From positions 22,972 to 86,971 of IMG/VR virus record IMGVR_UViG_3300027759_000070: 64,000 bases of DNA; one strand, 5' to 3'. The translations under genes and the position numbers were made by a program. Position 1 is the first letter of the stretch, and the number at the start of each line of letters is the position of its first letter. Shown here piece after piece: positions 1 to 64,000 of the stretch. The notes beneath the pieces were generated by a model, which was not told where the DNA came from, ran no database searches, and saw only the letters and a list, made by a program, of their open reading frames with translations. This DNA is from a virus.

Positions 1-90
1 ATTATTAATGGTTATATATAATAAAAATTCTTTATTCATTATTATTATTTATTATCGAGAACAGGAAATCAATCAGGTTATATAATTTAA

Positions 91-125
91 ACAAAAAAGA
101 ACCACAGATTTCTCTGTGGTTCTTT
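91..125 (-). terminator. Rho-independent terminator of the capsid gene
   Basis: Read on the minus strand, a perfect 13-bp stem (arms 96-108 and 113-125) is closed by a GAAA tetraloop and followed by a run of six T. It lies 28 bases beyond the stop of the major capsid gene, so it should end that transcript. Bases 1-90 are AT-rich and show no gene. Confidence 0.9.
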
Positions 126-152
126 ACAACTGTTTTTATTTTTAGTTTAAAA

Positions 153-1715
153 CTAAAAATATGTAGCTTGGTTCCCGGGAGTAAATGCCACGCCAAGATC
201 CTTGAGGATGATGGTGTGATAATATAGGCTTGCGCCAAAGATATTATCAACAACGCCATAACGGGTCAATAGGCCAACGCGAGGTGCGAAGTCATTTGGT
301 CCAATGGTACGTTGAATCATCACAGGGATGTATGGGCAGTAGATAATGCCAGAATCATAGAACTCAGTTCCTTTGTAGCCTAATAGTGCATATTCAATTC
401 CAGTGGAAGTTCCATTGGAATAGCCATTATCACCATAGACGCCAACATTTTGAGACTCTGTTCTTGTGTCGCGATAGATCTGGAATCTTCCTCCGAGGGA
501 GCCAACTTTAGCAACGCCAGTCTGCTGGGTGGATACGTTACCTTGAACGGTTACCCATTGGAACTCAGGCAACATTTCAAAAATAGCGCACACGCGAGGT
601 GTAGCTACGATGAAGTTTGCTGGTCCACGGCGATTGCGAATAGCAATGCGGTTTGCTTCGATGATTACTCTCTGGTAGAAGTCACGATTACGCTCAACAA
701 GCCAACGGCCATCGGCAGTAGCAGGACGCCAGACAGAATATCCCTTACCAAGACCACCGTTTAAGGAGGTTTGGATCATACGGATAATCATTTCGCGGTC
801 GATTTCGGCTTGGATCTCATATGCCATAGCATTTGTGATCTCAGCATCGATGTCGATACCGTTCATGTTCTTTAAGTCCTGTTCTAATTCGACAGACCAT
901 TTTGCACCTAATCTACGAGTACCAGCTTCAACTGCGGTTTTTTCAAAGCTAACTTCAACAGTAGGGATATTTGCATTGATTTCGAAATTCTTTAGAATTT
1001 CGGCAACGCCTCTATCCTGATCTGCGAAAGCCCATTCAGCATTACCTGAGAGAGCAGCATTTGAGGAACCAGTGAAACGAGAATCGAGATGTTGGAATCC
1101 TAATTCGTTGTCACCACCAGGAGACTTGTTATAAGGAGAAGCAGCAGATCCTGCGTAATTGACTGTAGAAGTCTGGGTTCTATACGGAGCACCAGAGCCA
1201 CTAGCAGAATTACCGGGGGCGGGTGCCCAAGTACCAACAGTAGTACCACTTAAGGTAGTAGCTTGTGAGGTATCTTGGTAAGAACCACCGAGGGTGTCTT
1301 TGCTGTACTTATAACGAAGTGCGAATGCCAATCCAACAGGACCAGACATAGGCTGAACGCCAACGATTTCGTTGGTGATCAATTCGGGGAATGTACGACG
1401 AATCATGGGAATCAAAATCTTAGGAAGACGATGATCTCCAGAAGCATAAAAATCAGAACCACCGGGGAATGCTCCACCAGTTGCTCCATTATTACCACTT
1501 CCGAAAACTCCACCTGTTCCACCAGCTACATTTGCCTCACGGAGACAGTATGCTTCTTGGTTCTCAAGTAGCATTGCAGTGTTTAAACGGGTATGTTCAT
1601 CTTCGATAGGACCAACACTCTTAGAGGTATAATCGAGCACGGGTGCCCATTTTTCCAATAGAGTCTTAGCGCGATCTTGATCGATATACGATTGTGCGGG
1701 TTTAATTTGTTTCAT
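153..1715 (-). CDS. 23: Major capsid protein, T4 gp23 family
   Basis: Forms the hexameric shell of the head. The protein is 520 aa, against 521 in T4, with the family pattern of an acidic N-terminal part followed by a Gly-rich stretch and the segment around HRLPKILIPMIRRTFPELI. An LxE-type prohead-protease site is visible as CLRE|ANV after residue 60, matching T4 gp23 processing at residue 65. The start was set at the ATG at 1715, because the longer frame begins at a TTG inside the leader. The gene closes the 21-core-22-23 head cluster and has its own terminator and a long leader. Confidence 0.97.
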   Translation of the reverse strand: MKQIKPAQSYIDQDRAKTLLEKWAPVLDYTSKSVGPIEDEHTRLNTAMLLENQEAYCLREANVAGGTGGVFGSGNNGATGGAFPGGSDFYASGDHRLPKILIPMIRRTFPELITNEIVGVQPMSGPVGLAFALRYKYSKDTLGGSYQDTSQATTLSGTTVGTWAPAPGNSASGSGAPYRTQTSTVNYAGSAASPYNKSPGGDNELGFQHLDSRFTGSSNAALSGNAEWAFADQDRGVAEILKNFEINANIPTVEVSFEKTAVEAGTRRLGAKWSVELEQDLKNMNGIDIDAEITNAMAYEIQAEIDREMIIRMIQTSLNGGLGKGYSVWRPATADGRWLVERNRDFYQRVIIEANRIAIRNRRGPANFIVATPRVCAIFEMLPEFQWVTVQGNVSTQQTGVAKVGSLGGRFQIYRDTRTESQNVGVYGDNGYSNGTSTGIEYALLGYKGTEFYDSGIIYCPYIPVMIQRTIGPNDFAPRVGLLTRYGVVDNIFGASLYYHTIILKDLGVAFTPGNQATYF

Positions 1716-1753
1716 AATTTGTATTTTTCTTTCTTTTGTTTTTTCGACCTCAA

Positions 1754-1768
1754 GCACTAACTCAGTGC
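1754..1768 (-). promoter_or_regulatory. Hairpin in the gp23 mRNA leader
   Basis: GCACT / AGTGC arms with a 5-base loop lie about 40 bases upstream of the gp23 ATG. CTTGAG is repeated on either side (1749-1754 and 1773-1778). Few genes in the window have a leader this long, so the hairpin may affect stability or translation of this abundant mRNA. Confidence 0.45.
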
Positions 1769-1799
1769 AGGAACTCAAGTAATATCTACTTCTACCAAA

Positions 1800-1807
1800 T
1801 TTTTATA
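1800..1807 (-). promoter_or_regulatory. Candidate late promoter of gp23 (TATAAAAA)
   Basis: On the minus strand this matches the T4 late consensus TATAAATA at 7 of 8 positions. It lies between gp22 and gp23 and predicts a leader of about 75-80 bases. Confidence 0.45.
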
Positions 1808-1817
1808 AGTAAATATA

Positions 1818-2705
1818 TTAGTATTTACCTAATTCGTTCATATAATTTTGAACGTGTGCAAAATTTTCTTCTTTTTGTTGAACAGTATCTTGTGCGTCTT
1901 CTTCCAACACAATACGATCTTGTTTTACTTTCCTATGTTCATAGGCTTCACCCTTTAAAGTTTTGATTCTTTCTTCTTCCTTCTTATCAAACAAAGAAAG
2001 GGTATAATCAATGTTTTCTACGATAAACTTAGGAGATTTACCTTCAAATACTCTTTGTGCATACTCTTTTTTCTTGGGAGGTAGAACAGAAATTTTTTGT
2101 TCTAAAACTAAATCAGCTTTTGCTTTTGCTAAAGATTCTTTAAGATCTTTAACTTCTGATTCTAATTTTGTGGAAGATTGTTTGAATGAATCAATTTGAG
2201 TTTTACCATCAAGTAAAGCGTCTTTTAATGATTCGTTCATCAAAGCAGAGTTAATAGCCAATGATTCGCGAAGATTGTTTAAGATAGTACGAGCCTTTTG
2301 GTTTTTGACCGCTTCTTCAATTGATTTCTTAGGGATTTTGGATTCAATAAACAAATCCATATAATGAGAAATTCTTTCTACTAAATCTTCTTTAAACTGA
2401 GATGCTTGCTCGTTTACAATGTTTTGGTACTTTTTAATTACCATTTGTAATTTTGCGGTGTTATTAGCATCCATTGCTTCAACAACTCTTTCCAACTTTT
2501 TGCTATGATCTTGATCAATGGCTTCCAACAATTGTTCAGCCTTATCAGTATATTCGGAGTCTTGTTCTGTTAAAGCTTTTTCAACGTGAATTTTAACTCT
2601 TTCGTTTACTGCTGTATCAAAAGCTTCTTGTATTTGATCGAGAGTCTGATCGGTTAGAATTCCTTGGGTTGCTTCTTTTAAAAGATTTGAAATTTCCTTT
2701 GCCAT
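1818..2705 (-). CDS. 22: Prohead core scaffolding protein, gp22-like
   Basis: Internal scaffold around which the gp23 shell assembles; in T4 it is degraded by gp21 before DNA packaging. The 295-aa sequence (T4: 269) is charged and almost entirely helical, with heptad-like stretches around residues 40-110 and 165-205 and several LxE motifs that could be protease sites. There is no cysteine. Identification rests on composition, size and position between the prohead protease/core genes and gp23. Confidence 0.85.
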   Translation of the reverse strand: MAKEISNLLKEATQGILTDQTLDQIQEAFDTAVNERVKIHVEKALTEQDSEYTDKAEQLLEAIDQDHSKKLERVVEAMDANNTAKLQMVIKKYQNIVNEQASQFKEDLVERISHYMDLFIESKIPKKSIEEAVKNQKARTILNNLRESLAINSALMNESLKDALLDGKTQIDSFKQSSTKLESEVKDLKESLAKAKADLVLEQKISVLPPKKKEYAQRVFEGKSPKFIVENIDYTLSLFDKKEEERIKTLKGEAYEHRKVKQDRIVLEEDAQDTVQQKEENFAHVQNYMNELGKY

Positions 2706-2710
2706 AATAT

Positions 2711-2716
2711 TAGTTA
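2711..2716 (-). promoter_or_regulatory. Variant late box (TAACTA) before gp22
   Basis: TAACTA with 5 bases to the gp22 ATG, the same spacing as the TAAATA boxes elsewhere. One mismatch. Confidence 0.35.
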
Positions 2717-2728
2717 TTCTTTTTATAA

Positions 2729-3043
2729 TTATTTACTTGATTTCTTCCCTTGTTTTTTAACAAATTTTGGATTTTTATCATCAGATTTTGGAAATAAATC
2801 TTTTTTTGCTGCCTCTGCAATAGTTTTTTTGATTTTATTTTGAATTACAACTTCAAGTAATGTATGTGCTTTTTTATAATTTTCACAAATCATTAAATCA
2901 ACAAACTTTAAAAGATTTTCGTCAAGTTTCTTTTTGCCCTTCTTTTCAACCTTTTTCTCGTCTTTCTGTTCGTCCTTTTGTTGACCCTTCTTTTTGAATG
3001 GGACAAAACCTTTTGGAAGTTTTTTCTTTTTGTCTTTAGCCAT
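2729..3043 (-). CDS. Small Lys-rich prohead core protein (gp67/gp68-type)
   Basis: The 104-aa protein has very basic ends (KDKKKKLPKGF near the start, KFVKKQGKKSSK at the end) and a central helix around residues 43-80 (ENYKKAHTLLEVVIQNKIKK) that resembles the conserved core of T4-like gp67 proteins. In T4, gp67 and gp68 are minor prohead core components encoded next to gp21. Here the gene sits between gp21 and gp22 and has its own late box. The family link is inferred from that helix and the position. Confidence 0.6.
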   Translation of the reverse strand: MAKDKKKKLPKGFVPFKKKGQQKDEQKDEKKVEKKGKKKLDENLLKFVDLMICENYKKAHTLLEVVIQNKIKKTIAEAAKKDLFPKSDDKNPKFVKKQGKKSSK

Positions 3044-3048
3044 ATTTT

Positions 3049-3054
3049 TATTTA
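3049..3054 (-). promoter_or_regulatory. Late box TAAATA, 5 bases before the core-protein ATG
   Basis: The box overlaps the last codons of gp21. No Shine-Dalgarno sequence is seen. Confidence 0.6.
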
Positions 3055-3723
3055 GTTAAATTTGATCTTATTTAAGAAATCCAATATAGATTCTTTTAAA
3101 TATTGTTCTACTTCTCTTTTAGGAAGACTACTAATTTTGTTTTCAAAGTCAGCATATAATTCTTCAAATTGACCAGACTCTGCTAAAACCCATTGTTTAG
3201 ATTCTAAAATACCATTTACAAATGCTTTAGGGAATGATGGGTCTGCTACACAGTCTACAGAAATTAAACGCAATTCCTTTACGATGTTTTTACCACCAGC
3301 AGCTTCTTCGAGTTGTCCTAGTGCTCTAGAACTCATACCCACCTTTACACCATCTTGAATTAATGCGCGAACTATGTGTCCACATGGAGTAGTTAATACT
3401 TTACTTTTACCATGAAATACATTACCTTCTTGGTATAAATCTGTAACCAAATGACAAGCTTTATCTAAACTTACTTCAGCAGTACTTTCGTGATTGAGTG
3501 TACCCATTGATCTACCAGTATTAATCATTTCGCTCTTGTATCGATTAACTTCTTTAACCATTTCATCCAATTTATATAAACGATTGTTTCTGTTAAAACT
3601 TTCAGCCATCATATATGGACCTTTAATAAAAAGTGTAGATGGGCTTTTTCTATCTTTTTCTTCAAAGATATACTCAAATTGTTCTTCTGGAGCTGGTTTT
3701 TCTACAATTAAACGTAGTGACAT
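3052..3723 (-). CDS. 21: Prohead core protease, gp21 family
   Basis: Serine protease that matures the prohead by cutting the shell, core and internal proteins after (L/I)xE. The 223-aa protein (T4: 212) shows the expected motifs: His78 in LNHES, Ser131/Ser132 in GMSSRALG, and Asp157/Asp161 in VDCVADPSF, matching the His-Ser-Asp arrangement of the herpesvirus-assemblin-like fold. The C-terminal 50 residues are a charged helix. It is adjacent to its substrates gp22 and gp23. Confidence 0.93.
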   Translation of the reverse strand: MSLRLIVEKPAPEEQFEYIFEEKDRKSPSTLFIKGPYMMAESFNRNNRLYKLDEMVKEVNRYKSEMINTGRSMGTLNHESTAEVSLDKACHLVTDLYQEGNVFHGKSKVLTTPCGHIVRALIQDGVKVGMSSRALGQLEEAAGGKNIVKELRLISVDCVADPSFPKAFVNGILESKQWVLAESGQFEELYADFENKISSLPKREVEQYLKESILDFLNKIKFN

Positions 3724-3728
3724 AAAAC

Positions 3729-3734
3729 TATTTA
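3729..3734 (-). promoter_or_regulatory. Late box TAAATA, 5 bases before gp21 ATG
   Basis: CTAAATA-GTTTT-ATG on the minus strand. The divergent plus-strand gene at 3798 has an equivalent box. Confidence 0.65.
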
Positions 3735-3786
3735 GATTATTTATTCATTTTTTTAAGAGCAATTAAGTTAAAAAATAATATTTTCC

Positions 3787-3792
3787 TAAATA
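3787..3792 (+). promoter_or_regulatory. Late box TAAATA, 5 bases before the gene at 3798
   Basis: CTAAATA-ATGTT-ATG. No Shine-Dalgarno sequence. Confidence 0.6.
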
Positions 3793-3797
3793 ATGTT

Positions 3798-4844
3798 ATG
3801 AGTAATGATTCAAATTTAATATTTGAAAGGTATATGGAATCTATTGATGAGGCATTTATGCCTTGGAAAAATGGCAGAAAAGCTGCTGCTGGTTTAGGTA
3901 AAAAAACTTTAGTAAGACACGATACACAAATTCGTGCAAGAAACGACATAAGAGAACAAAACATAAAGATTGCAATTGAAAATGATTCTACTCTTAATAT
4001 TTTGGATGCTCTCTCTGAAAGATTCTACAAAGGCAATGTCAAAAAGGTAAAAACATTAATGGCTGAATATACGGGAGTTGGTAACCCTGAAGTAAAAACA
4101 ATGTTCAATCCACTAGAATATGGTCTAGAACCATACACTATACCATTACACGATATTCCAAATAGAATATTAGCAGTTCAAGCTAGACATCCACAAATCA
4201 CAGGACATACTATAGGTCAAAATTTACAAAGAAATTTATTAAAAAATTATTATGAATTGTTGTGTGATGTTTATCGATCAAAAGGTGGAAATCCAGATGA
4301 CGTAAATGAATTGGAATTGGTTTTATCTTTCCCAACTAGGATACATCACGAATTTAAAAAATGGGGAGATGAACATCGTGATGTATTAAGACCACAAATA
4401 TTTGGTGGAGAATCTGAAGCAGATAGAAATAATCAATTTGTTCACATTACTAATGTTCGTGAATTACAAGGAAGAAATTGGGAAAGATTAAGTAAAGCAG
4501 AAAAGATAGGCAATCTTTTATTTTGGGGTGATCCTAGGACTCCAGAATCTGAATATGATACCACTTACAAACCCGAATCAGCAAAAACTCCAGAAAATTT
4601 AGCAGGAAGAACTTTAGAAAATCCTGATAGAAAACAACTAACCAAAAAAACAAAAGCATGGCCCAAAGCTAAACCATCACCAGAAGAAAAAGAAAAGAAA
4701 AAGAACGAAACATTAGTCCCTGCATTTGGTTCCACCGAAACCAAACAAGAAGAACCAAAACCAGCTAAGAAAAAGAAACCAACAAAAAAACCAACAAAAG
4801 TTAAAGAATCATATCAACCATTTATAAGAGTTATTCCTTTCTAA
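3798..4844 (+). CDS. Unknown late protein with Lys/Pro-rich C-terminus
   Basis: I do not recognise this 348-aa protein. Residues 1-250 look folded and mixed alpha/beta. Residues 265-335 are low-complexity Lys/Pro/Glu (KKKKPTKKPTK near the end), and the last ten residues are hydrophobic. The N-terminus (NLIFERYMESIDEA) resembles the short helix shared by other late small proteins in this window and could be a capsid-targeting segment. It lies on the opposite strand inside the head cluster and overlaps the end of gp4 by 14 bases tail to tail. The late box suggests a virion or assembly role. Confidence 0.7.
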   Translation: MSNDSNLIFERYMESIDEAFMPWKNGRKAAAGLGKKTLVRHDTQIRARNDIREQNIKIAIENDSTLNILDALSERFYKGNVKKVKTLMAEYTGVGNPEVKTMFNPLEYGLEPYTIPLHDIPNRILAVQARHPQITGHTIGQNLQRNLLKNYYELLCDVYRSKGGNPDDVNELELVLSFPTRIHHEFKKWGDEHRDVLRPQIFGGESEADRNNQFVHITNVRELQGRNWERLSKAEKIGNLLFWGDPRTPESEYDTTYKPESAKTPENLAGRTLENPDRKQLTKKTKAWPKAKPSPEEKEKKKNETLVPAFGSTETKQEEPKPAKKKKPTKKPTKVKESYQPFIRVIPF

Positions 4845-5292
4845 ATAAATCTTTTTCGGTTATAATTATAAACTCAGCACCTTTGGAAGCCGCGAATTTT
4901 TTCGCGGCTTCCCATTTTGCACTATTAACAGCCCATTGAGTTGTTTCGTATATTATAGTTTGCTTTTTCTTTTTCTTTGTGATGGTTGGTGGTTGTGTTT
5001 GTTTGAATGGTTTAATCTCTATCAAATATTTTTTAATCTTATTTCCTTCTTTAATCACAACATAATTATCCACATAATATCGATGCATACGATTATCTAC
5101 TGGACTTTTATATGGGACTATAATGTTTTCCGATCCCCATTCTAAAACATTGGGATTACTATCAGCCCACAAGAAAAATGTACGTTCAAAAGAAGAACGA
5201 AATATTGCAAACTTCCCTATGAATTTTTGGGGATTTTTTGGTTGAAACACACCCTGTTTATATCTTTCATCTTTTTTAAAAATTGGTGGCAT
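4831..5292 (-). CDS. 4: Head completion protein gp4 (TnsA-like nuclease fold)
   Basis: In T4, gp4 (also called gp50) stabilises the DNA-filled head before tail joining. The 153-aa length matches T4 gp4 (150). Restriction-endonuclease-like signature residues are visible: Glu in FRSSFER (about residue 35), NPNVLEWGSE, SPVDNRMHRYYVDNYV with the Asp, and the E-x-K motif in YLIEIKP. It lies 1 base downstream of the spanin-like gene and probably shares its transcript. Confidence 0.85.
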   Translation of the reverse strand: MPPIFKKDERYKQGVFQPKNPQKFIGKFAIFRSSFERTFFLWADSNPNVLEWGSENIIVPYKSPVDNRMHRYYVDNYVVIKEGNKIKKYLIEIKPFKQTQPPTITKKKKKQTIIYETTQWAVNSAKWEAAKKFAASKGAEFIIITEKDLFRKE

Positions 5293-5293
5293 A

Positions 5294-5836
5294 TTATTTT
5301 TTGAATATACTTAGTAATCCTTTACTAGCACCTGATGGAATAAAATACATTGCTGCTGCTACCAATGCTAATATTACTGCACATATTGTATAAAATTTTC
5401 TATTTCTAGCAGCCTGATCTTTTTTTAATGCTTCGAATTCTATATTGGAAGTTACCAATTTACCAACTTCTTCTGCATCTTTTCTCTTTAAATCTGCAAT
5501 AGAATTCTTCTGTTTCTCGTCTTCCAAAATAACTTTTTCAACTGCTTTATCTAATTCTTCTCCATTTAAATTTTTTAATTCTTTTCCATCATCAATATCA
5601 ACACCTAATAGTGATTGTGATTTCTCTAAAAGATCTTTAACTCTTTTAATATCAATAGTTCCAGAATTTACCTGTAACATTTGTGTGGCTTTTACTAAAA
5701 AATCTTTAGCATCATCGGTTAATTTATCTTGTTTTTGTTCTATCTGTTGTTGATATATTGTGTGTTGTACTGCCGTAGTAGCACAACCAGAAAACAACAA
5801 ACATATCGTCAATATAATAGAATGTATATATTTCAT
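5294..5836 (-). CDS. Lipoprotein with C-terminal membrane anchor, candidate unimolecular spanin
   Basis: The 180-aa protein starts with a basic-hydrophobic signal ending in LFSGC (Cys18 lipobox-like, with Phe at -3). It continues as a charged helical domain (about 20-146) and ends with a transmembrane helix at about 148-167 plus a basic tail (SKGLLSIFKK). An outer-membrane lipid anchor plus a C-terminal inner-membrane helix is the topology of u-spanins such as T1 gp11, which fuse the two membranes at lysis. No holin or endolysin is adjacent, so an immunity or exclusion lipoprotein remains possible. Confidence 0.6.
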   Translation of the reverse strand: MKYIHSIILTICLLFSGCATTAVQHTIYQQQIEQKQDKLTDDAKDFLVKATQMLQVNSGTIDIKRVKDLLEKSQSLLGVDIDDGKELKNLNGEELDKAVEKVILEDEKQKNSIADLKRKDAEEVGKLVTSNIEFEALKKDQAARNRKFYTICAVILALVAAAMYFIPSGASKGLLSIFKK

Positions 5837-5841
5837 TTAAT

Positions 5842-5847
5842 TATTTA
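5842..5847 (-). promoter_or_regulatory. Late box TAAATA, 5 bases before the lipoprotein ATG
   Basis: TAAATA-ATTAA-ATG on the minus strand. Confidence 0.6.
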
Positions 5848-5927
5848 ACATAATTAAACTTAACTATAGAATTATTCGGAAATGTATGTCCTAATTATTT
5901 AGTCTACTATTAATGGATCTCCATCAC

Positions 5928-7097
5928 CTAACCTACAAAAAATATACAAGGGTCGCTATCGCCCAGGGCAGCAGCATTGGTATATAACTGCTCTTCTAGT
6001 TTATTTTTTTCTTCAATTCCTTGGCTCATGATTTCTGTAGTAAATACCTGACCCCCAAATAAATTTACTTGACTGAATTTACTTCTAGTATGTCCAACCA
6101 TTATTTTTGTTAAAGCTAATGCATATTGATAAACCCAAATTTCTTTTATTAAATCTCTTATTGGCTTTTCTATATAACAATTAATAACTCCATAAAATCT
6201 AACCGAATCGTTTGGTTCTGGATAAATTTTCATATATTGAGTTCTGTCATTAAATTCATAAGATCTTTTAGTTGCCAATACTTTTTCTCTAGTTTCTAAC
6301 CAGTTTTTAACACTATACCAACTTATTAAATCAAATCCATAATTACCCATTGCATAACTAAAATATGTTTGTTGTGCTAATGTTTGTTCTATAGTAAATA
6401 ATGTATTAATTCCAGTCGTGGAACCTTCTTCGAAGTCAGTAACCGCAATTACTTTTCTGTAATCCATCATGTCATAGTCAAACATATTATTGTATATAAC
6501 AGTTTCTTGACCAGTTTTTTCTCCCATTGTTGTTAATTCTTGCTTATAAGATGAAACAAAATATGATGATATTGGTATTACATGTAATACTGGATCAGCA
6601 GCAAATGCTGTTACCATTTGATTATATAAAGAATAGTTTAATATAACATTCTTTTCCAAGCCATCTGTATATTTTGCTGATAATTCTGAATTTAATGCAA
6701 AAAATGCTTTATTTAAAGATGATAAAGAAATATAAAATGTATCAGTATTCTGTAAATATGGCGCAGTATCTACTGATAAAGTTTTATGCGTTACTGCTGA
6801 TCTAGACATGTCAGATTTTGCTAATGTATACAAATGATCTAATCGTATACCTCTACCTCTTTCATATAAAGCCGAATTTATAATCAAATATTCTTTGGTA
6901 TAACCAGCATATTTCGAAAACATTTCACATGCCATCGAAATTGCTTCGAATATTTGATCCTGATGGATCTCTACAGAAATCAATGGTGCTCCGATAGATC
7001 TGACTATACGATCAGCCAGTCTTTGGAAACTATCAATTTTACTATTTAAATTAGTGCTTTGAAATGCAGATATCGGTGTTATTAGACATTGGCTCAT
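5928..7097 (-). CDS. 13: Neck protein, gp13-like
   Basis: Head-tail connector component that in T4 binds the portal vertex and closes the filled head. The 389-aa protein (T4 gp13: 309) contains a WYSVKNWLETREKVLATKR segment around residue 260, an RTQYMKIYPEPNDSVRF segment and a C-terminus ending in FFVG after an acidic GDSDP turn, all features I associate with gp13 of T4-like marine phages. Position between gp20 and the gp4/gp21 genes fits. Assignment is from motif memory and synteny. Confidence 0.7.
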   Translation of the reverse strand: MSQCLITPISAFQSTNLNSKIDSFQRLADRIVRSIGAPLISVEIHQDQIFEAISMACEMFSKYAGYTKEYLIINSALYERGRGIRLDHLYTLAKSDMSRSAVTHKTLSVDTAPYLQNTDTFYISLSSLNKAFFALNSELSAKYTDGLEKNVILNYSLYNQMVTAFAADPVLHVIPISSYFVSSYKQELTTMGEKTGQETVIYNNMFDYDMMDYRKVIAVTDFEEGSTTGINTLFTIEQTLAQQTYFSYAMGNYGFDLISWYSVKNWLETREKVLATKRSYEFNDRTQYMKIYPEPNDSVRFYGVINCYIEKPIRDLIKEIWVYQYALALTKIMVGHTRSKFSQVNLFGGQVFTTEIMSQGIEEKNKLEEQLYTNAAALGDSDPCIFFVG

Positions 7098-7102
7098 AAA
7101 TA
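7097..7102 (+). promoter_or_regulatory. Late box TAAATA, 5 bases before the homing-endonuclease ATG
   Basis: The box overlaps the complement of the gp13 start codon. Only 10 bases separate the two divergent start codons. Confidence 0.55.
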
Positions 7103-7108
7103 TATTAA
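7103..7108 (-). promoter_or_regulatory. Possible variant late box (TTAATA) before gp13
   Basis: TTAATA with 5 bases to the gp13 ATG. It would lie face to face with the plus-strand box at 7097-7102. Confidence 0.3.
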
Positions 7109-7935
7109 TGAAGAAACATTTTTTGATGATAAAAACTCATAATATAACTAAATTGAAATATCTTTGTTATCATTTTGGTGATAATGCATCTTGTTATATT
7201 TATCCGGGTTCTGGTAAATATTGGAAACTACATATTAAAAAACATGGTAAAAATATTTCCACCGAAATATTAGGAGAATATTCATCATTAGAAGATGCTA
7301 ACATAAATGGATTATTTTATTCAAAATTATATAATGTTGTCGAATCAAAAGATTTCGCAAATATTATAGTTGAAGATGCTAGTCATAATTTTAATCATCT
7401 TACCAAAGAACAAAGAAAAAAATCATTAGAAAATCGAGAAAAAAGAAGAAAAGAAAAAGGATTTACTGAATCCGAAATTTTAAACCACAAAAGATTTAAA
7501 AGTCTTAAATGGAGACTAACAGAAAATAGAGAAACCCATTATAAAAATAGAACAAATCGTTTAAGTAATAAACAATTTACTGAATCAGAATTGGCTGGAT
7601 ATAAAAGAATGAGCAAAAAACAAAAAGGTATATCATCTGCTATAAGATATAATATTGCAGGTTACACCAATCCAACTAAAGGTAAATCATTTAAAGAGAC
7701 TATAGGACCAGATTATATACATCCCAAAAGAAAACAATGGCATTTAATAGTAAATGGAGAATCTAAATTTGTTATAGATAGTACTAAAGAATTACGAAAA
7801 ATTATATCGGATTCTATAATAAAACAAATTAAAAATAATAATTTTTATGAAGTAATTAGATATAATAACACAAAACATCAATTCAAAACTGGAGATATTT
7901 TAGAATTGAAATATATCGGATATTCTGGCGATTAA
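7108..7935 (+). CDS. Probable homing endonuclease (GIY-YIG-related)
   Basis: The 275-aa protein begins with THNITKLKYLC...YPGSGKYWKLHIKKHG, a segment typical of phage free-standing mobile nucleases in which a GIY-YIG-like core is followed by basic repeats. Residues 90-200 are Lys/Arg-rich with two FTESE-containing repeats that look like DNA-binding modules. It is inserted on the opposite strand between gp13 and gp20. The ATG at 7108 fits the late-box spacing; an in-frame ATG at 7126 is an alternative. No experimentally fixed family name can be given. Confidence 0.6.
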   Translation: MKKHFLMIKTHNITKLKYLCYHFGDNASCYIYPGSGKYWKLHIKKHGKNISTEILGEYSSLEDANINGLFYSKLYNVVESKDFANIIVEDASHNFNHLTKEQRKKSLENREKRRKEKGFTESEILNHKRFKSLKWRLTENRETHYKNRTNRLSNKQFTESELAGYKRMSKKQKGISSAIRYNIAGYTNPTKGKSFKETIGPDYIHPKRKQWHLIVNGESKFVIDSTKELRKIISDSIIKQIKNNNFYEVIRYNNTKHQFKTGDILELKYIGYSGD

Positions 7936-7943
7936 ATTTAAAT

Positions 7944-9752
7944 TTATTCTGGTGCTGCTTCTGGTGCTGGAGGTGGAGTTCCTGCTCCAGCTTCAGGCGG
8001 TGGTGTTCCACCAGCTTCTGGTCCTACTGCTGCTGGTCCACCAGCAAACGCAGGAGGCATTCCTCCTCCACCACCTCCTCCACCACCACCAGCTTCAGGG
8101 GGAGGACCACCAGCTTCAGCTCCTGCTCCACCAGCTTCAGCTTGAGCGGCCAAGGCTTCTTTCCACTTAGGTCCAAGAGTTTCTATTTGGGTCAATTCCC
8201 ATTTTAGTTCTTTATCTTTTCTTAAGAATTCTCTGTTAGCTTTAATATCAACATCAGTCCAACCCAAATATCTTTTTTGTGCAAAAGTTTGCGATACCGA
8301 TTCATTTGATGCTAGATTTCCAAAATTTGCAACCTTTAATTCTAATTTTTGACTTTCACGAAGTTCATAGAAATTCGTTGGAACATTAAATTCCATTTGA
8401 ATTGATTCTTCATTTAAATCAAATTCTTTCCATAATCCTTTTAATTGTAAATGAGTTATGAAACTGGATTTTATACCATTAGCAAACAATTGTTGTTGGC
8501 GAATAATGAAACGTGCAAACTTTAATTCTTCTCGAAGCATATCTGCTCCATCACGGAATGCATCTTGTGGATCTAAACGAGTAGTAGGAACTTTTAAAGA
8601 TTGATATAATTTCTTGACGAAATACATCAAATCAGTTAATTCACCAAGATTTGCAGCACCTGCTAATTGATCTACGGTTGTACCTTCAGAACCTGCACGT
8701 TTTGCAAACCAAAAGTTATCAAGAATAGATTGTGGATTAAACTTTTGTACGATTCCTCCCTTATCTGGATCGTATGTTTTAGATGACCAATACGAAGAAA
8801 TTAATTTACGAAGATATGCTTCTGCTTTTGGTGCTGGCATATTACCAACATCCACATTGAATACTAGACGTTCTGGTGCTCTGGCAAGACGATATATAAC
8901 AATTGAATCTTCGATCATCGACAACTGACGATATGCTCTACGACAATTTTCCAAAAATGGAAGGCGCATAGTTTTGCTTTCATTCCAAACATCAGAATTA
9001 ATGTAAGTAATCTGATTTTTATCCATAGGAACAAAATCTACACCAATTTGTTTTAATGGATTATTTGGATCAAATTTCGGTTTTCTGAAAAGATATCCTT
9101 TTACTAAAACATTTTGTACATTTGAAAATACTGGATCAATTAACTCTGTCGGAACCTGCACAACACCTAATATGCCTTCATCTGGATAATCTTTGTGTAT
9201 AATATGTTCCCAATAAATTTCACCTTCAACCAATAATTGTCTAAAATAAGACCATCCTTTATGTTCAAGATCAAAGTGAGAAGTAAATTTTAAAAATTCT
9301 TTTTGTAATGCTTCTGATTGAAAATTAGATAAAGCTAAATTCTTAAATTTCAAATTCATACAACTATTTGTATGAGAATCAATGTTTATTATTTCATCAC
9401 ATATTTCATCTAAAGCATTTGCAACTTCGGAAAATGCTCCCATGATTCGATAATCACGAACCCTTGCCAATTTATCCTTTTGGATATTGGCATACATGAC
9501 TTCACTATAACGCTTATCGGCAGTTATGTCTCCAATAGGATTATTGTTATAATCAAAATTTTGTGATATTGAATGTCTAGATAAAACTTCTGCTCTTTTT
9601 GAGCCTGTATCTTCAAAATATTTGTACTTAGGATTTAAATTATTGGTTAAATCCGATACTTCAAAGTTACCATATGGTAACTTTGAAGAGATATATGACA
9701 TTAAATCTCTTCCGAAAGTAGATATTTTTCCATCATCAAAATTTGTCGGCAT
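7944..9752 (-). CDS. 20: Portal vertex protein, gp20 family
   Basis: Forms the dodecameric portal for DNA entry and initiates prohead assembly. Strong family segments include EDSIVIYRLARAPERLVF (about residues 278-295), VGNMPAPKAEAYLRK and RAGSEGTTVDQLAG with LGELTDLMYF. Residues 1-535 correspond to the full T4 protein (524 aa). The last 65 residues are an added low-complexity Ala/Gly/Pro/Glu tail with a run of ten Gly, not present in T4 gp20. Confidence 0.96.
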   Translation of the reverse strand: MPTNFDDGKISTFGRDLMSYISSKLPYGNFEVSDLTNNLNPKYKYFEDTGSKRAEVLSRHSISQNFDYNNNPIGDITADKRYSEVMYANIQKDKLARVRDYRIMGAFSEVANALDEICDEIINIDSHTNSCMNLKFKNLALSNFQSEALQKEFLKFTSHFDLEHKGWSYFRQLLVEGEIYWEHIIHKDYPDEGILGVVQVPTELIDPVFSNVQNVLVKGYLFRKPKFDPNNPLKQIGVDFVPMDKNQITYINSDVWNESKTMRLPFLENCRRAYRQLSMIEDSIVIYRLARAPERLVFNVDVGNMPAPKAEAYLRKLISSYWSSKTYDPDKGGIVQKFNPQSILDNFWFAKRAGSEGTTVDQLAGAANLGELTDLMYFVKKLYQSLKVPTTRLDPQDAFRDGADMLREELKFARFIIRQQQLFANGIKSSFITHLQLKGLWKEFDLNEESIQMEFNVPTNFYELRESQKLELKVANFGNLASNESVSQTFAQKRYLGWTDVDIKANREFLRKDKELKWELTQIETLGPKWKEALAAQAEAGGAGAEAGGPPPEAGGGGGGGGGGMPPAFAGGPAAVGPEAGGTPPPEAGAGTPPPAPEAAPE

Positions 9753-9757
9753 GTTGA

Positions 9758-9763
9758 TATTTA
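9758..9763 (-). promoter_or_regulatory. Late box TAAATA, 5 bases before gp20 ATG
   Basis: TAAATA-TCAAC-ATG on the minus strand, between gp20 and the gp15-like gene. Confidence 0.6.
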
Positions 9764-9767
9764 TCTA

Positions 9768-10919
9768 TTAAAGTCCAGAAAGAAATATTAATTTTGTATT
9801 AATTGAATTGGTGTCTTTCCAACCAACTTCGTTTAATACTGCTAAGTTTATTTCTGAAGACTGAGTTAAATGTGGTAATGATACATGTATTGCGTTCTTA
9901 CTTAAAATTGTATAATTTATTTTTGGGATTATAAATCCACTAACATTTGGATAATAAGTGTATCCAAATCCCGAATAATTGGTATACAAAGTCGAAGATT
10001 TACTGCTGAGTAATATATTACTTGTGTATTGTAAGTTTTTCCCTATTATCGTAAGAGATAAAGGAAAATCCTTCGGTTGTATTATGACTTCGGTTCCTGA
10101 TAATTCTATCATTCTTCCAGAAGAATTTAAATACAAATTAGTTAAATATGGTGCTCCAGAAATAGACACAGTTTCATTTTCGTTTAATAATCCCTTTGCA
10201 GAATCATACACATAATTTTCTGACGATAAACTATCAGTAAAAGAATCGAATAATAATTTGCTAGAAACTCTAAAGTTAGAATCTACAAAATAAATGTTTT
10301 TCGCATAGTCCGAATCAACACTAGGAAATAACCAACCTTTAATTGTAAATGATGTAGTCGCTATGAATCTTGGTTTATCTGCTGATGTTACATCAATTGG
10401 GTATTCTGTACTAATAGTTCCATCCCATAATACTTCTGATCTAATTTCATTTAATGATTCTATTCCAAATGCTGTCGGAATTTTCCAACATATTATAATA
10501 TATGGATTAGAATAAGGAATAAAATTCGACAGTATCTGATCCATGTCACTCTGATAATTTGTTAATATATTAACAGCAACTGTCAAATTTACAGGGACAG
10601 GCATTCTTACATGGGTAGTAAGTTTACCGTAACCGTTATTTTTTACTGGCTGGTAAAAACCATCAATTTTATTGAAAACTCTGGTTTCATCCCTTGCTAT
10701 TGAAGTAATGTTTACGGCTATAACAGGAACTGTGATATTCTGAGCTTTATTAACTATATCATGTATCACCCTTTCTTTGGGTGCATGAACATATCTAACT
10801 CGTATTTGTTCTTTGGCTTCTCTGTTCTTATTATGTCTAGTAATAAGAACATCATCCATCGCAGCAATAAATTGCGTCAATAAATCATGAATTTCAAAAT
10901 GGAATCCATTGTTTTGCAT
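9768..10919 (-). CDS. 15: Tail completion / sheath stabiliser, gp15-like
   Basis: In T4, gp15 caps the tail tube and sheath and forms the surface that joins the head. The N-terminal 220 residues of this 383-aa protein carry the gp15 pattern: QIRVRYVHAPKERV near the start, a central NYQSDMDQILSNFIPYSNPYI matching T4 RYEDDMFQIVEQILPYFQPHF, and TSFTIKGWLFPSV matching T4 LTFEVNGWMYPPV. About 160 extra C-terminal residues are beta-rich and look like an added Ig/IPT-type domain. T4 gp15 is 272 aa. Confidence 0.72.
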   Translation of the reverse strand: MQNNGFHFEIHDLLTQFIAAMDDVLITRHNKNREAKEQIRVRYVHAPKERVIHDIVNKAQNITVPVIAVNITSIARDETRVFNKIDGFYQPVKNNGYGKLTTHVRMPVPVNLTVAVNILTNYQSDMDQILSNFIPYSNPYIIICWKIPTAFGIESLNEIRSEVLWDGTISTEYPIDVTSADKPRFIATTSFTIKGWLFPSVDSDYAKNIYFVDSNFRVSSKLLFDSFTDSLSSENYVYDSAKGLLNENETVSISGAPYLTNLYLNSSGRMIELSGTEVIIQPKDFPLSLTIIGKNLQYTSNILLSSKSSTLYTNYSGFGYTYYPNVSGFIIPKINYTILSKNAIHVSLPHLTQSSEINLAVLNEVGWKDTNSINTKLIFLSGL

Positions 10920-13339
10920 TAGGATTTAAGACGGAATGAATTGATATATATTCCTTCACACAATATATCAAATGTAGATTTTCTACTAAATGATTCCTTT
11001 TTAACTGTCTTGGAAGATGCTAAAGAATCAAGAACTACTTTAAGTTCTGGTGAACCAGATAATTGTCTCCTATATTTGTTACAAAGTTTTCTTGCTATGA
11101 CTGCTTGTTTATTAGAAAGTTTATGTTGATTCGCTAGACTATGACCGATAATACCATCAATTTTATTGAATCCGACATTATTCTTTTCTTGTGCAAAATC
11201 TTCATCCATTCCAGCTATTATTTGTAGGAGTTTTAAGCAAGCTTCTTTAACTTCATCGGTTATTGTAGGATCTTGTGCTTCTTTTCTGATTTGTTCTGGT
11301 GTTACATTTTTTGTAACATACTCACCAGCAATATCAACAGGATGATCTACAAATACTATATCTTCCCCAGCAGTTTCTTTCTTGTCTAAAATCTTGTCAT
11401 TAACACCAGCTTTATTAATGAAACTTCTAATCATTATTTCATCGATTGAATCTTTTGCTGCCAAATAATGTATTTCTACGTTTTTGGTCTGCCCAATACG
11501 ATGTGCCCTATCTTCTGCTTGAATAATCGTGGTTGGTCGCCAATCAAATTCACCGAATATAACAGTAGTAGCTGCTGTCAAGGTTAATCCAGTGGCACTT
11601 GCTAATATAGAACCAATAAATACTTTGACATCTGGATTAGTTTGAAATTCATCTACTATGTCCGTAACTTCATCCGCCGCTGCTCCACCAATTAACATTA
11701 CCGATCTTTTTCCAAAATGTTGTTGTAGTCTCTGAACCACTTCTCTGTGGTGAGCAAATATGATAATTTTTTCTCCAGATTTTAATACTTTTTCAGCATG
11801 TTCTATAATATGTGGCAATTTTTGTATACCCAAAAGTGATCTTTGCTGAGAAATAGTTTCAAAGAATATTCTTTGTTTTTGTTCTAATTCTTGTGTATAC
11901 TTATTAAACTGAGAAAGATCATCATTTGATTTTGCTAATTCAATATAAGCAACTAGCTCTTCGGTTTCTTTTCTTAATTCATCTCTTATTTGAAGTTCTT
12001 CTGCTTTTTCTTTTGCTGAAGATTCAAACGTAATAATACTCCTTGTTTTTGGTGGAATATCTTTCAGAACATCCTTTTTCAATCTACGAACCATGATGGT
12101 AGATCTCAAAAGATCCTGTAATGCTTCCATGTCCGAATCTTTTGGAGTATTGTATTCTAATCCATATCGACCTTGTGTTGCACCACAATACTTTGTGATA
12201 AACGTGAAATAGTTATTCCATCTATTTGGATCTAGATAATGTAATAATGCAAACAAATCTTGTGGCTTATTGTCGATGGGTGTACCAGTCAAAAACAAAG
12301 CTCTTTTGGTTTGAACAGGTTTTTTAACATCTTTTGGGTTCATTTTTCTGGCATCGTATGGATGTGTCCCCAAAATTGCCATAGATCTTTTTGCTGTTTT
12401 GTTCTTCATGTAATGAGCTTCATCAGCAATAACCAAATCAAATTCGCCCATTTCATCAATTTGTTTCTTCAAATCATATATTATATCATAATTGACTATG
12501 ATAATTCCTCCCATTTTTGCAGGGAATGCCTTTTTATTATCTACAACGGTTATCTTTCTTTTCGAGATTAACCATTTTTCTAATTCGTTTTTCCAATTGT
12601 ATTTTAATTTCTGAGGACACAAAATTAAAACATTTTGAATATCACTATCATATACATTTATGTAACCGATAGCTTGAATAGTTTTTCCTAAACCCATTTC
12701 ATCTGCAATGAATACTTTGTCTTTACCCATCGCAAATCTAATACCTGATTCTTGGAATGGTAGATATTTTAATCCTTCTGGTGCGGGTATGGGAGAATCA
12801 GGAGAAGCACCTTCGGGTTTTGGTTCTTCACCAGTTGATCTACTAATTTCTTTAGCATCAACATAAGGTTGTAGTTCCTTTTTTAATTCTACATCAGAAT
12901 CTGGAACATATTCAATCAATCTTGCTGCTGTAGCAGCATCACCTGTCCACCAATATTTTCTATCCCTATCAAAAATAAATTTTTTTGATTTGACCATGTC
13001 TTTTACCGCTTCATCATATTTAAATGATATAATATATCTATCTCCATTTTTACTTAAAATGGGTTTAGAAGCGGCTGATGCTACTGTTGATGTAGGTGTA
13101 ACATCAGTATTTCCAGATTTATTCAAATATTCTTTATAGCAATCTTCGTGCATTACTATTTTTGGACTTGAGTTCCAGAAAATTCTCTGCCCAACATTAA
13201 TTTTTACTCCGTGTTTGCAATTTTCATAACCACATCTACCGGGAAATTTACTCGACATAAACCCCTCTTCTAACATACTTAGAAGAGATTCAGATATAGG
13301 TATGAATTTTTTTCTTTTTTTAGACTGTAAACTAGACAT
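10919..13339 (-). CDS. SNF2-family helicase, SMARCAL1/HARP-like, with N-terminal zinc finger
   Basis: ATP-driven DNA translocase likely to remodel or anneal branched DNA at replication forks. Visible in the 806-aa protein: a Cys36-x4-Cys41...His64-x2-Cys67 zinc finger, a HARP-like segment at about 101-131 (RYIISFKYDE...KYWW), Walker A DEMGLGKT at 213-220, DEAH at 306-309, LTGTPIDN, and helicase motif VI in QAEDRAHRIGQT. The gene touches the start of the gp15-like gene and has a late box, so it may act late in replication or packaging. It is separate from UvsW, which is also present. Confidence 0.88.
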   Translation of the reverse strand: MSSLQSKKRKKFIPISESLLSMLEEGFMSSKFPGRCGYENCKHGVKINVGQRIFWNSSPKIVMHEDCYKEYLNKSGNTDVTPTSTVASAASKPILSKNGDRYIISFKYDEAVKDMVKSKKFIFDRDRKYWWTGDAATAARLIEYVPDSDVELKKELQPYVDAKEISRSTGEEPKPEGASPDSPIPAPEGLKYLPFQESGIRFAMGKDKVFIADEMGLGKTIQAIGYINVYDSDIQNVLILCPQKLKYNWKNELEKWLISKRKITVVDNKKAFPAKMGGIIIVNYDIIYDLKKQIDEMGEFDLVIADEAHYMKNKTAKRSMAILGTHPYDARKMNPKDVKKPVQTKRALFLTGTPIDNKPQDLFALLHYLDPNRWNNYFTFITKYCGATQGRYGLEYNTPKDSDMEALQDLLRSTIMVRRLKKDVLKDIPPKTRSIITFESSAKEKAEELQIRDELRKETEELVAYIELAKSNDDLSQFNKYTQELEQKQRIFFETISQQRSLLGIQKLPHIIEHAEKVLKSGEKIIIFAHHREVVQRLQQHFGKRSVMLIGGAAADEVTDIVDEFQTNPDVKVFIGSILASATGLTLTAATTVIFGEFDWRPTTIIQAEDRAHRIGQTKNVEIHYLAAKDSIDEIMIRSFINKAGVNDKILDKKETAGEDIVFVDHPVDIAGEYVTKNVTPEQIRKEAQDPTITDEVKEACLKLLQIIAGMDEDFAQEKNNVGFNKIDGIIGHSLANQHKLSNKQAVIARKLCNKYRRQLSGSPELKVVLDSLASSKTVKKESFSRKSTFDILCEGIYINSFRLKS

Positions 13340-13344
13340 ACTTA

Positions 13345-13350
13345 TATTTA
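13345..13350 (-). promoter_or_regulatory. Late box TAAATA, 5 bases before the SNF2 helicase ATG
   Basis: TAAATA-TAAGT-ATG on the minus strand. Confidence 0.6.
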
Positions 13351-13354
13351 CCGC

Positions 13355-14983
13355 CTATACAAATCTTTTTAAGAAATATTTTGGTAGTTTTTTAGCATTC
13401 CTAATAACAGCATCAGATATAGATCCATCTAGAATGTAAGTTATACATTTATCCTGTTTTGTTCTTACTCCTCTACCACAGGCTTGAATTAGATGATTCA
13501 GCATCTGATTAACATACCAATTTGGATCATCTTTGAATAACTTTTTGATTCTCTCATCATTTAATGGCATGTATGCAGCCTTTGCTACAATTTGAAACCT
13601 AGCCAAATCTTCTTTCAAATCTACACCATACGTCATTGACGGACTGACCAACACTGTTGGTCCTGTGGATTCTATATGTTGCCTAATAATTTGCTCGTTG
13701 TTTGCACCATCTAATCTGAACAAAAATCTAGGATCATCAATATTATCTTTCAAATATTGAGTAATTTCCATAGTATGAGTATGGATTACACCCTTTACAT
13801 TTTTATGAAAATCACAAATCTTTAAAATATTATCCTTTAATACTGGAAGTTTCTCTTTAAGATTTTTGTAATTTAGTTTATGTGCTGTGGAAACATGAAT
13901 AGGAGCATTTTTAGGATCAAAAGTAGAATCTACTTCAATATATTGATACTTTTCAATTCCCAATGTTTTGGCAAAATTAGCAGGATCAATAATCGTAGCA
14001 GACATTAACAAAATCTTTTTTCCATACTTAAAGATATGCTTTGCCAGATTATCTACCCTTAATGGTTTAAGGGTCACTCCGTCCAAGTTATGTTCAATTA
14101 CATACTCACATTCTTCCCATGTTTCAATTGTTGTTTGAATTTGGGCAAGAAGATTTGTGAACAGTTTAAATCTCTGTACATCAGAATCTGCTGTTGATGT
14201 GTTTCTCTTCTTTTTTCCTAGAATCTTTTTAAGATCTTCGATTTCGTTTCCTAGTTTTAAAGTCAATTCTCCCAACCAGATTCTGAATTTTCCATAATTC
14301 TCCACAGGAACATCTGTAGGTTTATATCCCAAACGCTTTAAAATTTTGTAATTCAAACTTCTGCTGAAGCGTTTAACTAATTCAGACTCCATTTCAGAAG
14401 CTTCATCGCATACAATATATTGCCTATGACGAACATGTTCAGGAAGAGATAAAAACATGCTGTAATTAAGCACTCCAAACTTATTAGTCAACATATCTCT
14501 CCTAGAATTATAATAATCACAGGTAGAATTCAAAATACATGATTCTTTGATCCTTGGATTAAAGTGACAGGGAGCAAAATCTACATTATAACTAGGATCT
14601 ACCCTACAAAGATAATTACTTTTACCTTTCAATGAACACGAATCTTTAAATAATTCAGTGTATTGGTCTTGTAGACTTTTTGTAATAGTCAGAGCAAATG
14701 CTCCAAATGGAGGTTGGTCTTCACATTCTTCAGCCTTTGCAAAGTCTCCAAATTGGTCAACCCTAAATGCATTGTAGGATTCAACTAAACTTTGAAATTT
14801 AGCAGGGACTTCATCCGAATAATTGGATAAAGTTTTAGAGAGGAACGATTTTCCACTTCCAGTCGGAGCACAACAAATTACGAAATCGTAGCCAGAGTTA
14901 AAGGCTAAATCAATTTTATCAAGAAGTTCTACTTGTTGTGTTTGTGGAACGAACCCATTTGGGAAATGATCTAATAGAGGCAT
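13355..14983 (-). CDS. XPD/DinG-like Fe-S superfamily 2 helicase
   Basis: Probable 5'-3' DNA helicase. The 542-aa protein has Walker A APTGSGKS (39-46), a four-cysteine iron-sulfur cluster set (Cys126, Cys139, Cys149, Cys155, spaced as in XPD), a DEAS Walker B at 193-196 in place of DEAH, and the C-terminal motif QACGRGVRT. It may unwind D-loops, R-loops or stalled forks. Unlike the neighbouring head genes it is driven by a sigma70-like promoter embedded in the 3' end of the upstream gene. Confidence 0.85.
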   Translation of the reverse strand: MPLLDHFPNGFVPQTQQVELLDKIDLAFNSGYDFVICCAPTGSGKSFLSKTLSNYSDEVPAKFQSLVESYNAFRVDQFGDFAKAEECEDQPPFGAFALTITKSLQDQYTELFKDSCSLKGKSNYLCRVDPSYNVDFAPCHFNPRIKESCILNSTCDYYNSRRDMLTNKFGVLNYSMFLSLPEHVRHRQYIVCDEASEMESELVKRFSRSLNYKILKRLGYKPTDVPVENYGKFRIWLGELTLKLGNEIEDLKKILGKKKRNTSTADSDVQRFKLFTNLLAQIQTTIETWEECEYVIEHNLDGVTLKPLRVDNLAKHIFKYGKKILLMSATIIDPANFAKTLGIEKYQYIEVDSTFDPKNAPIHVSTAHKLNYKNLKEKLPVLKDNILKICDFHKNVKGVIHTHTMEITQYLKDNIDDPRFLFRLDGANNEQIIRQHIESTGPTVLVSPSMTYGVDLKEDLARFQIVAKAAYMPLNDERIKKLFKDDPNWYVNQMLNHLIQACGRGVRTKQDKCITYILDGSISDAVIRNAKKLPKYFLKRFV

Positions 14984-14989
14984 TAATGG

Positions 14990-15018
14990 ATCATACTACG
15001 GAACCAAGGATAAATCAA
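14990..15018 (-). promoter_or_regulatory. Sigma70-like promoter of the XPD-like helicase
   Basis: Minus strand TTGATT (15013-15018), 17-bp spacer, TATGAT (14990-14995), then 6 bases to the ATG at 14983. No Shine-Dalgarno sequence; predicted mRNA starts at or next to the ATG. Confidence 0.7.
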
Positions 15019-15358
15019 GCTTATTCTTCTCAAATAATATAACTTTAGTGTTATAAAAACGAGAATTATTTTTTTGATTTAAAGACATCAATTTAAAATA
15101 AAGATCGGAATCGTTTTCCGAAATAGCCGATAAAGTATAATCCAATATCAAATAGTTTTTTTCTTTTTTTACTTTAAACGGATATGGTATTTCAACTTTT
15201 TTTTGAGTTACGTTATTTCCTATCTTTAAATATATATAAAAATAATAATCTTTTTTATTAAAAAGTACTAATTTACCTTCTTTTAGAATTTTACTATTCG
15301 AAGATAATACTATATCTCTTTGTAGAAAATATTTAAACTCATTCTCTATGTCTTCCAT
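14996..15358 (-). CDS. Unknown 120-aa protein
   Basis: Not recognised. Predicted mostly beta-strand with alternating hydrophobic/charged residues (YYFYIYLKIG near residue 38-47) and no cysteine. The 3' end contains the promoter of the next gene. It has a TAAATA box 6 bases before its ATG. Confidence 0.6.
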   Translation of the reverse strand: MEDIENEFKYFLQRDIVLSSNSKILKEGKLVLFNKKDYYFYIYLKIGNNVTQKKVEIPYPFKVKKEKNYLILDYTLSAISENDSDLYFKLMSLNQKNNSRFYNTKVILFEKNKLDLSLVP

Positions 15359-15364
15359 TTATTG

Positions 15365-15370
15365 TATTTA
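15365..15370 (-). promoter_or_regulatory. Late box TAAATA, 6 bases before the gene ending at 14996
   Basis: TAAATA-CAATAA-ATG on the minus strand. Confidence 0.5.
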
Positions 15371-15388
15371 AATGAAAAATACAGAATA

Positions 15389-15805
15389 TCAAGAATCCAT
15401 AAAATATAATTTTTCATTTGGAGTCATTGTTAGATATACTTTATTAAATGTCTTCCAAAATTCTCTTTCTTGTGCTACGGGATATGTAGTTACTAGGTAA
15501 CATTCATTATAGTTTATACACCTAAAATCCATCATTAATATATCCCATGTGATAATTAATTTCTTTTCTCTTGGATTGAATGGTGGTAATCCACTTGGTC
15601 TTTTGTACCCTAAAACTCTTCTTCCATTATTTGAATTCAATAATGCCATTGAGTTAGAACACAACATCCTGCGGAAGGCAGGTCTACCCTCCACAGGATT
15701 TCGGCGTTTTATAAAAAGTTCACAAACATTATTTCTTAAAGCCATTTCTAATTGGCTATAATTAGTTTGTAATACTAAAGGATTTTCGTAATCTCTTCTC
15801 GGCAC
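15389..15805 (-). CDS. Conserved phage protein, possibly DUF2693-like, GTG start
   Basis: The 138-aa protein carries RRMLCSNSMALL, GRRVLGYKRPSG, then TWDILMMDFRCINYNEC and a C-terminal FMDS, a pattern I associate with a small beta-barrel family widespread in T4-like phages with no known function. It starts with GTG at 15805. The start is supported by a TAAATA box exactly 5 bases upstream. Confidence 0.6.
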   Translation of the reverse strand: MPRRDYENPLVLQTNYSQLEMALRNNVCELFIKRRNPVEGRPAFRRMLCSNSMALLNSNNGRRVLGYKRPSGLPPFNPREKKLIITWDILMMDFRCINYNECYLVTTYPVAQEREFWKTFNKVYLTMTPNEKLYFMDS

Positions 15806-15809
15806 CTAA

Positions 15810-16250
15810 TTATTTAGTACCTTTGTCTTTCTTCTTATCTTCTTTTCTTTTAGCAATACCAAACATCCTCTGTTCATTCAAGAACATACCTTTCTTAACC
15901 AAGCCATAGCCTTCTACTTCGATGTTAGCTACACTAACACCTTTATCATTCGGGAATACAATAATGTCATCCTTTTTACAAAATTGAACATTTGGACCCA
16001 TTAAAACCACTTTAGCTTTTCTCCAAGCTTTTGTGTTTATATTTGTGGGAACGAATAAAGATCCCCGCTTTACTACAGATCCTTGTGAATCTTCGACTTC
16101 GTCAACGAATTCAACTAAAACTATATCATCAAAAATAAAAGATAACTGGAAATCGTCTAATCCGAATGATCCTTCTGAATTTGCATTCAAATCGATCATT
16201 CCCTTTTTTTGCTTCACATTATCCATGTGAGATGGTACTTCTATAGGCAT
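15810..16250 (-). CDS. 31: GroES-like co-chaperonin, gp31-like
   Basis: T4 gp31 replaces GroES so that GroEL can fold gp23. This 146-aa protein shows the GroES-fold order: FDDIVLVEFVDEV (about residues 38-50), a mobile-loop-like segment, RGSLFVP, KAKVVLMGPNVQFCKKDDIIVFPNDKG and a closing strand. The extended N-terminus and Lys-rich C-terminus (KEDKKKDKGTK) are unlike GroES. Similarity is of fold and motif order. It lies just upstream of the structural gene block. Confidence 0.65.
   Translation of the reverse strand: MPIEVPSHMDNVKQKKGMIDLNANSEGSFGLDDFQLSFIFDDIVLVEFVDEVEDSQGSVVKRGSLFVPTNINTKAWRKAKVVLMGPNVQFCKKDDIIVFPNDKGVSVANIEVEGYGLVKKGMFLNEQRMFGIAKRKEDKKKDKGTK
15811..15816 (-). promoter_or_regulatory. 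Late box TAAATA, 5 bases before a GTG start
   Basis: TAAATA-ATTAG-GTG on the minus strand, overlapping the stop region of the gp31-like gene. It supports the GTG start at 15805. Confidence 0.6.
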
Positions 16251-16255
16251 ATAAA

Positions 16256-16633
16256 TTAATTATGTTGGTTTTTCAGAAAGTCAACATATTGTTTAATTTC
16301 TCTTTCTGATAATTCAAAATTTTTTGCTAAAATTTTAGTATCAGCATTTTCTTGAATTTTTTCTTCTTTGTTTTTCTTTAAATAACTAATTCTTTTTTTC
16401 TTTACTTTTGGTAAAATATTTAATAAGAATTCGTACTGTTCCTGTTTCGTGGAAAACGTCTTTCCATAGACATTTGTCGTTTGATTAAGTATCTCAGAAA
16501 TGTCGGGAGAATACATGCTACACCAGCGAGCAACCATATAATAATTGAACTGTGTTTCTCCTTCATTTATCGTATTTAGTTTCTTCTTATTGAATAAGAC
16601 AGAATCTATGAAATTAAATATTGTATCTTCCAT
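16256..16633 (-). CDS. 62: Clamp-loader small subunit, gp62-like
   Basis: gp62 works with gp44 to load the gp45 clamp. The 125-aa protein starts FNFIDSVLFNKKKL, followed by YYMVARWCSMYSPDISEILN and KQEQYEFLLNILPKVKKKRISYLKK. This order matches the short gp62 proteins of T4-like marine phages, which are smaller than T4 gp62 (187 aa). In T4, gp62 lies beside gp45 and gp44; here it is about 34 kb from gp45 and abuts the glycan island. The assignment is from pattern memory. Confidence 0.5.
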   Translation of the reverse strand: MEDTIFNFIDSVLFNKKKLNTINEGETQFNYYMVARWCSMYSPDISEILNQTTNVYGKTFSTKQEQYEFLLNILPKVKKKRISYLKKNKEEKIQENADTKILAKNFELSEREIKQYVDFLKNQHN

Positions 16634-17625
16634 TATTTTTCTAACTGTTCTTTAATCCACCAGTATACACTACTCAATCCCTTTTGTAAAGGGTAATTTG
16701 GCTTCCAGTTTAACTTCTTGAAAATCAACTCATTGTCGGAATTTCTGCCGCGAACACCAAGGGGTCCACTGATATGCTTTTTAACTAAATTTTTACTTTC
16801 CATCGAAGCCGCAATATCAACAAGTTGATTTATGGTAACCATCTCGTCCGAACCGATATTTACTGGACCAGTAAAATCAGATTCCATTAGTCTTCTTACT
16901 CCTTCAATACATTCGTCAATATACAGAAATGATCTGGTCTGTTTCCCATCACCCCATATTTCGATTTCTCCTCCATCTTTTGCCATTAATACTTTTCTGC
17001 AAATAGCTGCTGGTGCCTTTTCTTTTCCACCGTTCCAAGTTCCCATAGGACCAAAAATATTATGGAAGCGAGCAATACGGACATTCATTCCAAAATTTCT
17101 TGCATATGCCAAATAAAGTCTTTCGCTGAAAAGCTTTTCCCATCCATATTCACTATCTGGTGCAGCAGGATATGCAGACTCTTCTGAGCACTTTGGATTA
17201 TTCGGATCTTCTTGGTTGTATGCTGGGTACATACAGGCACTGCTCGAATAGAACACTTTCTTTACATTAAATTGTTTACAGAGTTCAGCGATGTTCAAAT
17301 TAATTTGAGCCGAATTATGCATCAAAACAGCATCATTATCACCACTAAAGATGTATCCAGCCCCACCCATGTCTGCTGCTAATTGATATACTTCATCAAA
17401 TGCGTTTTCTTTTTCATCCAAACTGTGTTGACCGGGTGCCATCATTAGCAATGAACATTTATTATAATCCGTTAAATCCGCAATCACAAAGTCATCCGCA
17501 GATGTTTTCGAATATTCTGGATACTTTAAATCCGCAGCACGAACCCAATATCCTTCAGACTTTAAACGATTGACCAAATGATTTCCGATAAATCCCCCTG
17601 CTCCTAGTACTAATGCTTTTTTCAT
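16633..17625 (-). CDS. GDP-mannose 3,5-epimerase (SDR superfamily)
   Basis: Converts GDP-D-mannose to GDP-L-galactose or GDP-L-gulose. The 330-aa protein has the NAD-binding GAGGFIG (8-14), SSSACMYP with the catalytic-type Cys131, the Y160-x3-K164 pair, KEKAPAAI, and NIGSDEMVTINQLVD near the end, all closely matching plant GME. It supplies a nucleotide sugar for the adjacent glycosyltransferases. The ATG overlaps nothing; the 3' end overlaps the gp62-like start by 1 base. It is the last sugar gene of the island in transcription order. Confidence 0.92.
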   Translation of the reverse strand: MKKALVLGAGGFIGNHLVNRLKSEGYWVRAADLKYPEYSKTSADDFVIADLTDYNKCSLLMMAPGQHSLDEKENAFDEVYQLAADMGGAGYIFSGDNDAVLMHNSAQINLNIAELCKQFNVKKVFYSSSACMYPAYNQEDPNNPKCSEESAYPAAPDSEYGWEKLFSERLYLAYARNFGMNVRIARFHNIFGPMGTWNGGKEKAPAAICRKVLMAKDGGEIEIWGDGKQTRSFLYIDECIEGVRRLMESDFTGPVNIGSDEMVTINQLVDIAASMESKNLVKKHISGPLGVRGRNSDNELIFKKLNWKPNYPLQKGLSSVYWWIKEQLEK

Positions 17626-17627
17626 AT

Positions 17628-18338
17628 TTAAATATTTTTTATAAAAATTCTATTGTGTCCAACACATGATAATTCTTCGTAATTCTTGTCAGTTTCCATA
17701 TGATCCTTTATGGCATCACAAACCTCTTTATGTCCCCTAAATATAGGCAATCCACCAAGATCCTTATAACATGATGCATCATCAAACACTATAACTCCTT
17801 TGTTTTTTGTTATTTCTTTAGCTAAAGCTATATCAGAAACTACCGTATCATAATCATGACCACCATCTACATAAATTAGATCAATAGGCCCAATTTTCTT
17901 AATTTCATCTTTTATAGAATTATCCGTAGAAAATCCTCGTATTATTTGTTTATCTAAATCAAATGGCAAAGAAAACTTATCAAATAATCCTTTAACTAAT
18001 TTAGGATAATCAACTTTATCATATGTTGAATATTTGTCTCCTGCATCAGATAATGGAGAAACCCCGTATATTGACGCATTTTTATTGTATTTTTTATTTA
18101 AAAATGTTATTAGATTCAATATCTGTCCTTTAAAAACTCCTATTTCTAGAAATGTAAATACGGAAGGCATTTCTTTTACTAATTCTCTCCACATTACATA
18201 ATGTGCATCATCAACAAACCCATAAGAATTCTGTTTAACATACTCTCTTATTAATTTTAATTTATCGTCACTCCTATATTCGGAATTACACAAATTATAC
18301 AAATCTACTTCGTTTTTATTTTTAAAAAATTCAAACAT
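17628..18338 (-). CDS. Class I SAM methyltransferase (Methyltransf_24-like)
   Basis: Probable methylation of a sugar or its hydroxyl group. The protein shows motif I FLEIGVFKGQIL and DLIYVDGGHDYDTVVSDI, the acidic post-motif typical of the CmcI-like family. I chose the ATG at 18338 (236 aa) over the in-frame TTG at 18350, because it starts 4 bases after the upstream stop. Confidence 0.75.
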   Translation of the reverse strand: MFEFFKNKNEVDLYNLCNSEYRSDDKLKLIREYVKQNSYGFVDDAHYVMWRELVKEMPSVFTFLEIGVFKGQILNLITFLNKKYNKNASIYGVSPLSDAGDKYSTYDKVDYPKLVKGLFDKFSLPFDLDKQIIRGFSTDNSIKDEIKKIGPIDLIYVDGGHDYDTVVSDIALAKEITKNKGVIVFDDASCYKDLGGLPIFRGHKEVCDAIKDHMETDKNYEELSCVGHNRIFIKNI

Positions 18339-18342
18339 AATA

Positions 18343-18936
18343 CTAGTCAATACAATTTTTAATGATTTCTGTATACTCTGCGTCTTTTGTGATTAACTTT
18401 TCGTATCGTTCTTTTGAAATATATTTTGGATTTATCCACCAATCTTCAAATGGATTTCCAGACAGATGTACATTATCTCCTACCAAAACATATCCTAAAC
18501 TACTTAAAAATTCTCTTTGAGGAATTTTTTCTGAAAGTTCGTATCCTCTGTAAGAATCATGTTCTATAGTCAAAACTTTAAATTCCCTACCAGAAGAAAA
18601 TACGTTTTTTAACGTCCGCACTCTCGTATTATCTCCTTCCAAATCAATAGTCAAATAATCAATTACAGCAGGAAAACCATTATCATCAAATAATTTTTTA
18701 TAGTCTATATTTAGAGCATCATTACAAACAAATTTAGTCTTTCTCTTTTGCCATTCTTTTGACAAATCGGTTATATCTAAAGATAATCCATCCCATCCTT
18801 CGTTTTCTAATTTTAATGTGTTGTTTATATTGTCTGGAACCCAGCATCCAATATCTACAAAAAACTTTTTATCATCAGTTTTTACCAAATACGAAACAAA
18901 TATATCTTGACCAGCTTGTGAAAAACTATCACTCAT
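18343..18936 (-). CDS. FkbM-type methyltransferase
   Basis: A 197-aa SAM-dependent O-methyltransferase candidate: SQAGQDIFVSYL at the start, FVDIGCWVPDNINNTL as motif I, LSLDITDLSKEW, and YLTIDLEGDNTRV as the acidic motif. First of three FkbM-like paralogues in the island. It likely decorates a glycan. Confidence 0.75.
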   Translation of the reverse strand: MSDSFSQAGQDIFVSYLVKTDDKKFFVDIGCWVPDNINNTLKLENEGWDGLSLDITDLSKEWQKRKTKFVCNDALNIDYKKLFDDNGFPAVIDYLTIDLEGDNTRVRTLKNVFSSGREFKVLTIEHDSYRGYELSEKIPQREFLSSLGYVLVGDNVHLSGNPFEDWWINPKYISKERYEKLITKDAEYTEIIKNCID

Positions 18937-18942
18937 ATCAAT

Positions 18943-19704
18943 TTACTTAATTAGATATTTTGCATTTTCAATACAAATTTGTTTATTATCATAATGATGA
19001 GTTACACAATTATAAGTTTGAACCACTTTGTAATTGTGTTTAAAAAATATCCAATTATTTGCAGTTTGTTCACAACAATGCCAAATTTTAGAATTTACGT
19101 CAGTAACATCAGAAATATCAACATTCACCATAGAATCACAAACAGATCTTAATTCTAATTCTGGATAATCATGTGGTATTCCAAGAACACCTAAATTATA
19201 AATTGGTATATCTGTTCTTCCAATAGTATTTTGTGCTACCTTTATTTCACCCATCAAAGGATTTCCTTCCTGTATTCTTCTTTCGTATTTCCATACAAAA
19301 ACTTCATTAGGATTTGGTTCTGGTAAAGCATCATGAAATATCAAATCATTATCAATCTTTACAGTAAATTCTGTACTACTTTTTGCATAATAAATAAAAT
19401 CGGTTAATACATCAAAACAATATTTTAATCCATTGGTATACTTTTTAAACATTGGAATAATGTCATGATATCTTACTCGATCTTGATCAATGTTGTATTT
19501 AAACATTTTTTCTTTCAGATACTCTATATCATCTGTGTATATGTCTAAAATTCTTTTTGGGTTTTTATCCACAAATGTAGCATAAGATGCGGCAGAATAT
19601 TCAAATATATAGTTCTTATTCCCATATACATCCTTTGCCCAAGATCTTCCAATCTCTGCTAATTTGTTTATGTCGTAATTATAAGTTAATGCAATTGTTT
19701 TCAT
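18943..19704 (-). CDS. Putative glycosyltransferase (GT-A-like)
   Basis: A 253-aa protein with no strong family match that I can name. The segment FTVKIDNDLIFHD around residue 125 contains a DxD-like metal motif, and WKYERR and the C-terminal HHYDNK fit a GT-A sugar transferase. It lies tightly packed (1-6 base gaps) between FkbM genes. Function is inferred mainly from context. Confidence 0.55.
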   Translation of the reverse strand: MKTIALTYNYDINKLAEIGRSWAKDVYGNKNYIFEYSAASYATFVDKNPKRILDIYTDDIEYLKEKMFKYNIDQDRVRYHDIIPMFKKYTNGLKYCFDVLTDFIYYAKSSTEFTVKIDNDLIFHDALPEPNPNEVFVWKYERRIQEGNPLMGEIKVAQNTIGRTDIPIYNLGVLGIPHDYPELELRSVCDSMVNVDISDVTDVNSKIWHCCEQTANNWIFFKHNYKVVQTYNCVTHHYDNKQICIENAKYLIK

Positions 19705-19705
19705 T

Positions 19706-20320
19706 TTATTTTTTAATGTAAAATCCGTCTCCCCAAGATACCCCAGCCCAATCTTGTTCTACTAATTCAAATCCATATGCTCCCAAAAAATTATTTAATT
19801 CATTTACAGATGGAGCATCTTTATAAACCATTTCTTTGTGTTCTGTGTTTCTGTTTATTTCACACATAATATAATCGATATGATTTAAAGTTTTTTCAGA
19901 ACCTTTCAAAACTTCCAACTCATATCCTTGGACATCAATGTTTAAAAAATTATAAAATGTGTAATTAAAATCATCTAATCGTTTCATTTCGACAATTTCT
20001 TTATTACTAAATCTTGTAGTACCCCAATCTAAATTAAAATTGGGTTCCAATATAGACGAACATCCACAAGCATCAACATCCTCTATAAACATTTCTATAG
20101 ATTTTGTTTCATTTCCTAATGCACAATTATGCAAAATAGCATCAGATATTTTACTTCTTAAAACGTCAAAAGTTTTTTTAACTGGTTCAAAATAAACAAG
20201 ATTTGATACATTTAAATTTTTGTATAATTCATGTTCTCCTCCATGATGGGCACCAATATGAATTATTCCATTTATTTTTAAGTTATATTTCTGATTAATC
20301 TGTGCTAAATCCAATATCAT
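19706..20320 (-). CDS. FkbM-type methyltransferase
   Basis: 204 aa. Motif I IIHIGAHHGGEHELY, then VYFEPVKKTFDVL, CGCSSILEPN and FLNIDVQGYELEVLKG, the classic FkbM signature. The ATG overlaps the stop of the upstream glycosyltransferase (ATGA), so the two are translationally coupled. Confidence 0.85.
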   Translation of the reverse strand: MILDLAQINQKYNLKINGIIHIGAHHGGEHELYKNLNVSNLVYFEPVKKTFDVLRSKISDAILHNCALGNETKSIEMFIEDVDACGCSSILEPNFNLDWGTTRFSNKEIVEMKRLDDFNYTFYNFLNIDVQGYELEVLKGSEKTLNHIDYIMCEINRNTEHKEMVYKDAPSVNELNNFLGAYGFELVEQDWAGVSWGDGFYIKK

Positions 20321-21015
20321 ATTGTACCTCTAATATCTTTATTAATCCCGTATTCCTGTAGTAATGGATTTAATTCGTCTGGATATTCTGATGTATTCCA
20401 TTTACCTTTGACCAAAGCTGTTGCTATATACGGATAAACGTCCGAATCATAATGATTCTGTCCTCTTTTTGATTCGTTGTCATAATGATATAGTCCTTTT
20501 AAATTTAGCTCTATGCATTTTTGTACATAAGTTTCGTTCTCAAACCATTTCGAAGCCTTTACCTCTTTATATAGTTTTATAAAATCTGATGTTCTCCATA
20601 TAGTAGGTTGCATCGAAAATATGTTTTGATTATCAGACTCAATCTCATACAAAGTATTTGAAAGCTGAATCTTATTCAAAGCTCCAGACTTTATCAACCT
20701 GATAAATGAATATTCTGGATTTTCTTTTAAAAATTCTTTATACTCATTCAACTTATCTTCGTTTACCTTATTATACAAAACAAAATCTTCTTGTAGATAT
20801 ATAAAAAATTCTGGGTTTATGTCTTCTAAAGTTTGAACCCATGTTTGCCAATAAGGTTGAGAATTTTTGTAAATATAAATGTTTTTATATTTTTTATCAT
20901 TATGGGGAACATCAGATAATAGATATAATCGGTATGAACAAAATTTTTTGTTTTGTTCATAAAACATATCCCATACATCAGACGTATTACTATTGGTATA
21001 ACATACTTGTATCAT
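20317..21015 (-). CDS. Putative glycosyltransferase
   Basis: 232 aa. FIYLQEDFVLYNKV around residue 85-98 resembles the acidic nucleotide-sugar site of GT-A enzymes, and ESKRGQNHYDSDVYPYIATALVKGKW resembles phage/bacterial transferases acting on surface sugars. The start is set at 21015 where ATGA overlaps the upstream stop; the longer frame would extend into the previous gene. Confidence 0.6.
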   Translation of the reverse strand: MIQVCYTNSNTSDVWDMFYEQNKKFCSYRLYLLSDVPHNDKKYKNIYIYKNSQPYWQTWVQTLEDINPEFFIYLQEDFVLYNKVNEDKLNEYKEFLKENPEYSFIRLIKSGALNKIQLSNTLYEIESDNQNIFSMQPTIWRTSDFIKLYKEVKASKWFENETYVQKCIELNLKGLYHYDNESKRGQNHYDSDVYPYIATALVKGKWNTSEYPDELNPLLQEYGINKDIRGTI

Positions 21016-21431
21016 AAATAATCTACACAAACTCCGTAACAGTTGTAATTTTTACTTTTCCAATCTTTATCAAAATCTACTATAATTGATCTATCAACAA
21101 CATCTTTATTAGGATATGTCCATATATATCCAGATGATGTTAATGTACAATCATCTTCTTGATGCCAAAAACAATTTTTAATGTTATATTTCAACATGTA
21201 ATGCAATGCATCTAAATTCTTTGCGTGGCACCACAACCCATACTTTTGAAGGAATTCGTGATTAACAATATATGTTGGTTTGTCATGTCCCAAAATAATA
21301 AGTCCATCTTGAAACCAAACATCAATTTCTACTTCAATGTTTTTATCAAGCAATGAACTGATGTGATTTGGGTTATTTTCTAAATATTCGTTAGTACCAC
21401 TAACATTTCCTCTATGAGATATTATCAACAT
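21012..21431 (-). CDS. Glycerophosphodiester phosphodiesterase-like protein
   Basis: The 139-aa protein begins ISHRGNVSG and continues VEIDVWFQDGLIILGHDKPTY, the His-Arg-Gly plus Glu/Asp and GHD arrangement of the GDPD TIM barrel. At 139 aa it is shorter than typical GDPDs (about 240 aa) and covers mainly the active-site half. It may release or transfer glycerol-phosphate on a glycan. ATGA overlap downstream and 20-base overlap upstream show tight coupling. Confidence 0.7.
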   Translation of the reverse strand: MLIISHRGNVSGTNEYLENNPNHISSLLDKNIEVEIDVWFQDGLIILGHDKPTYIVNHEFLQKYGLWCHAKNLDALHYMLKYNIKNCFWHQEDDCTLTSSGYIWTYPNKDVVDRSIIVDFDKDWKSKNYNCYGVCVDYL

Positions 21432-22059
21432 AATCTTTATTGACTGCTAATATGTCTCCTTCTCCATATGGATGGGGGCATGGAATGAATTCAACTTTAA
21501 AATTATTTTGTGTTAAAAATTCTTCCAGATCTGTTTTTAATATATGACCCTCATAATAAGGAGAAACCGATGCTTCACAATGGATGAATTTTACATTTTT
21601 TAGGAAATCCCCCATACCTTTCAAAGCCAAAAGCTCGACACCCTGCGTATCCATCCACAATACATCAACAGATTCTATATTGTTTTCTATTAACCATTCA
21701 TCTAATCTTACACAATCTACTGATATCTTTTTACAGTCTTGTGTACTGGCAAAAGGAACATCTATTGGTTTTAATAATGATGAGGCACCGATATTTCCTA
21801 AAGTCAAATAAAAATCTAATTGTCCCTTTACGTCACCTACAGCAAATTGATACACATAAACATTTGGACATGTTTTTGATTTTTTTTCACATATATCAAA
21901 CTGACTTGGATTCGGCTCAAATGCATGTATGGTCGAAGTTGGAAAAGTTTTAGAGAATTCTATGCTTTGATCTAAATCCCTAGATCCAACATCCAATATT
22001 ATTTTTGGATTTATTCCCCCATGAGAATTTATAAATGATATGAAGTTATCTATTAGCAT
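21412..22059 (-). CDS. FkbM-type methyltransferase
   Basis: 215 aa. IILDVGSRDLDQSIEF (motif I), IHAFEPNPSQFDIC, GASSLL, and VLWMDTQGVELLALKG (FkbM acidic motif). Third FkbM paralogue in the island. It starts 7 bases inside the end of the RuBisCO-like gene. Confidence 0.85.
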   Translation of the reverse strand: MLIDNFISFINSHGGINPKIILDVGSRDLDQSIEFSKTFPTSTIHAFEPNPSQFDICEKKSKTCPNVYVYQFAVGDVKGQLDFYLTLGNIGASSLLKPIDVPFASTQDCKKISVDCVRLDEWLIENNIESVDVLWMDTQGVELLALKGMGDFLKNVKFIHCEASVSPYYEGHILKTDLEEFLTQNNFKVEFIPCPHPYGEGDILAVNKDYVDNIS

Positions 22060-23243
22060 TTAATTACACCCCATTTTTCTATAGCTTGATGATATTCATC
22101 ACCATACTCTTTATCTATGCTCTGTCTCATAGATTTTGCTCCAGCTAATGTTCCATTTGGATGTCCATGAATACCACCACCAACATTAGCCATATAATCA
22201 ACACCTAATCGGCTATTAACCATTTCTGTCAGCCCAGCATTGAATCCACAGCTTATAGCTGGCATTACATTTAATTCCGTAAGAATCTTACAAGAATCAA
22301 TTACTTCCTGTTCGTCCCACTTATAATACCCTCCAATCATACCAGCATGTATGAAATCCACGCCACTTAATCCTGCAATCTTACAAATTACTCTCCAATC
22401 AATATGGAATGCATGGGATTTGTTTGTAAAAATTTTGTCTCCACTTTTTTGGAAGTGAATGAAAATCGGCAAGTCCAATTCTCTAATTGATCTGTACACA
22501 CCTAACCCACACCAAAAATTAACATGAACAGAATTCCCCCCTAAAGAATGTACTAGTTTTACTCTTTCCAAAATCTTGTCTGGGTCACAATGAATTGATA
22601 CCGAATAAATTACATTCTTATCTTTTAAATAATCCATTATCAAAGGGACACGTTCTTCAAGAGGACACAAGTCAAACTCAGACATAATTTCGTCCTCCTT
22701 AATAAAGTTGACACCACCATCAACTAATTCTTTCACCATTTCTAATAAAACTTGGGGTGTTACACCAATTTTAGGTTTAACTATTGCTCCTAATACTGGT
22801 TTATCGTATGAATTTACAAACTTCCTAATTCCAGATATTCCATACTTTGGCCCTTTGAATTCAGATAAAATAGAATCAGGAAATTCTATGTCTAATACAT
22901 GACATTGGTCAACTACATCAATATCCAGTTGCCCACCCATTAAATTTACTAGCAAATGAGATATTCCGTTGTTTTTAAAGTTGATGTTTACGGTTGGGAA
23001 CGCAATATCGACAATACCTTCAACTCTAGATTCTAGATTTTTTTTATCATCCAAAATGATACAAGAATATTTTTCAAACAATTCTTCGGTTTCCCATTTG
23101 TTTCGTACTTTAGGATTTCCTACAGACTGTCCAATCGCCAATGCCCATGCGGCATCATTTAAATTTGTTGTTGACTTTATGTAGTACTTAACAATCAAAT
23201 AATCATCTTTGTTTATATCTTCTAATTTTTTATAGATGTTCAT
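22053..23243 (-). CDS. RuBisCO-like protein (form IV type)
   Basis: A 396-aa member of the RuBisCO large-subunit superfamily. Aligned by eye to spinach RuBisCO: K175/K177 are Lys156/Lys158 (KPKIG); the carbamylated K201 with D203 and E204 are Lys182, Asp184 and Glu185 (IKEDE); H294 is His263; H327 is His299; S379 and the GGG phosphate loop are Ser331 and Gly355-357. R295 is replaced by Phe264, and loop-6 K334 by Tyr306 with a Lys two residues on. This suggests a sugar-phosphate enolase, isomerase or decarboxylase and not CO2 fixation. It has its own late-like box and lies inside the glycan island. Confidence 0.88.
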   Translation of the reverse strand: MNIYKKLEDINKDDYLIVKYYIKSTTNLNDAAWALAIGQSVGNPKVRNKWETEELFEKYSCIILDDKKNLESRVEGIVDIAFPTVNINFKNNGISHLLVNLMGGQLDIDVVDQCHVLDIEFPDSILSEFKGPKYGISGIRKFVNSYDKPVLGAIVKPKIGVTPQVLLEMVKELVDGGVNFIKEDEIMSEFDLCPLEERVPLIMDYLKDKNVIYSVSIHCDPDKILERVKLVHSLGGNSVHVNFWCGLGVYRSIRELDLPIFIHFQKSGDKIFTNKSHAFHIDWRVICKIAGLSGVDFIHAGMIGGYYKWDEQEVIDSCKILTELNVMPAISCGFNAGLTEMVNSRLGVDYMANVGGGIHGHPNGTLAGAKSMRQSIDKEYGDEYHQAIEKWGVIKC

Positions 23244-23249
23244 TGAACT

Positions 23250-23255
23250 TATTTA
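23250..23255 (-). promoter_or_regulatory. Late box TAAATA, 6 bases before the RuBisCO-like ATG
   Basis: TAAATA-AGTTCA-ATG on the minus strand. It marks an internal transcription start within the glycan island. Confidence 0.55.
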
Positions 23256-23279
23256 AAATTTAATTTAGTAAAATCAAGA

Positions 23280-23600
23280 TTAAATTAAAATTTTATCCCC
23301 AACAACACTAGGAGTTTTAACTACACACAAATAACAGTCTTCTAGGAAGACTGGATCAGCTATTTCATTTGGAAAAATCACAAATACATCCCCAGAATTT
23401 AATTCTTGACCTTGTATAGTCATTTTTCCAGAGATTAAAAAATTAATTTCTGTTAATTTTTCGTGATAATGTGCTTCCCAAAATTCTCCTTTTTTATGAA
23501 CTTTATACCCTACTTCAAAATCTTGGGTTTTGTAACAACTAGGTTCAAAATTTCCCACAAACCATCCACCCTTATAATCTTCGATTTTTGTTATTTTCAT
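23280..23600 (-). CDS. Small cupin protein
   Basis: A 106-aa single-domain cupin: EAHYHEKLTEINFLISGKM gives the first metal-binding motif (two His and one Glu), followed by LNSGDVFVIFPNEIADPVF as the second motif, where the usual His is replaced by Asp or Ala. It may be a sugar epimerase or isomerase, or a metal-sensing partner of the island. Its ATG overlaps the previous stop (ATGA). Located directly upstream of the RuBisCO-like gene. Confidence 0.75.
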   Translation of the reverse strand: MKITKIEDYKGGWFVGNFEPSCYKTQDFEVGYKVHKKGEFWEAHYHEKLTEINFLISGKMTIQGQELNSGDVFVIFPNEIADPVFLEDCYLCVVKTPSVVGDKILI

Positions 23601-24355
23601 AAAATAAACTTACACTTTTCTAATAAATTCTTTTTATATAAATGGTATTTATATATGTAATGATGATTTAAAATACATAAGATATTACCAATTACTAGAT
23701 TAGTAGATCTTTCATTTATTGGTTTTAATATCTCATTACTAAATTCGTTATGTGTATTTGATATAGGCCAACCTTCAACAAAAAGTTTTTTAAAATAATC
23801 ACTATCATCCATCAAGTATTCAAAAAGATCATCATATAATTCACAAATAAGTTTTATATTTTCATAAGAAGAATAAAACCAATGTTCAGTCATACCAGAA
23901 TTTAATTGATTCCATGTCTTACAGTATACTAAATTTGTGTCAATATTTTCTTCAAAATTTAAAACACAAAGATGATCCTGTGGAGCATTATATATTCCGT
24001 GCCAATTGAATACATCAAACCTACAAATTATTACACAATCATATTTGTCTTGTATAAAATCAAAACATTGTTTTCTAGAATAAGTGTAACTAAACAGTTT
24101 ATATAATGATGTTCCTCCAGATTCTAGTTTTTCTGGATTAAACATTTTTATTTCTTCGCTGAAATCTTTTTGTACTTCAAATTTATGATTTACTGGTTTA
24201 TACTTTTTTAGTATATCATTTATTATTTCAGTATTAGTCTCCCATGCGTGTATGTACACATCCACATCATATTTTGATAATATATGATCGTTTAATATCT
24301 CAAATGATCTAGAATAATCATTGGTCAGACCACATATACATAACGCAATTTTCAT
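23597..24355 (-). CDS. Putative glycosyltransferase
   Basis: 252 aa. Begins KIALCICGLTNDYSRSFEILNDHIL and contains DVYIHAWETN and DCVIICRFDV, features seen in WavE-like and other lipopolysaccharide transferases (R-x-D for metal and nucleotide sugar). No closer family can be named from the sequence. Coupled to the cupin gene by a 4-base overlap. Confidence 0.6.
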   Translation of the reverse strand: MKIALCICGLTNDYSRSFEILNDHILSKYDVDVYIHAWETNTEIINDILKKYKPVNHKFEVQKDFSEEIKMFNPEKLESGGTSLYKLFSYTYSRKQCFDFIQDKYDCVIICRFDVFNWHGIYNAPQDHLCVLNFEENIDTNLVYCKTWNQLNSGMTEHWFYSSYENIKLICELYDDLFEYLMDDSDYFKKLFVEGWPISNTHNEFSNEILKPINERSTNLVIGNILCILNHHYIYKYHLYKKNLLEKCKFIL

Positions 24356-25078
24356 TTATAACAAAATGTATTTATTTAAATCTTCGGGGGTTCCTATAGG
24401 GAAATGCAAATTAAAATAATAGGGATGAATTTTTTTATTATTTTTAATCAAATAATTATAAGTAGGTGCTACATAAAATTCATTATTATATCTTTCATTA
24501 TTTTCTATCATAATTTTTGCAGAATCTACGAAAAGTGATCCGTGTTTCCAAAAGTGGAACCCATTAGTAGCTATGTTGCTTATAACAACTTTTTCTTTAA
24601 CATCGACTATTTCAAAGTTATCATTTAGTTTGACATAACTATTTTTATTTGAAACTGAATTAAACACACCTAAAATTCCATCACTATTATTGCGATTGGA
24701 ATATTTTATGATCGTATTTATATTTAAATCTTCTGTTATTTGATCACAGTTTGTTATTACCAAAGGAGTTTCATTATCAATTAAGTGCTGAGATAACAAG
24801 CAAGTACAAGCAGATCCTTCTGTTAGATAATCTATTGATATAATTTCAAAATTTACATTCAATCTTTTGCATATGCTTTGTAAATTATGAATTGGTAATT
24901 CCTTTCTAGTTATAAAAATAAACCTAGTATTTTTGAGTTGATTATTATTCTCTATAACACGTTCTATCATTGGCTTCCCATTTACATCTATAAATGGTTT
25001 AAATTCATTTGGATGTGTTTTTTGGAACCTTGATCCTAAACCAGCCATAGGTATCAATATGTTTAAATTTTCATTCAT
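24356..25078 (-). CDS. Sugar-1-phosphate nucleotidyltransferase-like protein
   Basis: 240 aa. N-terminal IPMAGLGSRFQKTHP is the NTP-binding loop, followed by EFKPFIDVNGKPMIERVI, TEGSACTCLL and VITNCDQI with the metal-binding Asp. It belongs to the capsular-cluster branch of the NTP_transferase family and would activate a sugar phosphate or polyol phosphate to an NDP derivative. The substrate is unknown; the product of the nearby RuBisCO-like protein is a possibility. Confidence 0.8.
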   Translation of the reverse strand: MNENLNILIPMAGLGSRFQKTHPNEFKPFIDVNGKPMIERVIENNNQLKNTRFIFITRKELPIHNLQSICKRLNVNFEIISIDYLTEGSACTCLLSQHLIDNETPLVITNCDQITEDLNINTIIKYSNRNNSDGILGVFNSVSNKNSYVKLNDNFEIVDVKEKVVISNIATNGFHFWKHGSLFVDSAKIMIENNERYNNEFYVAPTYNYLIKNNKKIHPYYFNLHFPIGTPEDLNKYILL

Positions 25079-25674
25079 AATTTATAGCAATCGTGTTTTT
25101 TATATTCGCTTATTCTTGTGTTGTATTTTATCCAATGTAGATCATTGTTGTCGTTTAAATCATTTAATATAAAATTAACAGGAACACCATCTAAGTAATT
25201 ATAAAATCTTCTAGTTAAAATTTGTTCCACAAAATCAGTAGTTCTTACATCATCAATTTCCCATAATTTTATTAGATCTTCCGTTTTGGCAGACATAAAA
25301 TAATCAATAAAATATTTTCCTGATTGTGGGCTACCCACATGTTGTCCTATAAAATTAAATTTATGAAAATCTATTATCTTCATAAATTCATTAAAATTAG
25401 TAGGAATCAAGTCGTTTCTTAATTTTAAAATATATTCGTATCCCTTTTCTTTGCAAAGATATAATCCATTTAAGCTACATACTTTTTGATAGTAAAAAAG
25501 ATGAGGACCAGCTTCTATTGGAGGTTCATTAAACAAAACAATATCATTACTGTGGTATTTCTGCTCATCACCTTTCCATGTAGAAAAAATTAAATTAAAC
25601 CCAGAAAATGCTTTTTTAATTTCTGGAATATTTGTGCTTTTTCCTGTAATTAAAATTACAAAATTAAAATTCAC
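25075..25674 (-). CDS. WavE-like glycosyltransferase, GTG start
   Basis: 199 aa from the GTG at 25674, which overlaps the upstream stop by 11 bases; no ATG lies near the N-terminus. FVILITGKSTNIPEIKKAF, IFSTWKGDE and ILKLRNDLIPTN match the WavE/LPS-core transferase pattern. The C-terminus holds DGVPVNFIL. The longer open frame upstream lies inside the previous gene. Confidence 0.65.
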   Translation of the reverse strand: MNFNFVILITGKSTNIPEIKKAFSGFNLIFSTWKGDEQKYHSNDIVLFNEPPIEAGPHLFYYQKVCSLNGLYLCKEKGYEYILKLRNDLIPTNFNEFMKIIDFHKFNFIGQHVGSPQSGKYFIDYFMSAKTEDLIKLWEIDDVRTTDFVEQILTRRFYNYLDGVPVNFILNDLNDNNDLHWIKYNTRISEYKKHDCYKL

Positions 25675-26401
25675 AATTTTTATTATAATATAGTTGATTT
25701 TCGAACATGTAAGACCTAGTCTTACTTCCTTTGGTATACTCATCCAAAGCAGATCCAATATCAATGTATCTTCCAACTTTTTGAGTATCTAATCCTGATA
25801 AGAAATCGATAATAACTTCACTCATCGGACCAGCAGATATCAAATATAATTCAGGTCTTAATGCAATTTTAGACAATTCATTCAAGAATTCATTCTTTTT
25901 GTCTTCCCAAAAATTTACACAATCATCATTAACAGGTATAAAATCTAAAACATCAAATGGATATTTTCTATTAGATCCTTCTTTGTTTGCTATCAAAATA
26001 ACCTTTTCATCTATATTTTGAATTACATTTTTAAATTTTTTGTAATTTCCGTTAATCCATAAATTCGAATATGTTATGTTTTCCATATCAACTCCAGCAA
26101 TTTTTAAATTATCTAGAATGATTTTTTTCCCATAAGGATCACAACATCCACAAGAAATTCCATAAAATTTATCTGGGCTTTTGTTTTTTAAACTATTTGC
26201 GAGATCTTTTCCTAATTTAGTTTTGTGTGATGGAGCATTCCACTTGTCCTTTTGGAACGCTTGTGTGTGGTTTCCCACTTCTTTACCCATCATTAAGGCC
26301 AATTCACCATCGGCGTATCTAGAAAATATCGTGTGTTGTTTTTTTACGAAAATTCTATCAATCAAGTATTCGAAATCTTTACTAAAATCTTGTGTCATCA
26401 T
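25664..26401 (-). CDS. GT-D-fold glycosyltransferase-like protein (DUF1792-like)
   Basis: 245 aa. TIFSRYADGELALMMG near residue 25-40 gives the D-G-E motif of the GT-D fold (DUF1792), and the C-terminal SAGPMSEVIIDFL...GRYIDIGSALDEY matches the end of the domain. In streptococcal serine-rich glycoproteins this fold adds glucose to a preceding sugar. Starts by ATGA overlap with the 2-epimerase gene. Confidence 0.72.
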   Translation of the reverse strand: MMTQDFSKDFEYLIDRIFVKKQHTIFSRYADGELALMMGKEVGNHTQAFQKDKWNAPSHKTKLGKDLANSLKNKSPDKFYGISCGCCDPYGKKIILDNLKIAGVDMENITYSNLWINGNYKKFKNVIQNIDEKVILIANKEGSNRKYPFDVLDFIPVNDDCVNFWEDKKNEFLNELSKIALRPELYLISAGPMSEVIIDFLSGLDTQKVGRYIDIGSALDEYTKGSKTRSYMFENQLYYNKNCEF

Positions 26402-27396
26402 ATATTCTTTAATAGTTTTGCTATCTTTTTTGCTGAATTTCCGTCACCAAAAGGGCATGGATAACTTATTTGATAATCTTTACTTATTTTTGAAACCAAA
26501 GAACTCAAATTTTTTGGAGACATACAAAGGATTCCATGATAATGGAGACATTCTGCTCTTTCTGTGGTTTCTCTACAGATGATAATTTTCTTATTTAAGA
26601 AAGATGCTTCTTCTTGAATGCCACCACTATCAGTAATAACAAATCTACAATCTTTTAAAATATCAATCAAATCCGAATGATTCAAAGAATCAACAACTTT
26701 TACATGCTTGAAAATGTTTTTGTGTTTAATCACATTTGGATTTGGATGTATGGGAAGTATAAATTCCAAATCATTATATTGTTCTGCTAATTTATCTATT
26801 TCTGTAAACCATTCCTCTATAATGTCGTGGTTTTCTCTCCTGTGAAGAGTTACCAAAACTTTGTTTCCATACGAAGGAACTACATGAGTAATATTATCTA
26901 GTACAGTATTACCAACTACATATACATGATTATAGTTTGTTATTTTTTCTGCCTCCAGACAAGCCGCATTATCATTAGTTGCACACAAATGAATGTCGGC
27001 AATTCTACTAATTAATTGCCGATTTGCTTCTTCTGGATATGGATGATTTAGATCATATGTTCTCAACCCAGCTTCCAAATGAATGATCTTTATTTTGTTA
27101 TTAAAAGCCCACAATGCCACCGCAAAAGCTGAAGATGTATCTCCTTGGACTAATACATGAGTGAAGCATTCTATGGGTATAGAACAAGTTAATACATTTG
27201 CAATAACAGAATTTAATCTATTATCACTTAATTGCTTTTGTTCTATACTGTAATCGACCTTTATATCTTTTAGAAGATCCGTATGTTGTCCAGTAAAGAA
27301 TAAAGAATACTCAATATTATTACTATTAAATTCTTGGAGCAATGGCTTTATCTTCAGCCATTCTGGTCTTGTTCCAAATGATACTAATACATTCAT
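26398..27396 (-). CDS. UDP-N-acetylglucosamine 2-epimerase (WecB family)
   Basis: Interconverts UDP-GlcNAc and UDP-ManNAc. The 332-aa protein has GTRPEWLK, VQGDTSS, HLEAGLRT with PEEANRQL, VTLHRREN, ILPIHPNP, TDSGGIQEEA and ETTERAE, the full set of family motifs. It provides UDP-ManNAc to the island. T4-like phages do not usually carry this enzyme. Confidence 0.93.
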   Translation of the reverse strand: MNVLVSFGTRPEWLKIKPLLQEFNSNNIEYSLFFTGQHTDLLKDIKVDYSIEQKQLSDNRLNSVIANVLTCSIPIECFTHVLVQGDTSSAFAVALWAFNNKIKIIHLEAGLRTYDLNHPYPEEANRQLISRIADIHLCATNDNAACLEAEKITNYNHVYVVGNTVLDNITHVVPSYGNKVLVTLHRRENHDIIEEWFTEIDKLAEQYNDLEFILPIHPNPNVIKHKNIFKHVKVVDSLNHSDLIDILKDCRFVITDSGGIQEEASFLNKKIIICRETTERAECLHYHGILCMSPKNLSSLVSKISKDYQISYPCPFGDGNSAKKIAKLLKNI

Positions 27397-28124
27397 TAAC
27401 CTCTTAGTAATTTAAATCCTTTATTTTTATATTCGGTTAAAGCAATCCCAAACATATTTAAATGATCTGGCTTTTGAGAAATTGCATTATTATCCGCTCC
27501 AAACTGCCATCCATAACTAGGAATACTCCCCCACATTTCCATATCTTCTTTTGGATGTGGTGGTACTAATGTTCTTGTATTCAAATACTTCTGAATTGAA
27601 TAGGAAAAATGTGTATCTTCTCCACAAAGTAAAGAATTCGGAACAGTTGCTTCCTGCCAAAAAGCTGTGATAAACTTTCTAGGGAAAAACCAAGAATGCC
27701 CCACAATATCAACTTGTGTGGTTTCTGAATTGGCCGAGTGCCACCCAACATCTTCTGCTATGCTATAGTTATAATCATTAAATATAACCCCTCTCGTACC
27801 ATAAAGTGCTTCTTCATTTTTCATTTCATTCATACAATTCTCAAACCACTTTTTACCCGGTATTGTGTCATCATCAAATACACATATATAATCACCTGTT
27901 GTATTTAACACATGAGAAAATCTAGACCAAACTCCAAAATTGTAATTTGATATAACGGTTCTATACTTATTAAAGATTGATTTGTCAAACTTATCAAATT
28001 TATCGGATGCGTTTACCCACAACATTATTTCGTGTGGTTTTATTGTTTGATTCTCGATTGCTTCTATTTGAAGTTTTAAACTTTCATAACGTCTAAAACA
28101 ATTAATTATAACGCTTATTTTCAT
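27396..28124 (-). CDS. Family 2 glycosyltransferase
   Basis: 242 aa. ISVIINCFRRYESL at the start, YICVFDDDTIPGKKWF with the DxD motif, and CGEDTHFSY as the acceptor-side acidic motif. The GT-A fold is clear; the donor sugar is unknown. Confidence 0.85.
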   Translation of the reverse strand: MKISVIINCFRRYESLKLQIEAIENQTIKPHEIMLWVNASDKFDKFDKSIFNKYRTVISNYNFGVWSRFSHVLNTTGDYICVFDDDTIPGKKWFENCMNEMKNEEALYGTRGVIFNDYNYSIAEDVGWHSANSETTQVDIVGHSWFFPRKFITAFWQEATVPNSLLCGEDTHFSYSIQKYLNTRTLVPPHPKEDMEMWGSIPSYGWQFGADNNAISQKPDHLNMFGIALTEYKNKGFKLLRG

Positions 28125-28125
28125 A

Positions 28126-29007
28126 TTAAATTTTATGATACAACTCTTTAACTTTTTTTGCTACATTTGATGCATGAAATTTATCCAAATCATCAGGGGG
28201 ATTATGTAATTTTTTGTTTAAAATATCGCCTTTGCTGTTAACATCGTAAATCCATCCAGACTTACCACACAACCATCCTTCAATAGTGGTTCTTCCTAAA
28301 AGGATTCCAGCAGTCTCATCACATCTTTGGACATATTTTTGTACATCGTCTACTGCATTAGAGTGTTTAACATGTTTATGTTTTAATAATTCTCCCAAAT
28401 AATTATCTGAATTATTTCCCACCAACCAAAAATCTTTGTTTATACTCTTAGTATATTCGACTAAATCAAATATTGTATTCTTTCTTAAATAATCTATAGT
28501 CCCAACAAATAGCACAGCATTGTGATCCTTTGTTTCTATTTTTTTAAATCTGGTTTCATCGATTGGATTGTATATAATTTCAATAGAAGATGAAGAAATT
28601 TTAAAATTATTGATTAAATGATCTTTTATTTCTGGTCTTATTGCGATATATTTTTTAATAGATTCGTGAATAACAGGATCTTCTAAAGATATGACTTCTG
28701 AGTGAATCGTACAGATCTTTTTTGTTTTTGGGTATACCTTAATTAATTCTTGTACTACGGGTTTATGCTGACAATGTATTATATCATACTGATCTGTCCC
28801 CCTGATGCTAGAAAATTCTTGAACCTTTATACCACACTTTAATGCCAAATCTGTCAATTTACCACCAATATAAGGGGATACTACAGTTACATCACAATTT
28901 AACTGTAGTAAATTTCTCGCCAATTCATACACATACATCTCAGATCCTGTAAAATCCTTAAAAAGTAGACACCCAATAAGTACTTTGGTTTTTTTCTCTT
29001 CGGTCAT
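28126..29007 (-). CDS. GT-B glycosyltransferase (family 4-like)
   Basis: 293 aa. GSEMYVYELARNL near residue 20, IIHCQHKPVV, a linker SSSIEIIYNPID and VLFVGTIDYLRKNT define the two Rossmann domains. The usual E-x7-E ends as TTIEGWLCGK. First gene of the island in the direction of transcription; an AT-rich box lies just upstream of its ATG. Confidence 0.75.
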   Translation of the reverse strand: MTEEKKTKVLIGCLLFKDFTGSEMYVYELARNLLQLNCDVTVVSPYIGGKLTDLALKCGIKVQEFSSIRGTDQYDIIHCQHKPVVQELIKVYPKTKKICTIHSEVISLEDPVIHESIKKYIAIRPEIKDHLINNFKISSSSIEIIYNPIDETRFKKIETKDHNAVLFVGTIDYLRKNTIFDLVEYTKSINKDFWLVGNNSDNYLGELLKHKHVKHSNAVDDVQKYVQRCDETAGILLGRTTIEGWLCGKSGWIYDVNSKGDILNKKLHNPPDDLDKFHASNVAKKVKELYHKI

Positions 29008-29047
29008 AATATTTATTTTACCACACTTTAAAAAAAAATCAATTGAC

Positions 29048-29053
29048 TAAATA
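29048..29053 (+). promoter_or_regulatory. Late box TAAATA, 6 bases before the fibre-like gene
   Basis: CTAAATA-CTTAAA-ATG, directly after the divergent glycan island start. Confidence 0.6.
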
Positions 29054-29059
29054 CTTAAA

Positions 29060-29776
29060 ATGGCTGATGTATTCATTAATATTAAAGATTTACCAGAGTT
29101 AAGCGAAGTCAGAAATGGTGATTATATAATCGTCGAATCTACTACTGGAACACATTTAATTGATTTTAAAAATCTTATAATGCCAATAGATAATACGGTA
29201 ATTTCAAGCACGGTAACACAAAACACCAATGCTATACTAAGTTTATCTACTTCAAAGGATACATCTGCTACTACATTATCTTCTGATTTGGATGCAGCAA
29301 AAACAAACATAGCATCTCTTTCTGATAAAGTTACCAACATTTTAGGTAAAAATGCATTAAACTTGAGTGTGGGGAAGGCTCAAGTTACCATTTCACCTGG
29401 TAATAAAATGGGTACAGGCACTCTTTCTCAAACAGGAACTTGGGCACTAACCGATATTATGATAACTCCAGCCAATGAATATGCAGCTAAGTTCGGAGCG
29501 TATCCAATTTCGGTAACCCAAAAAGGAGAAATAACCATACAAGGCACATTCACCAGAACATCATTAATATTGAGAAATACTCCAACAGTTTCTGTCGAAT
29601 CTTCTCTTAGACCAAGCACTAATATTTTATCTTCTTATACCGTTTCGGAATATAGTAACAGCTTAAGTCTAAATCCTTCAGATTTAGATAATTTTGTTAC
29701 ATCATTTTCTATAAGCGGAATAGAAATACCAGCAGAAGAAGATGCTATATATAATGTTTATGCTATTAAGCTCTAA
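29060..29776 (+). CDS. Virion / tail-fibre-like protein
   Basis: 238 aa. The N-terminus (VFINIKDLPELSEVRNGDYIIVESTTGTHLIDF) resembles the virion-attachment region of the fibre gene at 56346. Residues 45-95 form a helical coiled stretch, and the rest is Ser/Thr-rich beta sequence. No receptor-binding fold is recognised. Its placement between the glycan island and nucleotide-metabolism genes is unusual for a fibre. Confidence 0.6.
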   Translation: MADVFINIKDLPELSEVRNGDYIIVESTTGTHLIDFKNLIMPIDNTVISSTVTQNTNAILSLSTSKDTSATTLSSDLDAAKTNIASLSDKVTNILGKNALNLSVGKAQVTISPGNKMGTGTLSQTGTWALTDIMITPANEYAAKFGAYPISVTQKGEITIQGTFTRTSLILRNTPTVSVESSLRPSTNILSSYTVSEYSNSLSLNPSDLDNFVTSFSISGIEIPAEEDAIYNVYAIKL

Positions 29777-30527
29777 GATTCTTTTTCGAGAATTTCTTGA
29801 TTAATTCTTCTTGGTGCTTGATGGATTTTTCTTTTTCGTGTGATTCTTCTTCTGATTTCAATAATTCCTCCATCTCTGCTAAAGATTTTGGATTTAAAAT
29901 AGAATCTTCTTCTTCTCCATATACAGTACCACTATCATCTAAATATTGTTGGATTAGTAATACCCTTTCTTCTGGACTCCCAAAAATTTCAATAATTGCA
30001 GGACAATTATCAGCATCAAAAAATGGTGTTTTCCCCAAATTGTGCTGATACTGATAGAATAAGGCTTTAAATATGTTATCAATTTCTTCAATATAAACTG
30101 GATCTGTCTCTCTTTTCCCGTCTTCGACAATATCTACAGGAGATGCTTTAGTGATAGGCAGAAAAAATATTAAATCAATATGCTTTAACGATTCTTTAAC
30201 CAACGGTATCATTTTATCAATAAATGCTTTATTGATATTTGAAGACTTTTTTTCGTATGCCCATAATGTATATACCAAACAATCTAATGGGCCTCTATCG
30301 ATAATCACATTATCGTCTTTACTGTATTTTTGTAACTCATCAATCATGTGATTAATGATTGCCCATTGACCATCCTTGTTACATTTCTTGCTGTGAGGGT
30401 GGTTTTGAGACTTTAAAACATCTCTATAGGATGATGATGGAGTGGAGTAATTTCCCCATTTTTCTAAAAAATCATTAATTAATGTCGTTTTACCCGTGTT
30501 GGCTGTTCCTGAAATACAAATACGCAT
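29766..30527 (-). CDS. P-loop ATPase / nucleoside-kinase-like protein (AAA_28 type)
   Basis: 253 aa. GTANTGKTT P-loop near residues 7-15, IIDRGPLDCLVYTLW as the LID/DRx-type segment, and HIDLIFFLPI as the core strand, matching the AAA_28/NadR-like kinase fold. The C-terminal 50 residues are a charged helix (KSEEESHEKEKS). It overlaps the end of the fibre-like gene by 11 bases tail to tail. Confidence 0.7.
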   Translation of the reverse strand: MRICISGTANTGKTTLINDFLEKWGNYSTPSSSYRDVLKSQNHPHSKKCNKDGQWAIINHMIDELQKYSKDDNVIIDRGPLDCLVYTLWAYEKKSSNINKAFIDKMIPLVKESLKHIDLIFFLPITKASPVDIVEDGKRETDPVYIEEIDNIFKALFYQYQHNLGKTPFFDADNCPAIIEIFGSPEERVLLIQQYLDDSGTVYGEEEDSILNPKSLAEMEELLKSEEESHEKEKSIKHQEELIKKFSKKNLRA

Positions 30528-30543
30528 ATTATTATTGTATTAA

Positions 30544-30963
30544 TTATACTGATTCATCCTCATTATCAAGTGATTTTTTTCTAGATTTTATTAGTTCCCA
30601 CTCATAACTTAATCTTTTCAAACCGTCATATGTAAATCTACAAACAGGAAATCTTATGTGTGCATCTTCTATTTTAGCCCATACAAAATCAGAATGTTCA
30701 TCACTCAATTTAACATTTCCTACATATGTCCATCCCTTAAATAGACAAAAATTTGGTTTTTTTTGAATTATTTTACAAGATGATATATTTAAATTTGTTT
30801 CTTCTTTAACTTCTCTGATTAATCCTGTGGTGAATGTTTCGTTTATCTTGATATGACCACCAGGAAAATGATATTTATTTAATGTTTTTGACTTTAACAA
30901 CAAAACCCTCCCACTTCTCAAGATCATTATTTTAGAAACTTTATTTGTGTCGTTTTTATCCAT
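30544..30963 (-). CDS. Nudix hydrolase
   Basis: 139 aa. The Nudix box GG-x5-E-x7-REVKEE lies at residues 35-57 (PGGHIKINETFTTG, LIREVKEETNL). The start at 30963 is preferred because a TAAGTA box stands 5 bases upstream and a longer frame would run into the phoH start. It may clear nucleotide by-products or act on NDP-sugars. Adjacent to the kinase-like gene. Confidence 0.85.
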   Translation of the reverse strand: MDKNDTNKVSKIMILRSGRVLLLKSKTLNKYHFPGGHIKINETFTTGLIREVKEETNLNISSCKIIQKKPNFCLFKGWTYVGNVKLSDEHSDFVWAKIEDAHIRFPVCRFTYDGLKRLSYEWELIKSRKKSLDNEDESV

Positions 30964-30968
30964 GATAA

Positions 30969-30974
30969 TACTTA
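30969..30974 (-). promoter_or_regulatory. Variant late box TAAGTA, 5 bases before the Nudix ATG
   Basis: CTAAGTA-TTATC-ATG on the minus strand; decides the start codon. Confidence 0.45.
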
Positions 30975-31013
30975 GTATATCATGGAATGTATTGAAAGGC
31001 AAACAAAAGCTGA

Positions 31014-31019
31014 TAAATA
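31014..31019 (+). promoter_or_regulatory. Late box TAAATA, 6 bases before phoH ATG
   Basis: ATAAATA-ACATTG-ATG; supports the ATG at 31026 over the in-frame TTG at 31023. Confidence 0.5.
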
Positions 31020-31025
31020 ACATTG

Positions 31026-31793
31026 ATGGCAAAAAAACTTCGTAAAAAAGAGGTTGTCGATAGCAATATCGACGAATATGTTATATTAAACAACATAGAA
31101 ACTAGCACAAAAAAAGAATGGTTTTTGAACTATAAAATACACAATCAATTTAAATTAAATGATGTCCACAACTCTTTTATGGAATTGTTACTGTACAAAG
31201 ATACTAAAATGGTATTTGTGGACGGCCCAGCAGGGTCTGGTAAGTCTTATTTGGCTGTATATGGTGCATTACAAATGCTCCTAAAGAAACAAATAAACCA
31301 AATTGTATATATTCGTTCTATTGTTGAAAGTGCTTCTAAGAGTATGGGGAGTTTACCCGGTGAACTACAAGATAAATTCCAACCTTGGTCACTGCCTTTA
31401 ATAGAAAAATTGGACGAATTAGTTGGATCTAAGATTGGAGGGGAGTTGATCCGTAACAACTATATCAAATGTATGCCTGTGAACTTTGTTAGAGGTCTTA
31501 CATTTAGAGACAGTGTAGTTATTGTAGACGAATCTCAAAATCTTACTACTGCCGAATTAACTACTATTTTAACTCGTTTTGGAGAAAATACCAAATATAT
31601 TGTAATTGGTGATAGCTTTCAATCTGATATTGGAGCATCCAAGAATGGATTTACAAAAATCCGCAATGTGTTTGATAATGCGGATAGTGAAGAAAAGGGA
31701 ATACACAACTTTATTTTTAGTGAAAATGAAGTTGTGCGTTCGCAAATCCTCAAATTTATAGTAAAGAAGTTAGAAACTATCCAGATCCATTAG
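31026..31793 (+). CDS. phoH: PhoH-like ATPase
   Basis: 255 aa. Walker A GPAGSGKS (near residue 67), IVYIRSIVES, PWSLPLIEKLDE, Walker B VVIVDESQN, LTRFGENTKYIVIGDSFQSD: the PhoH family core. The family is common in marine phages. Proposed roles concern RNA metabolism or phosphate stress, but its function in phages is unknown. The 3' end overlaps the convergent gene at 31777 by 17 bases. Confidence 0.9.
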   Translation: MAKKLRKKEVVDSNIDEYVILNNIETSTKKEWFLNYKIHNQFKLNDVHNSFMELLLYKDTKMVFVDGPAGSGKSYLAVYGALQMLLKKQINQIVYIRSIVESASKSMGSLPGELQDKFQPWSLPLIEKLDELVGSKIGGELIRNNYIKCMPVNFVRGLTFRDSVVIVDESQNLTTAELTTILTRFGENTKYIVIGDSFQSDIGASKNGFTKIRNVFDNADSEEKGIHNFIFSENEVVRSQILKFIVKKLETIQIH

Positions 31794-32049
31794 CTTCTAA
31801 CATTTGCAATTCTCTAATTGCATCTTCGACAGAAACAGTCCGTAAACCATTTGCTTTATTCTCTGGTTTACGGACTGTTTCGTTTTCTTTTGTAAGTTCA
31901 GATATTTTTGAAAATACAGATTGTTCCAAATTTACGAAATGAGGATCTCTTTCAAATGATGTTCCACCAAAAGATCCTCCACCAGACATTCTAACTTGTC
32001 CTCTGGGTCTTACTGTACTAGAATACAAATTTGCTAGTTCTGGTTCCAT
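31777..32049 (-). CDS. Unknown 90-aa protein with an internal perfect inverted repeat
   Basis: Not recognised. Residues 15-30 are Gly/Ser/Arg-rich, the rest helical. The coding sequence between residues 56 and 73 contains the 17-bp inverted repeat described separately, encoding TVRKPE and GLRTVSVE. Its ATG overlaps the upstream stop by one base. Confidence 0.55.
   Translation of the reverse strand: MEPELANLYSSTVRPRGQVRMSGGGSFGGTSFERDPHFVNLEQSVFSKISELTKENETVRKPENKANGLRTVSVEDAIRELQMLEANGSG
31833..31880. repeat. Perfect 17-bp inverted repeat inside a gene, possible phoH terminator
   Basis: Arms 31833-31849 and 31864-31880 are perfectly complementary with a 14-base loop. On the plus strand the second arm is followed by a T-rich tract (CGTTTTCTTTTG), 40 bases after the phoH stop. 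It could terminate phoH transcripts running into the opposing genes. Confidence 0.6.
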
Positions 32050-32780
32050 TATCTCTTAACATGAAGGCTGGTTTTTCCTCCTAAATATGCTAAAATAAAA
32101 AGCCAATCTCGCTTTTCTGTGTTTGATTTTCCTACACCCAAAGGTTTTAGATATTTTTGTAAATCTTGTTGAACCCCAATAAAAACTTTCTCTGTTTCTG
32201 CTTGCCTTTTTTTGTAATCTTCTCCTTGAGTATTTTTTAATTTATCTTCGGCTTCTTTAGAAGTTTTTTGAATTTCTTCTTTTATTTTATTTTGAGTTTC
32301 TGTATCGAATAAATTTAATGTATTTAAATCCATTTCAGAAATTAATTTTTCAATTCCTTCTAGTTGATCTAAATCAACACCTCTTGTTTGCATTCTTTTT
32401 TCTCCTAACTTAGGATCATTAACTAGATCATAATATGATATTTTTGTATTGTTTATATATTTGCGTCCTGAAGATAACGGTACATACGAACTATCTGTAA
32501 ATGTAATTTCAGTTCTAATAAACATTGGATCATTTTTTAAATCATCTTTAACTCCTTGTAATACTTCTGCATTTTTAGCTCTTACTTCAGATCTTTGTCC
32601 TTGTTGATCTTGGCGGACCTGACCAAATGCCTGCACATAAGGATTGTCAGCATATGCCTGCTTTACTACATTTCCTACGGCTTTACCTATTGTTTTTGGA
32701 ATAGCAGCAGCTATAGAACCTAATAGTCCTTCAACTACAAATTGTTCCATGTATTGTTTATATGTTTTTTCAAATTTCAT
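32049..32780 (-). CDS. Unknown virion-like protein with possible capsid-targeting start
   Basis: 243 aa, not recognised. It starts KFEKTYKQYMEQFVVEG, followed by a hydrophobic Ala/Gly/Ile-rich segment (GLLGSIAAAIPKTIGKAVG, residues 19-37) that could be an amphipathic or membrane-active helix. The rest is charged and helical. Coupled by single-base overlaps to both neighbours. Confidence 0.55.
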   Translation of the reverse strand: MKFEKTYKQYMEQFVVEGLLGSIAAAIPKTIGKAVGNVVKQAYADNPYVQAFGQVRQDQQGQRSEVRAKNAEVLQGVKDDLKNDPMFIRTEITFTDSSYVPLSSGRKYINNTKISYYDLVNDPKLGEKRMQTRGVDLDQLEGIEKLISEMDLNTLNLFDTETQNKIKEEIQKTSKEAEDKLKNTQGEDYKKRQAETEKVFIGVQQDLQKYLKPLGVGKSNTEKRDWLFILAYLGGKTSLHVKR

Positions 32781-33205
32781 TATAGATACTCCGTTCTATA
32801 TATATCCAAAAGATCTTGATCTGTGCATCCATTATCTTTTAAAAATGATTCCAGCATTTGTATGTTTGAACTGTTCATCACCAATTGGACTAAAGGGCTA
32901 TCGAACTTCATACCTTTTTCTTCCTTCAAAAATACCAAGACATTAAGTTTAAATTTTTCAAGTTTGGTTAATCCACTCTCCACATCAATCATCCCACATG
33001 GAATAGTTGCTACTAGTCCACCGTCAATTTCTTCAAAATACATTTTAGCATTAACCCCATCTTCGGCTATAATGAATCCTTCATAACCTTGAAATTTAGA
33101 TATTTCACCTTTTTCGCAATATGCTGGATCTACTTTTAATCTAACTTTTCGTAAATTTACGGTTCTAAAAGAATTTTCTAGAAATTTATTGAAACGGCTG
33201 CTCAT
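32780..33205 (-). CDS. Unknown 141-aa late protein
   Basis: Not recognised. A beta-rich centre (YEGFIIAEDGVNAKMYFEEIDGG) is followed by a helical C-terminus. It has a late box and lies in the block of small virion-like genes. Confidence 0.6.
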   Translation of the reverse strand: MSSRFNKFLENSFRTVNLRKVRLKVDPAYCEKGEISKFQGYEGFIIAEDGVNAKMYFEEIDGGLVATIPCGMIDVESGLTKLEKFKLNVLVFLKEEKGMKFDSPLVQLVMNSSNIQMLESFLKDNGCTDQDLLDIYRTEYL

Positions 33206-33210
33206 AATGA

Positions 33211-33618
33211 TTATTTAACTTTCACCACCGCATTTATAAGTTTTAAGAACTCCAAGCCCAATAAAACCTTTTCATCATTATCTTTTCTATCACAGATGCT
33301 AAATTTTACATTCTTGTAGATTTTACCTTTAAGTTTAAAATCAAATTTAACTATTGGTCTATCTTCTACAGTAGAAGCACCAACATTAATTTTAATCGTA
33401 TCTACTAAAGGCTTTTGTATTTCTTTGCCTTTATCTGTTTTGAATGTGACAATATCCCCTTGGATCTTTATATCTTCACCATGCAAAGCATTATATGCAT
33501 CATTTCCTGTATCTACTTTTGCGACATAATCACCAACATCTCTTATTACAACTGGTTCTTTAGGTAAGAAAGTAGTAGAGTTTTCGGATTTTGAATAAAA
33601 TTCCTTGAATAGGATCAT
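33211..33618 (-). CDS. Retropepsin-like aspartyl protease (Zn_protease/RimB type)
   Basis: 135 aa. AKVDTGNDAYNAL holds the catalytic D-T-G (Asp36), followed by VTFKTDKGKEIQKPLVDTIKINVG, DRPIVKFDFKLKGKIYKNVKFSICDR and the second-half motif VLLGLEFLKLI, matching the PF05618 'ATP-dependent zinc protease' family, which has a retropepsin fold. It may act on virion proteins alongside gp21. Late box present. Confidence 0.7.
   Translation of the reverse strand: MILFKEFYSKSENSTTFLPKEPVVIRDVGDYVAKVDTGNDAYNALHGEDIKIQGDIVTFKTDKGKEIQKPLVDTIKINVGASTVEDRPIVKFDFKLKGKIYKNVKFSICDRKDNDEKVLLGLEFLKLINAVVKVK
33212..33217 (-). promoter_or_regulatory. Late box TAAATA, 6 bases before the gene starting at 33205
   Basis: TAAATA-ATCATT-ATG on the minus strand. 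Confidence 0.5.
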
Positions 33619-33623
33619 TCAAT

Positions 33624-33629
33624 TATTTA
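33624..33629 (-). promoter_or_regulatory. Late box TAAATA, 5 bases before the aspartyl protease ATG
   Basis: CTAAATA-ATTGA-ATG on the minus strand. Confidence 0.6.
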
Positions 33630-33633
33630 GTCA

Positions 33634-33903
33634 TTATAGAGTAGAAGTAAGAGAAGGCTTCTTATTCTTATCAGTTTTAGCACCCCCAACAGCAGCAATT
33701 GCTTTTGCTTCAGGAGAATTAGGGTTGGATGCTTTCTTCAAAGCATTGATTTCATCCTGTTTTTGTTTGATTGCTTTTTGTTGATCTACTGGAGAAAGTC
33801 CCTCTGCATCTTCGTCTTTAATTTTATCTTCAAAAATGTATCTTTTTAGATATGCATTAATTTTATCATCATAAGATTCTTTTTTTACAGATTTTACAGA
33901 CAT
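33634..33903 (-). CDS. Unknown 89-aa late protein
   Basis: Not recognised. It is charged and helical through residue 60, then Ala/Gly-rich (AIAAVGGAKTD). No cysteine or tryptophan. Late box and position suggest a minor virion or core protein. Confidence 0.6.
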   Translation of the reverse strand: MSVKSVKKESYDDKINAYLKRYIFEDKIKDEDAEGLSPVDQQKAIKQKQDEINALKKASNPNSPEAKAIAAVGGAKTDKNKKPSLTSTL

Positions 33904-33907
33904 AAAA

Positions 33908-34366
33908 TTATTTATCTTTCTTTATATACTTTTTGTAAAAGTATCCTTCTTGGACGGGTTCTTCTGATTTTTTATTGTAAAAATCATCAACCTCTTGTAC
34001 CGCATCTTCGATTTCTCCTAAACCTTGGGCAGAAGTCTGTGATAAAGATGCTTTTTTAATTGTGTTTAATAGTGTAGATATCTTTGGTGGATATTTTGCC
34101 TGACCCATTCTTTGTTCATTTCTTAAAAAGTCTACAATTTTACCCAACAAAGTAACCATTTCGTCCATTGCTGTTTCCACTTGATTGGACATTTTTTCTC
34201 CAGCTTTTTCTATGTCATCCCCAGCTTTCTGTTGATCTGGTGTTGGTCCCCCTACACCCCCAGAAGAACCAGCCTGTGCTTCTGGGGGAGGCATAGCAGC
34301 ATCTTCTGGAGGAGGTGCTTGTTCTAACAATTTGTATGATTTTTTAACTAACTTAGAAAACTTCAT
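33908..34366 (-). CDS. Small late protein with LxE leader, possible internal head protein
   Basis: 152 aa. The N-terminus KFSKLVKKSYKLLE|QAPPPED resembles a T4-type capsid-targeting segment ending in LLE at residue 15. A Pro/Gly-rich linker (residues 17-42) and a helical domain follow. No enzymatic motif. Late box present. Confidence 0.6.
   Translation of the reverse strand: MKFSKLVKKSYKLLEQAPPPEDAAMPPPEAQAGSSGGVGGPTPDQQKAGDDIEKAGEKMSNQVETAMDEMVTLLGKIVDFLRNEQRMGQAKYPPKISTLLNTIKKASLSQTSAQGLGEIEDAVQEVDDFYNKKSEEPVQEGYFYKKYIKKDK
33909..33914 (-). promoter_or_regulatory. Late box TAAATA, 5 bases before the gene starting at 33903
   Basis: TAAATA-ATTTT-ATG on the minus strand. Confidence 0.6.
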
Positions 34367-34370
34367 ACGA

Positions 34371-34883
34371 TTATTTATTTAATAGTAACTTAGTTTGTAA
34401 ACTATTTTTAATTTTTGCCTCTAAATGCTTTAAATTATTTTTTTCTGTGTATTCTTTAATTTTTTTAAAATTTGTCTCTGGTTTGTTTTGTAATATTTTT
34501 TTAAGTTTGTAAATTAATTGAGTGTCAACACTTAACTCTTCCGAAATTACAAATACGTTAAAATTAAATATTTTTATTGACTTATTTAAAATTTTATGTA
34601 TAATTGCTTTACAAGCTTCTTCCTCAAATGTTAAATTTAATATTTTTAAATTTAATTCTTGGTTAAAAACTAAAACATTGTCTATGTTTTGTTTAAAATG
34701 AGATAAAATTTCATTTATTATAAAATGTTTAAATATATTATTAAGATCTCTAGAATTAATATTTATTTTTAAATTATTCTCGTACAAGAAATTAGAAATC
34801 TCTAATTCTATTTTTTCTGATAAAAGTAAATTTAAACTTATAAGATTTAAATTATATTCTTTAATCTCATGATTGAAAATCAT
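34371..34883 (-). CDS. Unknown protein behind a consensus sigma70 promoter
   Basis: 170 aa from the ATG at 34883 (an upstream in-frame TTG overlaps the -10 box and is rejected). It is very rich in Leu, Ile, Asn and Lys, predicted helical, with no recognisable motif. It is the only gene in the surrounding late cluster with a perfect consensus promoter, suggesting early expression. Confidence 0.6.
   Translation of the reverse strand: MIFNHEIKEYNLNLISLNLLLSEKIELEISNFLYENNLKININSRDLNNIFKHFIINEILSHFKQNIDNVLVFNQELNLKILNLTFEEEACKAIIHKILNKSIKIFNFNVFVISEELSVDTQLIYKLKKILQNKPETNFKKIKEYTEKNNLKHLEAKIKNSLQTKLLLNK
34372..34377 (-). promoter_or_regulatory. Late box TAAATA, 5 bases before the gene starting at 34366
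   Basis: TAAATA-ATCGT-ATG on the minus strand, overlapping the stop of the preceding gene. Confidence 0.6.
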
Positions 34884-34888
34884 TATCA

Positions 34889-34917
34889 ATTATAACACAT
34901 CTACTATTCATTGTCAA
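34889..34917 (-). promoter_or_regulatory. Consensus sigma70 promoter (TTGACA-N17-TATAAT)
   Basis: Perfect -35 (34912-34917), 17-bp spacer and perfect -10 (34889-34894), with 5 bases to the ATG at 34883. The strongest host-type promoter in the window. Confidence 0.85.
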
Positions 34918-35313
34918 CTACAATTTTACTTTTCCTAGTCGAAGATTTATAATTCCATTATAATAATCTTCTTTGAGGAGAACTTCTCTATCAAATTGTT
35001 CCTTTGCTTCGTAATAAGCCATTTGACTTTTATTTGCACAGAACCTTAATATTTCAAAAGTAAACTGGTCTTTACCGTGTTTTAGAATATCTTCGTTAAG
35101 TTCTTTAGAAGAACTTGTGTACGTTCTCCATTTTGATTCTTTTGTATCTCTTCTAGCCCGTGTTTTTCCTTTTAAAGGCTTTCTTTTAATATTAGATATC
35201 ATTTGTTTTTTACCTATATACTTTTTATTCGTAACCGTATTGGTTATTATGTATATAAATCCAAATGAGTTTTCGGGAATTTCTTGATTAGTAATCCAAT
35301 GACCTAGATCCAT
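34918..35313 (-). CDS. GIY-YIG endonuclease
   Basis: 131 aa. FGFIYIITNTVTNKKYIGKKQ (residues 17-37) gives the GIY-YIG motif pair, followed by WRTYTSSSKEL and the C-terminal Glu-rich helix with YYEAKEQF and the Asn of YYNGIINLRLG. The catalytic Arg and Glu positions look present. It may be a mobile nuclease or a T4-like repair/segregation endonuclease. A TAAGTA box stands 5 bases upstream. Confidence 0.8.
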   Translation of the reverse strand: MDLGHWITNQEIPENSFGFIYIITNTVTNKKYIGKKQMISNIKRKPLKGKTRARRDTKESKWRTYTSSSKELNEDILKHGKDQFTFEILRFCANKSQMAYYEAKEQFDREVLLKEDYYNGIINLRLGKVKL

Positions 35314-35318
35314 TCAAC

Positions 35319-35324
35319 TACTTA
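35319..35324 (-). promoter_or_regulatory. Variant late box TAAGTA, 5 bases before the GIY-YIG gene
   Basis: TAAGTA-GTTGA-ATG on the minus strand; overlaps the end of the preceding gene. Confidence 0.4.
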
Positions 35325-35567
35325 CTTCTTAGATTTGCTTTTTCTATCTTTTTTAGATTCTTTATTAAAGTTTAAATTTCTTTTAATCGGTCCACCAAAA
35401 ATAGATTTCGGCATAACATTACTTCCTGTTGCATAACTATCCGTATTACCAAAAGATCCACCAGTATTTCCAATTGGACCAGAAGCAGGAGAACCCATCA
35501 CACTACCCAATCCACCAGCAGTCATCATTTCCATTAATTGAGTGTATAATTTATCAAACTTATTCAT
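35322..35567 (-). CDS. Small Gly/Ser-rich late protein with LxE leader
   Basis: 81 aa. Starts NKFDKLYTQLME|MMTAGGLGS, ending a short helix in LME at residue 13, then a Gly/Ser/Asn-rich middle and a Lys-rich tail (KESKKDRKSKSKK). This layout suits a processed internal head protein or peptide. Confidence 0.55.
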   Translation of the reverse strand: MNKFDKLYTQLMEMMTAGGLGSVMGSPASGPIGNTGGSFGNTDSYATGSNVMPKSIFGGPIKRNLNFNKESKKDRKSKSKK

Positions 35568-35595
35568 TGAATTATTTAACTAAATATGGTATAAT
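35567..35595 (+). promoter_or_regulatory. Sigma70-like promoter of uvsY (divergent from a late gene)
   Basis: TTGAAT (35567-35572), 17-bp spacer, TATAAT (35590-35595), 5 bases to the ATG at 35601. The -35 abuts the start codon of the minus-strand late gene. Confidence 0.7.
35573..35578 (-). promoter_or_regulatory. Late box TAAATA, 5 bases before the gene starting at 35567
   Basis: TAAATA-ATTCA-ATG on the minus strand, lying within the uvsY promoter spacer on the other strand. Confidence 0.6.
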
Positions 35596-35600
35596 GTATT

Positions 35601-35996
35601 ATGAATTTATATTCTAGATATAAGAAGGAAATATCTGATGATTTAAAATTTGATGCTTTTAATTTAAAGGAAACTGCAATGTTGGTTCCTTCTAAAAAGC
35701 ATTTTTGGATAGCAAGATTAAATGATCATAGAATCGAAGTTGCAGATCTCAAATCTAAAAAAATTAAGATCATAAAAACTTTGATGCAAAAAGCCGAACA
35801 AGCATCTCCAGTAAAATTATCCAAAGCTAATTTGGAAAAAATGTTAGAAGAGATGCCAGAAATGTTGGAGTTGGACGCAAAAATAGCCGAACAAGAACAT
35901 TTGGTTAAATACCTTGAAGATTCTAAATGGGTTTTTGCATCATTTACAGATGATGTTAAAAACGCGATAGAAACTACCAAGTTAGAACAAATGTAA
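35601..35996 (+). CDS. uvsY: Recombination mediator UvsY-like
   Basis: UvsY loads UvsX recombinase on gp32-coated ssDNA. The 131-aa protein (T4: 137) is helical. The C-terminal part (LDAKIAEQEHLVKYLEDSKWVFASFTDDVKNAIE) matches the T4 VDTSLQYWGILLDFCSGALDAIKSR region. It overlaps uvsW by one base (TAATG), as the T4 pair is also adjacent. Confidence 0.7.
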   Translation: MNLYSRYKKEISDDLKFDAFNLKETAMLVPSKKHFWIARLNDHRIEVADLKSKKIKIIKTLMQKAEQASPVKLSKANLEKMLEEMPEMLELDAKIAEQEHLVKYLEDSKWVFASFTDDVKNAIETTKLEQM

Positions 35997-37444
35997 TGAT
36001 TAAGTTAGATTTTGATACAAAAAAATGCAAGGCAATTATTTCTGGAGATAGATTTTTGGAAATAAAAGAGCATTTTTCTGTGGAAAATCCAGCAGCAAAA
36101 TTTAATCGATCTTTTTATATACCTAAAAGATTGTATGCCATAGCTTCTAATGGATACTTTGATATTGGATTATTTGATGAAATAAAAGCATTTTTATTTG
36201 AAAAACAATACAAAGTAGAATATGAATACACTCAACCATTTCTTGATGAGTTAACTCCTAAATTGGACAAGCCTTTAATAAAAAGATTGTCTTTGAAGCT
36301 TAGAGATTATCAAGAAGAAACTGTTAAAAGATGCATGTCAGAAGGAAGAGGTATTGCACTATTGGGTACAGGAGCAGGGAAGACGTTAACTATAGCTACT
36401 TTGATAGAAAATTTCTATTTGTATGCAAAAGACGTTAAAAAATTTAAGTGTCTTATTATAGTACCAGATTTGGGTCTTGTCAACCAAACATATAAAGATT
36501 TTGAAACTTATAATGTAAGTTTTACACAATCAAGATGGACAGGATCAATCAAGCCAGATTTTGAGGCCAACGTGATTATAGCAAATATTGATATCTTACG
36601 AAGTAAATTTGATCAAAATGATTGGATCAAGGACATTGATATCTTAATCGTAGATGAAGCCCATAAAATGGGAAAGGGTAATAAGTCGTCTAAAATTTTA
36701 GATAAGATAAAAACTCCAAATAAATTTGGATTTACTGGCACACTCCCAACAGATAACATAGACAAATGGAATGTCACGGGAAAAATTGGAGGAGTTCTAA
36801 TAATTAAAAGTTCATACGAACTAAGAGAAGAAAAATTCTTAACAACAGTACATGTTAAGATGTTAAATCTTTTATATAGAGATGTTCCAAAACCTATAAT
36901 TAATACAGGAAATACTACTGATGATTATCATAATGAATTAATTTTTATATCAAATAATGAATTTAGAAATAAAGTAATACAGACTACATGTAATAACTTT
37001 AAAAATAATATATTAATATTGATTAATAATATTAATCATGGTCAGCATTTGTTTGATTTGTTTTCTAAAAATCTACCAGATAAACAAGTATATTTTATCA
37101 GAGGAGAAGTGGATGTAGAAGACAGAGATAAGGTTAAAGCAATAATGGAAACCTCAAATAATGTAGTTTGTATTGCTATAAGTGCGATATTTTCTACTGG
37201 AGTGAATATTAAAAACATTCACATGATTATTTTTGCTGCTGGTGGAAAAAGTTTCATCAGAACAGTCCAAAGCATAGGTCGTGGACTTCGTCTAAATGAA
37301 AATAAAGACGAATTAATCATTATAGATATATGTGATTTATTAGATTATGGTTCAAATCATGCTGAAAAACGCAAAGAGATATATAATAAAGAAAAAATTA
37401 CATTTAGTCAACATTTAATTAAAGAAAAACAGTTGATAAATTAA
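35996..37444 (+). CDS. uvsW: Recombination helicase UvsW
   Basis: 482 aa, close to T4 UvsW (502). Branch-migration and R-loop-unwinding SF2 helicase that switches replication from origin to recombination mode. It shows LRDYQEE (Q-motif region), Walker A GTGAGKT, VDEAHKMG, FTGTLPTDNIDKWNVTGKIG and the SIGRGLRLNENK motif VI. Co-transcribed with uvsY. Confidence 0.95.
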   Translation: MIKLDFDTKKCKAIISGDRFLEIKEHFSVENPAAKFNRSFYIPKRLYAIASNGYFDIGLFDEIKAFLFEKQYKVEYEYTQPFLDELTPKLDKPLIKRLSLKLRDYQEETVKRCMSEGRGIALLGTGAGKTLTIATLIENFYLYAKDVKKFKCLIIVPDLGLVNQTYKDFETYNVSFTQSRWTGSIKPDFEANVIIANIDILRSKFDQNDWIKDIDILIVDEAHKMGKGNKSSKILDKIKTPNKFGFTGTLPTDNIDKWNVTGKIGGVLIIKSSYELREEKFLTTVHVKMLNLLYRDVPKPIINTGNTTDDYHNELIFISNNEFRNKVIQTTCNNFKNNILILINNINHGQHLFDLFSKNLPDKQVYFIRGEVDVEDRDKVKAIMETSNNVVCIAISAIFSTGVNIKNIHMIIFAAGGKSFIRTVQSIGRGLRLNENKDELIIIDICDLLDYGSNHAEKRKEIYNKEKITFSQHLIKEKQLIN

Positions 37445-37460
37445 AAACATAATGTATAAT
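37433..37460 (+). promoter_or_regulatory. Sigma70-like promoter of the late sigma factor gene
   Basis: TTGATA (37433-37438), 16-bp spacer, TATAAT (37455-37460), 7 bases to the ATG at 37468. An upstream in-frame ATG at 37459 lies inside the -10 box and is rejected. Confidence 0.7.
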
Positions 37461-37467
37461 GTTTTTA

Positions 37468-37926
37468 ATGTCAAATGAAGAAAATGTAAAACCAAAAAAG
37501 AACAAAGATGCATATTATGTAGATCCCGTTGTTTTTAAAAATGAAATCAAAGAGTACTATAACACTGCTGTTTGTAATGACTTCTTGGGAGAATGTTTGA
37601 ATAAAATTGCCGAAGGACTTGGATATAATCCCAAATTTATCAATTATTCATACAAAGAAGAAATGATTGGGGATGCATTAATTAAAATGTTCAGCGCATT
37701 AAAAAGAAAAAAATTTGACGTTACAACCGACACATCACCTTTTGGATATTTCACTACTATAGCATTTCATGCATTCATTAATCGAATTAAAAAGGAAAAG
37801 AAACACCATGATACAATTAATGAATACAAACAAAGAAAATACGAAGAAGAGATGTCTTCTTCTGAAGGTCATATATACGTCAAGCCGATTTTAGATTCTA
37901 CTGAAGAAGATCCATTTTGGGATTGA
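37468..37926 (+). CDS. 55: Late-transcription sigma factor gp55
   Basis: Phage sigma factor that directs host RNA polymerase to late promoters. The 152-aa protein (T4: 185) contains EGLGYNPKFINYSYKEEMIGDALIKMFSAL and PFGYFTTIAFHAFINRIKKEKK, the conserved region-2-like core. It ends in an acidic-hydrophobic tail (STEEDPFWD) comparable to the T4 gp55 clamp-binding end. Its presence supports reading the TAAATA boxes as late promoters. Confidence 0.9.
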   Translation: MSNEENVKPKKNKDAYYVDPVVFKNEIKEYYNTAVCNDFLGECLNKIAEGLGYNPKFINYSYKEEMIGDALIKMFSALKRKKFDVTTDTSPFGYFTTIAFHAFINRIKKEKKHHDTINEYKQRKYEEEMSSSEGHIYVKPILDSTEEDPFWD

Positions 37927-37950
37927 CGAATGGAATTTTTAGTGTATGAT
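37923..37950 (+). promoter_or_regulatory. Sigma70-like promoter of gp47
   Basis: TTGACG (37923-37928), 16-bp spacer, TATGAT (37945-37950), 6 bases (ATAAGG) to the ATG at 37957. The promoter overlaps the end of gp55. It moves the gp47 start from the upstream in-frame ATG at 37930 to 37957. Confidence 0.65.
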
Positions 37951-37956
37951 ATAAGG

Positions 37957-39009
37957 ATGTCGTATTTTAAAAAATCAGAGGTAGCAATATTTTCTGATAT
38001 CCACATTGGTCTACAGCAGAATTCTAAGTTTTGGCACGATGTCTCTTGGAAGTGGGCTGAATGGTTCATTCAGGATATCAAGAAAAAGGGTATAAAAGAT
38101 GTAGTTTTTTGTGGAGATTATTTCCACACTAGAGACGAAGTGTCAGTAGACACATTGCACTTCGGTTCTAAACTTTTAGAATTGTTCAAAGATTTTAACG
38201 TAATCATGCTGGTTGGAAACCATGATTGCTTTCTTAAGGATAGTTCTGAAGTAAATTCTATTTCACCATACTCCCAATGGAGTAATATTAAGATTATAGA
38301 TAAGCTTTGCACAACAGAAGCTTACGACAAAAGAATTAACTTTGTCCCTTGGGGTACAAAGTACGAAGATATACCGAATGCTGACATTACATTTGGTCAT
38401 TTTGAAATTAATCTTTATAAAATGAATACCTTTGCCATATGTCATGATGGCATTGAAGATGAAGACTTCGTAGAAAAGTCTCCATTAATTATTTCTGGTC
38501 ACTTCCATTTAAGAGATGAAAGAAATTATTCCAATGGTGGGAAGATAATGTATGTAGGGAATCCATTCCAGATGGATTTTAATGATGCGGGTACAGTAAA
38601 AGGATACTATACATTAGACTTAAAAACTGGAAAAACTAATTTTACAGAAAATACACATTCACCAAAACACCAGAGTGTATTACTTTCTGATTTGATTATA
38701 GAGAAAACTGTAAACGATAAAGTTAGAAAATTATTCCATAACAATTTAGTAAAATTAAAGGTTGATAGGAGAGTAACCCATGATGATATGGAGTTTCTTA
38801 TTAATGTATTCAAAGGATTAAACCCATCCCAGTTCAACATCGAATATGAATCCAATTTTTCTGAATTTGATTTAGAAGAAGAAAAGAAAGATTTTTCTGG
38901 AATTGATATCCAACAAGCAATAATAGATTTTATCGAAATGATGGACGCAAACAATAAAAAAGATTTGATTGATTATACTGTAGATTTGTATCAAAAGGTT
39001 GCAAAATGA
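37957..39009 (+). CDS. 47: Recombination nuclease subunit gp47 (Mre11/SbcD-like)
   Basis: 350 aa (T4: 339). Metallophosphoesterase motifs: FSDIHIG, FCGDYFHTRD, LVGNHD, and ISGHFHLRDE with YVGNPFQMDF. Forms the gp46/47 complex that resects double-strand ends for recombination-dependent replication. Its stop overlaps the gp46 start (ATGA). Confidence 0.95.
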   Translation: MSYFKKSEVAIFSDIHIGLQQNSKFWHDVSWKWAEWFIQDIKKKGIKDVVFCGDYFHTRDEVSVDTLHFGSKLLELFKDFNVIMLVGNHDCFLKDSSEVNSISPYSQWSNIKIIDKLCTTEAYDKRINFVPWGTKYEDIPNADITFGHFEINLYKMNTFAICHDGIEDEDFVEKSPLIISGHFHLRDERNYSNGGKIMYVGNPFQMDFNDAGTVKGYYTLDLKTGKTNFTENTHSPKHQSVLLSDLIIEKTVNDKVRKLFHNNLVKLKVDRRVTHDDMEFLINVFKGLNPSQFNIEYESNFSEFDLEEEKKDFSGIDIQQAIIDFIEMMDANNKKDLIDYTVDLYQKVAK

Positions 39010-40814
39010 AAAAAATTAATTTCCAAAAAATAAGTATTAAAAACTTTTTATCTTTTGGTGAAATCCCTGTAGTCCTAGAGTTTAAAACTGGATTACATAT
39101 TATTACTGGGATAAACAGAGATAAATCTGATAGACAAAATGGATTAGGAAAATCTGCAATGATGGAATCATTGTATTTTTGTATTTTCGGGACAACTATA
39201 CGAGACTTGAAAAAGGATTTAATTCCAAATGCATTTACTAATGGTGTTTGTGAAGTTATATTAGATTTTGAAGTAGTGTCTGGTAAAAAGAAAGATTCGT
39301 ATAAAGTCATTAGAACTTTGAATCCTTCTAAATTATATTTTTATAAAAATGATCAAGATGTAACAAGAGATTCAATCAAAAATACTGAAGAAGATTTGCA
39401 TACTATATTACATGCTTCTCCTAGTGTTTTTGAAAATTGTGTTATTATGACCCTTAATAACACAATTCCATTCATGGCTAAGGCCAAAGCAGATAAAAGA
39501 AAGTTCATTGAAAGTATTTTCAATTTGGATATTTTCAGTAAAATGCTTTCAAAAATTAAAGAAGAACATACAGAAAAAAAGAAAGAGTATGAAATTGAAC
39601 TTACAAAGATGGAAGAGTCGGAACGATCTTTGAAGAATTTAACTATACAACGAGATACTATTCTATCCAATCGTAAAAATAAAAATTTAATTTATGAAAA
39701 AAGAAAAGTAGATAATCTGGAAGAAAAACAAAGATTTTCGGAAGAACTGGATAAACATGAAGTTTGTAATTTAGAAGAAATTAAAACTAATCTCAAGAAT
39801 CTGAAAAAAGCTAAACTTTCAGTAGAAGAAAATATCGATAAATTGAATGATGAACGGTCTTCGTTGAGAGCAACAGCAAGTCATAACGAGAAACTTTTGC
39901 CTAAAATTGGTGTGTCTGGATCTTCTTGTCCAGTATGTCTGCGTTCTGTTAATGAGCATGATAAAGAATACATAAAAGAAGAGAAGTTAAAGATTAACGA
40001 TATCATTATTAAATTAAATAATGATATTAAAGTTCTTGATGAAAAAATAGAAACACTGAAGTCTAATAAAAGTAAATTAGAAAAGGCATACGAGAAGTAT
40101 AATAAAAAGATCAGTCAAATAGAAGTGGCTGAACAAAAAAAGAAAAGCATAAAGGATAGAATCAAACAATTAGATACTTGGTTAATTCAACTTGATTCTG
40201 ACATAGAAGAATTGAAGTCTGAAAAAACTGAAGCAGATCCATTTCTAAAAACACAAATAGACATCATACAAACCATCAAGGATTCTGTTAATAAATGCAG
40301 ATATGATTTAAATTTGATGGATACGGTAAAATTTATTGTATCTGAAGATGGTGTAAAATCTTATATAGTTAAAAAGATTTTACAGATGTTTAATGATAGA
40401 CTTAGATATTATCTATCAAAGATGGATGCAAACTGTATCTGTAATTTTAATGAATACTTCGAAGAGGAAATTGTAAACGAAAAGAATAAAATTTGTTCTT
40501 ATTTTAATTTTTCTGGTGCAGAAAGAAAAAATATTGATTTCTCATGTTTGTTTACTTTCATGGATATCAGAAGACTCCAAGGAAATGTTACATATAATAT
40601 TAGTATATATGATGAATTATTTGATAGTTGTTTAGATGAAAAAGGTATCGATCTTGTTACCAAAATAATTAAAGAACGAGTAGAAAAATATAATGAATGC
40701 GTTCTGGTTATCTCACACAGAAAAGAAAGCGTGAAATCATCTACGGGGGATGTTATATTTTTAGAGAAAAAAGACGGGATTACATCAAGGATAGATTATA
40801 ATCCATTCTTGTAA
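39006..40814 (+). CDS. 46: Recombination ATPase subunit gp46 (Rad50/SbcC-like)
   Basis: 602 aa (T4: 560). Walker A spans residues 35-50 ending NGLGKS; long coiled coils flank a zinc hook Cys308-Pro-Val-Cys311; the C-terminal half has YNISIYDELFDSCLDEKG (Walker B region) and VISHRKES. Partner of gp47. Followed by a strong terminator. Confidence 0.95.
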   Translation: MKKINFQKISIKNFLSFGEIPVVLEFKTGLHIITGINRDKSDRQNGLGKSAMMESLYFCIFGTTIRDLKKDLIPNAFTNGVCEVILDFEVVSGKKKDSYKVIRTLNPSKLYFYKNDQDVTRDSIKNTEEDLHTILHASPSVFENCVIMTLNNTIPFMAKAKADKRKFIESIFNLDIFSKMLSKIKEEHTEKKKEYEIELTKMEESERSLKNLTIQRDTILSNRKNKNLIYEKRKVDNLEEKQRFSEELDKHEVCNLEEIKTNLKNLKKAKLSVEENIDKLNDERSSLRATASHNEKLLPKIGVSGSSCPVCLRSVNEHDKEYIKEEKLKINDIIIKLNNDIKVLDEKIETLKSNKSKLEKAYEKYNKKISQIEVAEQKKKSIKDRIKQLDTWLIQLDSDIEELKSEKTEADPFLKTQIDIIQTIKDSVNKCRYDLNLMDTVKFIVSEDGVKSYIVKKILQMFNDRLRYYLSKMDANCICNFNEYFEEEIVNEKNKICSYFNFSGAERKNIDFSCLFTFMDIRRLQGNVTYNISIYDELFDSCLDEKGIDLVTKIIKERVEKYNECVLVISHRKESVKSSTGDVIFLEKKDGITSRIDYNPFL

Positions 40815-40817
40815 AAG

Positions 40818-40852
40818 AAAAAGGGAGCAGAAATAAATCTGCTCCCTTTTTT
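40818..40852. terminator. Bidirectional Rho-independent terminator
   Basis: A GC-rich stem GGGAGCAG/CTGCTCCC with an 8-base loop, A-rich on the left and six T on the right. It separates gp46 from the convergent small gene and can stop transcription from both sides. Confidence 0.93.
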
Positions 40853-40866
40853 AATGTCTTAATAGT

Positions 40867-41085
40867 TTATGTCTGTGATACAAATGAGTAGAGTTCTTCG
40901 GCTCTAGCCAAGATATCCGAAGTCTTCGGATATAAAGAATCTACTAATGTAACATCATAAACTTCATTTTTTTTGTCTGCGTTTACTCTATGTGTGTCTA
41001 GCTTTTGGTGGTACGTTCCAACCAAATCGCTATGTGCCATAGATAAAACGTCCAGACGAATTTCGTATGCGTTTTTATTGCTCAT
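40867..41085 (-). CDS. Unknown small protein, the clearest gene with a T4-like leader
   Basis: 72 aa, starting SNKNAYEIRLDVLSMAHSDL, a short helix-rich protein of a type seen in T4-like phages without known function. Upstream is a full TATAAATA box followed by a leader of about 22 bases with AAAGGAG, 12 bases from the ATG. This shows that Shine-Dalgarno initiation is possible in the host. Confidence 0.7.
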   Translation of the reverse strand: MSNKNAYEIRLDVLSMAHSDLVGTYHQKLDTHRVNADKKNEVYDVTLVDSLYPKTSDILARAEELYSFVSQT

Positions 41086-41113
41086 ATGTGTGTATGTCTC
41101 CTTTCTACAAATT

Positions 41114-41121
41114 TATTTATA
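41114..41121 (-). promoter_or_regulatory. Exact T4 late consensus TATAAATA
   Basis: Minus strand, 28 bases upstream of the ATG at 41085, leaving room for a leader with AAAGGAG (at 41099-41105). Confidence 0.65.
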
Positions 41122-41158
41122 TTGTAAATATTTTTTTTCAACAAATTATTGAATTTTT

Positions 41159-41184
41159 TTTAAATAGATATAAATCTATTTAAA
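41159..41184. repeat. AT-rich inverted repeat ending at a start codon
   Basis: Two 11-bp arms (TTTAAATAGAT and its complement) with a 4-base spacer; the last base is the A of the ATG of the next gene. May be an operator or simply extended promoter sequence. Confidence 0.5.
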
Positions 41185-42392
41185 TGATAACATCCTTTAC
41201 ACCTCCTAAACCATTTCAAGGATTTACTCCTGTTGTTCCTCAATCACCAACACCACAACAAAACTCTTTACCCCAAGAACCATCAGAAACACAATTACCG
41301 AGAGTTATCCAGTTTGGTGCAGATTTGAGTGGTTGTGGGTTATATCGTCTAGGGTGGGTTAGTCATCTTTTAAATTATCAAGGATCTATGATGGTTACAG
41401 ACACTACCGTAATGGTATTAGATCCTAGATGGTATGTTAATGTAAAAGCTGTCAGATTACAAAGACAAGCTACATCAGCTCAATTGGAGTTTGTTAAATT
41501 TTTAAAAGATGTTCAAAAAAAAGTTGGATTTAAGATCATTTACGAAGTTGATGATGTAGTTTTTAGAGAAGATATTCCCGATTATAATAAATTTAAAACC
41601 GCATTTACATCTGATGAAATTAGAAATAATGTAAAAGAAATTATAAATCTTTGTGATGAAGTTAGTGTAACTTGTGATTACATGAGAAATTTATACACAG
41701 AAAGAGTTGGAAAGAAAGAGATTACTGTTATTCCTAATTTTCCTGCTAAATTTTGGATAGGTAATTATTTTAATCCTAATAGAATAAATGATTTATATGA
41801 CAAAAATAAAAAGAAGCCTCGTGTCCTTTATGCTGGTAGTGGTGCTCATTTTGATGTCGAAAATCGAGTGGGTCAAAAAGACGATTTCGAACATGTCATC
41901 AAAGCAATAATCGACTCCAGACACAAATATCAGTGGGTGTTTTTGGGTGCTTTCCCTCCCCCAATCAGACCATACATTGAAAACGGAGACATTGAATTTC
42001 ACCAATGGCAGAGACTCTACGATTATCCGCAAAAGATTTATGATTTGGGAGTACAGATGATGGTTGCGCCTTTGCAGGACAATTCATTCAATAGATCCAA
42101 GAGTGATTTGAAATATATCGAAGCATGTGCATACGGATTACCTGTTGCGTGTCAAGATATGTGTACATATAAAGATGCTGAACTTAAATTCAAAACAGGC
42201 GATGAAATGTTATATCGCATGGAATATGAACTCAGCAGAGCAGGACATTACAAGAATAGCACATATAAGAGACGAAAAGTTGCAGAAGATCGCTTCTTGG
42301 AATTGGATCGTAACTTAGGTTGTTATAATGAATTGTTCTTGACTCCATATGGGTCACCCGAAAGAAAGAATCTAAAACGATACAATCCTTGA
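41184..42392 (+). CDS. GT-B glycosyltransferase next to the DNA polymerase
   Basis: 402 aa. A Pro/Gln-rich N-terminal tail (residues 1-40) precedes RVIQFGADLSGCGLYRLGW. Later, FKIIYEVDD, PRVLYAGSGAHFD and APLQDNSFNRSKSDLKYIEACAYGLPVACQD define a GT4-like enzyme. Its place beside gp43 raises the option that it modifies DNA or virion proteins and not surface glycan. Confidence 0.8.
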   Translation: MITSFTPPKPFQGFTPVVPQSPTPQQNSLPQEPSETQLPRVIQFGADLSGCGLYRLGWVSHLLNYQGSMMVTDTTVMVLDPRWYVNVKAVRLQRQATSAQLEFVKFLKDVQKKVGFKIIYEVDDVVFREDIPDYNKFKTAFTSDEIRNNVKEIINLCDEVSVTCDYMRNLYTERVGKKEITVIPNFPAKFWIGNYFNPNRINDLYDKNKKKPRVLYAGSGAHFDVENRVGQKDDFEHVIKAIIDSRHKYQWVFLGAFPPPIRPYIENGDIEFHQWQRLYDYPQKIYDLGVQMMVAPLQDNSFNRSKSDLKYIEACAYGLPVACQDMCTYKDAELKFKTGDEMLYRMEYELSRAGHYKNSTYKRRKVAEDRFLELDRNLGCYNELFLTPYGSPERKNLKRYNP

Positions 42393-42417
42393 TTTGTTGT
42401 AAAATGTGTGGTATCAT
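42389..42417 (+). promoter_or_regulatory. Sigma70-like promoter of gp43
   Basis: TTGATT (42389-42394), 17-bp spacer, TATCAT (42412-42417), 6 bases (AGATAA) to the ATG at 42424. The seventh base after the -10, the usual start site, is the A of the ATG. Confidence 0.75.
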
Positions 42418-42423
42418 AGATAA

Positions 42424-44985
42424 ATGGTAGGATATCGTAATGCTGTATACAATTATAAAGATAAAGTAGTTGACATTTTTACTTGGGACGAGGAAGGTAA
42501 ACGCATAGTTACTTCTGTCGAATGTCATCCATATTTCTTTTATGAGGATAATAGTGGATTAGATTTTAGTATTTTTAATACTAATCTCAGAAAAAAAGAA
42601 TTTGGTAATGTCTTTGATAAAAATAAATTTATCAAAGAACGTGGTCTTAAAAGAATTTTTGACAACTACAATCCAGTACAACAATCATTGATTGATATGT
42701 ATTGGAGTCATAATGATGACGAAGATTTTACTAAATTTGGATTAAAAATATATTTTGTTGACATCGAAGCTGTTGGCGAAAACGGATTTTCGTCTCCTCA
42801 TGATCCAAACGATGAGATCAACGTAATCACAGTTTACAATTCTATCTCAAAGAAGTATTATGTTTGGGGAACACAACCATATACCGCGAAAAATGATGAC
42901 GTAGTATACATTTATTGTGGTTCGGAATACGTCCTTTTGAAGAAATTTTTAGATTTTATGAAGTCAGATCCACCAGATATTTTGTCTGGATGGAATAGTG
43001 ACAGGTATGATGTACCATATATCATAAACAGGTTAGAAAAAATATTAGGGGCTGAAGAAACTAATAGTATATCTCCATACAGCAGAAGATATACTAAAAT
43101 GTTTAATGGTAAATTTGGCAAAAAAGAAATTGTCCACAGAATTGATGGGGTGTCTTGTGTTGATTACATGGATATCTACAAGAAATTCTGCCCTGTTAAT
43201 AGGGAAAGTTATAAATTAGATTATATTGGTCAAGTAGAATTGGATGAATTCAAAGTAGATTATGGCGATAAGAGTCTATATGAATTCATGTCGAGCGATT
43301 GGGACACATTTGTAGATTACAACATACAAGACGTTAGACTATTGGTGAATCTCGAAAAAAAACTTCAGTATATTGAGTTATTAAGAATGCTATCATATAC
43401 TGGATGTACTACATTTGAGTCTGCGTTGGGTACTGTGAGTGTGGTTACGGGAGCAGCAGGTATAGAGGCAAGAAAGCGCAACCAAAGGCTATATACAGCA
43501 GTAGTAGATGATGACCAGCAGAAAGAATTTAAGGGTGGATTTGTATTTCATCCTGTAGCTGGACATCATACATCAATAGTTAGTTTTGATGCGAATTCGC
43601 TGTATCCTAATACAATGATTACATTGAATACTTCACCAGAAACCAAGGTAGGGAAAATCATTGGAATAGAAAATAATAAGATTTCTATTAGAACGGTAGA
43701 TGGTGTCATTGTTGAAATGACCGTTTCCGAATTCAACAAATATATTAAAAAGGAAAAGATTTCTATTTCCAGAGCTAAAGTTTTGTTTTCTCAAAAAAAG
43801 AAAGGTGTTCTTTCTGAATTAGTGGATCAATACTACAAAAAACGTGTAAAAACCAGAAAAGAGATTAAAAAACTGGAAGACGGTATGCATGATCTTTCTT
43901 TAGAGGAACTTGAAAGAAGAGAGACAAAAATCAGTCAGTTAGAAACCAAACAACAATCTATTAAGATTTTCATTAATAGTGTTTATGGTGCTTGTGGTAA
44001 TGAATATTGTGCGATTGCTGATACCGACATTGCAGAATCAATTACGTTGACTGGACAGGCAGTAATCAAACAATCCAGAGAAATATTTAAAAATTTTGTT
44101 TCGGAAAAAACTGGAGAAACAGATATAAAGTTTTTAGAAAAAGGGCTTATAGCAGGAGATACTGACAGTATGTATGTATCTGTTGATCAGCTTATTACAA
44201 AATTTTCTGAAAATGGAAAAGTTTTAAAAGATGTATATAAGATTGTAGATGAGTTTCAAAAATATTTAAACGACAATATTAAGTCATGGGCACAAAAAAC
44301 TCTTAATACACTAGATTGTCGATTTGAATTCAAAAGAGAAAACATGTGTGATGCTGGAATTTTTCTTGAAAAGAAACGATATGTGTTACATGTTTTGGAT
44401 AAAGAAGGGAAAAAGTGTGACAGTTGGAAGTATACTGGTGTTGAGGTAGTCAGTACTACAATGCCAAAGGCTATTAAGCCTTATGTTAAAGAAATCATAC
44501 AGAATATCATTCTAACAAAATCGGAAGAATCTACAAATAGGATTTTCAAAGAAGCATATGATAAATTTTTAGAAATGGATGTGACAGACATTTCAGTTGT
44601 TAAAGGCATTAGGAATCTAGAAAAATACGAGGCACTTTCAGATGGATTTAATACGGTAAAGGGTATGCCGTGTCATGTTAAATCTGCTTACTATTATAAT
44701 TTATTATTAGAAGAATTAGGATTGAATAAAAAATATGAAAAGATTTCCAGCGGAGATAAAATAAAATATTTTTATGTTGAAACACCAAATAAATACGCAA
44801 TAGAAACAATCGCATTTAAAACTAGATATCCTGTAGAGTTTAAAAGTTTTCTTAAACCAGATACACAAATTATGTTTGAAAAAGATATGTATATGTGTAT
44901 TGAAAGATTTTATAATGTTATGAAATGGGTTATCAGAAAACCAACAGAACAATTGAGATGTACGTTAGACGATCTTTTTAGTTGA
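42424..44985 (+). CDS. 43: DNA polymerase gp43 (family B)
   Basis: 853 aa (T4: 898). Exonuclease motif I FVDIEA has Asp113/Glu115 (T4 Asp112/Glu114). Exo II is SGWNSDRYDVPYI and exo III YNIQDVRL. Polymerase motifs A (SFDANSLYPNT), B (KIFINSVYGACGNE) and C (GDTDSMY) are intact. The C-terminus ends LDDLFS, consistent with clamp binding. No intein or split is visible. Confidence 0.98.
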   Translation: MVGYRNAVYNYKDKVVDIFTWDEEGKRIVTSVECHPYFFYEDNSGLDFSIFNTNLRKKEFGNVFDKNKFIKERGLKRIFDNYNPVQQSLIDMYWSHNDDEDFTKFGLKIYFVDIEAVGENGFSSPHDPNDEINVITVYNSISKKYYVWGTQPYTAKNDDVVYIYCGSEYVLLKKFLDFMKSDPPDILSGWNSDRYDVPYIINRLEKILGAEETNSISPYSRRYTKMFNGKFGKKEIVHRIDGVSCVDYMDIYKKFCPVNRESYKLDYIGQVELDEFKVDYGDKSLYEFMSSDWDTFVDYNIQDVRLLVNLEKKLQYIELLRMLSYTGCTTFESALGTVSVVTGAAGIEARKRNQRLYTAVVDDDQQKEFKGGFVFHPVAGHHTSIVSFDANSLYPNTMITLNTSPETKVGKIIGIENNKISIRTVDGVIVEMTVSEFNKYIKKEKISISRAKVLFSQKKKGVLSELVDQYYKKRVKTRKEIKKLEDGMHDLSLEELERRETKISQLETKQQSIKIFINSVYGACGNEYCAIADTDIAESITLTGQAVIKQSREIFKNFVSEKTGETDIKFLEKGLIAGDTDSMYVSVDQLITKFSENGKVLKDVYKIVDEFQKYLNDNIKSWAQKTLNTLDCRFEFKRENMCDAGIFLEKKRYVLHVLDKEGKKCDSWKYTGVEVVSTTMPKAIKPYVKEIIQNIILTKSEESTNRIFKEAYDKFLEMDVTDISVVKGIRNLEKYEALSDGFNTVKGMPCHVKSAYYYNLLLEELGLNKKYEKISSGDKIKYFYVETPNKYAIETIAFKTRYPVEFKSFLKPDTQIMFEKDMYMCIERFYNVMKWVIRKPTEQLRCTLDDLFS

Positions 44986-45003
44986 AAATTTTAATAGGTT
45001 TCA

Positions 45004-45009
45004 TAAATA
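45004..45009 (+). promoter_or_regulatory. Late-like box TAAATA, 7 bases before the gene at 45017
   Basis: ATAAATA-N7(T)-ATG. Confidence 0.45.
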
Positions 45010-45016
45010 TTTTTTT

Positions 45017-45373
45017 ATGAAACTTATTACATTCATTGATTCAATTGGTAGAAATATTATTGGCGAGGAACTTTCTAGTTCTGAAGGTAAAATTTCTGTG
45101 AAGAACCCTGCTATGATTAATGTGGCTCAGGCCCAAAATGGACAATTGCAAGTGCAGTTAATTCCATTGTTCTTTGCGGAATTTATCGCAACTTCTAGTA
45201 GAACAGAAGGAAGCGCATGGACATTTAACACTGGTAGCATTACCTTGGGTGATGTTACGGTGGATGATCGTCTTCAAGAGCAGTATGTCAAAGTATTCTC
45301 TGCCGCATCGTCTGCTCCCCAAGATGAATCTGGAAAAAGTGATGAGAGTGTAATTAAATTGTTTGATGAATAA
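45017..45373 (+). CDS. Conserved small protein of T4-like marine phages
   Basis: 118 aa. KLITFIDSIGRNIIGE, VKNPAMINV and LIPLFFAEFI match a family found in T4-like marine phages near replication genes; it has an Sm-like beta pattern and no assigned function. The C-terminus is acidic. Confidence 0.7.
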   Translation: MKLITFIDSIGRNIIGEELSSSEGKISVKNPAMINVAQAQNGQLQVQLIPLFFAEFIATSSRTEGSAWTFNTGSITLGDVTVDDRLQEQYVKVFSAASSAPQDESGKSDESVIKLFDE

Positions 45374-45400
45374 TAAACCGTAAGAGATTGTTTGCATAAT

Positions 45401-45432
45401 AAAAAACCCCGAATAAAAGTTCGGGGTTTTTT
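45401..45432. terminator. Bidirectional Rho-independent terminator
   Basis: Perfect 12-bp stem (45401-45412 with 45421-45432), ACCCCGA/TCGGGGT core, A-run left, T-run right. Ends the gp43 unit just before the uvsX promoter. Confidence 0.93.
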
Positions 45433-45433
45433 A

Positions 45434-45461
45434 TTGATTTTATACAAACTTATGTTATAAT
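45434..45461 (+). promoter_or_regulatory. Sigma70-like promoter of uvsX
   Basis: TTGATT (45434-45439), 16-bp spacer, TATAAT (45456-45461), 6 bases (CCAAAG) to the ATG at 45468. Confidence 0.8.
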
Positions 45462-45467
45462 CCAAAG

Positions 45468-46574
45468 ATGGATAAAGATATTCTTAAAGTTTTAGAAGTA
45501 TTGGAAGAGGGAAACCCGTTTGTTTCTTTTTTAAAAGATTCAACTCTAAGCAGAGTTGACAAGTGGTTCAGTACAGGAAGTTATGCATTGGATGCTATTA
45601 TTAGTGGAAGGATGAGAAATGGTGGCGTTCCTAGTGGTCGCTTGACTATGTTTTATGGTGAGAGTATGACGTACAAATCTTCGGTTGTCCAAAAGATTTT
45701 AGCGAATGCTCAGAAGGAAGGACTCATTCCTGTGATTTTCGATTCCGAAAATGCTATTGACCCAGAGGGTGCTGAACGTCTAGGTTTGGATACATCAAAG
45801 GTAAAATATGTTCCTATTTTTAATATAGAGCAATGTCGAAACAGTTTACATAAGTTCTTGATGAATGTTAAGGAGAAGGGACTAGAAGGAAAATTTATCG
45901 TGGCTATTGATTCTCTTGGAAACTTGGAGAGTGCTCTAGAGACTGCTAGAATTGAAAAAGATTCCCACAGTATTGATATGGGGACCAGAGCAAGAGCAAT
46001 TAAATCATTGCTGCGTACATGCACACAATTGTCCGCTATGACAAAGACATCCATTATTATTACGAATCATTTGTATGATAACCCTGGTGATCTACATCCA
46101 ACTTTAGTTAAAAATATGCCTGGTGGTAAGGCTTGTGTGTACCTTCCTTCCGTTTCGGTTCAATTCATGAGGAAGCCAGTAAAGGAAGATGTTGTCAAAT
46201 CTGAAAATAATGGATTGGCAGTTGGACAAAGAAATTATGTGGGTATTATTATCAGAGCACTGACAGCAAAAAATAGGTTCATTAAGCAATACTTGGAGAG
46301 TGAACTTTATATTTCGTTTGCTGGTGGAGCAGATAAGTATCATGGATTACTAGACTTAGCTGTAGGTTTAGGCATCATCGAACAAACTGGATCGACATAT
46401 AGTTTCAATGGAGAAAAACTTGGATATGCTAAATCCTTTATCAACAAAACTGCATTTTGGGATGGTATTATTCCCTTAATTGATGAAAAGATAAAGATTG
46501 AATGGGCATATTCATCAAATCAAGCAAAAGAAAATACTGCATTGGAAAGTGAAATAGAAGAAGAACAAGAATAA
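45468..46574 (+). CDS. uvsX: Recombinase UvsX (RecA family)
   Basis: 368 aa (T4: 391). Strand-exchange ATPase. Walker A is the UvsX-type GESMTYKSS (64-72), not the RecA GPESSGKT form; IVAIDSLGNL is Walker B; DMGTRARAIKSLLRTC, TNHLYDNPGDL and MPGGKACVYLPSVSVQF are conserved. The C-terminus is acidic (ESEIEEEQE). Confidence 0.95.
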   Translation: MDKDILKVLEVLEEGNPFVSFLKDSTLSRVDKWFSTGSYALDAIISGRMRNGGVPSGRLTMFYGESMTYKSSVVQKILANAQKEGLIPVIFDSENAIDPEGAERLGLDTSKVKYVPIFNIEQCRNSLHKFLMNVKEKGLEGKFIVAIDSLGNLESALETARIEKDSHSIDMGTRARAIKSLLRTCTQLSAMTKTSIIITNHLYDNPGDLHPTLVKNMPGGKACVYLPSVSVQFMRKPVKEDVVKSENNGLAVGQRNYVGIIIRALTAKNRFIKQYLESELYISFAGGADKYHGLLDLAVGLGIIEQTGSTYSFNGEKLGYAKSFINKTAFWDGIIPLIDEKIKIEWAYSSNQAKENTALESEIEEEQE

Positions 46575-46577
46575 ATA
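46572..46577 (+). promoter_or_regulatory. Late box TAAATA, 5 bases before the gene at 46583
   Basis: ATAAATA-GACTT-ATG; overlaps the uvsX stop. Confidence 0.55.
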
Positions 46578-46582
46578 GACTT

Positions 46583-46807
46583 ATGAATAATATAAATTCA
46601 ATATCTTCGGTTTTGTTTACAGAGTTTGCTAAAATGGGTAAATATGTTGCTGTACATGCAGAAGGAAATATACTAGTAGTAAAAGTTGGAGATGCTGATA
46701 CCAGAATAATGAACTGGGAAACAATGCCAGCTACTTCTATATTAGAAATAGCAAAAGGTCTTACAATAAAAGAGAGTTTTAGAGGAAGTACATTACTTCA
46801 TGGATAA
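46583..46807 (+). CDS. Unknown 74-aa protein
   Basis: Not recognised. A central beta stretch (KYVAVHAEGNILVVKVG) is followed by a short helix. Between a late box and a terminator, so it can be a single-gene unit. Confidence 0.6.
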   Translation: MNNINSISSVLFTEFAKMGKYVAVHAEGNILVVKVGDADTRIMNWETMPATSILEIAKGLTIKESFRGSTLLHG

Positions 46808-46850
46808 TAAAAAAGCCCCTTTTAAGGGGCTTTTAAGGGGCTTTTTTATT
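46808..46850 (+). terminator. Terminator with one left arm and two right arms
   Basis: An A-run plus GCCCC arm (46810-46819) can pair with either of two copies of GGGGCTTTT (46826-46834 and 46837-46845), the second followed by more T. This allows two alternative stems in the same terminator. Confidence 0.85.
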
Positions 46851-47460
46851 AATATCTTCTGTATCTTTCTTCCATCATAAATCTATGCTGACGAGATTTA
46901 TGATAATTTTCCTTTAATAGTTTATCAACAGCTTTTGGTGACAATTTAATACTTTCTTTCTTTAAAATGTTATTTATGTGCGGTTCTGCTACTGGTCTTT
47001 GTGATTCGCATTCTTCGTCTTCTTCACTCATATCTCCCTCTAGACTCCCCATGTCTTCTTCTTGTCCTTCATGCTCTTCGTGTTCTTGATAGTCCGATTC
47101 TTCGCTTTCGTGGTCTTTATCTGAAGGTAATCCGTCCTCTACTCCAGACATATTATCTTCGGATTCTTGTCTTGCATCCGAAATTGAATTTTTCAATTCT
47201 GGTTTAAATTTTCCATTAGTAACTTCATCATCACTTGCAACTCTGATGATGTCTTCGTCAGCAACATCATTAATATCTACGTCATCACCTTTTTCTCTCC
47301 TTAGAAGGTCTGCTATTTTACCTACTGCATAAGTGGGTGAGTTACCCAATGATGTGCGTACAAACAAATTTGATATTCTTTGTTTCAATTCATCCGAATG
47401 AAGTCTTCCTTCTGTTAAAACTGAACGATTAGCCCAACCTGGACGATTTAAAATACTCAT
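46849..47460 (-). CDS. Unknown acidic late protein
   Basis: 203 aa from the ATG at 47460, which has a late box 5 bases upstream (a longer frame would cross the box). Residues 90-165 are extremely acidic (Glu/Asp/Ser-rich, HEEHEGQEED). The ends are basic (RQHRFMMEERYRRY). May be a core, scaffold or DNA-mimic-like protein; no motif supports a choice. Confidence 0.65.
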   Translation of the reverse strand: MSILNRPGWANRSVLTEGRLHSDELKQRISNLFVRTSLGNSPTYAVGKIADLLRREKGDDVDINDVADEDIIRVASDDEVTNGKFKPELKNSISDARQESEDNMSGVEDGLPSDKDHESEESDYQEHEEHEGQEEDMGSLEGDMSEEDEECESQRPVAEPHINNILKKESIKLSPKAVDKLLKENYHKSRQHRFMMEERYRRY

Positions 47461-47465
47461 ATTAC

Positions 47466-47471
47466 TATTTA
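47466..47471 (-). promoter_or_regulatory. Late box TAAATA, 5 bases before the acidic protein ATG
   Basis: ATAAATA-GTAAT-ATG on the minus strand. Confidence 0.6.
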
Positions 47472-47485
47472 TTGATTTTAAAACA

Positions 47486-47509
47486 ATTTGTAATAAATTT
47501 ATTACAAAT
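47486..47509. repeat. Perfect 24-bp palindrome in a divergent promoter region
   Basis: Core TTGTAATAAATTTATTACAA is a perfect palindrome, extended by two pairs on each side, the last overlapping the AT of the ATG at 47508. Candidate operator for the plus-strand gene. Confidence 0.55.
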
Positions 47510-48194
47510 GATACCAAAATTAGTTATAACCGCATGTACTAGGAAAACTGAACAAGAAGCATTAAATTTGCCGATATTTCGTTCTTGGAGGGATGGTCTT
47601 AATACCCCGAATTACAAATTGGATATAGTTTGGGGAAACACGGAAGGATTATCAAAAGTATACAATCAAAAAATAGAAGAATACAAAGACACTCAAGTTG
47701 AATTTTTGGTTTGTGTTCATGATGATGTATATATTGATGATTTAAAACTTTACGAAAAACTATCACAAGGACATAAATTGGGATATAACATAATTGGATT
47801 AGCAGGTGGACTAAATCCTAAATTGACAAACCCCGCATTATGGCATATAATGACCGAAAGAAATCAGCAAAGAGGACAGGTTGCTCATCCAGCAGGAAGT
47901 CCAAATCAAAATATGGTGACTCCTTTTGGCCCAACACCATCTAGAGTTGCGATAGCTGATGGGTTATTTTTAGCAATACATCTACCATCAGTTACAAAAA
48001 CAAAATGGAAATTTAACGAAAATTATACATTTCATCACTATGATATCGCAAGTTGTATTGATGCAAATAGAGAAAAATTAAAAATTGGTGTATACCCAAT
48101 TCATGTCATACATAGCTCACCAGGTTTAATGTCTATTCATGATAAAATGTGGTCTGATAGTAATGAAACATTTCTAAAAGAATATCAACAGTAG
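47508..48194 (+). CDS. GT2-like glycosyltransferase
   Basis: 228 aa. KLVITACTRKTEQEA at the start, FLVCVHDDVYIDDLKLYE with the metal-binding DD, and FNENYTFHHYDIASCIDANREKLKIGVYPIHVIHSS, the pattern of the phage/bacterial GT2-like DUF616/DUF4422-type transferases. The ATG at 47508 is preferred over an upstream in-frame ATG at 47472, which lies in the divergent promoter. Confidence 0.65.
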   Translation: MIPKLVITACTRKTEQEALNLPIFRSWRDGLNTPNYKLDIVWGNTEGLSKVYNQKIEEYKDTQVEFLVCVHDDVYIDDLKLYEKLSQGHKLGYNIIGLAGGLNPKLTNPALWHIMTERNQQRGQVAHPAGSPNQNMVTPFGPTPSRVAIADGLFLAIHLPSVTKTKWKFNENYTFHHYDIASCIDANREKLKIGVYPIHVIHSSPGLMSIHDKMWSDSNETFLKEYQQ

Positions 48195-48199
48195 ACTTT

Positions 48200-48224
48200 T
48201 TTAACATTTTAATTAAATGTTAAA
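48200..48224. repeat. AT-rich inverted repeat at a gene start
   Basis: 10-bp arms TTTAACATTT / AAATGTTAAA around a 5-base loop, six bases after the preceding stop and covering the ATG at 48217. Could be a weak terminator or an operator. Confidence 0.4.
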
Positions 48225-48639
48225 GATGGAATTAGATACAGACAAGAAAGAAAATAATCATAATTTTTTATGTTTTTGTAGTTTAGTGTGTATTATAAAT
48301 GGTAAAAAATTAAATTTACCAAATATATTTTTATTGGTTCTTAAAAATGAGACATATAAAACTTTATTAAAATATTTGCTAACAATAGATAACGATTATG
48401 ATCTTTTTAAGTTTTTTATAGACTACGATTCCACCATATCAAAAAGTAAATATATTTCAAAATATTTAAATTCATCACAAGGAGTAAGAATAAAGAAAAA
48501 TGTATACGGATTTAGAAAAGACAATTTACAACGAGCATCTAAAAGAATCAAGAAAGTCAAAAAACAAACCGTACAAAATAAGGAAGGATTTCTCAAAGAT
48601 AACCAACCAAACGGGGTTAATCCTGAAAAGATTATCTAG
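48217..48639 (+). CDS. Unknown AT-rich reading frame overlapping the next gene
   Basis: 140 aa, or 137 from an ATG at 48226. The first 90 residues (LCFCSLVCIINGKKLNLPN and following) look like a real helical protein and no other gene covers 48217-48499. The last 47 residues are Lys-rich and lie in the alternative frame of the next gene, so they may be incidental. Function unknown. Confidence 0.4.
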   Translation: MLKMELDTDKKENNHNFLCFCSLVCIINGKKLNLPNIFLLVLKNETYKTLLKYLLTIDNDYDLFKFFIDYDSTISKSKYISKYLNSSQGVRIKKNVYGFRKDNLQRASKRIKKVKKQTVQNKEGFLKDNQPNGVNPEKII

Positions 48640-48796
48640 TCTTTTTCAAAAGCATAAAGAAATTAATCTTTCTGATTTTTTTAGAGCACCATATTCAGTA
48701 TATTCCGATTCCGAAAATTTTCCTTTAAAGTTCTACACATCACAAAAAGCAATTTCTATTTATAAAATTTACATGGAGTCGAAAAAAGACTCTTGA
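48500..48796 (+). CDS. Conserved small protein of T4-like phages
   Basis: 98 aa. INLSDFFRAPYSVYSDSENFPLKFYTSQKAISIYKIY is a segment I associate with a conserved protein of T4-like marine phages of unknown function. The start ATG at 48500 follows AAGGAG by 15 bases. It overlaps the previous frame by 140 bases; an in-frame stop at 48491 excludes a longer version. Confidence 0.6.
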   Translation: MYTDLEKTIYNEHLKESRKSKNKPYKIRKDFSKITNQTGLILKRLSSLFQKHKEINLSDFFRAPYSVYSDSENFPLKFYTSQKAISIYKIYMESKKDS

Positions 48797-48821
48797 CTAA
48801 AACAAAAAACAATGCTAATAT
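48793..48821 (+). promoter_or_regulatory. Sigma70-like promoter of gp32
   Basis: TTGACT (48793-48798), 17-bp spacer, TAATAT (48816-48821). Unlike the other sigma70-like promoters it lies about 50 bases upstream of its ATG. Confidence 0.6.
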
Positions 48822-48825
48822 ACCA

Positions 48826-48870
48826 ACGTAAATTAACAAAACCAAAACAAACCAAAAACTAAAATAACCC
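48826..48870 (+). promoter_or_regulatory. Unstructured A/C-rich gp32 leader, probable autoregulatory site
   Basis: The predicted leader before the ATG at 48871 is A/C/T with almost no G and no visible secondary structure. T4 gp32 represses its own translation by binding an unstructured leader; this leader fits that model. Confidence 0.55.
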
Positions 48871-49719
48871 ATGATTACATCATCAATGTTCCAATCCATC
48901 AAAGAAGCTCTTGCTAAGAGCGAATCGTCAACAGGAAATCCCCTTTATAAGGAAATCCTAAAGTTTAAAGAAGGCAACACATATGTTCTTCGCCTTCTTC
49001 CAAATGTTAAAGAACCATCCAAAACATTTTACCACTTCTTCACGCATGGGTGGAATAGTTTTTCTACTGGGCAGTATGTGTCTGCATTGAGCCTACAGAC
49101 TGTAGGACAACCTGATCCAATTGGCAGGGAACGCTATCGCCTGTCTAAGACGGGAACTTCTGAAGAGAAGAAGAAGGTCGAAGCAGTCAAGTGGCAGGAA
49201 CAGTGGTATGTGAATGTCTATGTGATTGATGATCCAGTTAATCCACAAAACAATGGAACAGTTAAAATCTTTCGCTACGGAAAGAAGCTAGATCAAAAGA
49301 TTACATCTGCAATTAGTGGAGATGATTCTGATGAGTTTGGAGCAAAGGTTTTTGATCTTTCTTCTTCTGGTGTCAACTTTAAGTTGAAGGTTGAAAAGAA
49401 CCAAGGTGGATACATTACTTATGATAGCAGTAGATTTACATCTCCTGTTGATCTAGGGTTAACGAAAGATCAACAGAAGGAAGTTTATGATTCTGTTTTT
49501 GATTTGTCTTCGGTTAATCAGTTGAAGACTGAAGAAGACCTGATGAAGATGTGGAATCTACACTTTCTTTGTGTTGATGAATCCAAATCTGTTAGTGTCC
49601 CAACAGAAACATTTACACCAAAACCTGTTGTTGTTGAAAAGGCAAAGAATACCCAATCGGAAGATGATGGTGAAATCTCTGATGAAATGGTTGAAGAACT
49701 ATTGAAGGGTCTTGAATAG
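48871..49719 (+). CDS. 32: Single-stranded DNA-binding protein gp32
   Basis: 282 aa (T4: 301). YKEILKFKEGNTYVLRLLPN and FYHFFTHGW begin the OB core, followed by KWQEQWYVNVYVIDDP, GTVKIFRYGKKLDQKI and FDLSSSGVNFKLKVEKN; the C-terminus is acidic (SEDDGEISDEMVEELLKGLE) as needed for partner binding. The T4 zinc-binding Cys3His set is not evident. Confidence 0.93.
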   Translation: MITSSMFQSIKEALAKSESSTGNPLYKEILKFKEGNTYVLRLLPNVKEPSKTFYHFFTHGWNSFSTGQYVSALSLQTVGQPDPIGRERYRLSKTGTSEEKKKVEAVKWQEQWYVNVYVIDDPVNPQNNGTVKIFRYGKKLDQKITSAISGDDSDEFGAKVFDLSSSGVNFKLKVEKNQGGYITYDSSRFTSPVDLGLTKDQQKEVYDSVFDLSSVNQLKTEEDLMKMWNLHFLCVDESKSVSVPTETFTPKPVVVEKAKNTQSEDDGEISDEMVEELLKGLE

Positions 49720-49737
49720 AAAAGATTAAAAATTTAT

Positions 49738-49773
49738 AAAAAACCCTGAGTATAGACAACTCAGGGTTTTTTT
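49738..49773. terminator. Bidirectional Rho-independent terminator after gp32
   Basis: 11-bp stem (49741-49751 with 49759-49769), ACCCTGAGT/ACTCAGGGT, with A-rich left side and seven T on the right. Confidence 0.93.
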
Positions 49774-49780
49774 ATAAGTA
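49773..49780 (+). promoter_or_regulatory. Late-like box TATAAGTA, 5 bases before the gene at 49786
   Basis: One mismatch from the T4 consensus TATAAATA; overlaps the terminator T-run. Confidence 0.5.
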
Positions 49781-49785
49781 TTCAT

Positions 49786-50250
49786 ATGTCCGAAAACTTT
49801 TTACAAGAAAATACTGATATTGATCCAAGAGAATTACAAGATATTTTAATTGGATTTTTGGGGAGTACTTATGGCGAAGTTGCAAAATTTGATAATAATT
49901 TAATAAATGCAAATTCTACTTTATCTCATAAGAAACACGAATTTGAAAAATTAGCCGAAAGGGTACTGCATGAAGCAGCACCACGACAAAATAGAATGCA
50001 GGGGTCACCACCAAACCCCAATGCACATATACAACAATATCCTGTACAACCACATCAACCACCACCTGTACAAATTCCACAACATGTTATTGATACAAAT
50101 CAGATGGAATTTTCTTTTGATAATAGTATCACTGCTATAACAATAAATACAAAATTAGAAGACATCGAAAAGAGATTAAAAAGACTAGACAAAGCTATAG
50201 AGAATGTGATATCATTACTAGAAAAGCATGAGATTAAAGATAAACAATAA
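49786..50250 (+). CDS. Unknown protein with Pro/Gln linker and coiled-coil end
   Basis: 154 aa. Helical N-terminal half, a Pro/Gln/His-rich linker at about 65-105, and a C-terminal coiled coil (KLEDIEKRLKRLDKAIENVISLLEK). It sits just upstream of gp45 and overlaps it by 23 bases. Unknown function; possibly a replication accessory protein. Confidence 0.65.
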   Translation: MSENFLQENTDIDPRELQDILIGFLGSTYGEVAKFDNNLINANSTLSHKKHEFEKLAERVLHEAAPRQNRMQGSPPNPNAHIQQYPVQPHQPPPVQIPQHVIDTNQMEFSFDNSITAITINTKLEDIEKRLKRLDKAIENVISLLEKHEIKDKQ

Positions 50251-50968
50251 AGTAGATTTTGTTCAAAAGTTTCTTAGTCCTATTTCTAGGATTAATGATT
50301 TGTGTACTTTAAAAATACAAGCTGACGGAATTTCCAATTTGAGTAGAACTTCTGATAATAGTTTTGCATTGTATGCAAATTGTTTAGATGTTGAAGTTTT
50401 AGATTATGAAGTAGATCAGAATGTAAGTTTTTCTGATGTCAAGAAATTTATAAAGGCTTTTGATTGTGTTCAAACACCATCTGTTGAATTGGTGATAAGT
50501 AAAAATAAAATTGAATATACATCATCAGATATTAAGTTTAAGTTCCATTTAATAGATGATAACATAATCAAATCTCCAAATTTTACGGTGGATAAGATAA
50601 ATTCATTTACATATGATACAGAATTTAGATTGTATCCACCAGTTATAACATCTTTAATAAAAAGCAGTACATTTATTACTGATAGTAATAAAATATATAT
50701 CCAGACAAACGAATCTAAAGTTTTTGGAGAATTATCTGATAAAACCAGAGACAATATAGATAGTTTCACTACAGTATTGTCTGAGGAATATACTGGAGAA
50801 GATGTTAATCCTCCTTTGGTTTTTAATTTTGATGTATTTAGGAATATTTCAATACTAAAGGTTCAAGAGATGGATGTTAAATTAAATACTGAAAGAGGGT
50901 TTATTGCTTTCGATGTCAAAGAAGATAAGTATAATCTTAAATATATAGCAACAGCAATGGTATCTTGA
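50228..50968 (+). CDS. 45: Sliding clamp gp45
   Basis: 246 aa (T4: 228). KINNKVDFVQKFLSPISRINDLCTLKI, YANCLDVEVLDYEV, FSDVKKFIKAFDCVQ and YLKYIATAMVS-type C-terminus (KYIATAMVS) match the T4-like clamp. It tethers gp43 and activates late transcription through gp55/gp33. Confidence 0.92.
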   Translation: MRLKINNKVDFVQKFLSPISRINDLCTLKIQADGISNLSRTSDNSFALYANCLDVEVLDYEVDQNVSFSDVKKFIKAFDCVQTPSVELVISKNKIEYTSSDIKFKFHLIDDNIIKSPNFTVDKINSFTYDTEFRLYPPVITSLIKSSTFITDSNKIYIQTNESKVFGELSDKTRDNIDSFTTVLSEEYTGEDVNPPLVFNFDVFRNISILKVQEMDVKLNTERGFIAFDVKEDKYNLKYIATAMVS

Positions 50969-50969
50969 T

Positions 50970-51326
50970 ATGAATTTAAATAAAAGACAACAGAATAAAA
51001 TTAAGACTCCTGGTTACTTTATAAAAAGACTAAGAGATTGTAAATTTGGTGTCTTGAGAGTATTCCAACAATATGGAATACAAGACCATAGAAGATGGAC
51101 AGTAATGATTGACCCTGGTGGTTGTTCTATTTTTGTAACTTGTTATAATAATAGAAGTTTTAATGATGAGATTATGTTTGAATTTAATGATGGTGGAAAT
51201 TATTTTCCTAAAAATTTTTCTATTAGCACAGAATCAATAGAAGTTATAGTACAATTATTGATAGATAAAAAGGTTCCATCATTAGATAATGATAGTAAAT
51301 TTTACAAGGAAAAATCAAATGATTGA
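50970..51326 (+). CDS. Conserved T4-like protein of unknown function
   Basis: 118 aa. TPGYFIKRLRDCKFGVLRVF and RRWTVMIDPGGCSIFVTCYNN mark a protein conserved next to gp45 in T4-like marine phages. No motif gives a function. Confidence 0.7.
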   Translation: MNLNKRQQNKIKTPGYFIKRLRDCKFGVLRVFQQYGIQDHRRWTVMIDPGGCSIFVTCYNNRSFNDEIMFEFNDGGNYFPKNFSISTESIEVIVQLLIDKKVPSLDNDSKFYKEKSND

Positions 51327-51663
51327 AAATAGTGATGAAACACCTAACCCAAAAAAGAAAAAAGTTGTAAGTAAGAAAAAAATAACTTCCTCTTCGATTT
51401 CTTCTGAACAGATTCAACGTCTTCTAAAAGAAGCTTTGATGAAAAATATGGAAGAAAGATTTAAGAGAAGTGATGTTGAGGTGGATGCATTGATTTCCAC
51501 TATGGAAGAGTTTCTTAGATCATTTATAGTAATAGGTTATAACATGAACAATGAACCAATAGTGATTACAAATGCAAAATCACAATTAGATGCTGATGCA
51601 TTATATACTTCATTAGGAAGGTTGTTTTATTCGATAAATAATGGTGGAGGAAATAGTTTATAA
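51319..51663 (+). CDS. Unknown helical protein, possible late-transcription accessory
   Basis: 114 aa from the ATG at 51319, overlapping the previous gene by 8 bases and preceded by AAGGA, one of the few Shine-Dalgarno-like sites here. Lys-rich N-terminus, then a helical domain (EVDALISTMEEFLRSFIVIGYN). Its size and location next to gp45 would fit a gp33-type co-activator, but sequence evidence is weak. Confidence 0.6.
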   Translation: MIENSDETPNPKKKKVVSKKKITSSSISSEQIQRLLKEALMKNMEERFKRSDVEVDALISTMEEFLRSFIVIGYNMNNEPIVITNAKSQLDADALYTSLGRLFYSINNGGGNSL

Positions 51664-51935
51664 TGAAAAAGGATGAAGAAAATCACCCAATAGTAGGTCA
51701 CTCTTATGCCATCTTAACTGGAGGGTATGTTGGTGAAATTTTTGTTTTTATTGAAGAACAAGAGCATGGATACGGTTTTATATCTATACCAAAAAATATA
51801 AACAGAAGTGTACCAAAAGATAAGTTTCATTATGGTTTATCACATAATATTGTTGAGCATGTTGAGAAGATACAGACCAAAGTTTTCAATCTATTGAAAA
51901 AACAACATGCATTTAACCTGAATAGTGATAAATAG
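51663..51935 (+). CDS. Unknown 90-aa protein, KOW/SH3-like
   Basis: HSYAILTGGYVGEIFVFIEEQEHGYGFISIP suggests a small beta-barrel. The ATG overlaps the preceding stop (TAATG). No known function. Confidence 0.6.
   Translation: MKKDEENHPIVGHSYAILTGGYVGEIFVFIEEQEHGYGFISIPKNINRSVPKDKFHYGLSHNIVEHVEKIQTKVFNLLKKQHAFNLNSDK
51929..51934 (+). promoter_or_regulatory. Late box TAAATA, 5 bases before the gene at 51940
   Basis: ATAAATA-GTATT-ATG; supports the ATG at 51940. Confidence 0.55.
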
Positions 51936-51939
51936 TATT

Positions 51940-52143
51940 ATGGAAATAGTAAGACCAATACAAATAACTTCCCCTATTAGCGGAGAACCAGTTAACCCCC
52001 GTATTGTTGAGCGTATGTATGGGGATAAAATATATGTGGAAGCACATTGGATATGCCCTAAGTCTGGTTCTTTTATCAGAAAAGGAATGGTAAAGATTTT
52101 GGATGCAGTTACAAAAGAAGATATCACTTCTCAATGTAGGTAA
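51940..52143 (+). CDS. Unknown 67-aa protein
   Basis: Not recognised. ITSPISGEPVNPRIVERMYGDKIYVEAHWICPKSG resembles a small zinc-ribbon-like or beta protein, but only two cysteines are present. Start fixed by its late box; an upstream GTG is rejected. Confidence 0.6.
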   Translation: MEIVRPIQITSPISGEPVNPRIVERMYGDKIYVEAHWICPKSGSFIRKGMVKILDAVTKEDITSQCR

Positions 52144-52146
52144 GTG

Positions 52147-52174
52147 TTGTGTTTTTTGAGTTTTATGGTATAAT
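52147..52174 (+). promoter_or_regulatory. Sigma70-like promoter of the primase gene
   Basis: TTGTGT (52147-52152), 16-bp spacer with TGG before the -10, TATAAT (52169-52174), 8 bases to the GTG at 52183. Confidence 0.65.
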
Positions 52175-52182
52175 CTCTTATT

Positions 52183-53181
52183 GTGAGAAACTTACCAGAA
52201 GATTATGTTGTAAATAAATTCTTTCAGTTTGTCGGTGCTCCTGAAAGAAATAAATACAATAATACATATCAAGGATCTTGTCCTATATGCAGAGAAGGAT
52301 CAAGTTGGCTTAAAAAAAGAAGATTCTATTATATTCCAAAAAATAATAGAATCTTTTGCCATAATTGTGGATATAACAAATCTCCTGTAAGCTGGATATC
52401 AGAAATTACTGGATCTAGCATAAGTGAGATACTGCTAGAGTCTAATGATTCGGCAACAGAATTAAATTTTGAAGATGAACCACTTCATAAAGGTTTAGTT
52501 TATACGGAAACTTTACCAAAAGACTGCATCAATCTTTTCAATAAAAACCAATTAAATTTTTACAGAAATGATAGAATTGTCCAAAAAGCATTGGACTTCA
52601 TGAATCGACGTTTATTGGGATTATCAATTAATAAACCACAAGGGTTGTACTTGTCTTTAACGGATAAAGTACATAAAAATAGATTGGTCATACCATTTTA
52701 TGATGAGAACAACAAAATTGTTTATTATCAAACAAGAACAATTCTGGAAACCGATGAATTATGTAAACCAAGATATCTATCTAAGATTGGGAGTGACAAA
52801 ACTATATTTAACATTAATAATATTGATGTATCATTAGATAATATTTTTATATTTGAAGGTCCGATAAATTCTTGTTTTATGAAAAATGGGGTAGCAATAG
52901 GAGGCATACAAGAGAATTCATATCAACTGTTTACTACAAGACAACAAGAACAGATTGATAAGTATCCGTTTCACAAAAAAATATGGATACTCGATTCGCA
53001 ATGGAAAGATAAAGCATCTTTAAATAAAACAAAAAAATTGTTAGAATTGAAACAAAATGTTTTTATTTGGCCCAAAGAAATTGGAAAAAGATATAAGGAT
53101 TTTAATGATATAACGATATCACTAAACAAAACTGAAATATCTCCAGAATTTGTATTAAAATATACAATAAAAGGAAGTTAA
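52183..53181 (+). CDS. 61: DNA primase gp61
   Basis: 332 aa (T4: 342), GTG start. N-terminal zinc finger CPIC...CHNC (Cys33, 36, 59, 62), then a TOPRIM domain with FEGPINSC, IWILDSQWKDKAS and DFNDI carrying the acidic metal ligands. Works with the gp41 helicase, which is not in this window. Confidence 0.9.
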   Translation: MRNLPEDYVVNKFFQFVGAPERNKYNNTYQGSCPICREGSSWLKKRRFYYIPKNNRIFCHNCGYNKSPVSWISEITGSSISEILLESNDSATELNFEDEPLHKGLVYTETLPKDCINLFNKNQLNFYRNDRIVQKALDFMNRRLLGLSINKPQGLYLSLTDKVHKNRLVIPFYDENNKIVYYQTRTILETDELCKPRYLSKIGSDKTIFNINNIDVSLDNIFIFEGPINSCFMKNGVAIGGIQENSYQLFTTRQQEQIDKYPFHKKIWILDSQWKDKASLNKTKKLLELKQNVFIWPKEIGKRYKDFNDITISLNKTEISPEFVLKYTIKGS

Positions 53182-53603
53182 ACTCCCTTATATTTGGGAT
53201 CAGAAGCACTGGCTAGATAACCTTTTAACATTTCGTTCAAGGACGTAACTTCCATAGAAACACGAGCAATTTTTTTAGTTTCTGCTACTCTAATTTTGTC
53301 GAAAAGAGAATCTGGAATACAATTTTTTAATTTAGATTGCATAGATTCTGGTCCAGTACCATTCAAAGAATCGGAGAATTGTTCTAAACTTGAAATCCAA
53401 GTTTGTAAAGATGCAACCATTTGTTGTTGCATTTTAGATGTGGCTGCAAGATGATCTGCTGCCGCACCACCATCAACATCAAAATCTGCTGGATTTGTCC
53501 CTTTATCTAGGCTTTGTTCCATTGCCTGACCATCTGTCATCTCTTCTGGGGTGGGTTGTTCGCGTAATACACGGACAAATGCTTTTTGGAATATATTATT
53601 CAT
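53178..53603 (-). CDS. Late protein with LxE leader, possible internal head protein
   Basis: 141 aa. N-terminus NNIFQKAFVRVLRE|QPTPEE ends in LRE at residue 15, the same tripeptide as the gp23 cleavage site. The remainder is helical. It overlaps the end of the primase gene by 4 bases tail to tail and is the only late gene in this plus-strand region. Confidence 0.6.
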   Translation of the reverse strand: MNNIFQKAFVRVLREQPTPEEMTDGQAMEQSLDKGTNPADFDVDGGAAADHLAATSKMQQQMVASLQTWISSLEQFSDSLNGTGPESMQSKLKNCIPDSLFDKIRVAETKKIARVSMEVTSLNEMLKGYLASASDPKYKGV

Positions 53604-53608
53604 GTGAT

Positions 53609-53614
53609 TATTTA
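53609..53614 (-). promoter_or_regulatory. Late box TAAATA, 5 bases before the gene starting at 53603
   Basis: CTAAATA-ATCAC-ATG on the minus strand. Confidence 0.6.
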
Positions 53615-53625
53615 GTCGAAAATAG

Positions 53626-53631
53626 TAAATA
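53626..53631 (+). promoter_or_regulatory. Late box TAAATA, 6 bases before a GTG start
   Basis: TAAATA-ATTACA-GTG; divergent from the box at 53609. Confidence 0.45.
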
Positions 53632-53637
53632 ATTACA

Positions 53638-54000
53638 GTGAAACCTAAAAATTTAAGAGAAGATATAATGGCTAATTCTGAAAGGCAGGTGGCGGGTGTT
53701 GGACCCGGTGCAACAGATCAACCATTCTACCAGATGGCAATACCAAAACCTGATGAAGGTCATATCAAATCTGGTAATATAAATTATCCATTTGAGATGG
53801 CACGATTTAAGGAAGAAATATTTAATATATTTGAGAAGATGGTAATTCTTCGAAATGAATTTGAGAAAGCAAAAGAAAATCCATCTGTAACCGATTCACA
53901 AAAAATAGGGTTAGATAAATCAATTAAAAGAATGGATTTGATAAATCAAAAATTAATACAAATACCCGATTTTTTAACTATTTTTAGTGTTGAAATTTAA
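53638..54000 (+). CDS. Unknown 120-aa protein
   Basis: GTG start at 53638 agrees with the box spacing; an ATG at 53668 behind AGAGAAG would give 110 aa. It contains a helical segment (MARFKEEIFNIFEKMVILRNEFEKAK). Function unknown. Confidence 0.6.
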   Translation: MKPKNLREDIMANSERQVAGVGPGATDQPFYQMAIPKPDEGHIKSGNINYPFEMARFKEEIFNIFEKMVILRNEFEKAKENPSVTDSQKIGLDKSIKRMDLINQKLIQIPDFLTIFSVEI

Positions 54001-54017
54001 TAATATTGTGGTATAAT
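53990..54017 (+). promoter_or_regulatory. Sigma70-like promoter of the gene at 54024
   Basis: TTGAAA (53990-53995), 16-bp spacer ending TGG, TATAAT (54012-54017), 6 bases to the ATG at 54024. Confidence 0.75.
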
Positions 54018-54023
54018 ATAATG

Positions 54024-54446
54024 ATGTGGTTGAATTTTTTAAAACCTATATTAACACTATTTTCTATTAGTTCTATATTCGCATTATCATTTTCAAATGA
54101 TTGGGTTTCATTTTTAAAATTATTTTTAGTTTCATGCTTAACTCAAGTATTTGTTTATAATGTCTATAAACACATTCTACATCTTTCTGCTGAAAGAATA
54201 AAAAATGATAGAATTAAAGAGTTTTCTAAACAAGGCATGGATATTGTTTGTCCTTGTTATTTAGAAAAGAGAATGTTTGTACCAGTTGAATTGAATACGA
54301 CAAATACATTCAATTGTGATGAATGTAAAAAGGATTGTATAATTCAAATTACTGCAAAAACTTTTAATAAAACGGATATAATTGATTTAGACGGAGCGGA
54401 TGCTGCTCTTATTGAAGTCTACAATAAAATACAAAGCGCACCATAA
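54024..54446 (+). CDS. Membrane protein with a cytoplasmic zinc-finger-like domain
   Basis: 140 aa. Two transmembrane helices (about residues 4-20 and 25-47) are followed by a helix and a Cys cluster (CPCY, CDECKKDC) that could bind zinc. The ATG at 54024 is chosen from promoter spacing over the ATG three bases earlier. Possibly an inner-membrane replication or host-interaction protein; no family can be named. Confidence 0.65.
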   Translation: MWLNFLKPILTLFSISSIFALSFSNDWVSFLKLFLVSCLTQVFVYNVYKHILHLSAERIKNDRIKEFSKQGMDIVCPCYLEKRMFVPVELNTTNTFNCDECKKDCIIQITAKTFNKTDIIDLDGADAALIEVYNKIQSAP

Positions 54447-54449
54447 TAT

Positions 54450-54845
54450 ATGGAGTTTCAATCAAAAGAGTTGATGTCTGCCGTTGATGTGGATTCGTCT
54501 ATAACATACTCGAAACCAATATCTTTGGATGTAAAATCATTAAAAGATGATATTAGAATTTTTATCTTATCGAAAGATAAAGCACTTTTAAATGCCTTCG
54601 AGGAAGCATCTTTAAAAAGATCGCCAACTATATACGGAAATGACACTTTAAAGAATATTTTAAATATATTAAAGGATAATTTGTGTTCAAAATATAAACA
54701 CGATAATGTTAAACAATTAACATTGAGAAAGAATTTTGATATTATTTTTTCTGTATTAGATACACTTACAATTAATGGTATTGGTTGTACGTCTGATGAA
54801 CTAAATACCATTATTTTGGGATTTTTGAGTAATAATTTTATATGA
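54450..54845 (+). CDS. Unknown 131-aa helical protein
   Basis: No motif recognised. Starts 3 bases after the previous stop and overlaps the next gene by 4 bases. Likely in the same transcript as the membrane protein. Confidence 0.6.
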   Translation: MEFQSKELMSAVDVDSSITYSKPISLDVKSLKDDIRIFILSKDKALLNAFEEASLKRSPTIYGNDTLKNILNILKDNLCSKYKHDNVKQLTLRKNFDIIFSVLDTLTINGIGCTSDELNTIILGFLSNNFI

Positions 54846-55084
54846 TAAACCGTGTTTCGGTGAAAACTAAATCAAACAAAGAGCATGTAATGGATGTCGA
54901 AACCTATGCTAGATGGTTGTGCTTGGTTGAAGCATTGGAATTTATAAATCAAAAAGCAAAACATAGCAAAATTGACTTAGATAAAGATGATAAATGGATT
55001 AAGCCACTAGCTATACAAAAATACATAAAACAACGATATCCGAGTATGTTTCATGATTTTAGGATAGAAGAGTATTTGGTTTAG
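54842..55084 (+). CDS. Unknown 80-aa protein
   Basis: Start overlaps the previous stop (ATGA). Basic and helical (WLCLVEALEFINQKAKH). It ends 4 bases into the end of the convergent fibre gene. Confidence 0.6.
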   Translation: MINRVSVKTKSNKEHVMDVETYARWLCLVEALEFINQKAKHSKIDLDKDDKWIKPLAIQKYIKQRYPSMFHDFRIEEYLV

Positions 55085-56343
55085 ATTATAGATATAAATG
55101 CAGGTGTAGCGGTTCCAGTGTACATATTACTATAATCGTTTACTGTATTATTGAATGGAGCTTTTCCTACATCATTTAAACAAGCTAAAACTTCAGCATT
55201 AGTTGGTCTAGTTAAGGGATCTGTAAAATATCTATCAGGATCATCAACATCTGTTATGGCTGGTTTATAAGCTTGTGTGCATCCAATTTGATATCCACTA
55301 GATCCAGCATCAGTTTTTCCCCATATATTTAAATCACAACCAAAAGGTTTCCAAAATATAAATCTACCATTTCCATCGTGTGCATCATCTAAATCATCAC
55401 CAATAGGACCAATTAATCCATGAAAAAATGAATCAGTAGTCCACACACCTAAAGAATTTTGGTATGGTTTGCTTATCATACTGATATAGTATTGATCTGG
55501 AACATTATATGCATCAAAACAAAATATAAACCATCCTTCGGATTTAAATGGATAATCGTTTGTAACAGTATCATACATAGGATACTTAGAAAAAGCTTTT
55601 GGTACATTATTTTCATTTATAGTTCTTCCTAAAAAGCCTTGCACTATTCTAATAAGACTATCATTTATACTACCACCAACAGAGGCTTTTTCTGTATTTT
55701 TGATGCCACATATACTATTTTGTATTTCATAATTTATAAATGATATTCCAGCAGAAGCTCCAAGTGGTAAAGCCGAAGTTGTAAATTTAATAACAGTATC
55801 TGTAACACTATCTATAGTTATATTTGGTGATGCAACCACACTACCAGTTACTATACTTATGTTTTGTGCTGGAACATTAACATCTCTGTCAGGAACACCA
55901 TTATTGAAGGTAATTGCTCCTGGTGCTGTGTTGGTTTTTGTTATATCAAATGTATAAGAAGTGCTTTCAGTTAAATTTAAAGATTTTGGTTCTTGTTTAG
56001 GTGGTAAACATTTTACAGCAACTTTTACTGTACCAGTATTTGATGATGCCATACCATCTGTAACATTATAAGTAAACATATCATTACCAAACCAATTAGT
56101 CTTTGGTGTATATGTAAATGTTTTTTTGTCCCCACTTCTGGTTATAGTAGATCCTCCCAAAGACGTACTATCAAAAGTGTTTATGGTTATATTTCCATCT
56201 GGAAAAGAATCTTGGTCAAAATCATTAATTAAAGCATTAATATTAATTGGTATCCCCATGTTTGTTTCATAAGAATCATCAAAAACTACTGGTGGTAAGT
56301 TTTTGACACTAATTGTGATTGCATATCCAACTCCTATAGCCAT
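55081..56343 (-). CDS. Adhesin / fibre-tip protein with a tandem cadherin-like domain
   Basis: 420 aa from the ATG at 56343, just after the upstream stop. Residues 15-110 match the Ig-like VCBS/tandem-95 type (LPPVVFDDSYETNMGIPININ...NDFDQDSFPDGNITI, then FTYTPKTNWFGNDMFTYNVTDG). The C-terminal 150 residues are Trp/Gly-rich and may bind the receptor. No obvious enzymatic site. Confidence 0.75.
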   Translation of the reverse strand: MAIGVGYAITISVKNLPPVVFDDSYETNMGIPININALINDFDQDSFPDGNITINTFDSTSLGGSTITRSGDKKTFTYTPKTNWFGNDMFTYNVTDGMASSNTGTVKVAVKCLPPKQEPKSLNLTESTSYTFDITKTNTAPGAITFNNGVPDRDVNVPAQNISIVTGSVVASPNITIDSVTDTVIKFTTSALPLGASAGISFINYEIQNSICGIKNTEKASVGGSINDSLIRIVQGFLGRTINENNVPKAFSKYPMYDTVTNDYPFKSEGWFIFCFDAYNVPDQYYISMISKPYQNSLGVWTTDSFFHGLIGPIGDDLDDAHDGNGRFIFWKPFGCDLNIWGKTDAGSSGYQIGCTQAYKPAITDVDDPDRYFTDPLTRPTNAEVLACLNDVGKAPFNNTVNDYSNMYTGTATPAFISII

Positions 56344-56345
56344 AA

Positions 56346-57881
56346 TTAATAGTTTTGTCCTCCAATAAACCCATACCAAGTAGTACCGACTTTAGTTAAA
56401 CAAAATATGTCAACTTTATCTTGTACTTTAGTTATTTCTGGAGTTCTTGTTGCTGCCCATTTTACTGGAGTATTATTTATTTTCCAATTAGTTACATTAA
56501 AAGGAGCTATATTAGTTCCTTTTTGGGTTATAAAAAGAGATACGGTATATGAATCTGCTGGTTCATCAGTAAATGTAAATTCGGTTATATTTCCTGTCAT
56601 ATTTATTGTAAATATGTTTGAGGATTTTATGGATAATGATACATTTCCACTAGATCCTCCAACAGTATATTTTTCCGAATGATTTTTTATTATTAATCTT
56701 CCTGACATTTCTCCACCAGAAAGTGGTAAAAAATTGTCATCTACATAAGATTTTTTAGCTAAATTACCAGATGTGTTTGATACCAAAGTATCAACATAAA
56801 CTTTAGTAACAAGATTTCTAGCAACTGCTGGATTATCATAAGGTGCTGTAATATAACCTTGAGTCATTGTGCCACCAGATAATGGCAAATAGTTCGAAAG
56901 ATTACTAAATTTAACATCTACATAATTTTTAGTTGAAGCTTGTTTTGGATCTGATAACAATACTGGATCTTCGTTTAAGATCAATTTTCCAGTCATTGTA
57001 TCATTTCCAGAAATATGTACAAAATTGCTATTTACATATGATTGTTTCGCTAAAAGTCCAGAAACCCCACTTAATGTAGTATCAACATAATTTTTATTGG
57101 TTGCATGACCAGATAAAGTAGGTAATCCACCTAGTGTCAAATAACTACCAACTTCCATCGAATCGGTAGATTTTTTTAAATATGTGGTATTATTGGTATT
57201 TCCAGCATTTGTTAATTTTGTTGTTATCTGGTCATCAACATATTTTTTATTTGCTGCTACGTTATCACCCTGTCCAGTTACATCACCAACGAGATACAAA
57301 TATCCCGTCATTGGTTTGGAAGCTCCACCAGATAGAGGAACAAATTTATCTACATAATTTTTATTGGCTGCTTGTTCTGCTGATATTGGATCATTATACA
57401 AATGTAAATATCCAGACATTTTTTTAGACTGTCCTCCAGATAAAGGAACATAAGCACCAGATAATTTGTCTACATATTGTTTATTCACCGCATCATTTGC
57501 AGATAATGGTGTATCTAGATTCTTGATTCTGTAATTGTGCATGTCCACAATACTATAAAATTCAGAAGTTCCGCTAACTGTCAGTGTATTGTTGAGATAC
57601 AATGGACCCGCCATTTTTTCTGTTTGTAGATAATTTAATCCTCCTTTATCTAATTTTGATTGAAGTTGTTGGTTTGCGGTATTTACTGAATTTTGTAATG
57701 TAGTTAATCTTGTGTTTAAACCAGCTAAAACATCACCGCTAATTTTTTTAGACAATGTATCTAATCTTATCTTTTTAGTAAAATATGTTCCTCTATTGCT
57801 ATCACCAACATCAAATACAGTATAATCCGTATCTTTGATAACAGATGATTCGTCTAGTCTATTTATAAAAGAATCTGGCAT
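56346..57881 (-). CDS. Tail fibre with AANKxYVD / LSGG repeats
   Basis: 511 aa. About six copies of a unit containing VPLSGG, (K)MTGYL and AANKxYVD, the repeat of many long tail fibres that forms a trimeric shaft. The N-terminus (DTDYTVFDVGDSNRGTYFTKKI) resembles the gene at 29060 and may be the attachment site. It lies directly upstream of the adhesin gene and should form a distal fibre with it. Confidence 0.85.
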   Translation of the reverse strand: MPDSFINRLDESSVIKDTDYTVFDVGDSNRGTYFTKKIRLDTLSKKISGDVLAGLNTRLTTLQNSVNTANQQLQSKLDKGGLNYLQTEKMAGPLYLNNTLTVSGTSEFYSIVDMHNYRIKNLDTPLSANDAVNKQYVDKLSGAYVPLSGGQSKKMSGYLHLYNDPISAEQAANKNYVDKFVPLSGGASKPMTGYLYLVGDVTGQGDNVAANKKYVDDQITTKLTNAGNTNNTTYLKKSTDSMEVGSYLTLGGLPTLSGHATNKNYVDTTLSGVSGLLAKQSYVNSNFVHISGNDTMTGKLILNEDPVLLSDPKQASTKNYVDVKFSNLSNYLPLSGGTMTQGYITAPYDNPAVARNLVTKVYVDTLVSNTSGNLAKKSYVDDNFLPLSGGEMSGRLIIKNHSEKYTVGGSSGNVSLSIKSSNIFTINMTGNITEFTFTDEPADSYTVSLFITQKGTNIAPFNVTNWKINNTPVKWAATRTPEITKVQDKVDIFCLTKVGTTWYGFIGGQNY

Positions 57882-57887
57882 ACAAAT

Positions 57888-57893
57888 TATTTA
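57888..57893 (-). promoter_or_regulatory. Late box TAAATA, 6 bases before the tail fibre ATG
   Basis: TAAATA-ATTTGT-ATG on the minus strand. Confidence 0.55.
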
Positions 57894-58583
57894 TGGTTTT
57901 TGTGCTATTAATGCTCCTACTGAGTTGTTATTAATTGATATTTGTATCTTTGAACTTAACGGTGACTGTATAATATAATTAGTATTTAATACTGGCCTTG
58001 CTGTATATCTTGTTGTTGGTTGTACAGTACTTCCCTGAACATGTATATCTTTTAATAAAAGTTTAATGTTTTTATCTGCTGATGCAAGTGGTGTCGAATA
58101 ACCAAATCCAACTCTATAAAAATCAAAATCTTGGGGATATGGTATATCGGTTTTTAGCTTAAGTACATCATAATACCTATCATTTATATCCTTTATCGAA
58201 ATTACCAGATTTTGAGCAAAATTAGTTAAATTAAATCTAATCGTGTTGTATTTCTCTGTTGGTTTTACTAAGGGTGATAATTGTTGATATAAAGGGAATG
58301 ATGTTAATGTATCAAAAGTGATACCTTTAACCGTTACTCGATTATTACTATCAAACATTATACCAATAAGTGAATTTACAACACCATAATCACCTTGGTA
58401 TGGTGCATATCCAAGTCCATCATATTTACCCCCTCCATCTAATGTGGGGTTATTGTATAAAAATGTAGAGAATCCACCAGAAGATCCTGCTCCACCTGAT
58501 ACACAATATTGGAAGGACCATGTAATATCAAAATTTGCATTTACTTGTTGGTTTACAGAAAAATTAAAAGTAGAATCTGCCAT
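57891..58583 (-). CDS. Virion protein with L-type-lectin-like pattern
   Basis: 230 aa. SGGFSTFLYNN, then GLGYAPYQGDYGVVNSLIGIMFDSNNRV, recalls the central sheet of legume-type lectin folds, and TIRFNLTN...NLVISIKDI continues it. Likely a carbohydrate-binding fibre component. Only the fold pattern, not specific sugar ligands, is visible. Confidence 0.55.
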   Translation of the reverse strand: MADSTFNFSVNQQVNANFDITWSFQYCVSGGAGSSGGFSTFLYNNPTLDGGGKYDGLGYAPYQGDYGVVNSLIGIMFDSNNRVTVKGITFDTLTSFPLYQQLSPLVKPTEKYNTIRFNLTNFAQNLVISIKDINDRYYDVLKLKTDIPYPQDFDFYRVGFGYSTPLASADKNIKLLLKDIHVQGSTVQPTTRYTARPVLNTNYIIQSPLSSKIQISINNNSVGALIAQKP

Positions 58584-58589
58584 TCTAAT

Positions 58590-58595
58590 TATTTA
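58590..58595 (-). promoter_or_regulatory. Late box TAAATA, 6 bases before the lectin-like gene
   Basis: CTAAATA-ATTAGA-ATG on the minus strand; divergent from the box at 58604. Confidence 0.55.
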
Positions 58596-58603
58596 GGATA
58601 CAC

Positions 58604-58609
58604 TAAATA
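58604..58609 (+). promoter_or_regulatory. Late box TAAATA, 5 bases before the S74 fibre ATG
   Basis: CTAAATA-CTTTA-ATG. Confidence 0.6.
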
Positions 58610-58614
58610 CTTTA

Positions 58615-61600
58615 ATGGCAGGAAATGCACGTTTTCATGATAAACTTCACAGAAAAAATCACCATACATTACCAACTGTAGGATATCCCGACAGTGCTAA
58701 TGATCCGATTGCTTCTGCTTCGGAGCCATTTCAGGGAGATTTTGTAGTTAATGGTAGATTAAGCGCAAGTTCTGGGATAAGCATTCTTTCTGCACACATT
58801 GAACAGGATCTAGATTGCGAAAATGCATATGTAAGAGACACCACATATACTAATTTTATATCTGGATATGGAACAGAAACGATTATAAGTGACGGAGCAT
58901 TAACTGGATATGGGGATAAAACATTAACAATGGACTACAGAAAAGCTGTTTATGTTAAAACTCCAGTATTTAATATATTGGGTAATGTATCTGCTACTTC
59001 TGCTTTATATGTTGACGAGAATGCAACGATTAAAAATAAATTGGTAGCAGATAATATTGGCGTTGCGATGAGTTCTCCTAATGAGAAATTAACTATTAAT
59101 GGGAATGTATCTTTTTATGGGACATCTGCACATTATATTAAATCTCCTTACGGAAGTGATAACGGATTGATGGTATTTGGGGGTTCAAATACTGGGGCTA
59201 ATTCATATCTGGTCCACTTATTTTATAGTTTAAGTACACGGACTGGTGGAAGAATTGATGCAGACGGATCACACGATATCATACTACCATATCAACAAAG
59301 AAACGTAGTATACGGATCAGAAAATGTAACAAGATACTTTTTAGTTAGCGGTACAACGGCAAGCCCATCAGCAGTAGCATCAGATTCTGTTGTTGGTGGA
59401 ATTAGAGCATTCGCATATTCTGGAGGTAATAAATTTAATACTTATGGTGGTGGTGGAAATGCATCAATTGATTTAAAAACTTCTGGAGAACAATCATTAA
59501 CAAATGGTGGTGGATATATTATATTTAATACCATGCCTATGAATAGTGGTAACACAGTAGGAGCATCAGAAAGAATGCGTATTACTTCGGAAGGCAAAGT
59601 GGGAATTGGTACTACAACACCTACTGGTAGTGCTACTCCATTATCTGCTGAAGGTAGATCATTGCATGTATATAATAATACAAATGATAACACATCTACG
59701 AATTCTGATACTGTAGTTGTTGCTGAAAGTGTTAATAGAAATGCTTATTTCTTAGCATCTGTTGGTGTAGATGGTGGATTATCAATAAAAAGGAGTTCTG
59801 ATGCAAAACATTTAGGAAGAATAATAATGAATCAAACAAATGACACCATTTTTCAAGCTGGAGATGGTAGTTATGGATTGAACGAAACCATGCGTATTCT
59901 TTCTGGTGGAAATGTTGGGATTGGTACAATCACCCCAAATCAAAAATTAACTGTAAATGGTGTTATAAGTTCTAATAATTACATATATTCTCAAGATATT
60001 TGGCTTAATAGAGGAAACACTGATCGTGAAGGTGGACAAATTAATTTCAATAGATCGTATGACAATGCCCTTGCGTGGGCTATAGATACATATACTGATG
60101 TTATCGGTTCTTTGAGTAGTAGATTGAGGTTTATAGATACTAATTCTAACACAGAAAGAGTAACAATATTAAGTAGTGGAAATGTTGGTATAGGAACTCA
60201 TAATCCTACAGAGAGATTACATGTAATTGGAAATGTACTAATATCAGGAAATTTATCGGCATTGGGAGACACAACACAAATAGATACAGCTATAGTAACA
60301 ACCAGTGCAATGGTTATTGATATGCTGGGAAGTGCCAATGCATTAAGAATAACCCAAAGAGGAACAGGAAATGCCTTGTTGGTTGAAGATGAATCATCCG
60401 ATAGTACTGCTTTTGTAATTAATAGTGCTGGTGATGTCGGTATAGGTCACAACACACCAAGCAGTAAATTACATGTTGTTGGGTCTATTACAATACCATA
60501 TGATAATTATTTAAATTTTTCAGAAAATGGTAATGGTCACACTTCAATAAAAAGAAATGGTGCGGATAACGGAATGGAGTTTTTTACTAATTCTAATTCC
60601 AGAATGTTTATTTCTGATGCGGGAAATGTTGGGATAGGAACTAAGACTCAATTACACTCTCCAAATGATAAATTAGAAGTTGCTGGTAATGTGGGTGCAT
60701 ATGGTTATAGAGCAAAACAGCAAAAACCGAGCGGAAATCCGTTAACTGATTCGTCTCCTAATGGTTATGCTTTTGGTGATGACGGAGATACTGGAATGTT
60801 TTCACCACTTAACACAGGAGATACTGAAAATGAATCAGTAGGTAAAATTGGATGGTATTGTAATAATATTGAAACCGCAAGAACATTTATAAATTCTCAA
60901 CCAATATTCACAATAGGTGGATTGTCGGCAGCTTCTGAAACATATGGAAGAACTACATTAGTAGTGGGAGACGGTAATAATGGAGGTTTAATGGAATTGA
61001 GAGATGGTGCTGGCGGTCATAGCATCATATATCGTGATGCATTTACAAATTCTCTTTGGTTAGAAGGCAGAACCAATAATTCAAATATAGTATTATCAAC
61101 CATTGGTACAGGATCAATAACAATGGCGGTAACTGGTTCTTCGACTGGATTGTTTTTAGGTTCTAATGGTAATATAGGAATGGGAACAAACGCCCCAGAA
61201 TCCAAATTACATGTTAATGGTGGATTGACTTTAGATGCATGGAATCCAAGCGCACCAGCAAGTGTAGAATCTACTAATTTATCTTCTGTTTATATAAAAT
61301 TTAATTCTGGTGGTGCGGCTACAGATTGGGCATATTTAAGACAGATTGGAAATTCCGACGAATTATCTCTTGCATTAGATTTGCACGATAACGAAAATGT
61401 AACATCAGGTGGACAATCATTTTGTATAAGAAACATTAAGAGCACAGCTACTCCAGATATCATATATACTAATTTTATAGTAACTATGTCGGGCGGTGTT
61501 GGTGCTCCTTATTCTCTATCTGGAACAGGAAATCGTGCAGTTTATTCTGATGGAAATGGGATATTAACAAATACAGCATCTGATAGTACTTTAAAGAAAG

Positions 61601-61887
61601 ATGTATCAATAATTTCTCAAGGATTAAACGAAGTTTTACAACTAAATCCTGTATCATTTAATTGGAAAAATACTCAAAAATATGGAGAACAAAGAGAAAT
61701 AGGCTTTCTTGCACAAGAGGTACAACCGATTGTTCCAGAAGTAATAGGATCTAATAGTGATGGAACATTATCGTTGGATTATTCGAAAATGATTGCAGTT
61801 TTAACTAAAGCTATTCAAGAACTTAACACCAAAGTTGATGCTCAGGCATTAGAAATTGCAAAATTAAAAAATAATCAATCCAAATAA
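58615..61887 (+). CDS. Long tail fibre with S74 intramolecular chaperone
   Basis: 1090 aa. The body has about seven NVGIGTxxPxxKLxVxG repeats typical of trimeric fibres. The C-terminal 102 residues are a Peptidase_S74 chaperone beginning SDSTLKKD, with Ser989 and the downstream Lys forming the self-cleavage dyad; cleavage would fall just before Ser989. FLAQEVQPIVPEV and the closing coiled coil (ELNTKVDAQALEIAKL) are characteristic. A divergent late box precedes it. Confidence 0.9.
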   Translation: MAGNARFHDKLHRKNHHTLPTVGYPDSANDPIASASEPFQGDFVVNGRLSASSGISILSAHIEQDLDCENAYVRDTTYTNFISGYGTETIISDGALTGYGDKTLTMDYRKAVYVKTPVFNILGNVSATSALYVDENATIKNKLVADNIGVAMSSPNEKLTINGNVSFYGTSAHYIKSPYGSDNGLMVFGGSNTGANSYLVHLFYSLSTRTGGRIDADGSHDIILPYQQRNVVYGSENVTRYFLVSGTTASPSAVASDSVVGGIRAFAYSGGNKFNTYGGGGNASIDLKTSGEQSLTNGGGYIIFNTMPMNSGNTVGASERMRITSEGKVGIGTTTPTGSATPLSAEGRSLHVYNNTNDNTSTNSDTVVVAESVNRNAYFLASVGVDGGLSIKRSSDAKHLGRIIMNQTNDTIFQAGDGSYGLNETMRILSGGNVGIGTITPNQKLTVNGVISSNNYIYSQDIWLNRGNTDREGGQINFNRSYDNALAWAIDTYTDVIGSLSSRLRFIDTNSNTERVTILSSGNVGIGTHNPTERLHVIGNVLISGNLSALGDTTQIDTAIVTTSAMVIDMLGSANALRITQRGTGNALLVEDESSDSTAFVINSAGDVGIGHNTPSSKLHVVGSITIPYDNYLNFSENGNGHTSIKRNGADNGMEFFTNSNSRMFISDAGNVGIGTKTQLHSPNDKLEVAGNVGAYGYRAKQQKPSGNPLTDSSPNGYAFGDDGDTGMFSPLNTGDTENESVGKIGWYCNNIETARTFINSQPIFTIGGLSAASETYGRTTLVVGDGNNGGLMELRDGAGGHSIIYRDAFTNSLWLEGRTNNSNIVLSTIGTGSITMAVTGSSTGLFLGSNGNIGMGTNAPESKLHVNGGLTLDAWNPSAPASVESTNLSSVYIKFNSGGAATDWAYLRQIGNSDELSLALDLHDNENVTSGGQSFCIRNIKSTATPDIIYTNFIVTMSGGVGAPYSLSGTGNRAVYSDGNGILTNTASDSTLKKDVSIISQGLNEVLQLNPVSFNWKNTQKYGEQREIGFLAQEVQPIVPEVIGSNSDGTLSLDYSKMIAVLTKAIQELNTKVDAQALEIAKLKNNQSK

Positions 61888-61892
61888 CAAAC

Positions 61893-63059
61893 ATGTTCAT
61901 TAAAAATGGGAGTTTTAAAAATATAACGCACATAATTTCTTATGTGCCTCCCTTTATTACTGTACAATTACTTTCTGGTACTGCTTTTTCTGGACAAGAT
62001 TATACTTTTAAAATTAAAGTTAGAGGAAGTAAACCTATAACATATCAATGGTATAAAAATAATTTTCCATTAATAAATAAAACTAATAGTGAATTATTGA
62101 TAGAGGATGTCACCTCATCTGATCAAGCATATTATTATTGTAAAATATCAAATAATGGACATTATGTAGAAAGTAATGTAGTACCATTAAGCGTAATCGA
62201 ATCTCCATATATTGTAACACAACCAGTATCTGTATTATCGGCTATAGGAAGTAATATTTTGTTGAGCGTTTCGGCAACAGGTACAGAACCATTAACATAT
62301 GAATGGTATAAAAATAATTTAATATATCAAGATAGTACTTCTAAAAATTTATATATTAATAACATAAATTATATAAATGAAGGTAGTTATTATGTGATAG
62401 TAACAAATGAATTTGGTAGTGCAACTAGTTTATCAGCTTCGGTTAGAATTATAGAACCTTTAATAATAAGAACTCAGCCAACAAATTTAAATGTTAATAA
62501 AAATAATAATGCACAATTTTCTTTATCCTGTACTGGATATTTCCCTGTAAGTTCTCAATGGAGAAAGGATGGATCTTTATATGGAGATTTATCATCAAAT
62601 AATAATGGTATTATTACTTTAAATATAAACACAACAAAATTGTCAGATATAGGATACTATGATTGTGTTTTAAGTAGTAAATACGATTCGGTAACTAGTG
62701 AAAAAGTTTATTTACAAGTTAATGAAAAACCAGTATTTACATTAAATCCATTATCAGCAGAAATACCAATGACTCAAACGGTAACATTTATGGTGGACGC
62801 ATCGGGTACAGACCCAATAACATACCAATGGATAAAAATTGGTACTGGTAATGTTTTAAACGAGAAAACAAAATTATATACAATACAAAATGTGGTTTTA
62901 TCGGATCAAGCTGAATATGCATGTGTCGCCACTAATTTAGTGGGAAGTACTACCAGTTTATATGCAGCACTTTCGATAACACAACAGGAATTGATATTGT
63001 CCGATTCAAATCCGTATGAGTTTATATTATTAGATCAAAATGTTTATTGGTCTTTTTAA
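61893..63059 (+). CDS. Virion adhesin with four Ig-like domains
   Basis: 388 aa. Four I-set-like domains at about 20-108, 109-196, 197-285 and 286-373, each with the W of YQWYKNN / YEWYKNN / SQWRKDG / YQWIKIG and the Y-x-C-type end (YYYCKIS, SYYVIVTN, YYDCVLS, YACVATN). Domain 3 retains both cysteines; others lack one or both. Ig-like domains on phage virions are known to bind glycans or mucus. Starts 5 bases after the fibre stop. Confidence 0.85.
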   Translation: MFIKNGSFKNITHIISYVPPFITVQLLSGTAFSGQDYTFKIKVRGSKPITYQWYKNNFPLINKTNSELLIEDVTSSDQAYYYCKISNNGHYVESNVVPLSVIESPYIVTQPVSVLSAIGSNILLSVSATGTEPLTYEWYKNNLIYQDSTSKNLYINNINYINEGSYYVIVTNEFGSATSLSASVRIIEPLIIRTQPTNLNVNKNNNAQFSLSCTGYFPVSSQWRKDGSLYGDLSSNNNGIITLNINTTKLSDIGYYDCVLSSKYDSVTSEKVYLQVNEKPVFTLNPLSAEIPMTQTVTFMVDASGTDPITYQWIKIGTGNVLNEKTKLYTIQNVVLSDQAEYACVATNLVGSTTSLYAALSITQQELILSDSNPYEFILLDQNVYWSF

Positions 63060-63060
63060 A

Positions 63061-63066
63061 TAAATA
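63061..63066 (+). promoter_or_regulatory. Late box TAAATA, 5 bases before the repeat fibre ATG
   Basis: Within a TAAA repeat, one register gives TAAATA-AATAT-ATG. Confidence 0.45.
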
Positions 63067-63071
63067 AATAT

Positions 63072-64000
63072 ATGTCTTACAAAAGAATATTAGAGTTTAC
63101 AAATTATAAAGATTTATCTGGATACGATAATATTCTTATTGATCATGATAATACAACATACAGAACAGAATTAAGTTCTTTTGTATCGTATGTTTCAAAT
63201 CAAGCTAAAGATACACCAAGTATATTGATAATATCTACTAATAATATAGCAGATAATTCAATAACTTTAAATAAATTAAATACTAATAGTGTAACCACTG
63301 AAAAAATATTAAATTCTAATGTTACTACAGAAAAAATAGCAGATAATTCAATTACTTCTTTTAAATTATCTACAAATAGTGTTACTACAGAAAAAATTAA
63401 TGACGGAGCAGTTACAGCATTAAAATTGGCAGATAATGTTTTTAATGCATCAAAATTACAAGATTTATCAATTACAAATGCTAAATTAGCAGACGATTCT
63501 GTTACTGCAATTAAAATATCAAACAATTCTGTAACTTCAGCAAAAATAAATGACTCTGCTGTTACTGCTAGTAAAATAGCAGACGGAAATGTTACAACAA
63601 TTAAAATAGTTAATTCTGCTGTTACTACAGATAAGTTAGCTGATGGTAGTGTTACTACTATAAAACTTGCAAACTCTGCTGTTAATACAGATAAGTTAGC
63701 TGATGGTAGTGTTACCACGATTAAAATAGCTAATTCGGCAATAACAACTGATAAATTAACTGACGGATCAGTAACAACAATTAAAATAGCTAATTCAGCA
63801 GTAACTACTGATAAGTTAGAGGATTCTTCTGTTACTACAATAAAAATAAATAACTCTTCTGTTACTACAGATAAGTTAACTGATTCTGCTGTCATTACTT
63901 CAAAGCTAAATAACTCTTCTGTTATTACTGATAAATTAGCAGACTCTTCGGTTACTACTGCTAAAATAGGAAATAATTCAATTACTACAGAAAAATTATC
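63072..64000 (+). CDS. Decapeptide-repeat fibre protein, partial (runs off the window)
   Basis: Starts MSYKRILEFTNYKDLSGY with a short virion-attachment-like N-terminus, then from about residue 55 repeats of the form (D/N)SVTTxK(I/L)AD, about 25 decapeptides to the end of the window. The periodicity suggests a beta-solenoid fibre. The repeats are near-identical at the DNA level (60-base unit). The 3' end is outside the window. Confidence 0.8.
   Translation, partial: MSYKRILEFTNYKDLSGYDNILIDHDNTTYRTELSSFVSYVSNQAKDTPSILIISTNNIADNSITLNKLNTNSVTTEKILNSNVTTEKIADNSITSFKLSTNSVTTEKINDGAVTALKLADNVFNASKLQDLSITNAKLADDSVTAIKISNNSVTSAKINDSAVTASKIADGNVTTIKIVNSAVTTDKLADGSVTTIKLANSAVNTDKLADGSVTTIKIANSAITTDKLTDGSVTTIKIANSAVTTDKLEDSSVTTIKINNSSVTTDKLTDSAVITSKLNNSSVITDKLADSSVTTAKIGNNSITTEKL
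63237..64000 (+). repeat. Tandem 30/60-bp coding repeats of the fibre gene
   Basis: Decapeptide repeats; adjacent 60-base copies around 63625-63760 are almost identical in DNA (GATAAGTTAGCTGATGGTAG repeated). They could change length by recombination. Confidence 0.75.

What the first reader, a model, noticed from the sequence alone, without database searches (positions are those of the whole stretch)
22053..23243. RuBisCO-like protein inside a phage glycan island
The 396-aa protein aligns over its full length with the RuBisCO superfamily and keeps the carbamylation Lys (182), Asp184/Glu185, Lys156/158, His263, His299 and the glycine phosphate loop. Phe264 and Tyr306 replace the R295 and K334 equivalents. 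This pattern suggests a form-IV enzyme acting on a sugar phosphate. Neighbours (cupin, nucleotidyltransferase, epimerases, transferases) suggest it makes an unusual sugar precursor. A RuBisCO-like enzyme in nucleotide-sugar synthesis would be new.
Basis: partly seen in the sequence, partly recalled or inferred. Interest (0 to 1): 0.9.

Follow-up and report, generated by a model that had tools for sequence, protein, structure and literature searches.

The report
Phage RuBisCO-like enzyme for sugar making
A large group of T4-like phages carries its own branch of the RuBisCO enzyme family; it looks unable to fix carbon dioxide and is almost always found beside a gene that activates sugars, so these phages probably use it to build an unusual sugar for surface coats.

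Summary
Window 22053-23243 (minus strand) encodes a 396-aa RuBisCO-superfamily protein in a glycan island of a T4-like phage. It belongs to a phage-centred family: at least 338 viral contigs match, against 3 loci in 84,980 species genomes, two of those probably phage and one a genuine Patescibacteria polysaccharide locus. It forms its own clade (support 100/99), outside the sampled forms I, II, II/III, III, MtnW and OiaX-type proteins. The metal/carbamate site (K182, D184, E185), K156, K158 and phosphate glycines are invariant in 66 sequences. Carboxylase residues are lost (E60 to G, N123 to G, H294 to Q, K334 to Y). A sugar nucleotidyltransferase is in 80 of 83 loci, usually 1-2 genes upstream; a mini-GDPD protein is in 65 and a small cupin in 54. 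Cupin and nucleotidyltransferase are partly co-inherited with it; a control epimerase is not. Cultured cyanophages have the same nucleotidyltransferase/mini-GDPD pair without it, the nucleotidyltransferase there being fused to beta-phosphoglucomutase-like, RpiB or RibB domains. Best reading: a non-carboxylating sugar-phosphate enolase/isomerase supplying a nucleotide-sugar precursor. Substrate and product are unknown. Viral "rbcL" counts in virome surveys may include this family.

The parts
22053..23243 (-). RuBisCO-like protein (RLP), 396 aa
23280..23600 (-). Small cupin, 106 aa, directly upstream; metal-ligand-type H44 and E51 invariant, H46 in 90% or more; in 54 of 83 RLP loci and the best co-inherited partner
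24356..25078 (-). Sugar-1-phosphate nucleotidyltransferase family protein (NTP_transferase), 240 aa; in 80 of 83 RLP loci, 81 of 82 copies on the same strand
21012..21431 (-). Mini-GDPD-like phosphodiesterase, 139 aa; HRGN / ExD / GHD residues conserved; in 65 of 83 RLP loci
23597..24355 (-). Unassigned 252-aa protein between cupin and nucleotidyltransferase, no Pfam match; possibly a glycosyltransferase by its place only
   Evidence: inference
21412..22059 (-). FkbM methyltransferase, start overlaps the RLP stop by 7 bases
26398..27396 (-). UDP-N-acetylglucosamine 2-epimerase (Epimerase_2)
16633..17625 (-). NAD-dependent sugar epimerase/dehydratase (PF01370)
16633..29007 (-). Glycan island: one-directional gene run with glycosyltransferases (GT2 and GT4 type), methyltransferases, epimerases

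Best explanation
The gene is a phage-borne, non-carboxylating member of the RuBisCO superfamily. Shown by sequence and predicted fold: it keeps the Mg2+/carbamyl-lysine site, the K175-equivalent general base and the glycine phosphate site, and lacks the residues that handle CO2 and RuBP. Inferred: it binds a ketose (or diketo-sugar) phosphate, removes a proton to make a metal-bound enediolate, and reprotonates or rearranges it to an isomer or epimer. The adjacent cupin acts on the same or the next intermediate. The nucleotidyltransferase activates the resulting sugar phosphate, and the island's glycosyltransferases add it to a surface glycan. The mini-GDPD protein would cut a phosphodiester made by, or downstream of, the nucleotidyltransferase.
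For: Invariant metal/carbamate/base/phosphate-site residues and uniform loss of carboxylase residues in 66 sequences. High-confidence RuBisCO fold. NTase in 80/83, mini-GDPD 65/83, cupin 54/83 loci; next best neighbour 30/83 (30, 31). Distances of cupin and NTase correlate with RLP distances (Spearman 0.42 and 0.28, 0/500 permutations as high), GDPD weakly (0.13), control epimerase not (-0.10). NTase profile is nearest to sugar-1-phosphate nucleotidyltransferases. In cyanophage-type loci NTase+GDPD occur without RLP or cupin (0 of 53), with the NTase mostly fused to a beta-PGM-like HAD; in Bellamy it is fused to RpiB and in S-SKS1 to RibB (95, 97, 102), so other sugar-phosphate enzymes take the place beside this NTase. 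The module also sits in one bacterial polysaccharide locus, L082.
Against: No activity, substrate or product is shown for any member. RLP-to-NTase co-inheritance is modest (0.28), as expected if the NTase is also swapped between phages. Cupin is not found in about a third of loci. Four RLP loci also hold a HAD-NTase fusion, so replacement is not strict (97). RpiB/RibB fusions are single cases. The role of the mini-GDPD protein is unexplained.
Confidence: 0.6

Rival explanations
1. A viral rbcL: a carbon-fixation auxiliary gene that carboxylates RuBP for the host.
For: RuBisCO fold, nearest PDB folds are form III; best NCBIfam model is form III; several virome papers report viral rbcL as carbon fixation (PMC8506154, PMC12607003, PMC12615777).
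Against: E60, N123, H294 and K334 equivalents replaced in 66/66; 189 bits against a form III cut-off of 497; separate clade; no phosphoribulokinase in 21 RLP-carrying virus records; neighbours are glycan genes.
Confidence: 0.04
2. A methylthioadenosine-shunt enzyme like the R. rubrum RLP, which isomerises 5-methylthioribulose-1-phosphate and hands it to a cupin.
For: A known RLP-then-cupin pathway exists (PMC6302742); RLP and cupin are the best co-inherited pair here.
Against: No MtnA-family isomerase in 21 RLP-carrying records, though hosts could supply it; does not explain NTase and GDPD; separate from MtnW in the tree. The R. rubrum RLP itself was not in the tree. The PDB profile search of the cupin gave no such enzyme at E<=0.01.
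Confidence: 0.1
3. A decarboxylase or transcarboxylase of branched sugar-acid phosphates, like OiaX.
For: OiaX-type RLPs act on branched sugar acids; profile alignment to a set with OiaX-type members is full length.
Against: 142 bits against a cut-off of 700; K177, K334 and R295 positions differ; a four-carbon acid sugar kinase follows most OiaX-type genes fetched here but was not seen among the window's neighbours; the viral locus looks biosynthetic.
Confidence: 0.13
4. A passenger gene in a fast-shuffling island with no functional tie to its neighbours.
For: The rest of the island is highly variable between phages.
Against: NTase in 80/83 loci at 1-2 genes, distance correlations far over permutation, strong purifying selection.
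Confidence: 0.05

Closest known systems
Form III / II/III RuBisCO
   Same: Fold (TM 0.88), metal/carbamate lysine, K175, K177, phosphate-loop glycines
   Different: Carboxylase residues E60, N123, H294, K334 replaced; about 26% identity; separate clade; glycan rather than AMP or Calvin context
MtnW (2,3-diketo-5-methylthiopentyl-1-phosphate enolase)
   Same: Non-carboxylating RLP, keeps metal site; E60 and K334 equivalents also lost
   Different: 157 and 130 bits against cut-offs of 409 and 513.6; K177 lost in MtnW but kept here; no methionine-salvage partner seen
OiaX-type RLP (3-oxo-isoapionate-4-phosphate decarboxylase)
   Same: RLP acting on a sugar-derived phosphate
   Different: 142 bits against 700; different residues at 177, 295, 298, 334; catabolic context with a four-carbon acid sugar kinase
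R. rubrum RLP (5-methylthioribulose-1-phosphate 1,3-isomerase) with cupin methylsulfurylase
   Same: RLP followed by a cupin enzyme
   Different: Isoprenoid/methylthioadenosine shunt; not sampled in the tree; cupin relationship not shown
Cyanophage HAD-NTase / mini-GDPD glycan module (S-PRM1, S-CAM9, B23)
   Same: Same NTase and mini-GDPD families, T4-like phage glycan islands
   Different: No RLP or cupin; NTase fused to a beta-phosphoglucomutase-like HAD

Membership tests
RuBisCO superfamily | Pfam large-chain N and catalytic domains over cut-off, RuBisCO fold | tested here: met
RuBisCO superfamily | Carbamylatable lysine plus Asp/Glu metal ligands | tested here: met
   K182, D184, E185 in 66/66; carbamylation itself not testable here
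RuBisCO forms I-III (carboxylases) | E60, N123, H294, K334 equivalents | tested here: not met
   G, G, Q, Y in 66/66
RuBisCO forms I-III (carboxylases) | Curated model cut-off and clade placement | tested here: not met
   form III 189 vs 497 bits; own clade 100/99
RuBisCO forms I-III (carboxylases) | Carboxylation of RuBP | not testable with these tools
   needs purified protein
MtnW | NCBIfam cut-off | tested here: not met
   157 vs 409 and 130 vs 513.6 bits
OiaX | NCBIfam cut-off | tested here: not met
   142 vs 700 bits
R. rubrum-type RLP (DeepYkr), Chlorobium-type RLP | Clade membership | not tested
   no named reference of these clades was in the tree; Chlorobium RLP is 23-24% identical in the fold search
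Form IV in the loose sense (RuBisCO homologue without carboxylase residues) | Loss of carboxylase residues with retained fold | tested here: met
GDPD superfamily (mini-GDPD partner) | HRG, ExD, H catalytic motifs | tested here: met
   H6, R7, E35, D37, H49 invariant
GDPD superfamily (mini-GDPD partner) | Full (beta/alpha)8 barrel of about 240 aa | tested here: not met
   139 aa, best PDB match a GDPD at E=7.4e-3, TM 0.56; bacterial GDPDs match only about residues 1-53

The most novel reading that the evidence does not exclude
A clade of the RuBisCO superfamily that lives mainly in T4-like phages has been turned into a biosynthetic enzyme for a new nucleotide-activated sugar, working with a dedicated cupin, nucleotidyltransferase and a virus-specific miniature phosphodiesterase. 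It would be an anabolic glycan role for this superfamily, and a reason not to read viral rbcL hits as carbon fixation.
Probability: 0.5. Interest if true: 0.9.

Novelty: new variant of a known kind. Interest (0 to 1): 0.75.

Why it matters
Known RuBisCO-like proteins work in sulfur salvage or sugar catabolism (PMC6302742). A phage-centred clade tied to a nucleotidyltransferase would add a biosynthetic role and a testable pathway. It also matters for virome studies that score viral rbcL as CO2 fixation: at least 338 viral contigs carry a homologue of a family that lacks the carboxylase residues in all 66 sequences checked. The family is absent from PHROGs, INPHARED and the BFVD structure set, so standard phage annotation misses it.

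Tried and rejected
INPHARED phages held no RLP homologue. PHROGs had no family for it. BFVD gave only generic barrels, best TM 0.41. The divergent 'Sphingobacteriales' locus L084 was first taken as a cellular relative; its contig carries T4-like portal, baseplate and terminase genes, so it is a phage in a MAG. Calvin-cycle and methylthioadenosine-salvage readings were tested with PRK and MtnA searches, none found. The plasmid rows listed were known RuBisCO/RLP types, at most about 30% identical, and plasmids hold no mini-GDPD. Residue patterns at 266/269/299 do not track cupin presence. Coordinates of the models are not available here, so no superposition of the active site was possible. A first residue table was one position off after residue 204 and was redone.

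Full report
CHECK. The ORF at 22053-23243 lies on the minus strand and codes for 396 aa. It matches both RuBisCO large-chain Pfam domains over cut-off. An AlphaFold model from 44 aligned family members has mean pLDDT 92.9, and its best PDB matches are form III RuBisCOs, TM 0.88 on the query, 26% identity. Every NCBIfam equivalog for RuBisCO or RLP scores far below its cut-off: form III 189 of 497 bits, MtnW 157 of 409 and 130 of 513.6, OiaX 142 of 700.

A PHAGE-CENTRED FAMILY. A single-sequence scan of IMG/VR found 176 relatives and a profile-based scan 338; those kept are 51-91% identical. The same single-sequence scan of 84,980 species genomes found three. One of those, L084, is on a 142-kb contig with T4-like portal, baseplate wedge, SbcC and terminase genes, so it is a phage contig in a MAG. 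One, L082, is on a contig with Obg and ComM/Mg-chelatase genes and glycosyltransferases, so it is a genuine Patescibacteria polysaccharide locus. The third, L083, is on a 6-kb contig and groups with viral sequences in the tree. Sampling 395 Bacteroidota and 380 Patescibacteria genomes found no other member: family scores are 457-676 bits and the next homologues 219 or less. INPHARED, PHROGs and BFVD hold none. All seven other RLP records of 172 kb or more that were checked carry a T4-type portal, with very different scores, so the carriers are diverse T4-like phages. The window phage has a T4-type portal, UvsX, SbcC/SbcD, DNA polymerase and SSB.

PHYLOGENY. In a maximum-likelihood tree with 33 references (forms I, II, II/III, III, MtnW, OiaX-type and other RLPs) the 27 family members are one side of a branch with 100/99 support and length 1.5. 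The tree is unrooted, MtnW and L084 are long branches, and named R. rubrum and Chlorobium RLPs were not included. The bacterial L082 lies inside the viral group, which fits transfer from phages, though its exact position has weak support.

ACTIVE SITE (spinach numbering, 66 sequences). Kept in all: K175, K177, K201, D203, E204, S379, G381, G403, G404. Replaced in all: E60 to G, T65 to N, N123 to G, H294 to Q, K334 to Y, G380 to C. Variable: R295 is K in 44 and S in 22; H298 is D in 44 and A in 22; H327 is H in 37 and Q in 29. By established RuBisCO chemistry (own knowledge) this leaves metal binding, enolisation and the P1 phosphate site, and removes what is needed to hold and carboxylate RuBP. 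MAFFT and hhalign agree on Q265/K266 for H294/R295; the phmmer pair with MtnW does not.

NEIGHBOURHOOD. ORFs of all loci were clustered. Of 83 loci outside the window, 80 hold the nucleotidyltransferase (81 of 82 copies on the RLP strand, mostly one or two genes upstream), 65 the mini-GDPD protein and 54 the cupin (42 copies directly upstream). The next family, a NAD-dependent epimerase, reaches 30. Some loci are near-copies (66 non-redundant RLPs). Distances between loci for RLP correlate with those for cupin (0.42), NTase (0.28) and GDPD (0.13), none reached in 500 permutations, but not with the epimerase (-0.10). The RLP is under strong purifying selection, dN 0.05 and dS about 1.5 to L001; dS is near saturation.

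PARTNERS. The NTase profile is closest to 4evw and then to mannose-1-phosphate guanylyl-, heptose-pathway and RmlA-type transferases. The cupin profile has weak matches to small cupins, including one named mannose-6-phosphate isomerase. The mini-GDPD protein keeps the GDPD catalytic residues in little more than half the usual length; its confident model matches GDPDs only weakly. Among the cellular genomes searched only L082's has the full-length form; L083's contig begins inside one.

THE SAME MODULE WITHOUT RLP. In cultured cyanophages NTase and mini-GDPD occur without RLP. Of 53 loci found from the S-PRM1 mini-GDPD, 50 hold the NTase and none RLP or cupin. There 44 of 51 NTases carry a long N-terminal extension, against 4 of 88 in RLP loci; the three checked (S-PRM1, B23, L013) are beta-phosphoglucomutase-like HAD domains. 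In Bellamy the NTase is fused to an RpiB-type isomerase and in S-SKS1 to RibB, both over a curated cut-off. RpiB and RibB both act on ribulose 5-phosphate, which hints, no more, that pentulose phosphates may feed this NTase family.

MECHANISM. Shown: family, fold, residues, gene association. Inferred: enolisation-type chemistry on a ketose phosphate, hand-over to cupin and NTase, use in a phage-made glycan. Unknown: substrate, product, role of the mini-GDPD protein. Rivals: viral carbon fixation (against: residues, no PRK), methylthioadenosine shunt (R. rubrum pairs an RLP with a cupin, PMC6302742; against: no MtnA, and NTase unexplained), OiaX-like decarboxylation, passenger gene.

LITERATURE. 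The 2007 GOS paper (PMC1821046) saw RuBisCO homologues in the sea that joined no known form; whether these are this family was not tested. Viral rbcL has been reported as an auxiliary gene (PMC8506154; PMC12607003 with an 'RbcL-like' clade; PMC12615777 with a claim of activity, its AMGs being 25-36% identical to known genes). None of the passages read describes this module. Preprints and most subscription journals were not searchable.

Noticed in passing
L084 (JAAXIF010000028.1; G003:C58): A 142-kb contig binned in a Sphingobacteriales MAG is a T4-like phage (portal, baseplate, SbcC, terminase); the same MAG has several other contigs with terminase matches.
   Followed up: partly
window 21012-21431 and loci L001-L080, L085-L088: A miniature GDPD-like protein family of about 140-150 aa, nearly restricted to viruses, usually near this NTase; function unknown.
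   Followed up: partly
L088:8992-10146 (Bellamy), L089:8004-9428 (S-SKS1): Cyanophage nucleotidyltransferases fused to RpiB and RibB domains.
   Followed up: partly
L026, L048, L055, L062 and relatives: A second gene order, GDPD-NTase-RLP-c336-c337 (c337 an FkbM methyltransferase in L048) without cupin; in L048 next to DnaB, primase and Thy1 genes; c336 has no Pfam match.
   Followed up: partly
window 41184-42392: Isolated glycosyltransferase-like gene (phrog_7162) among DNA-replication genes on the other strand.
   Followed up: no
   Followed up: no
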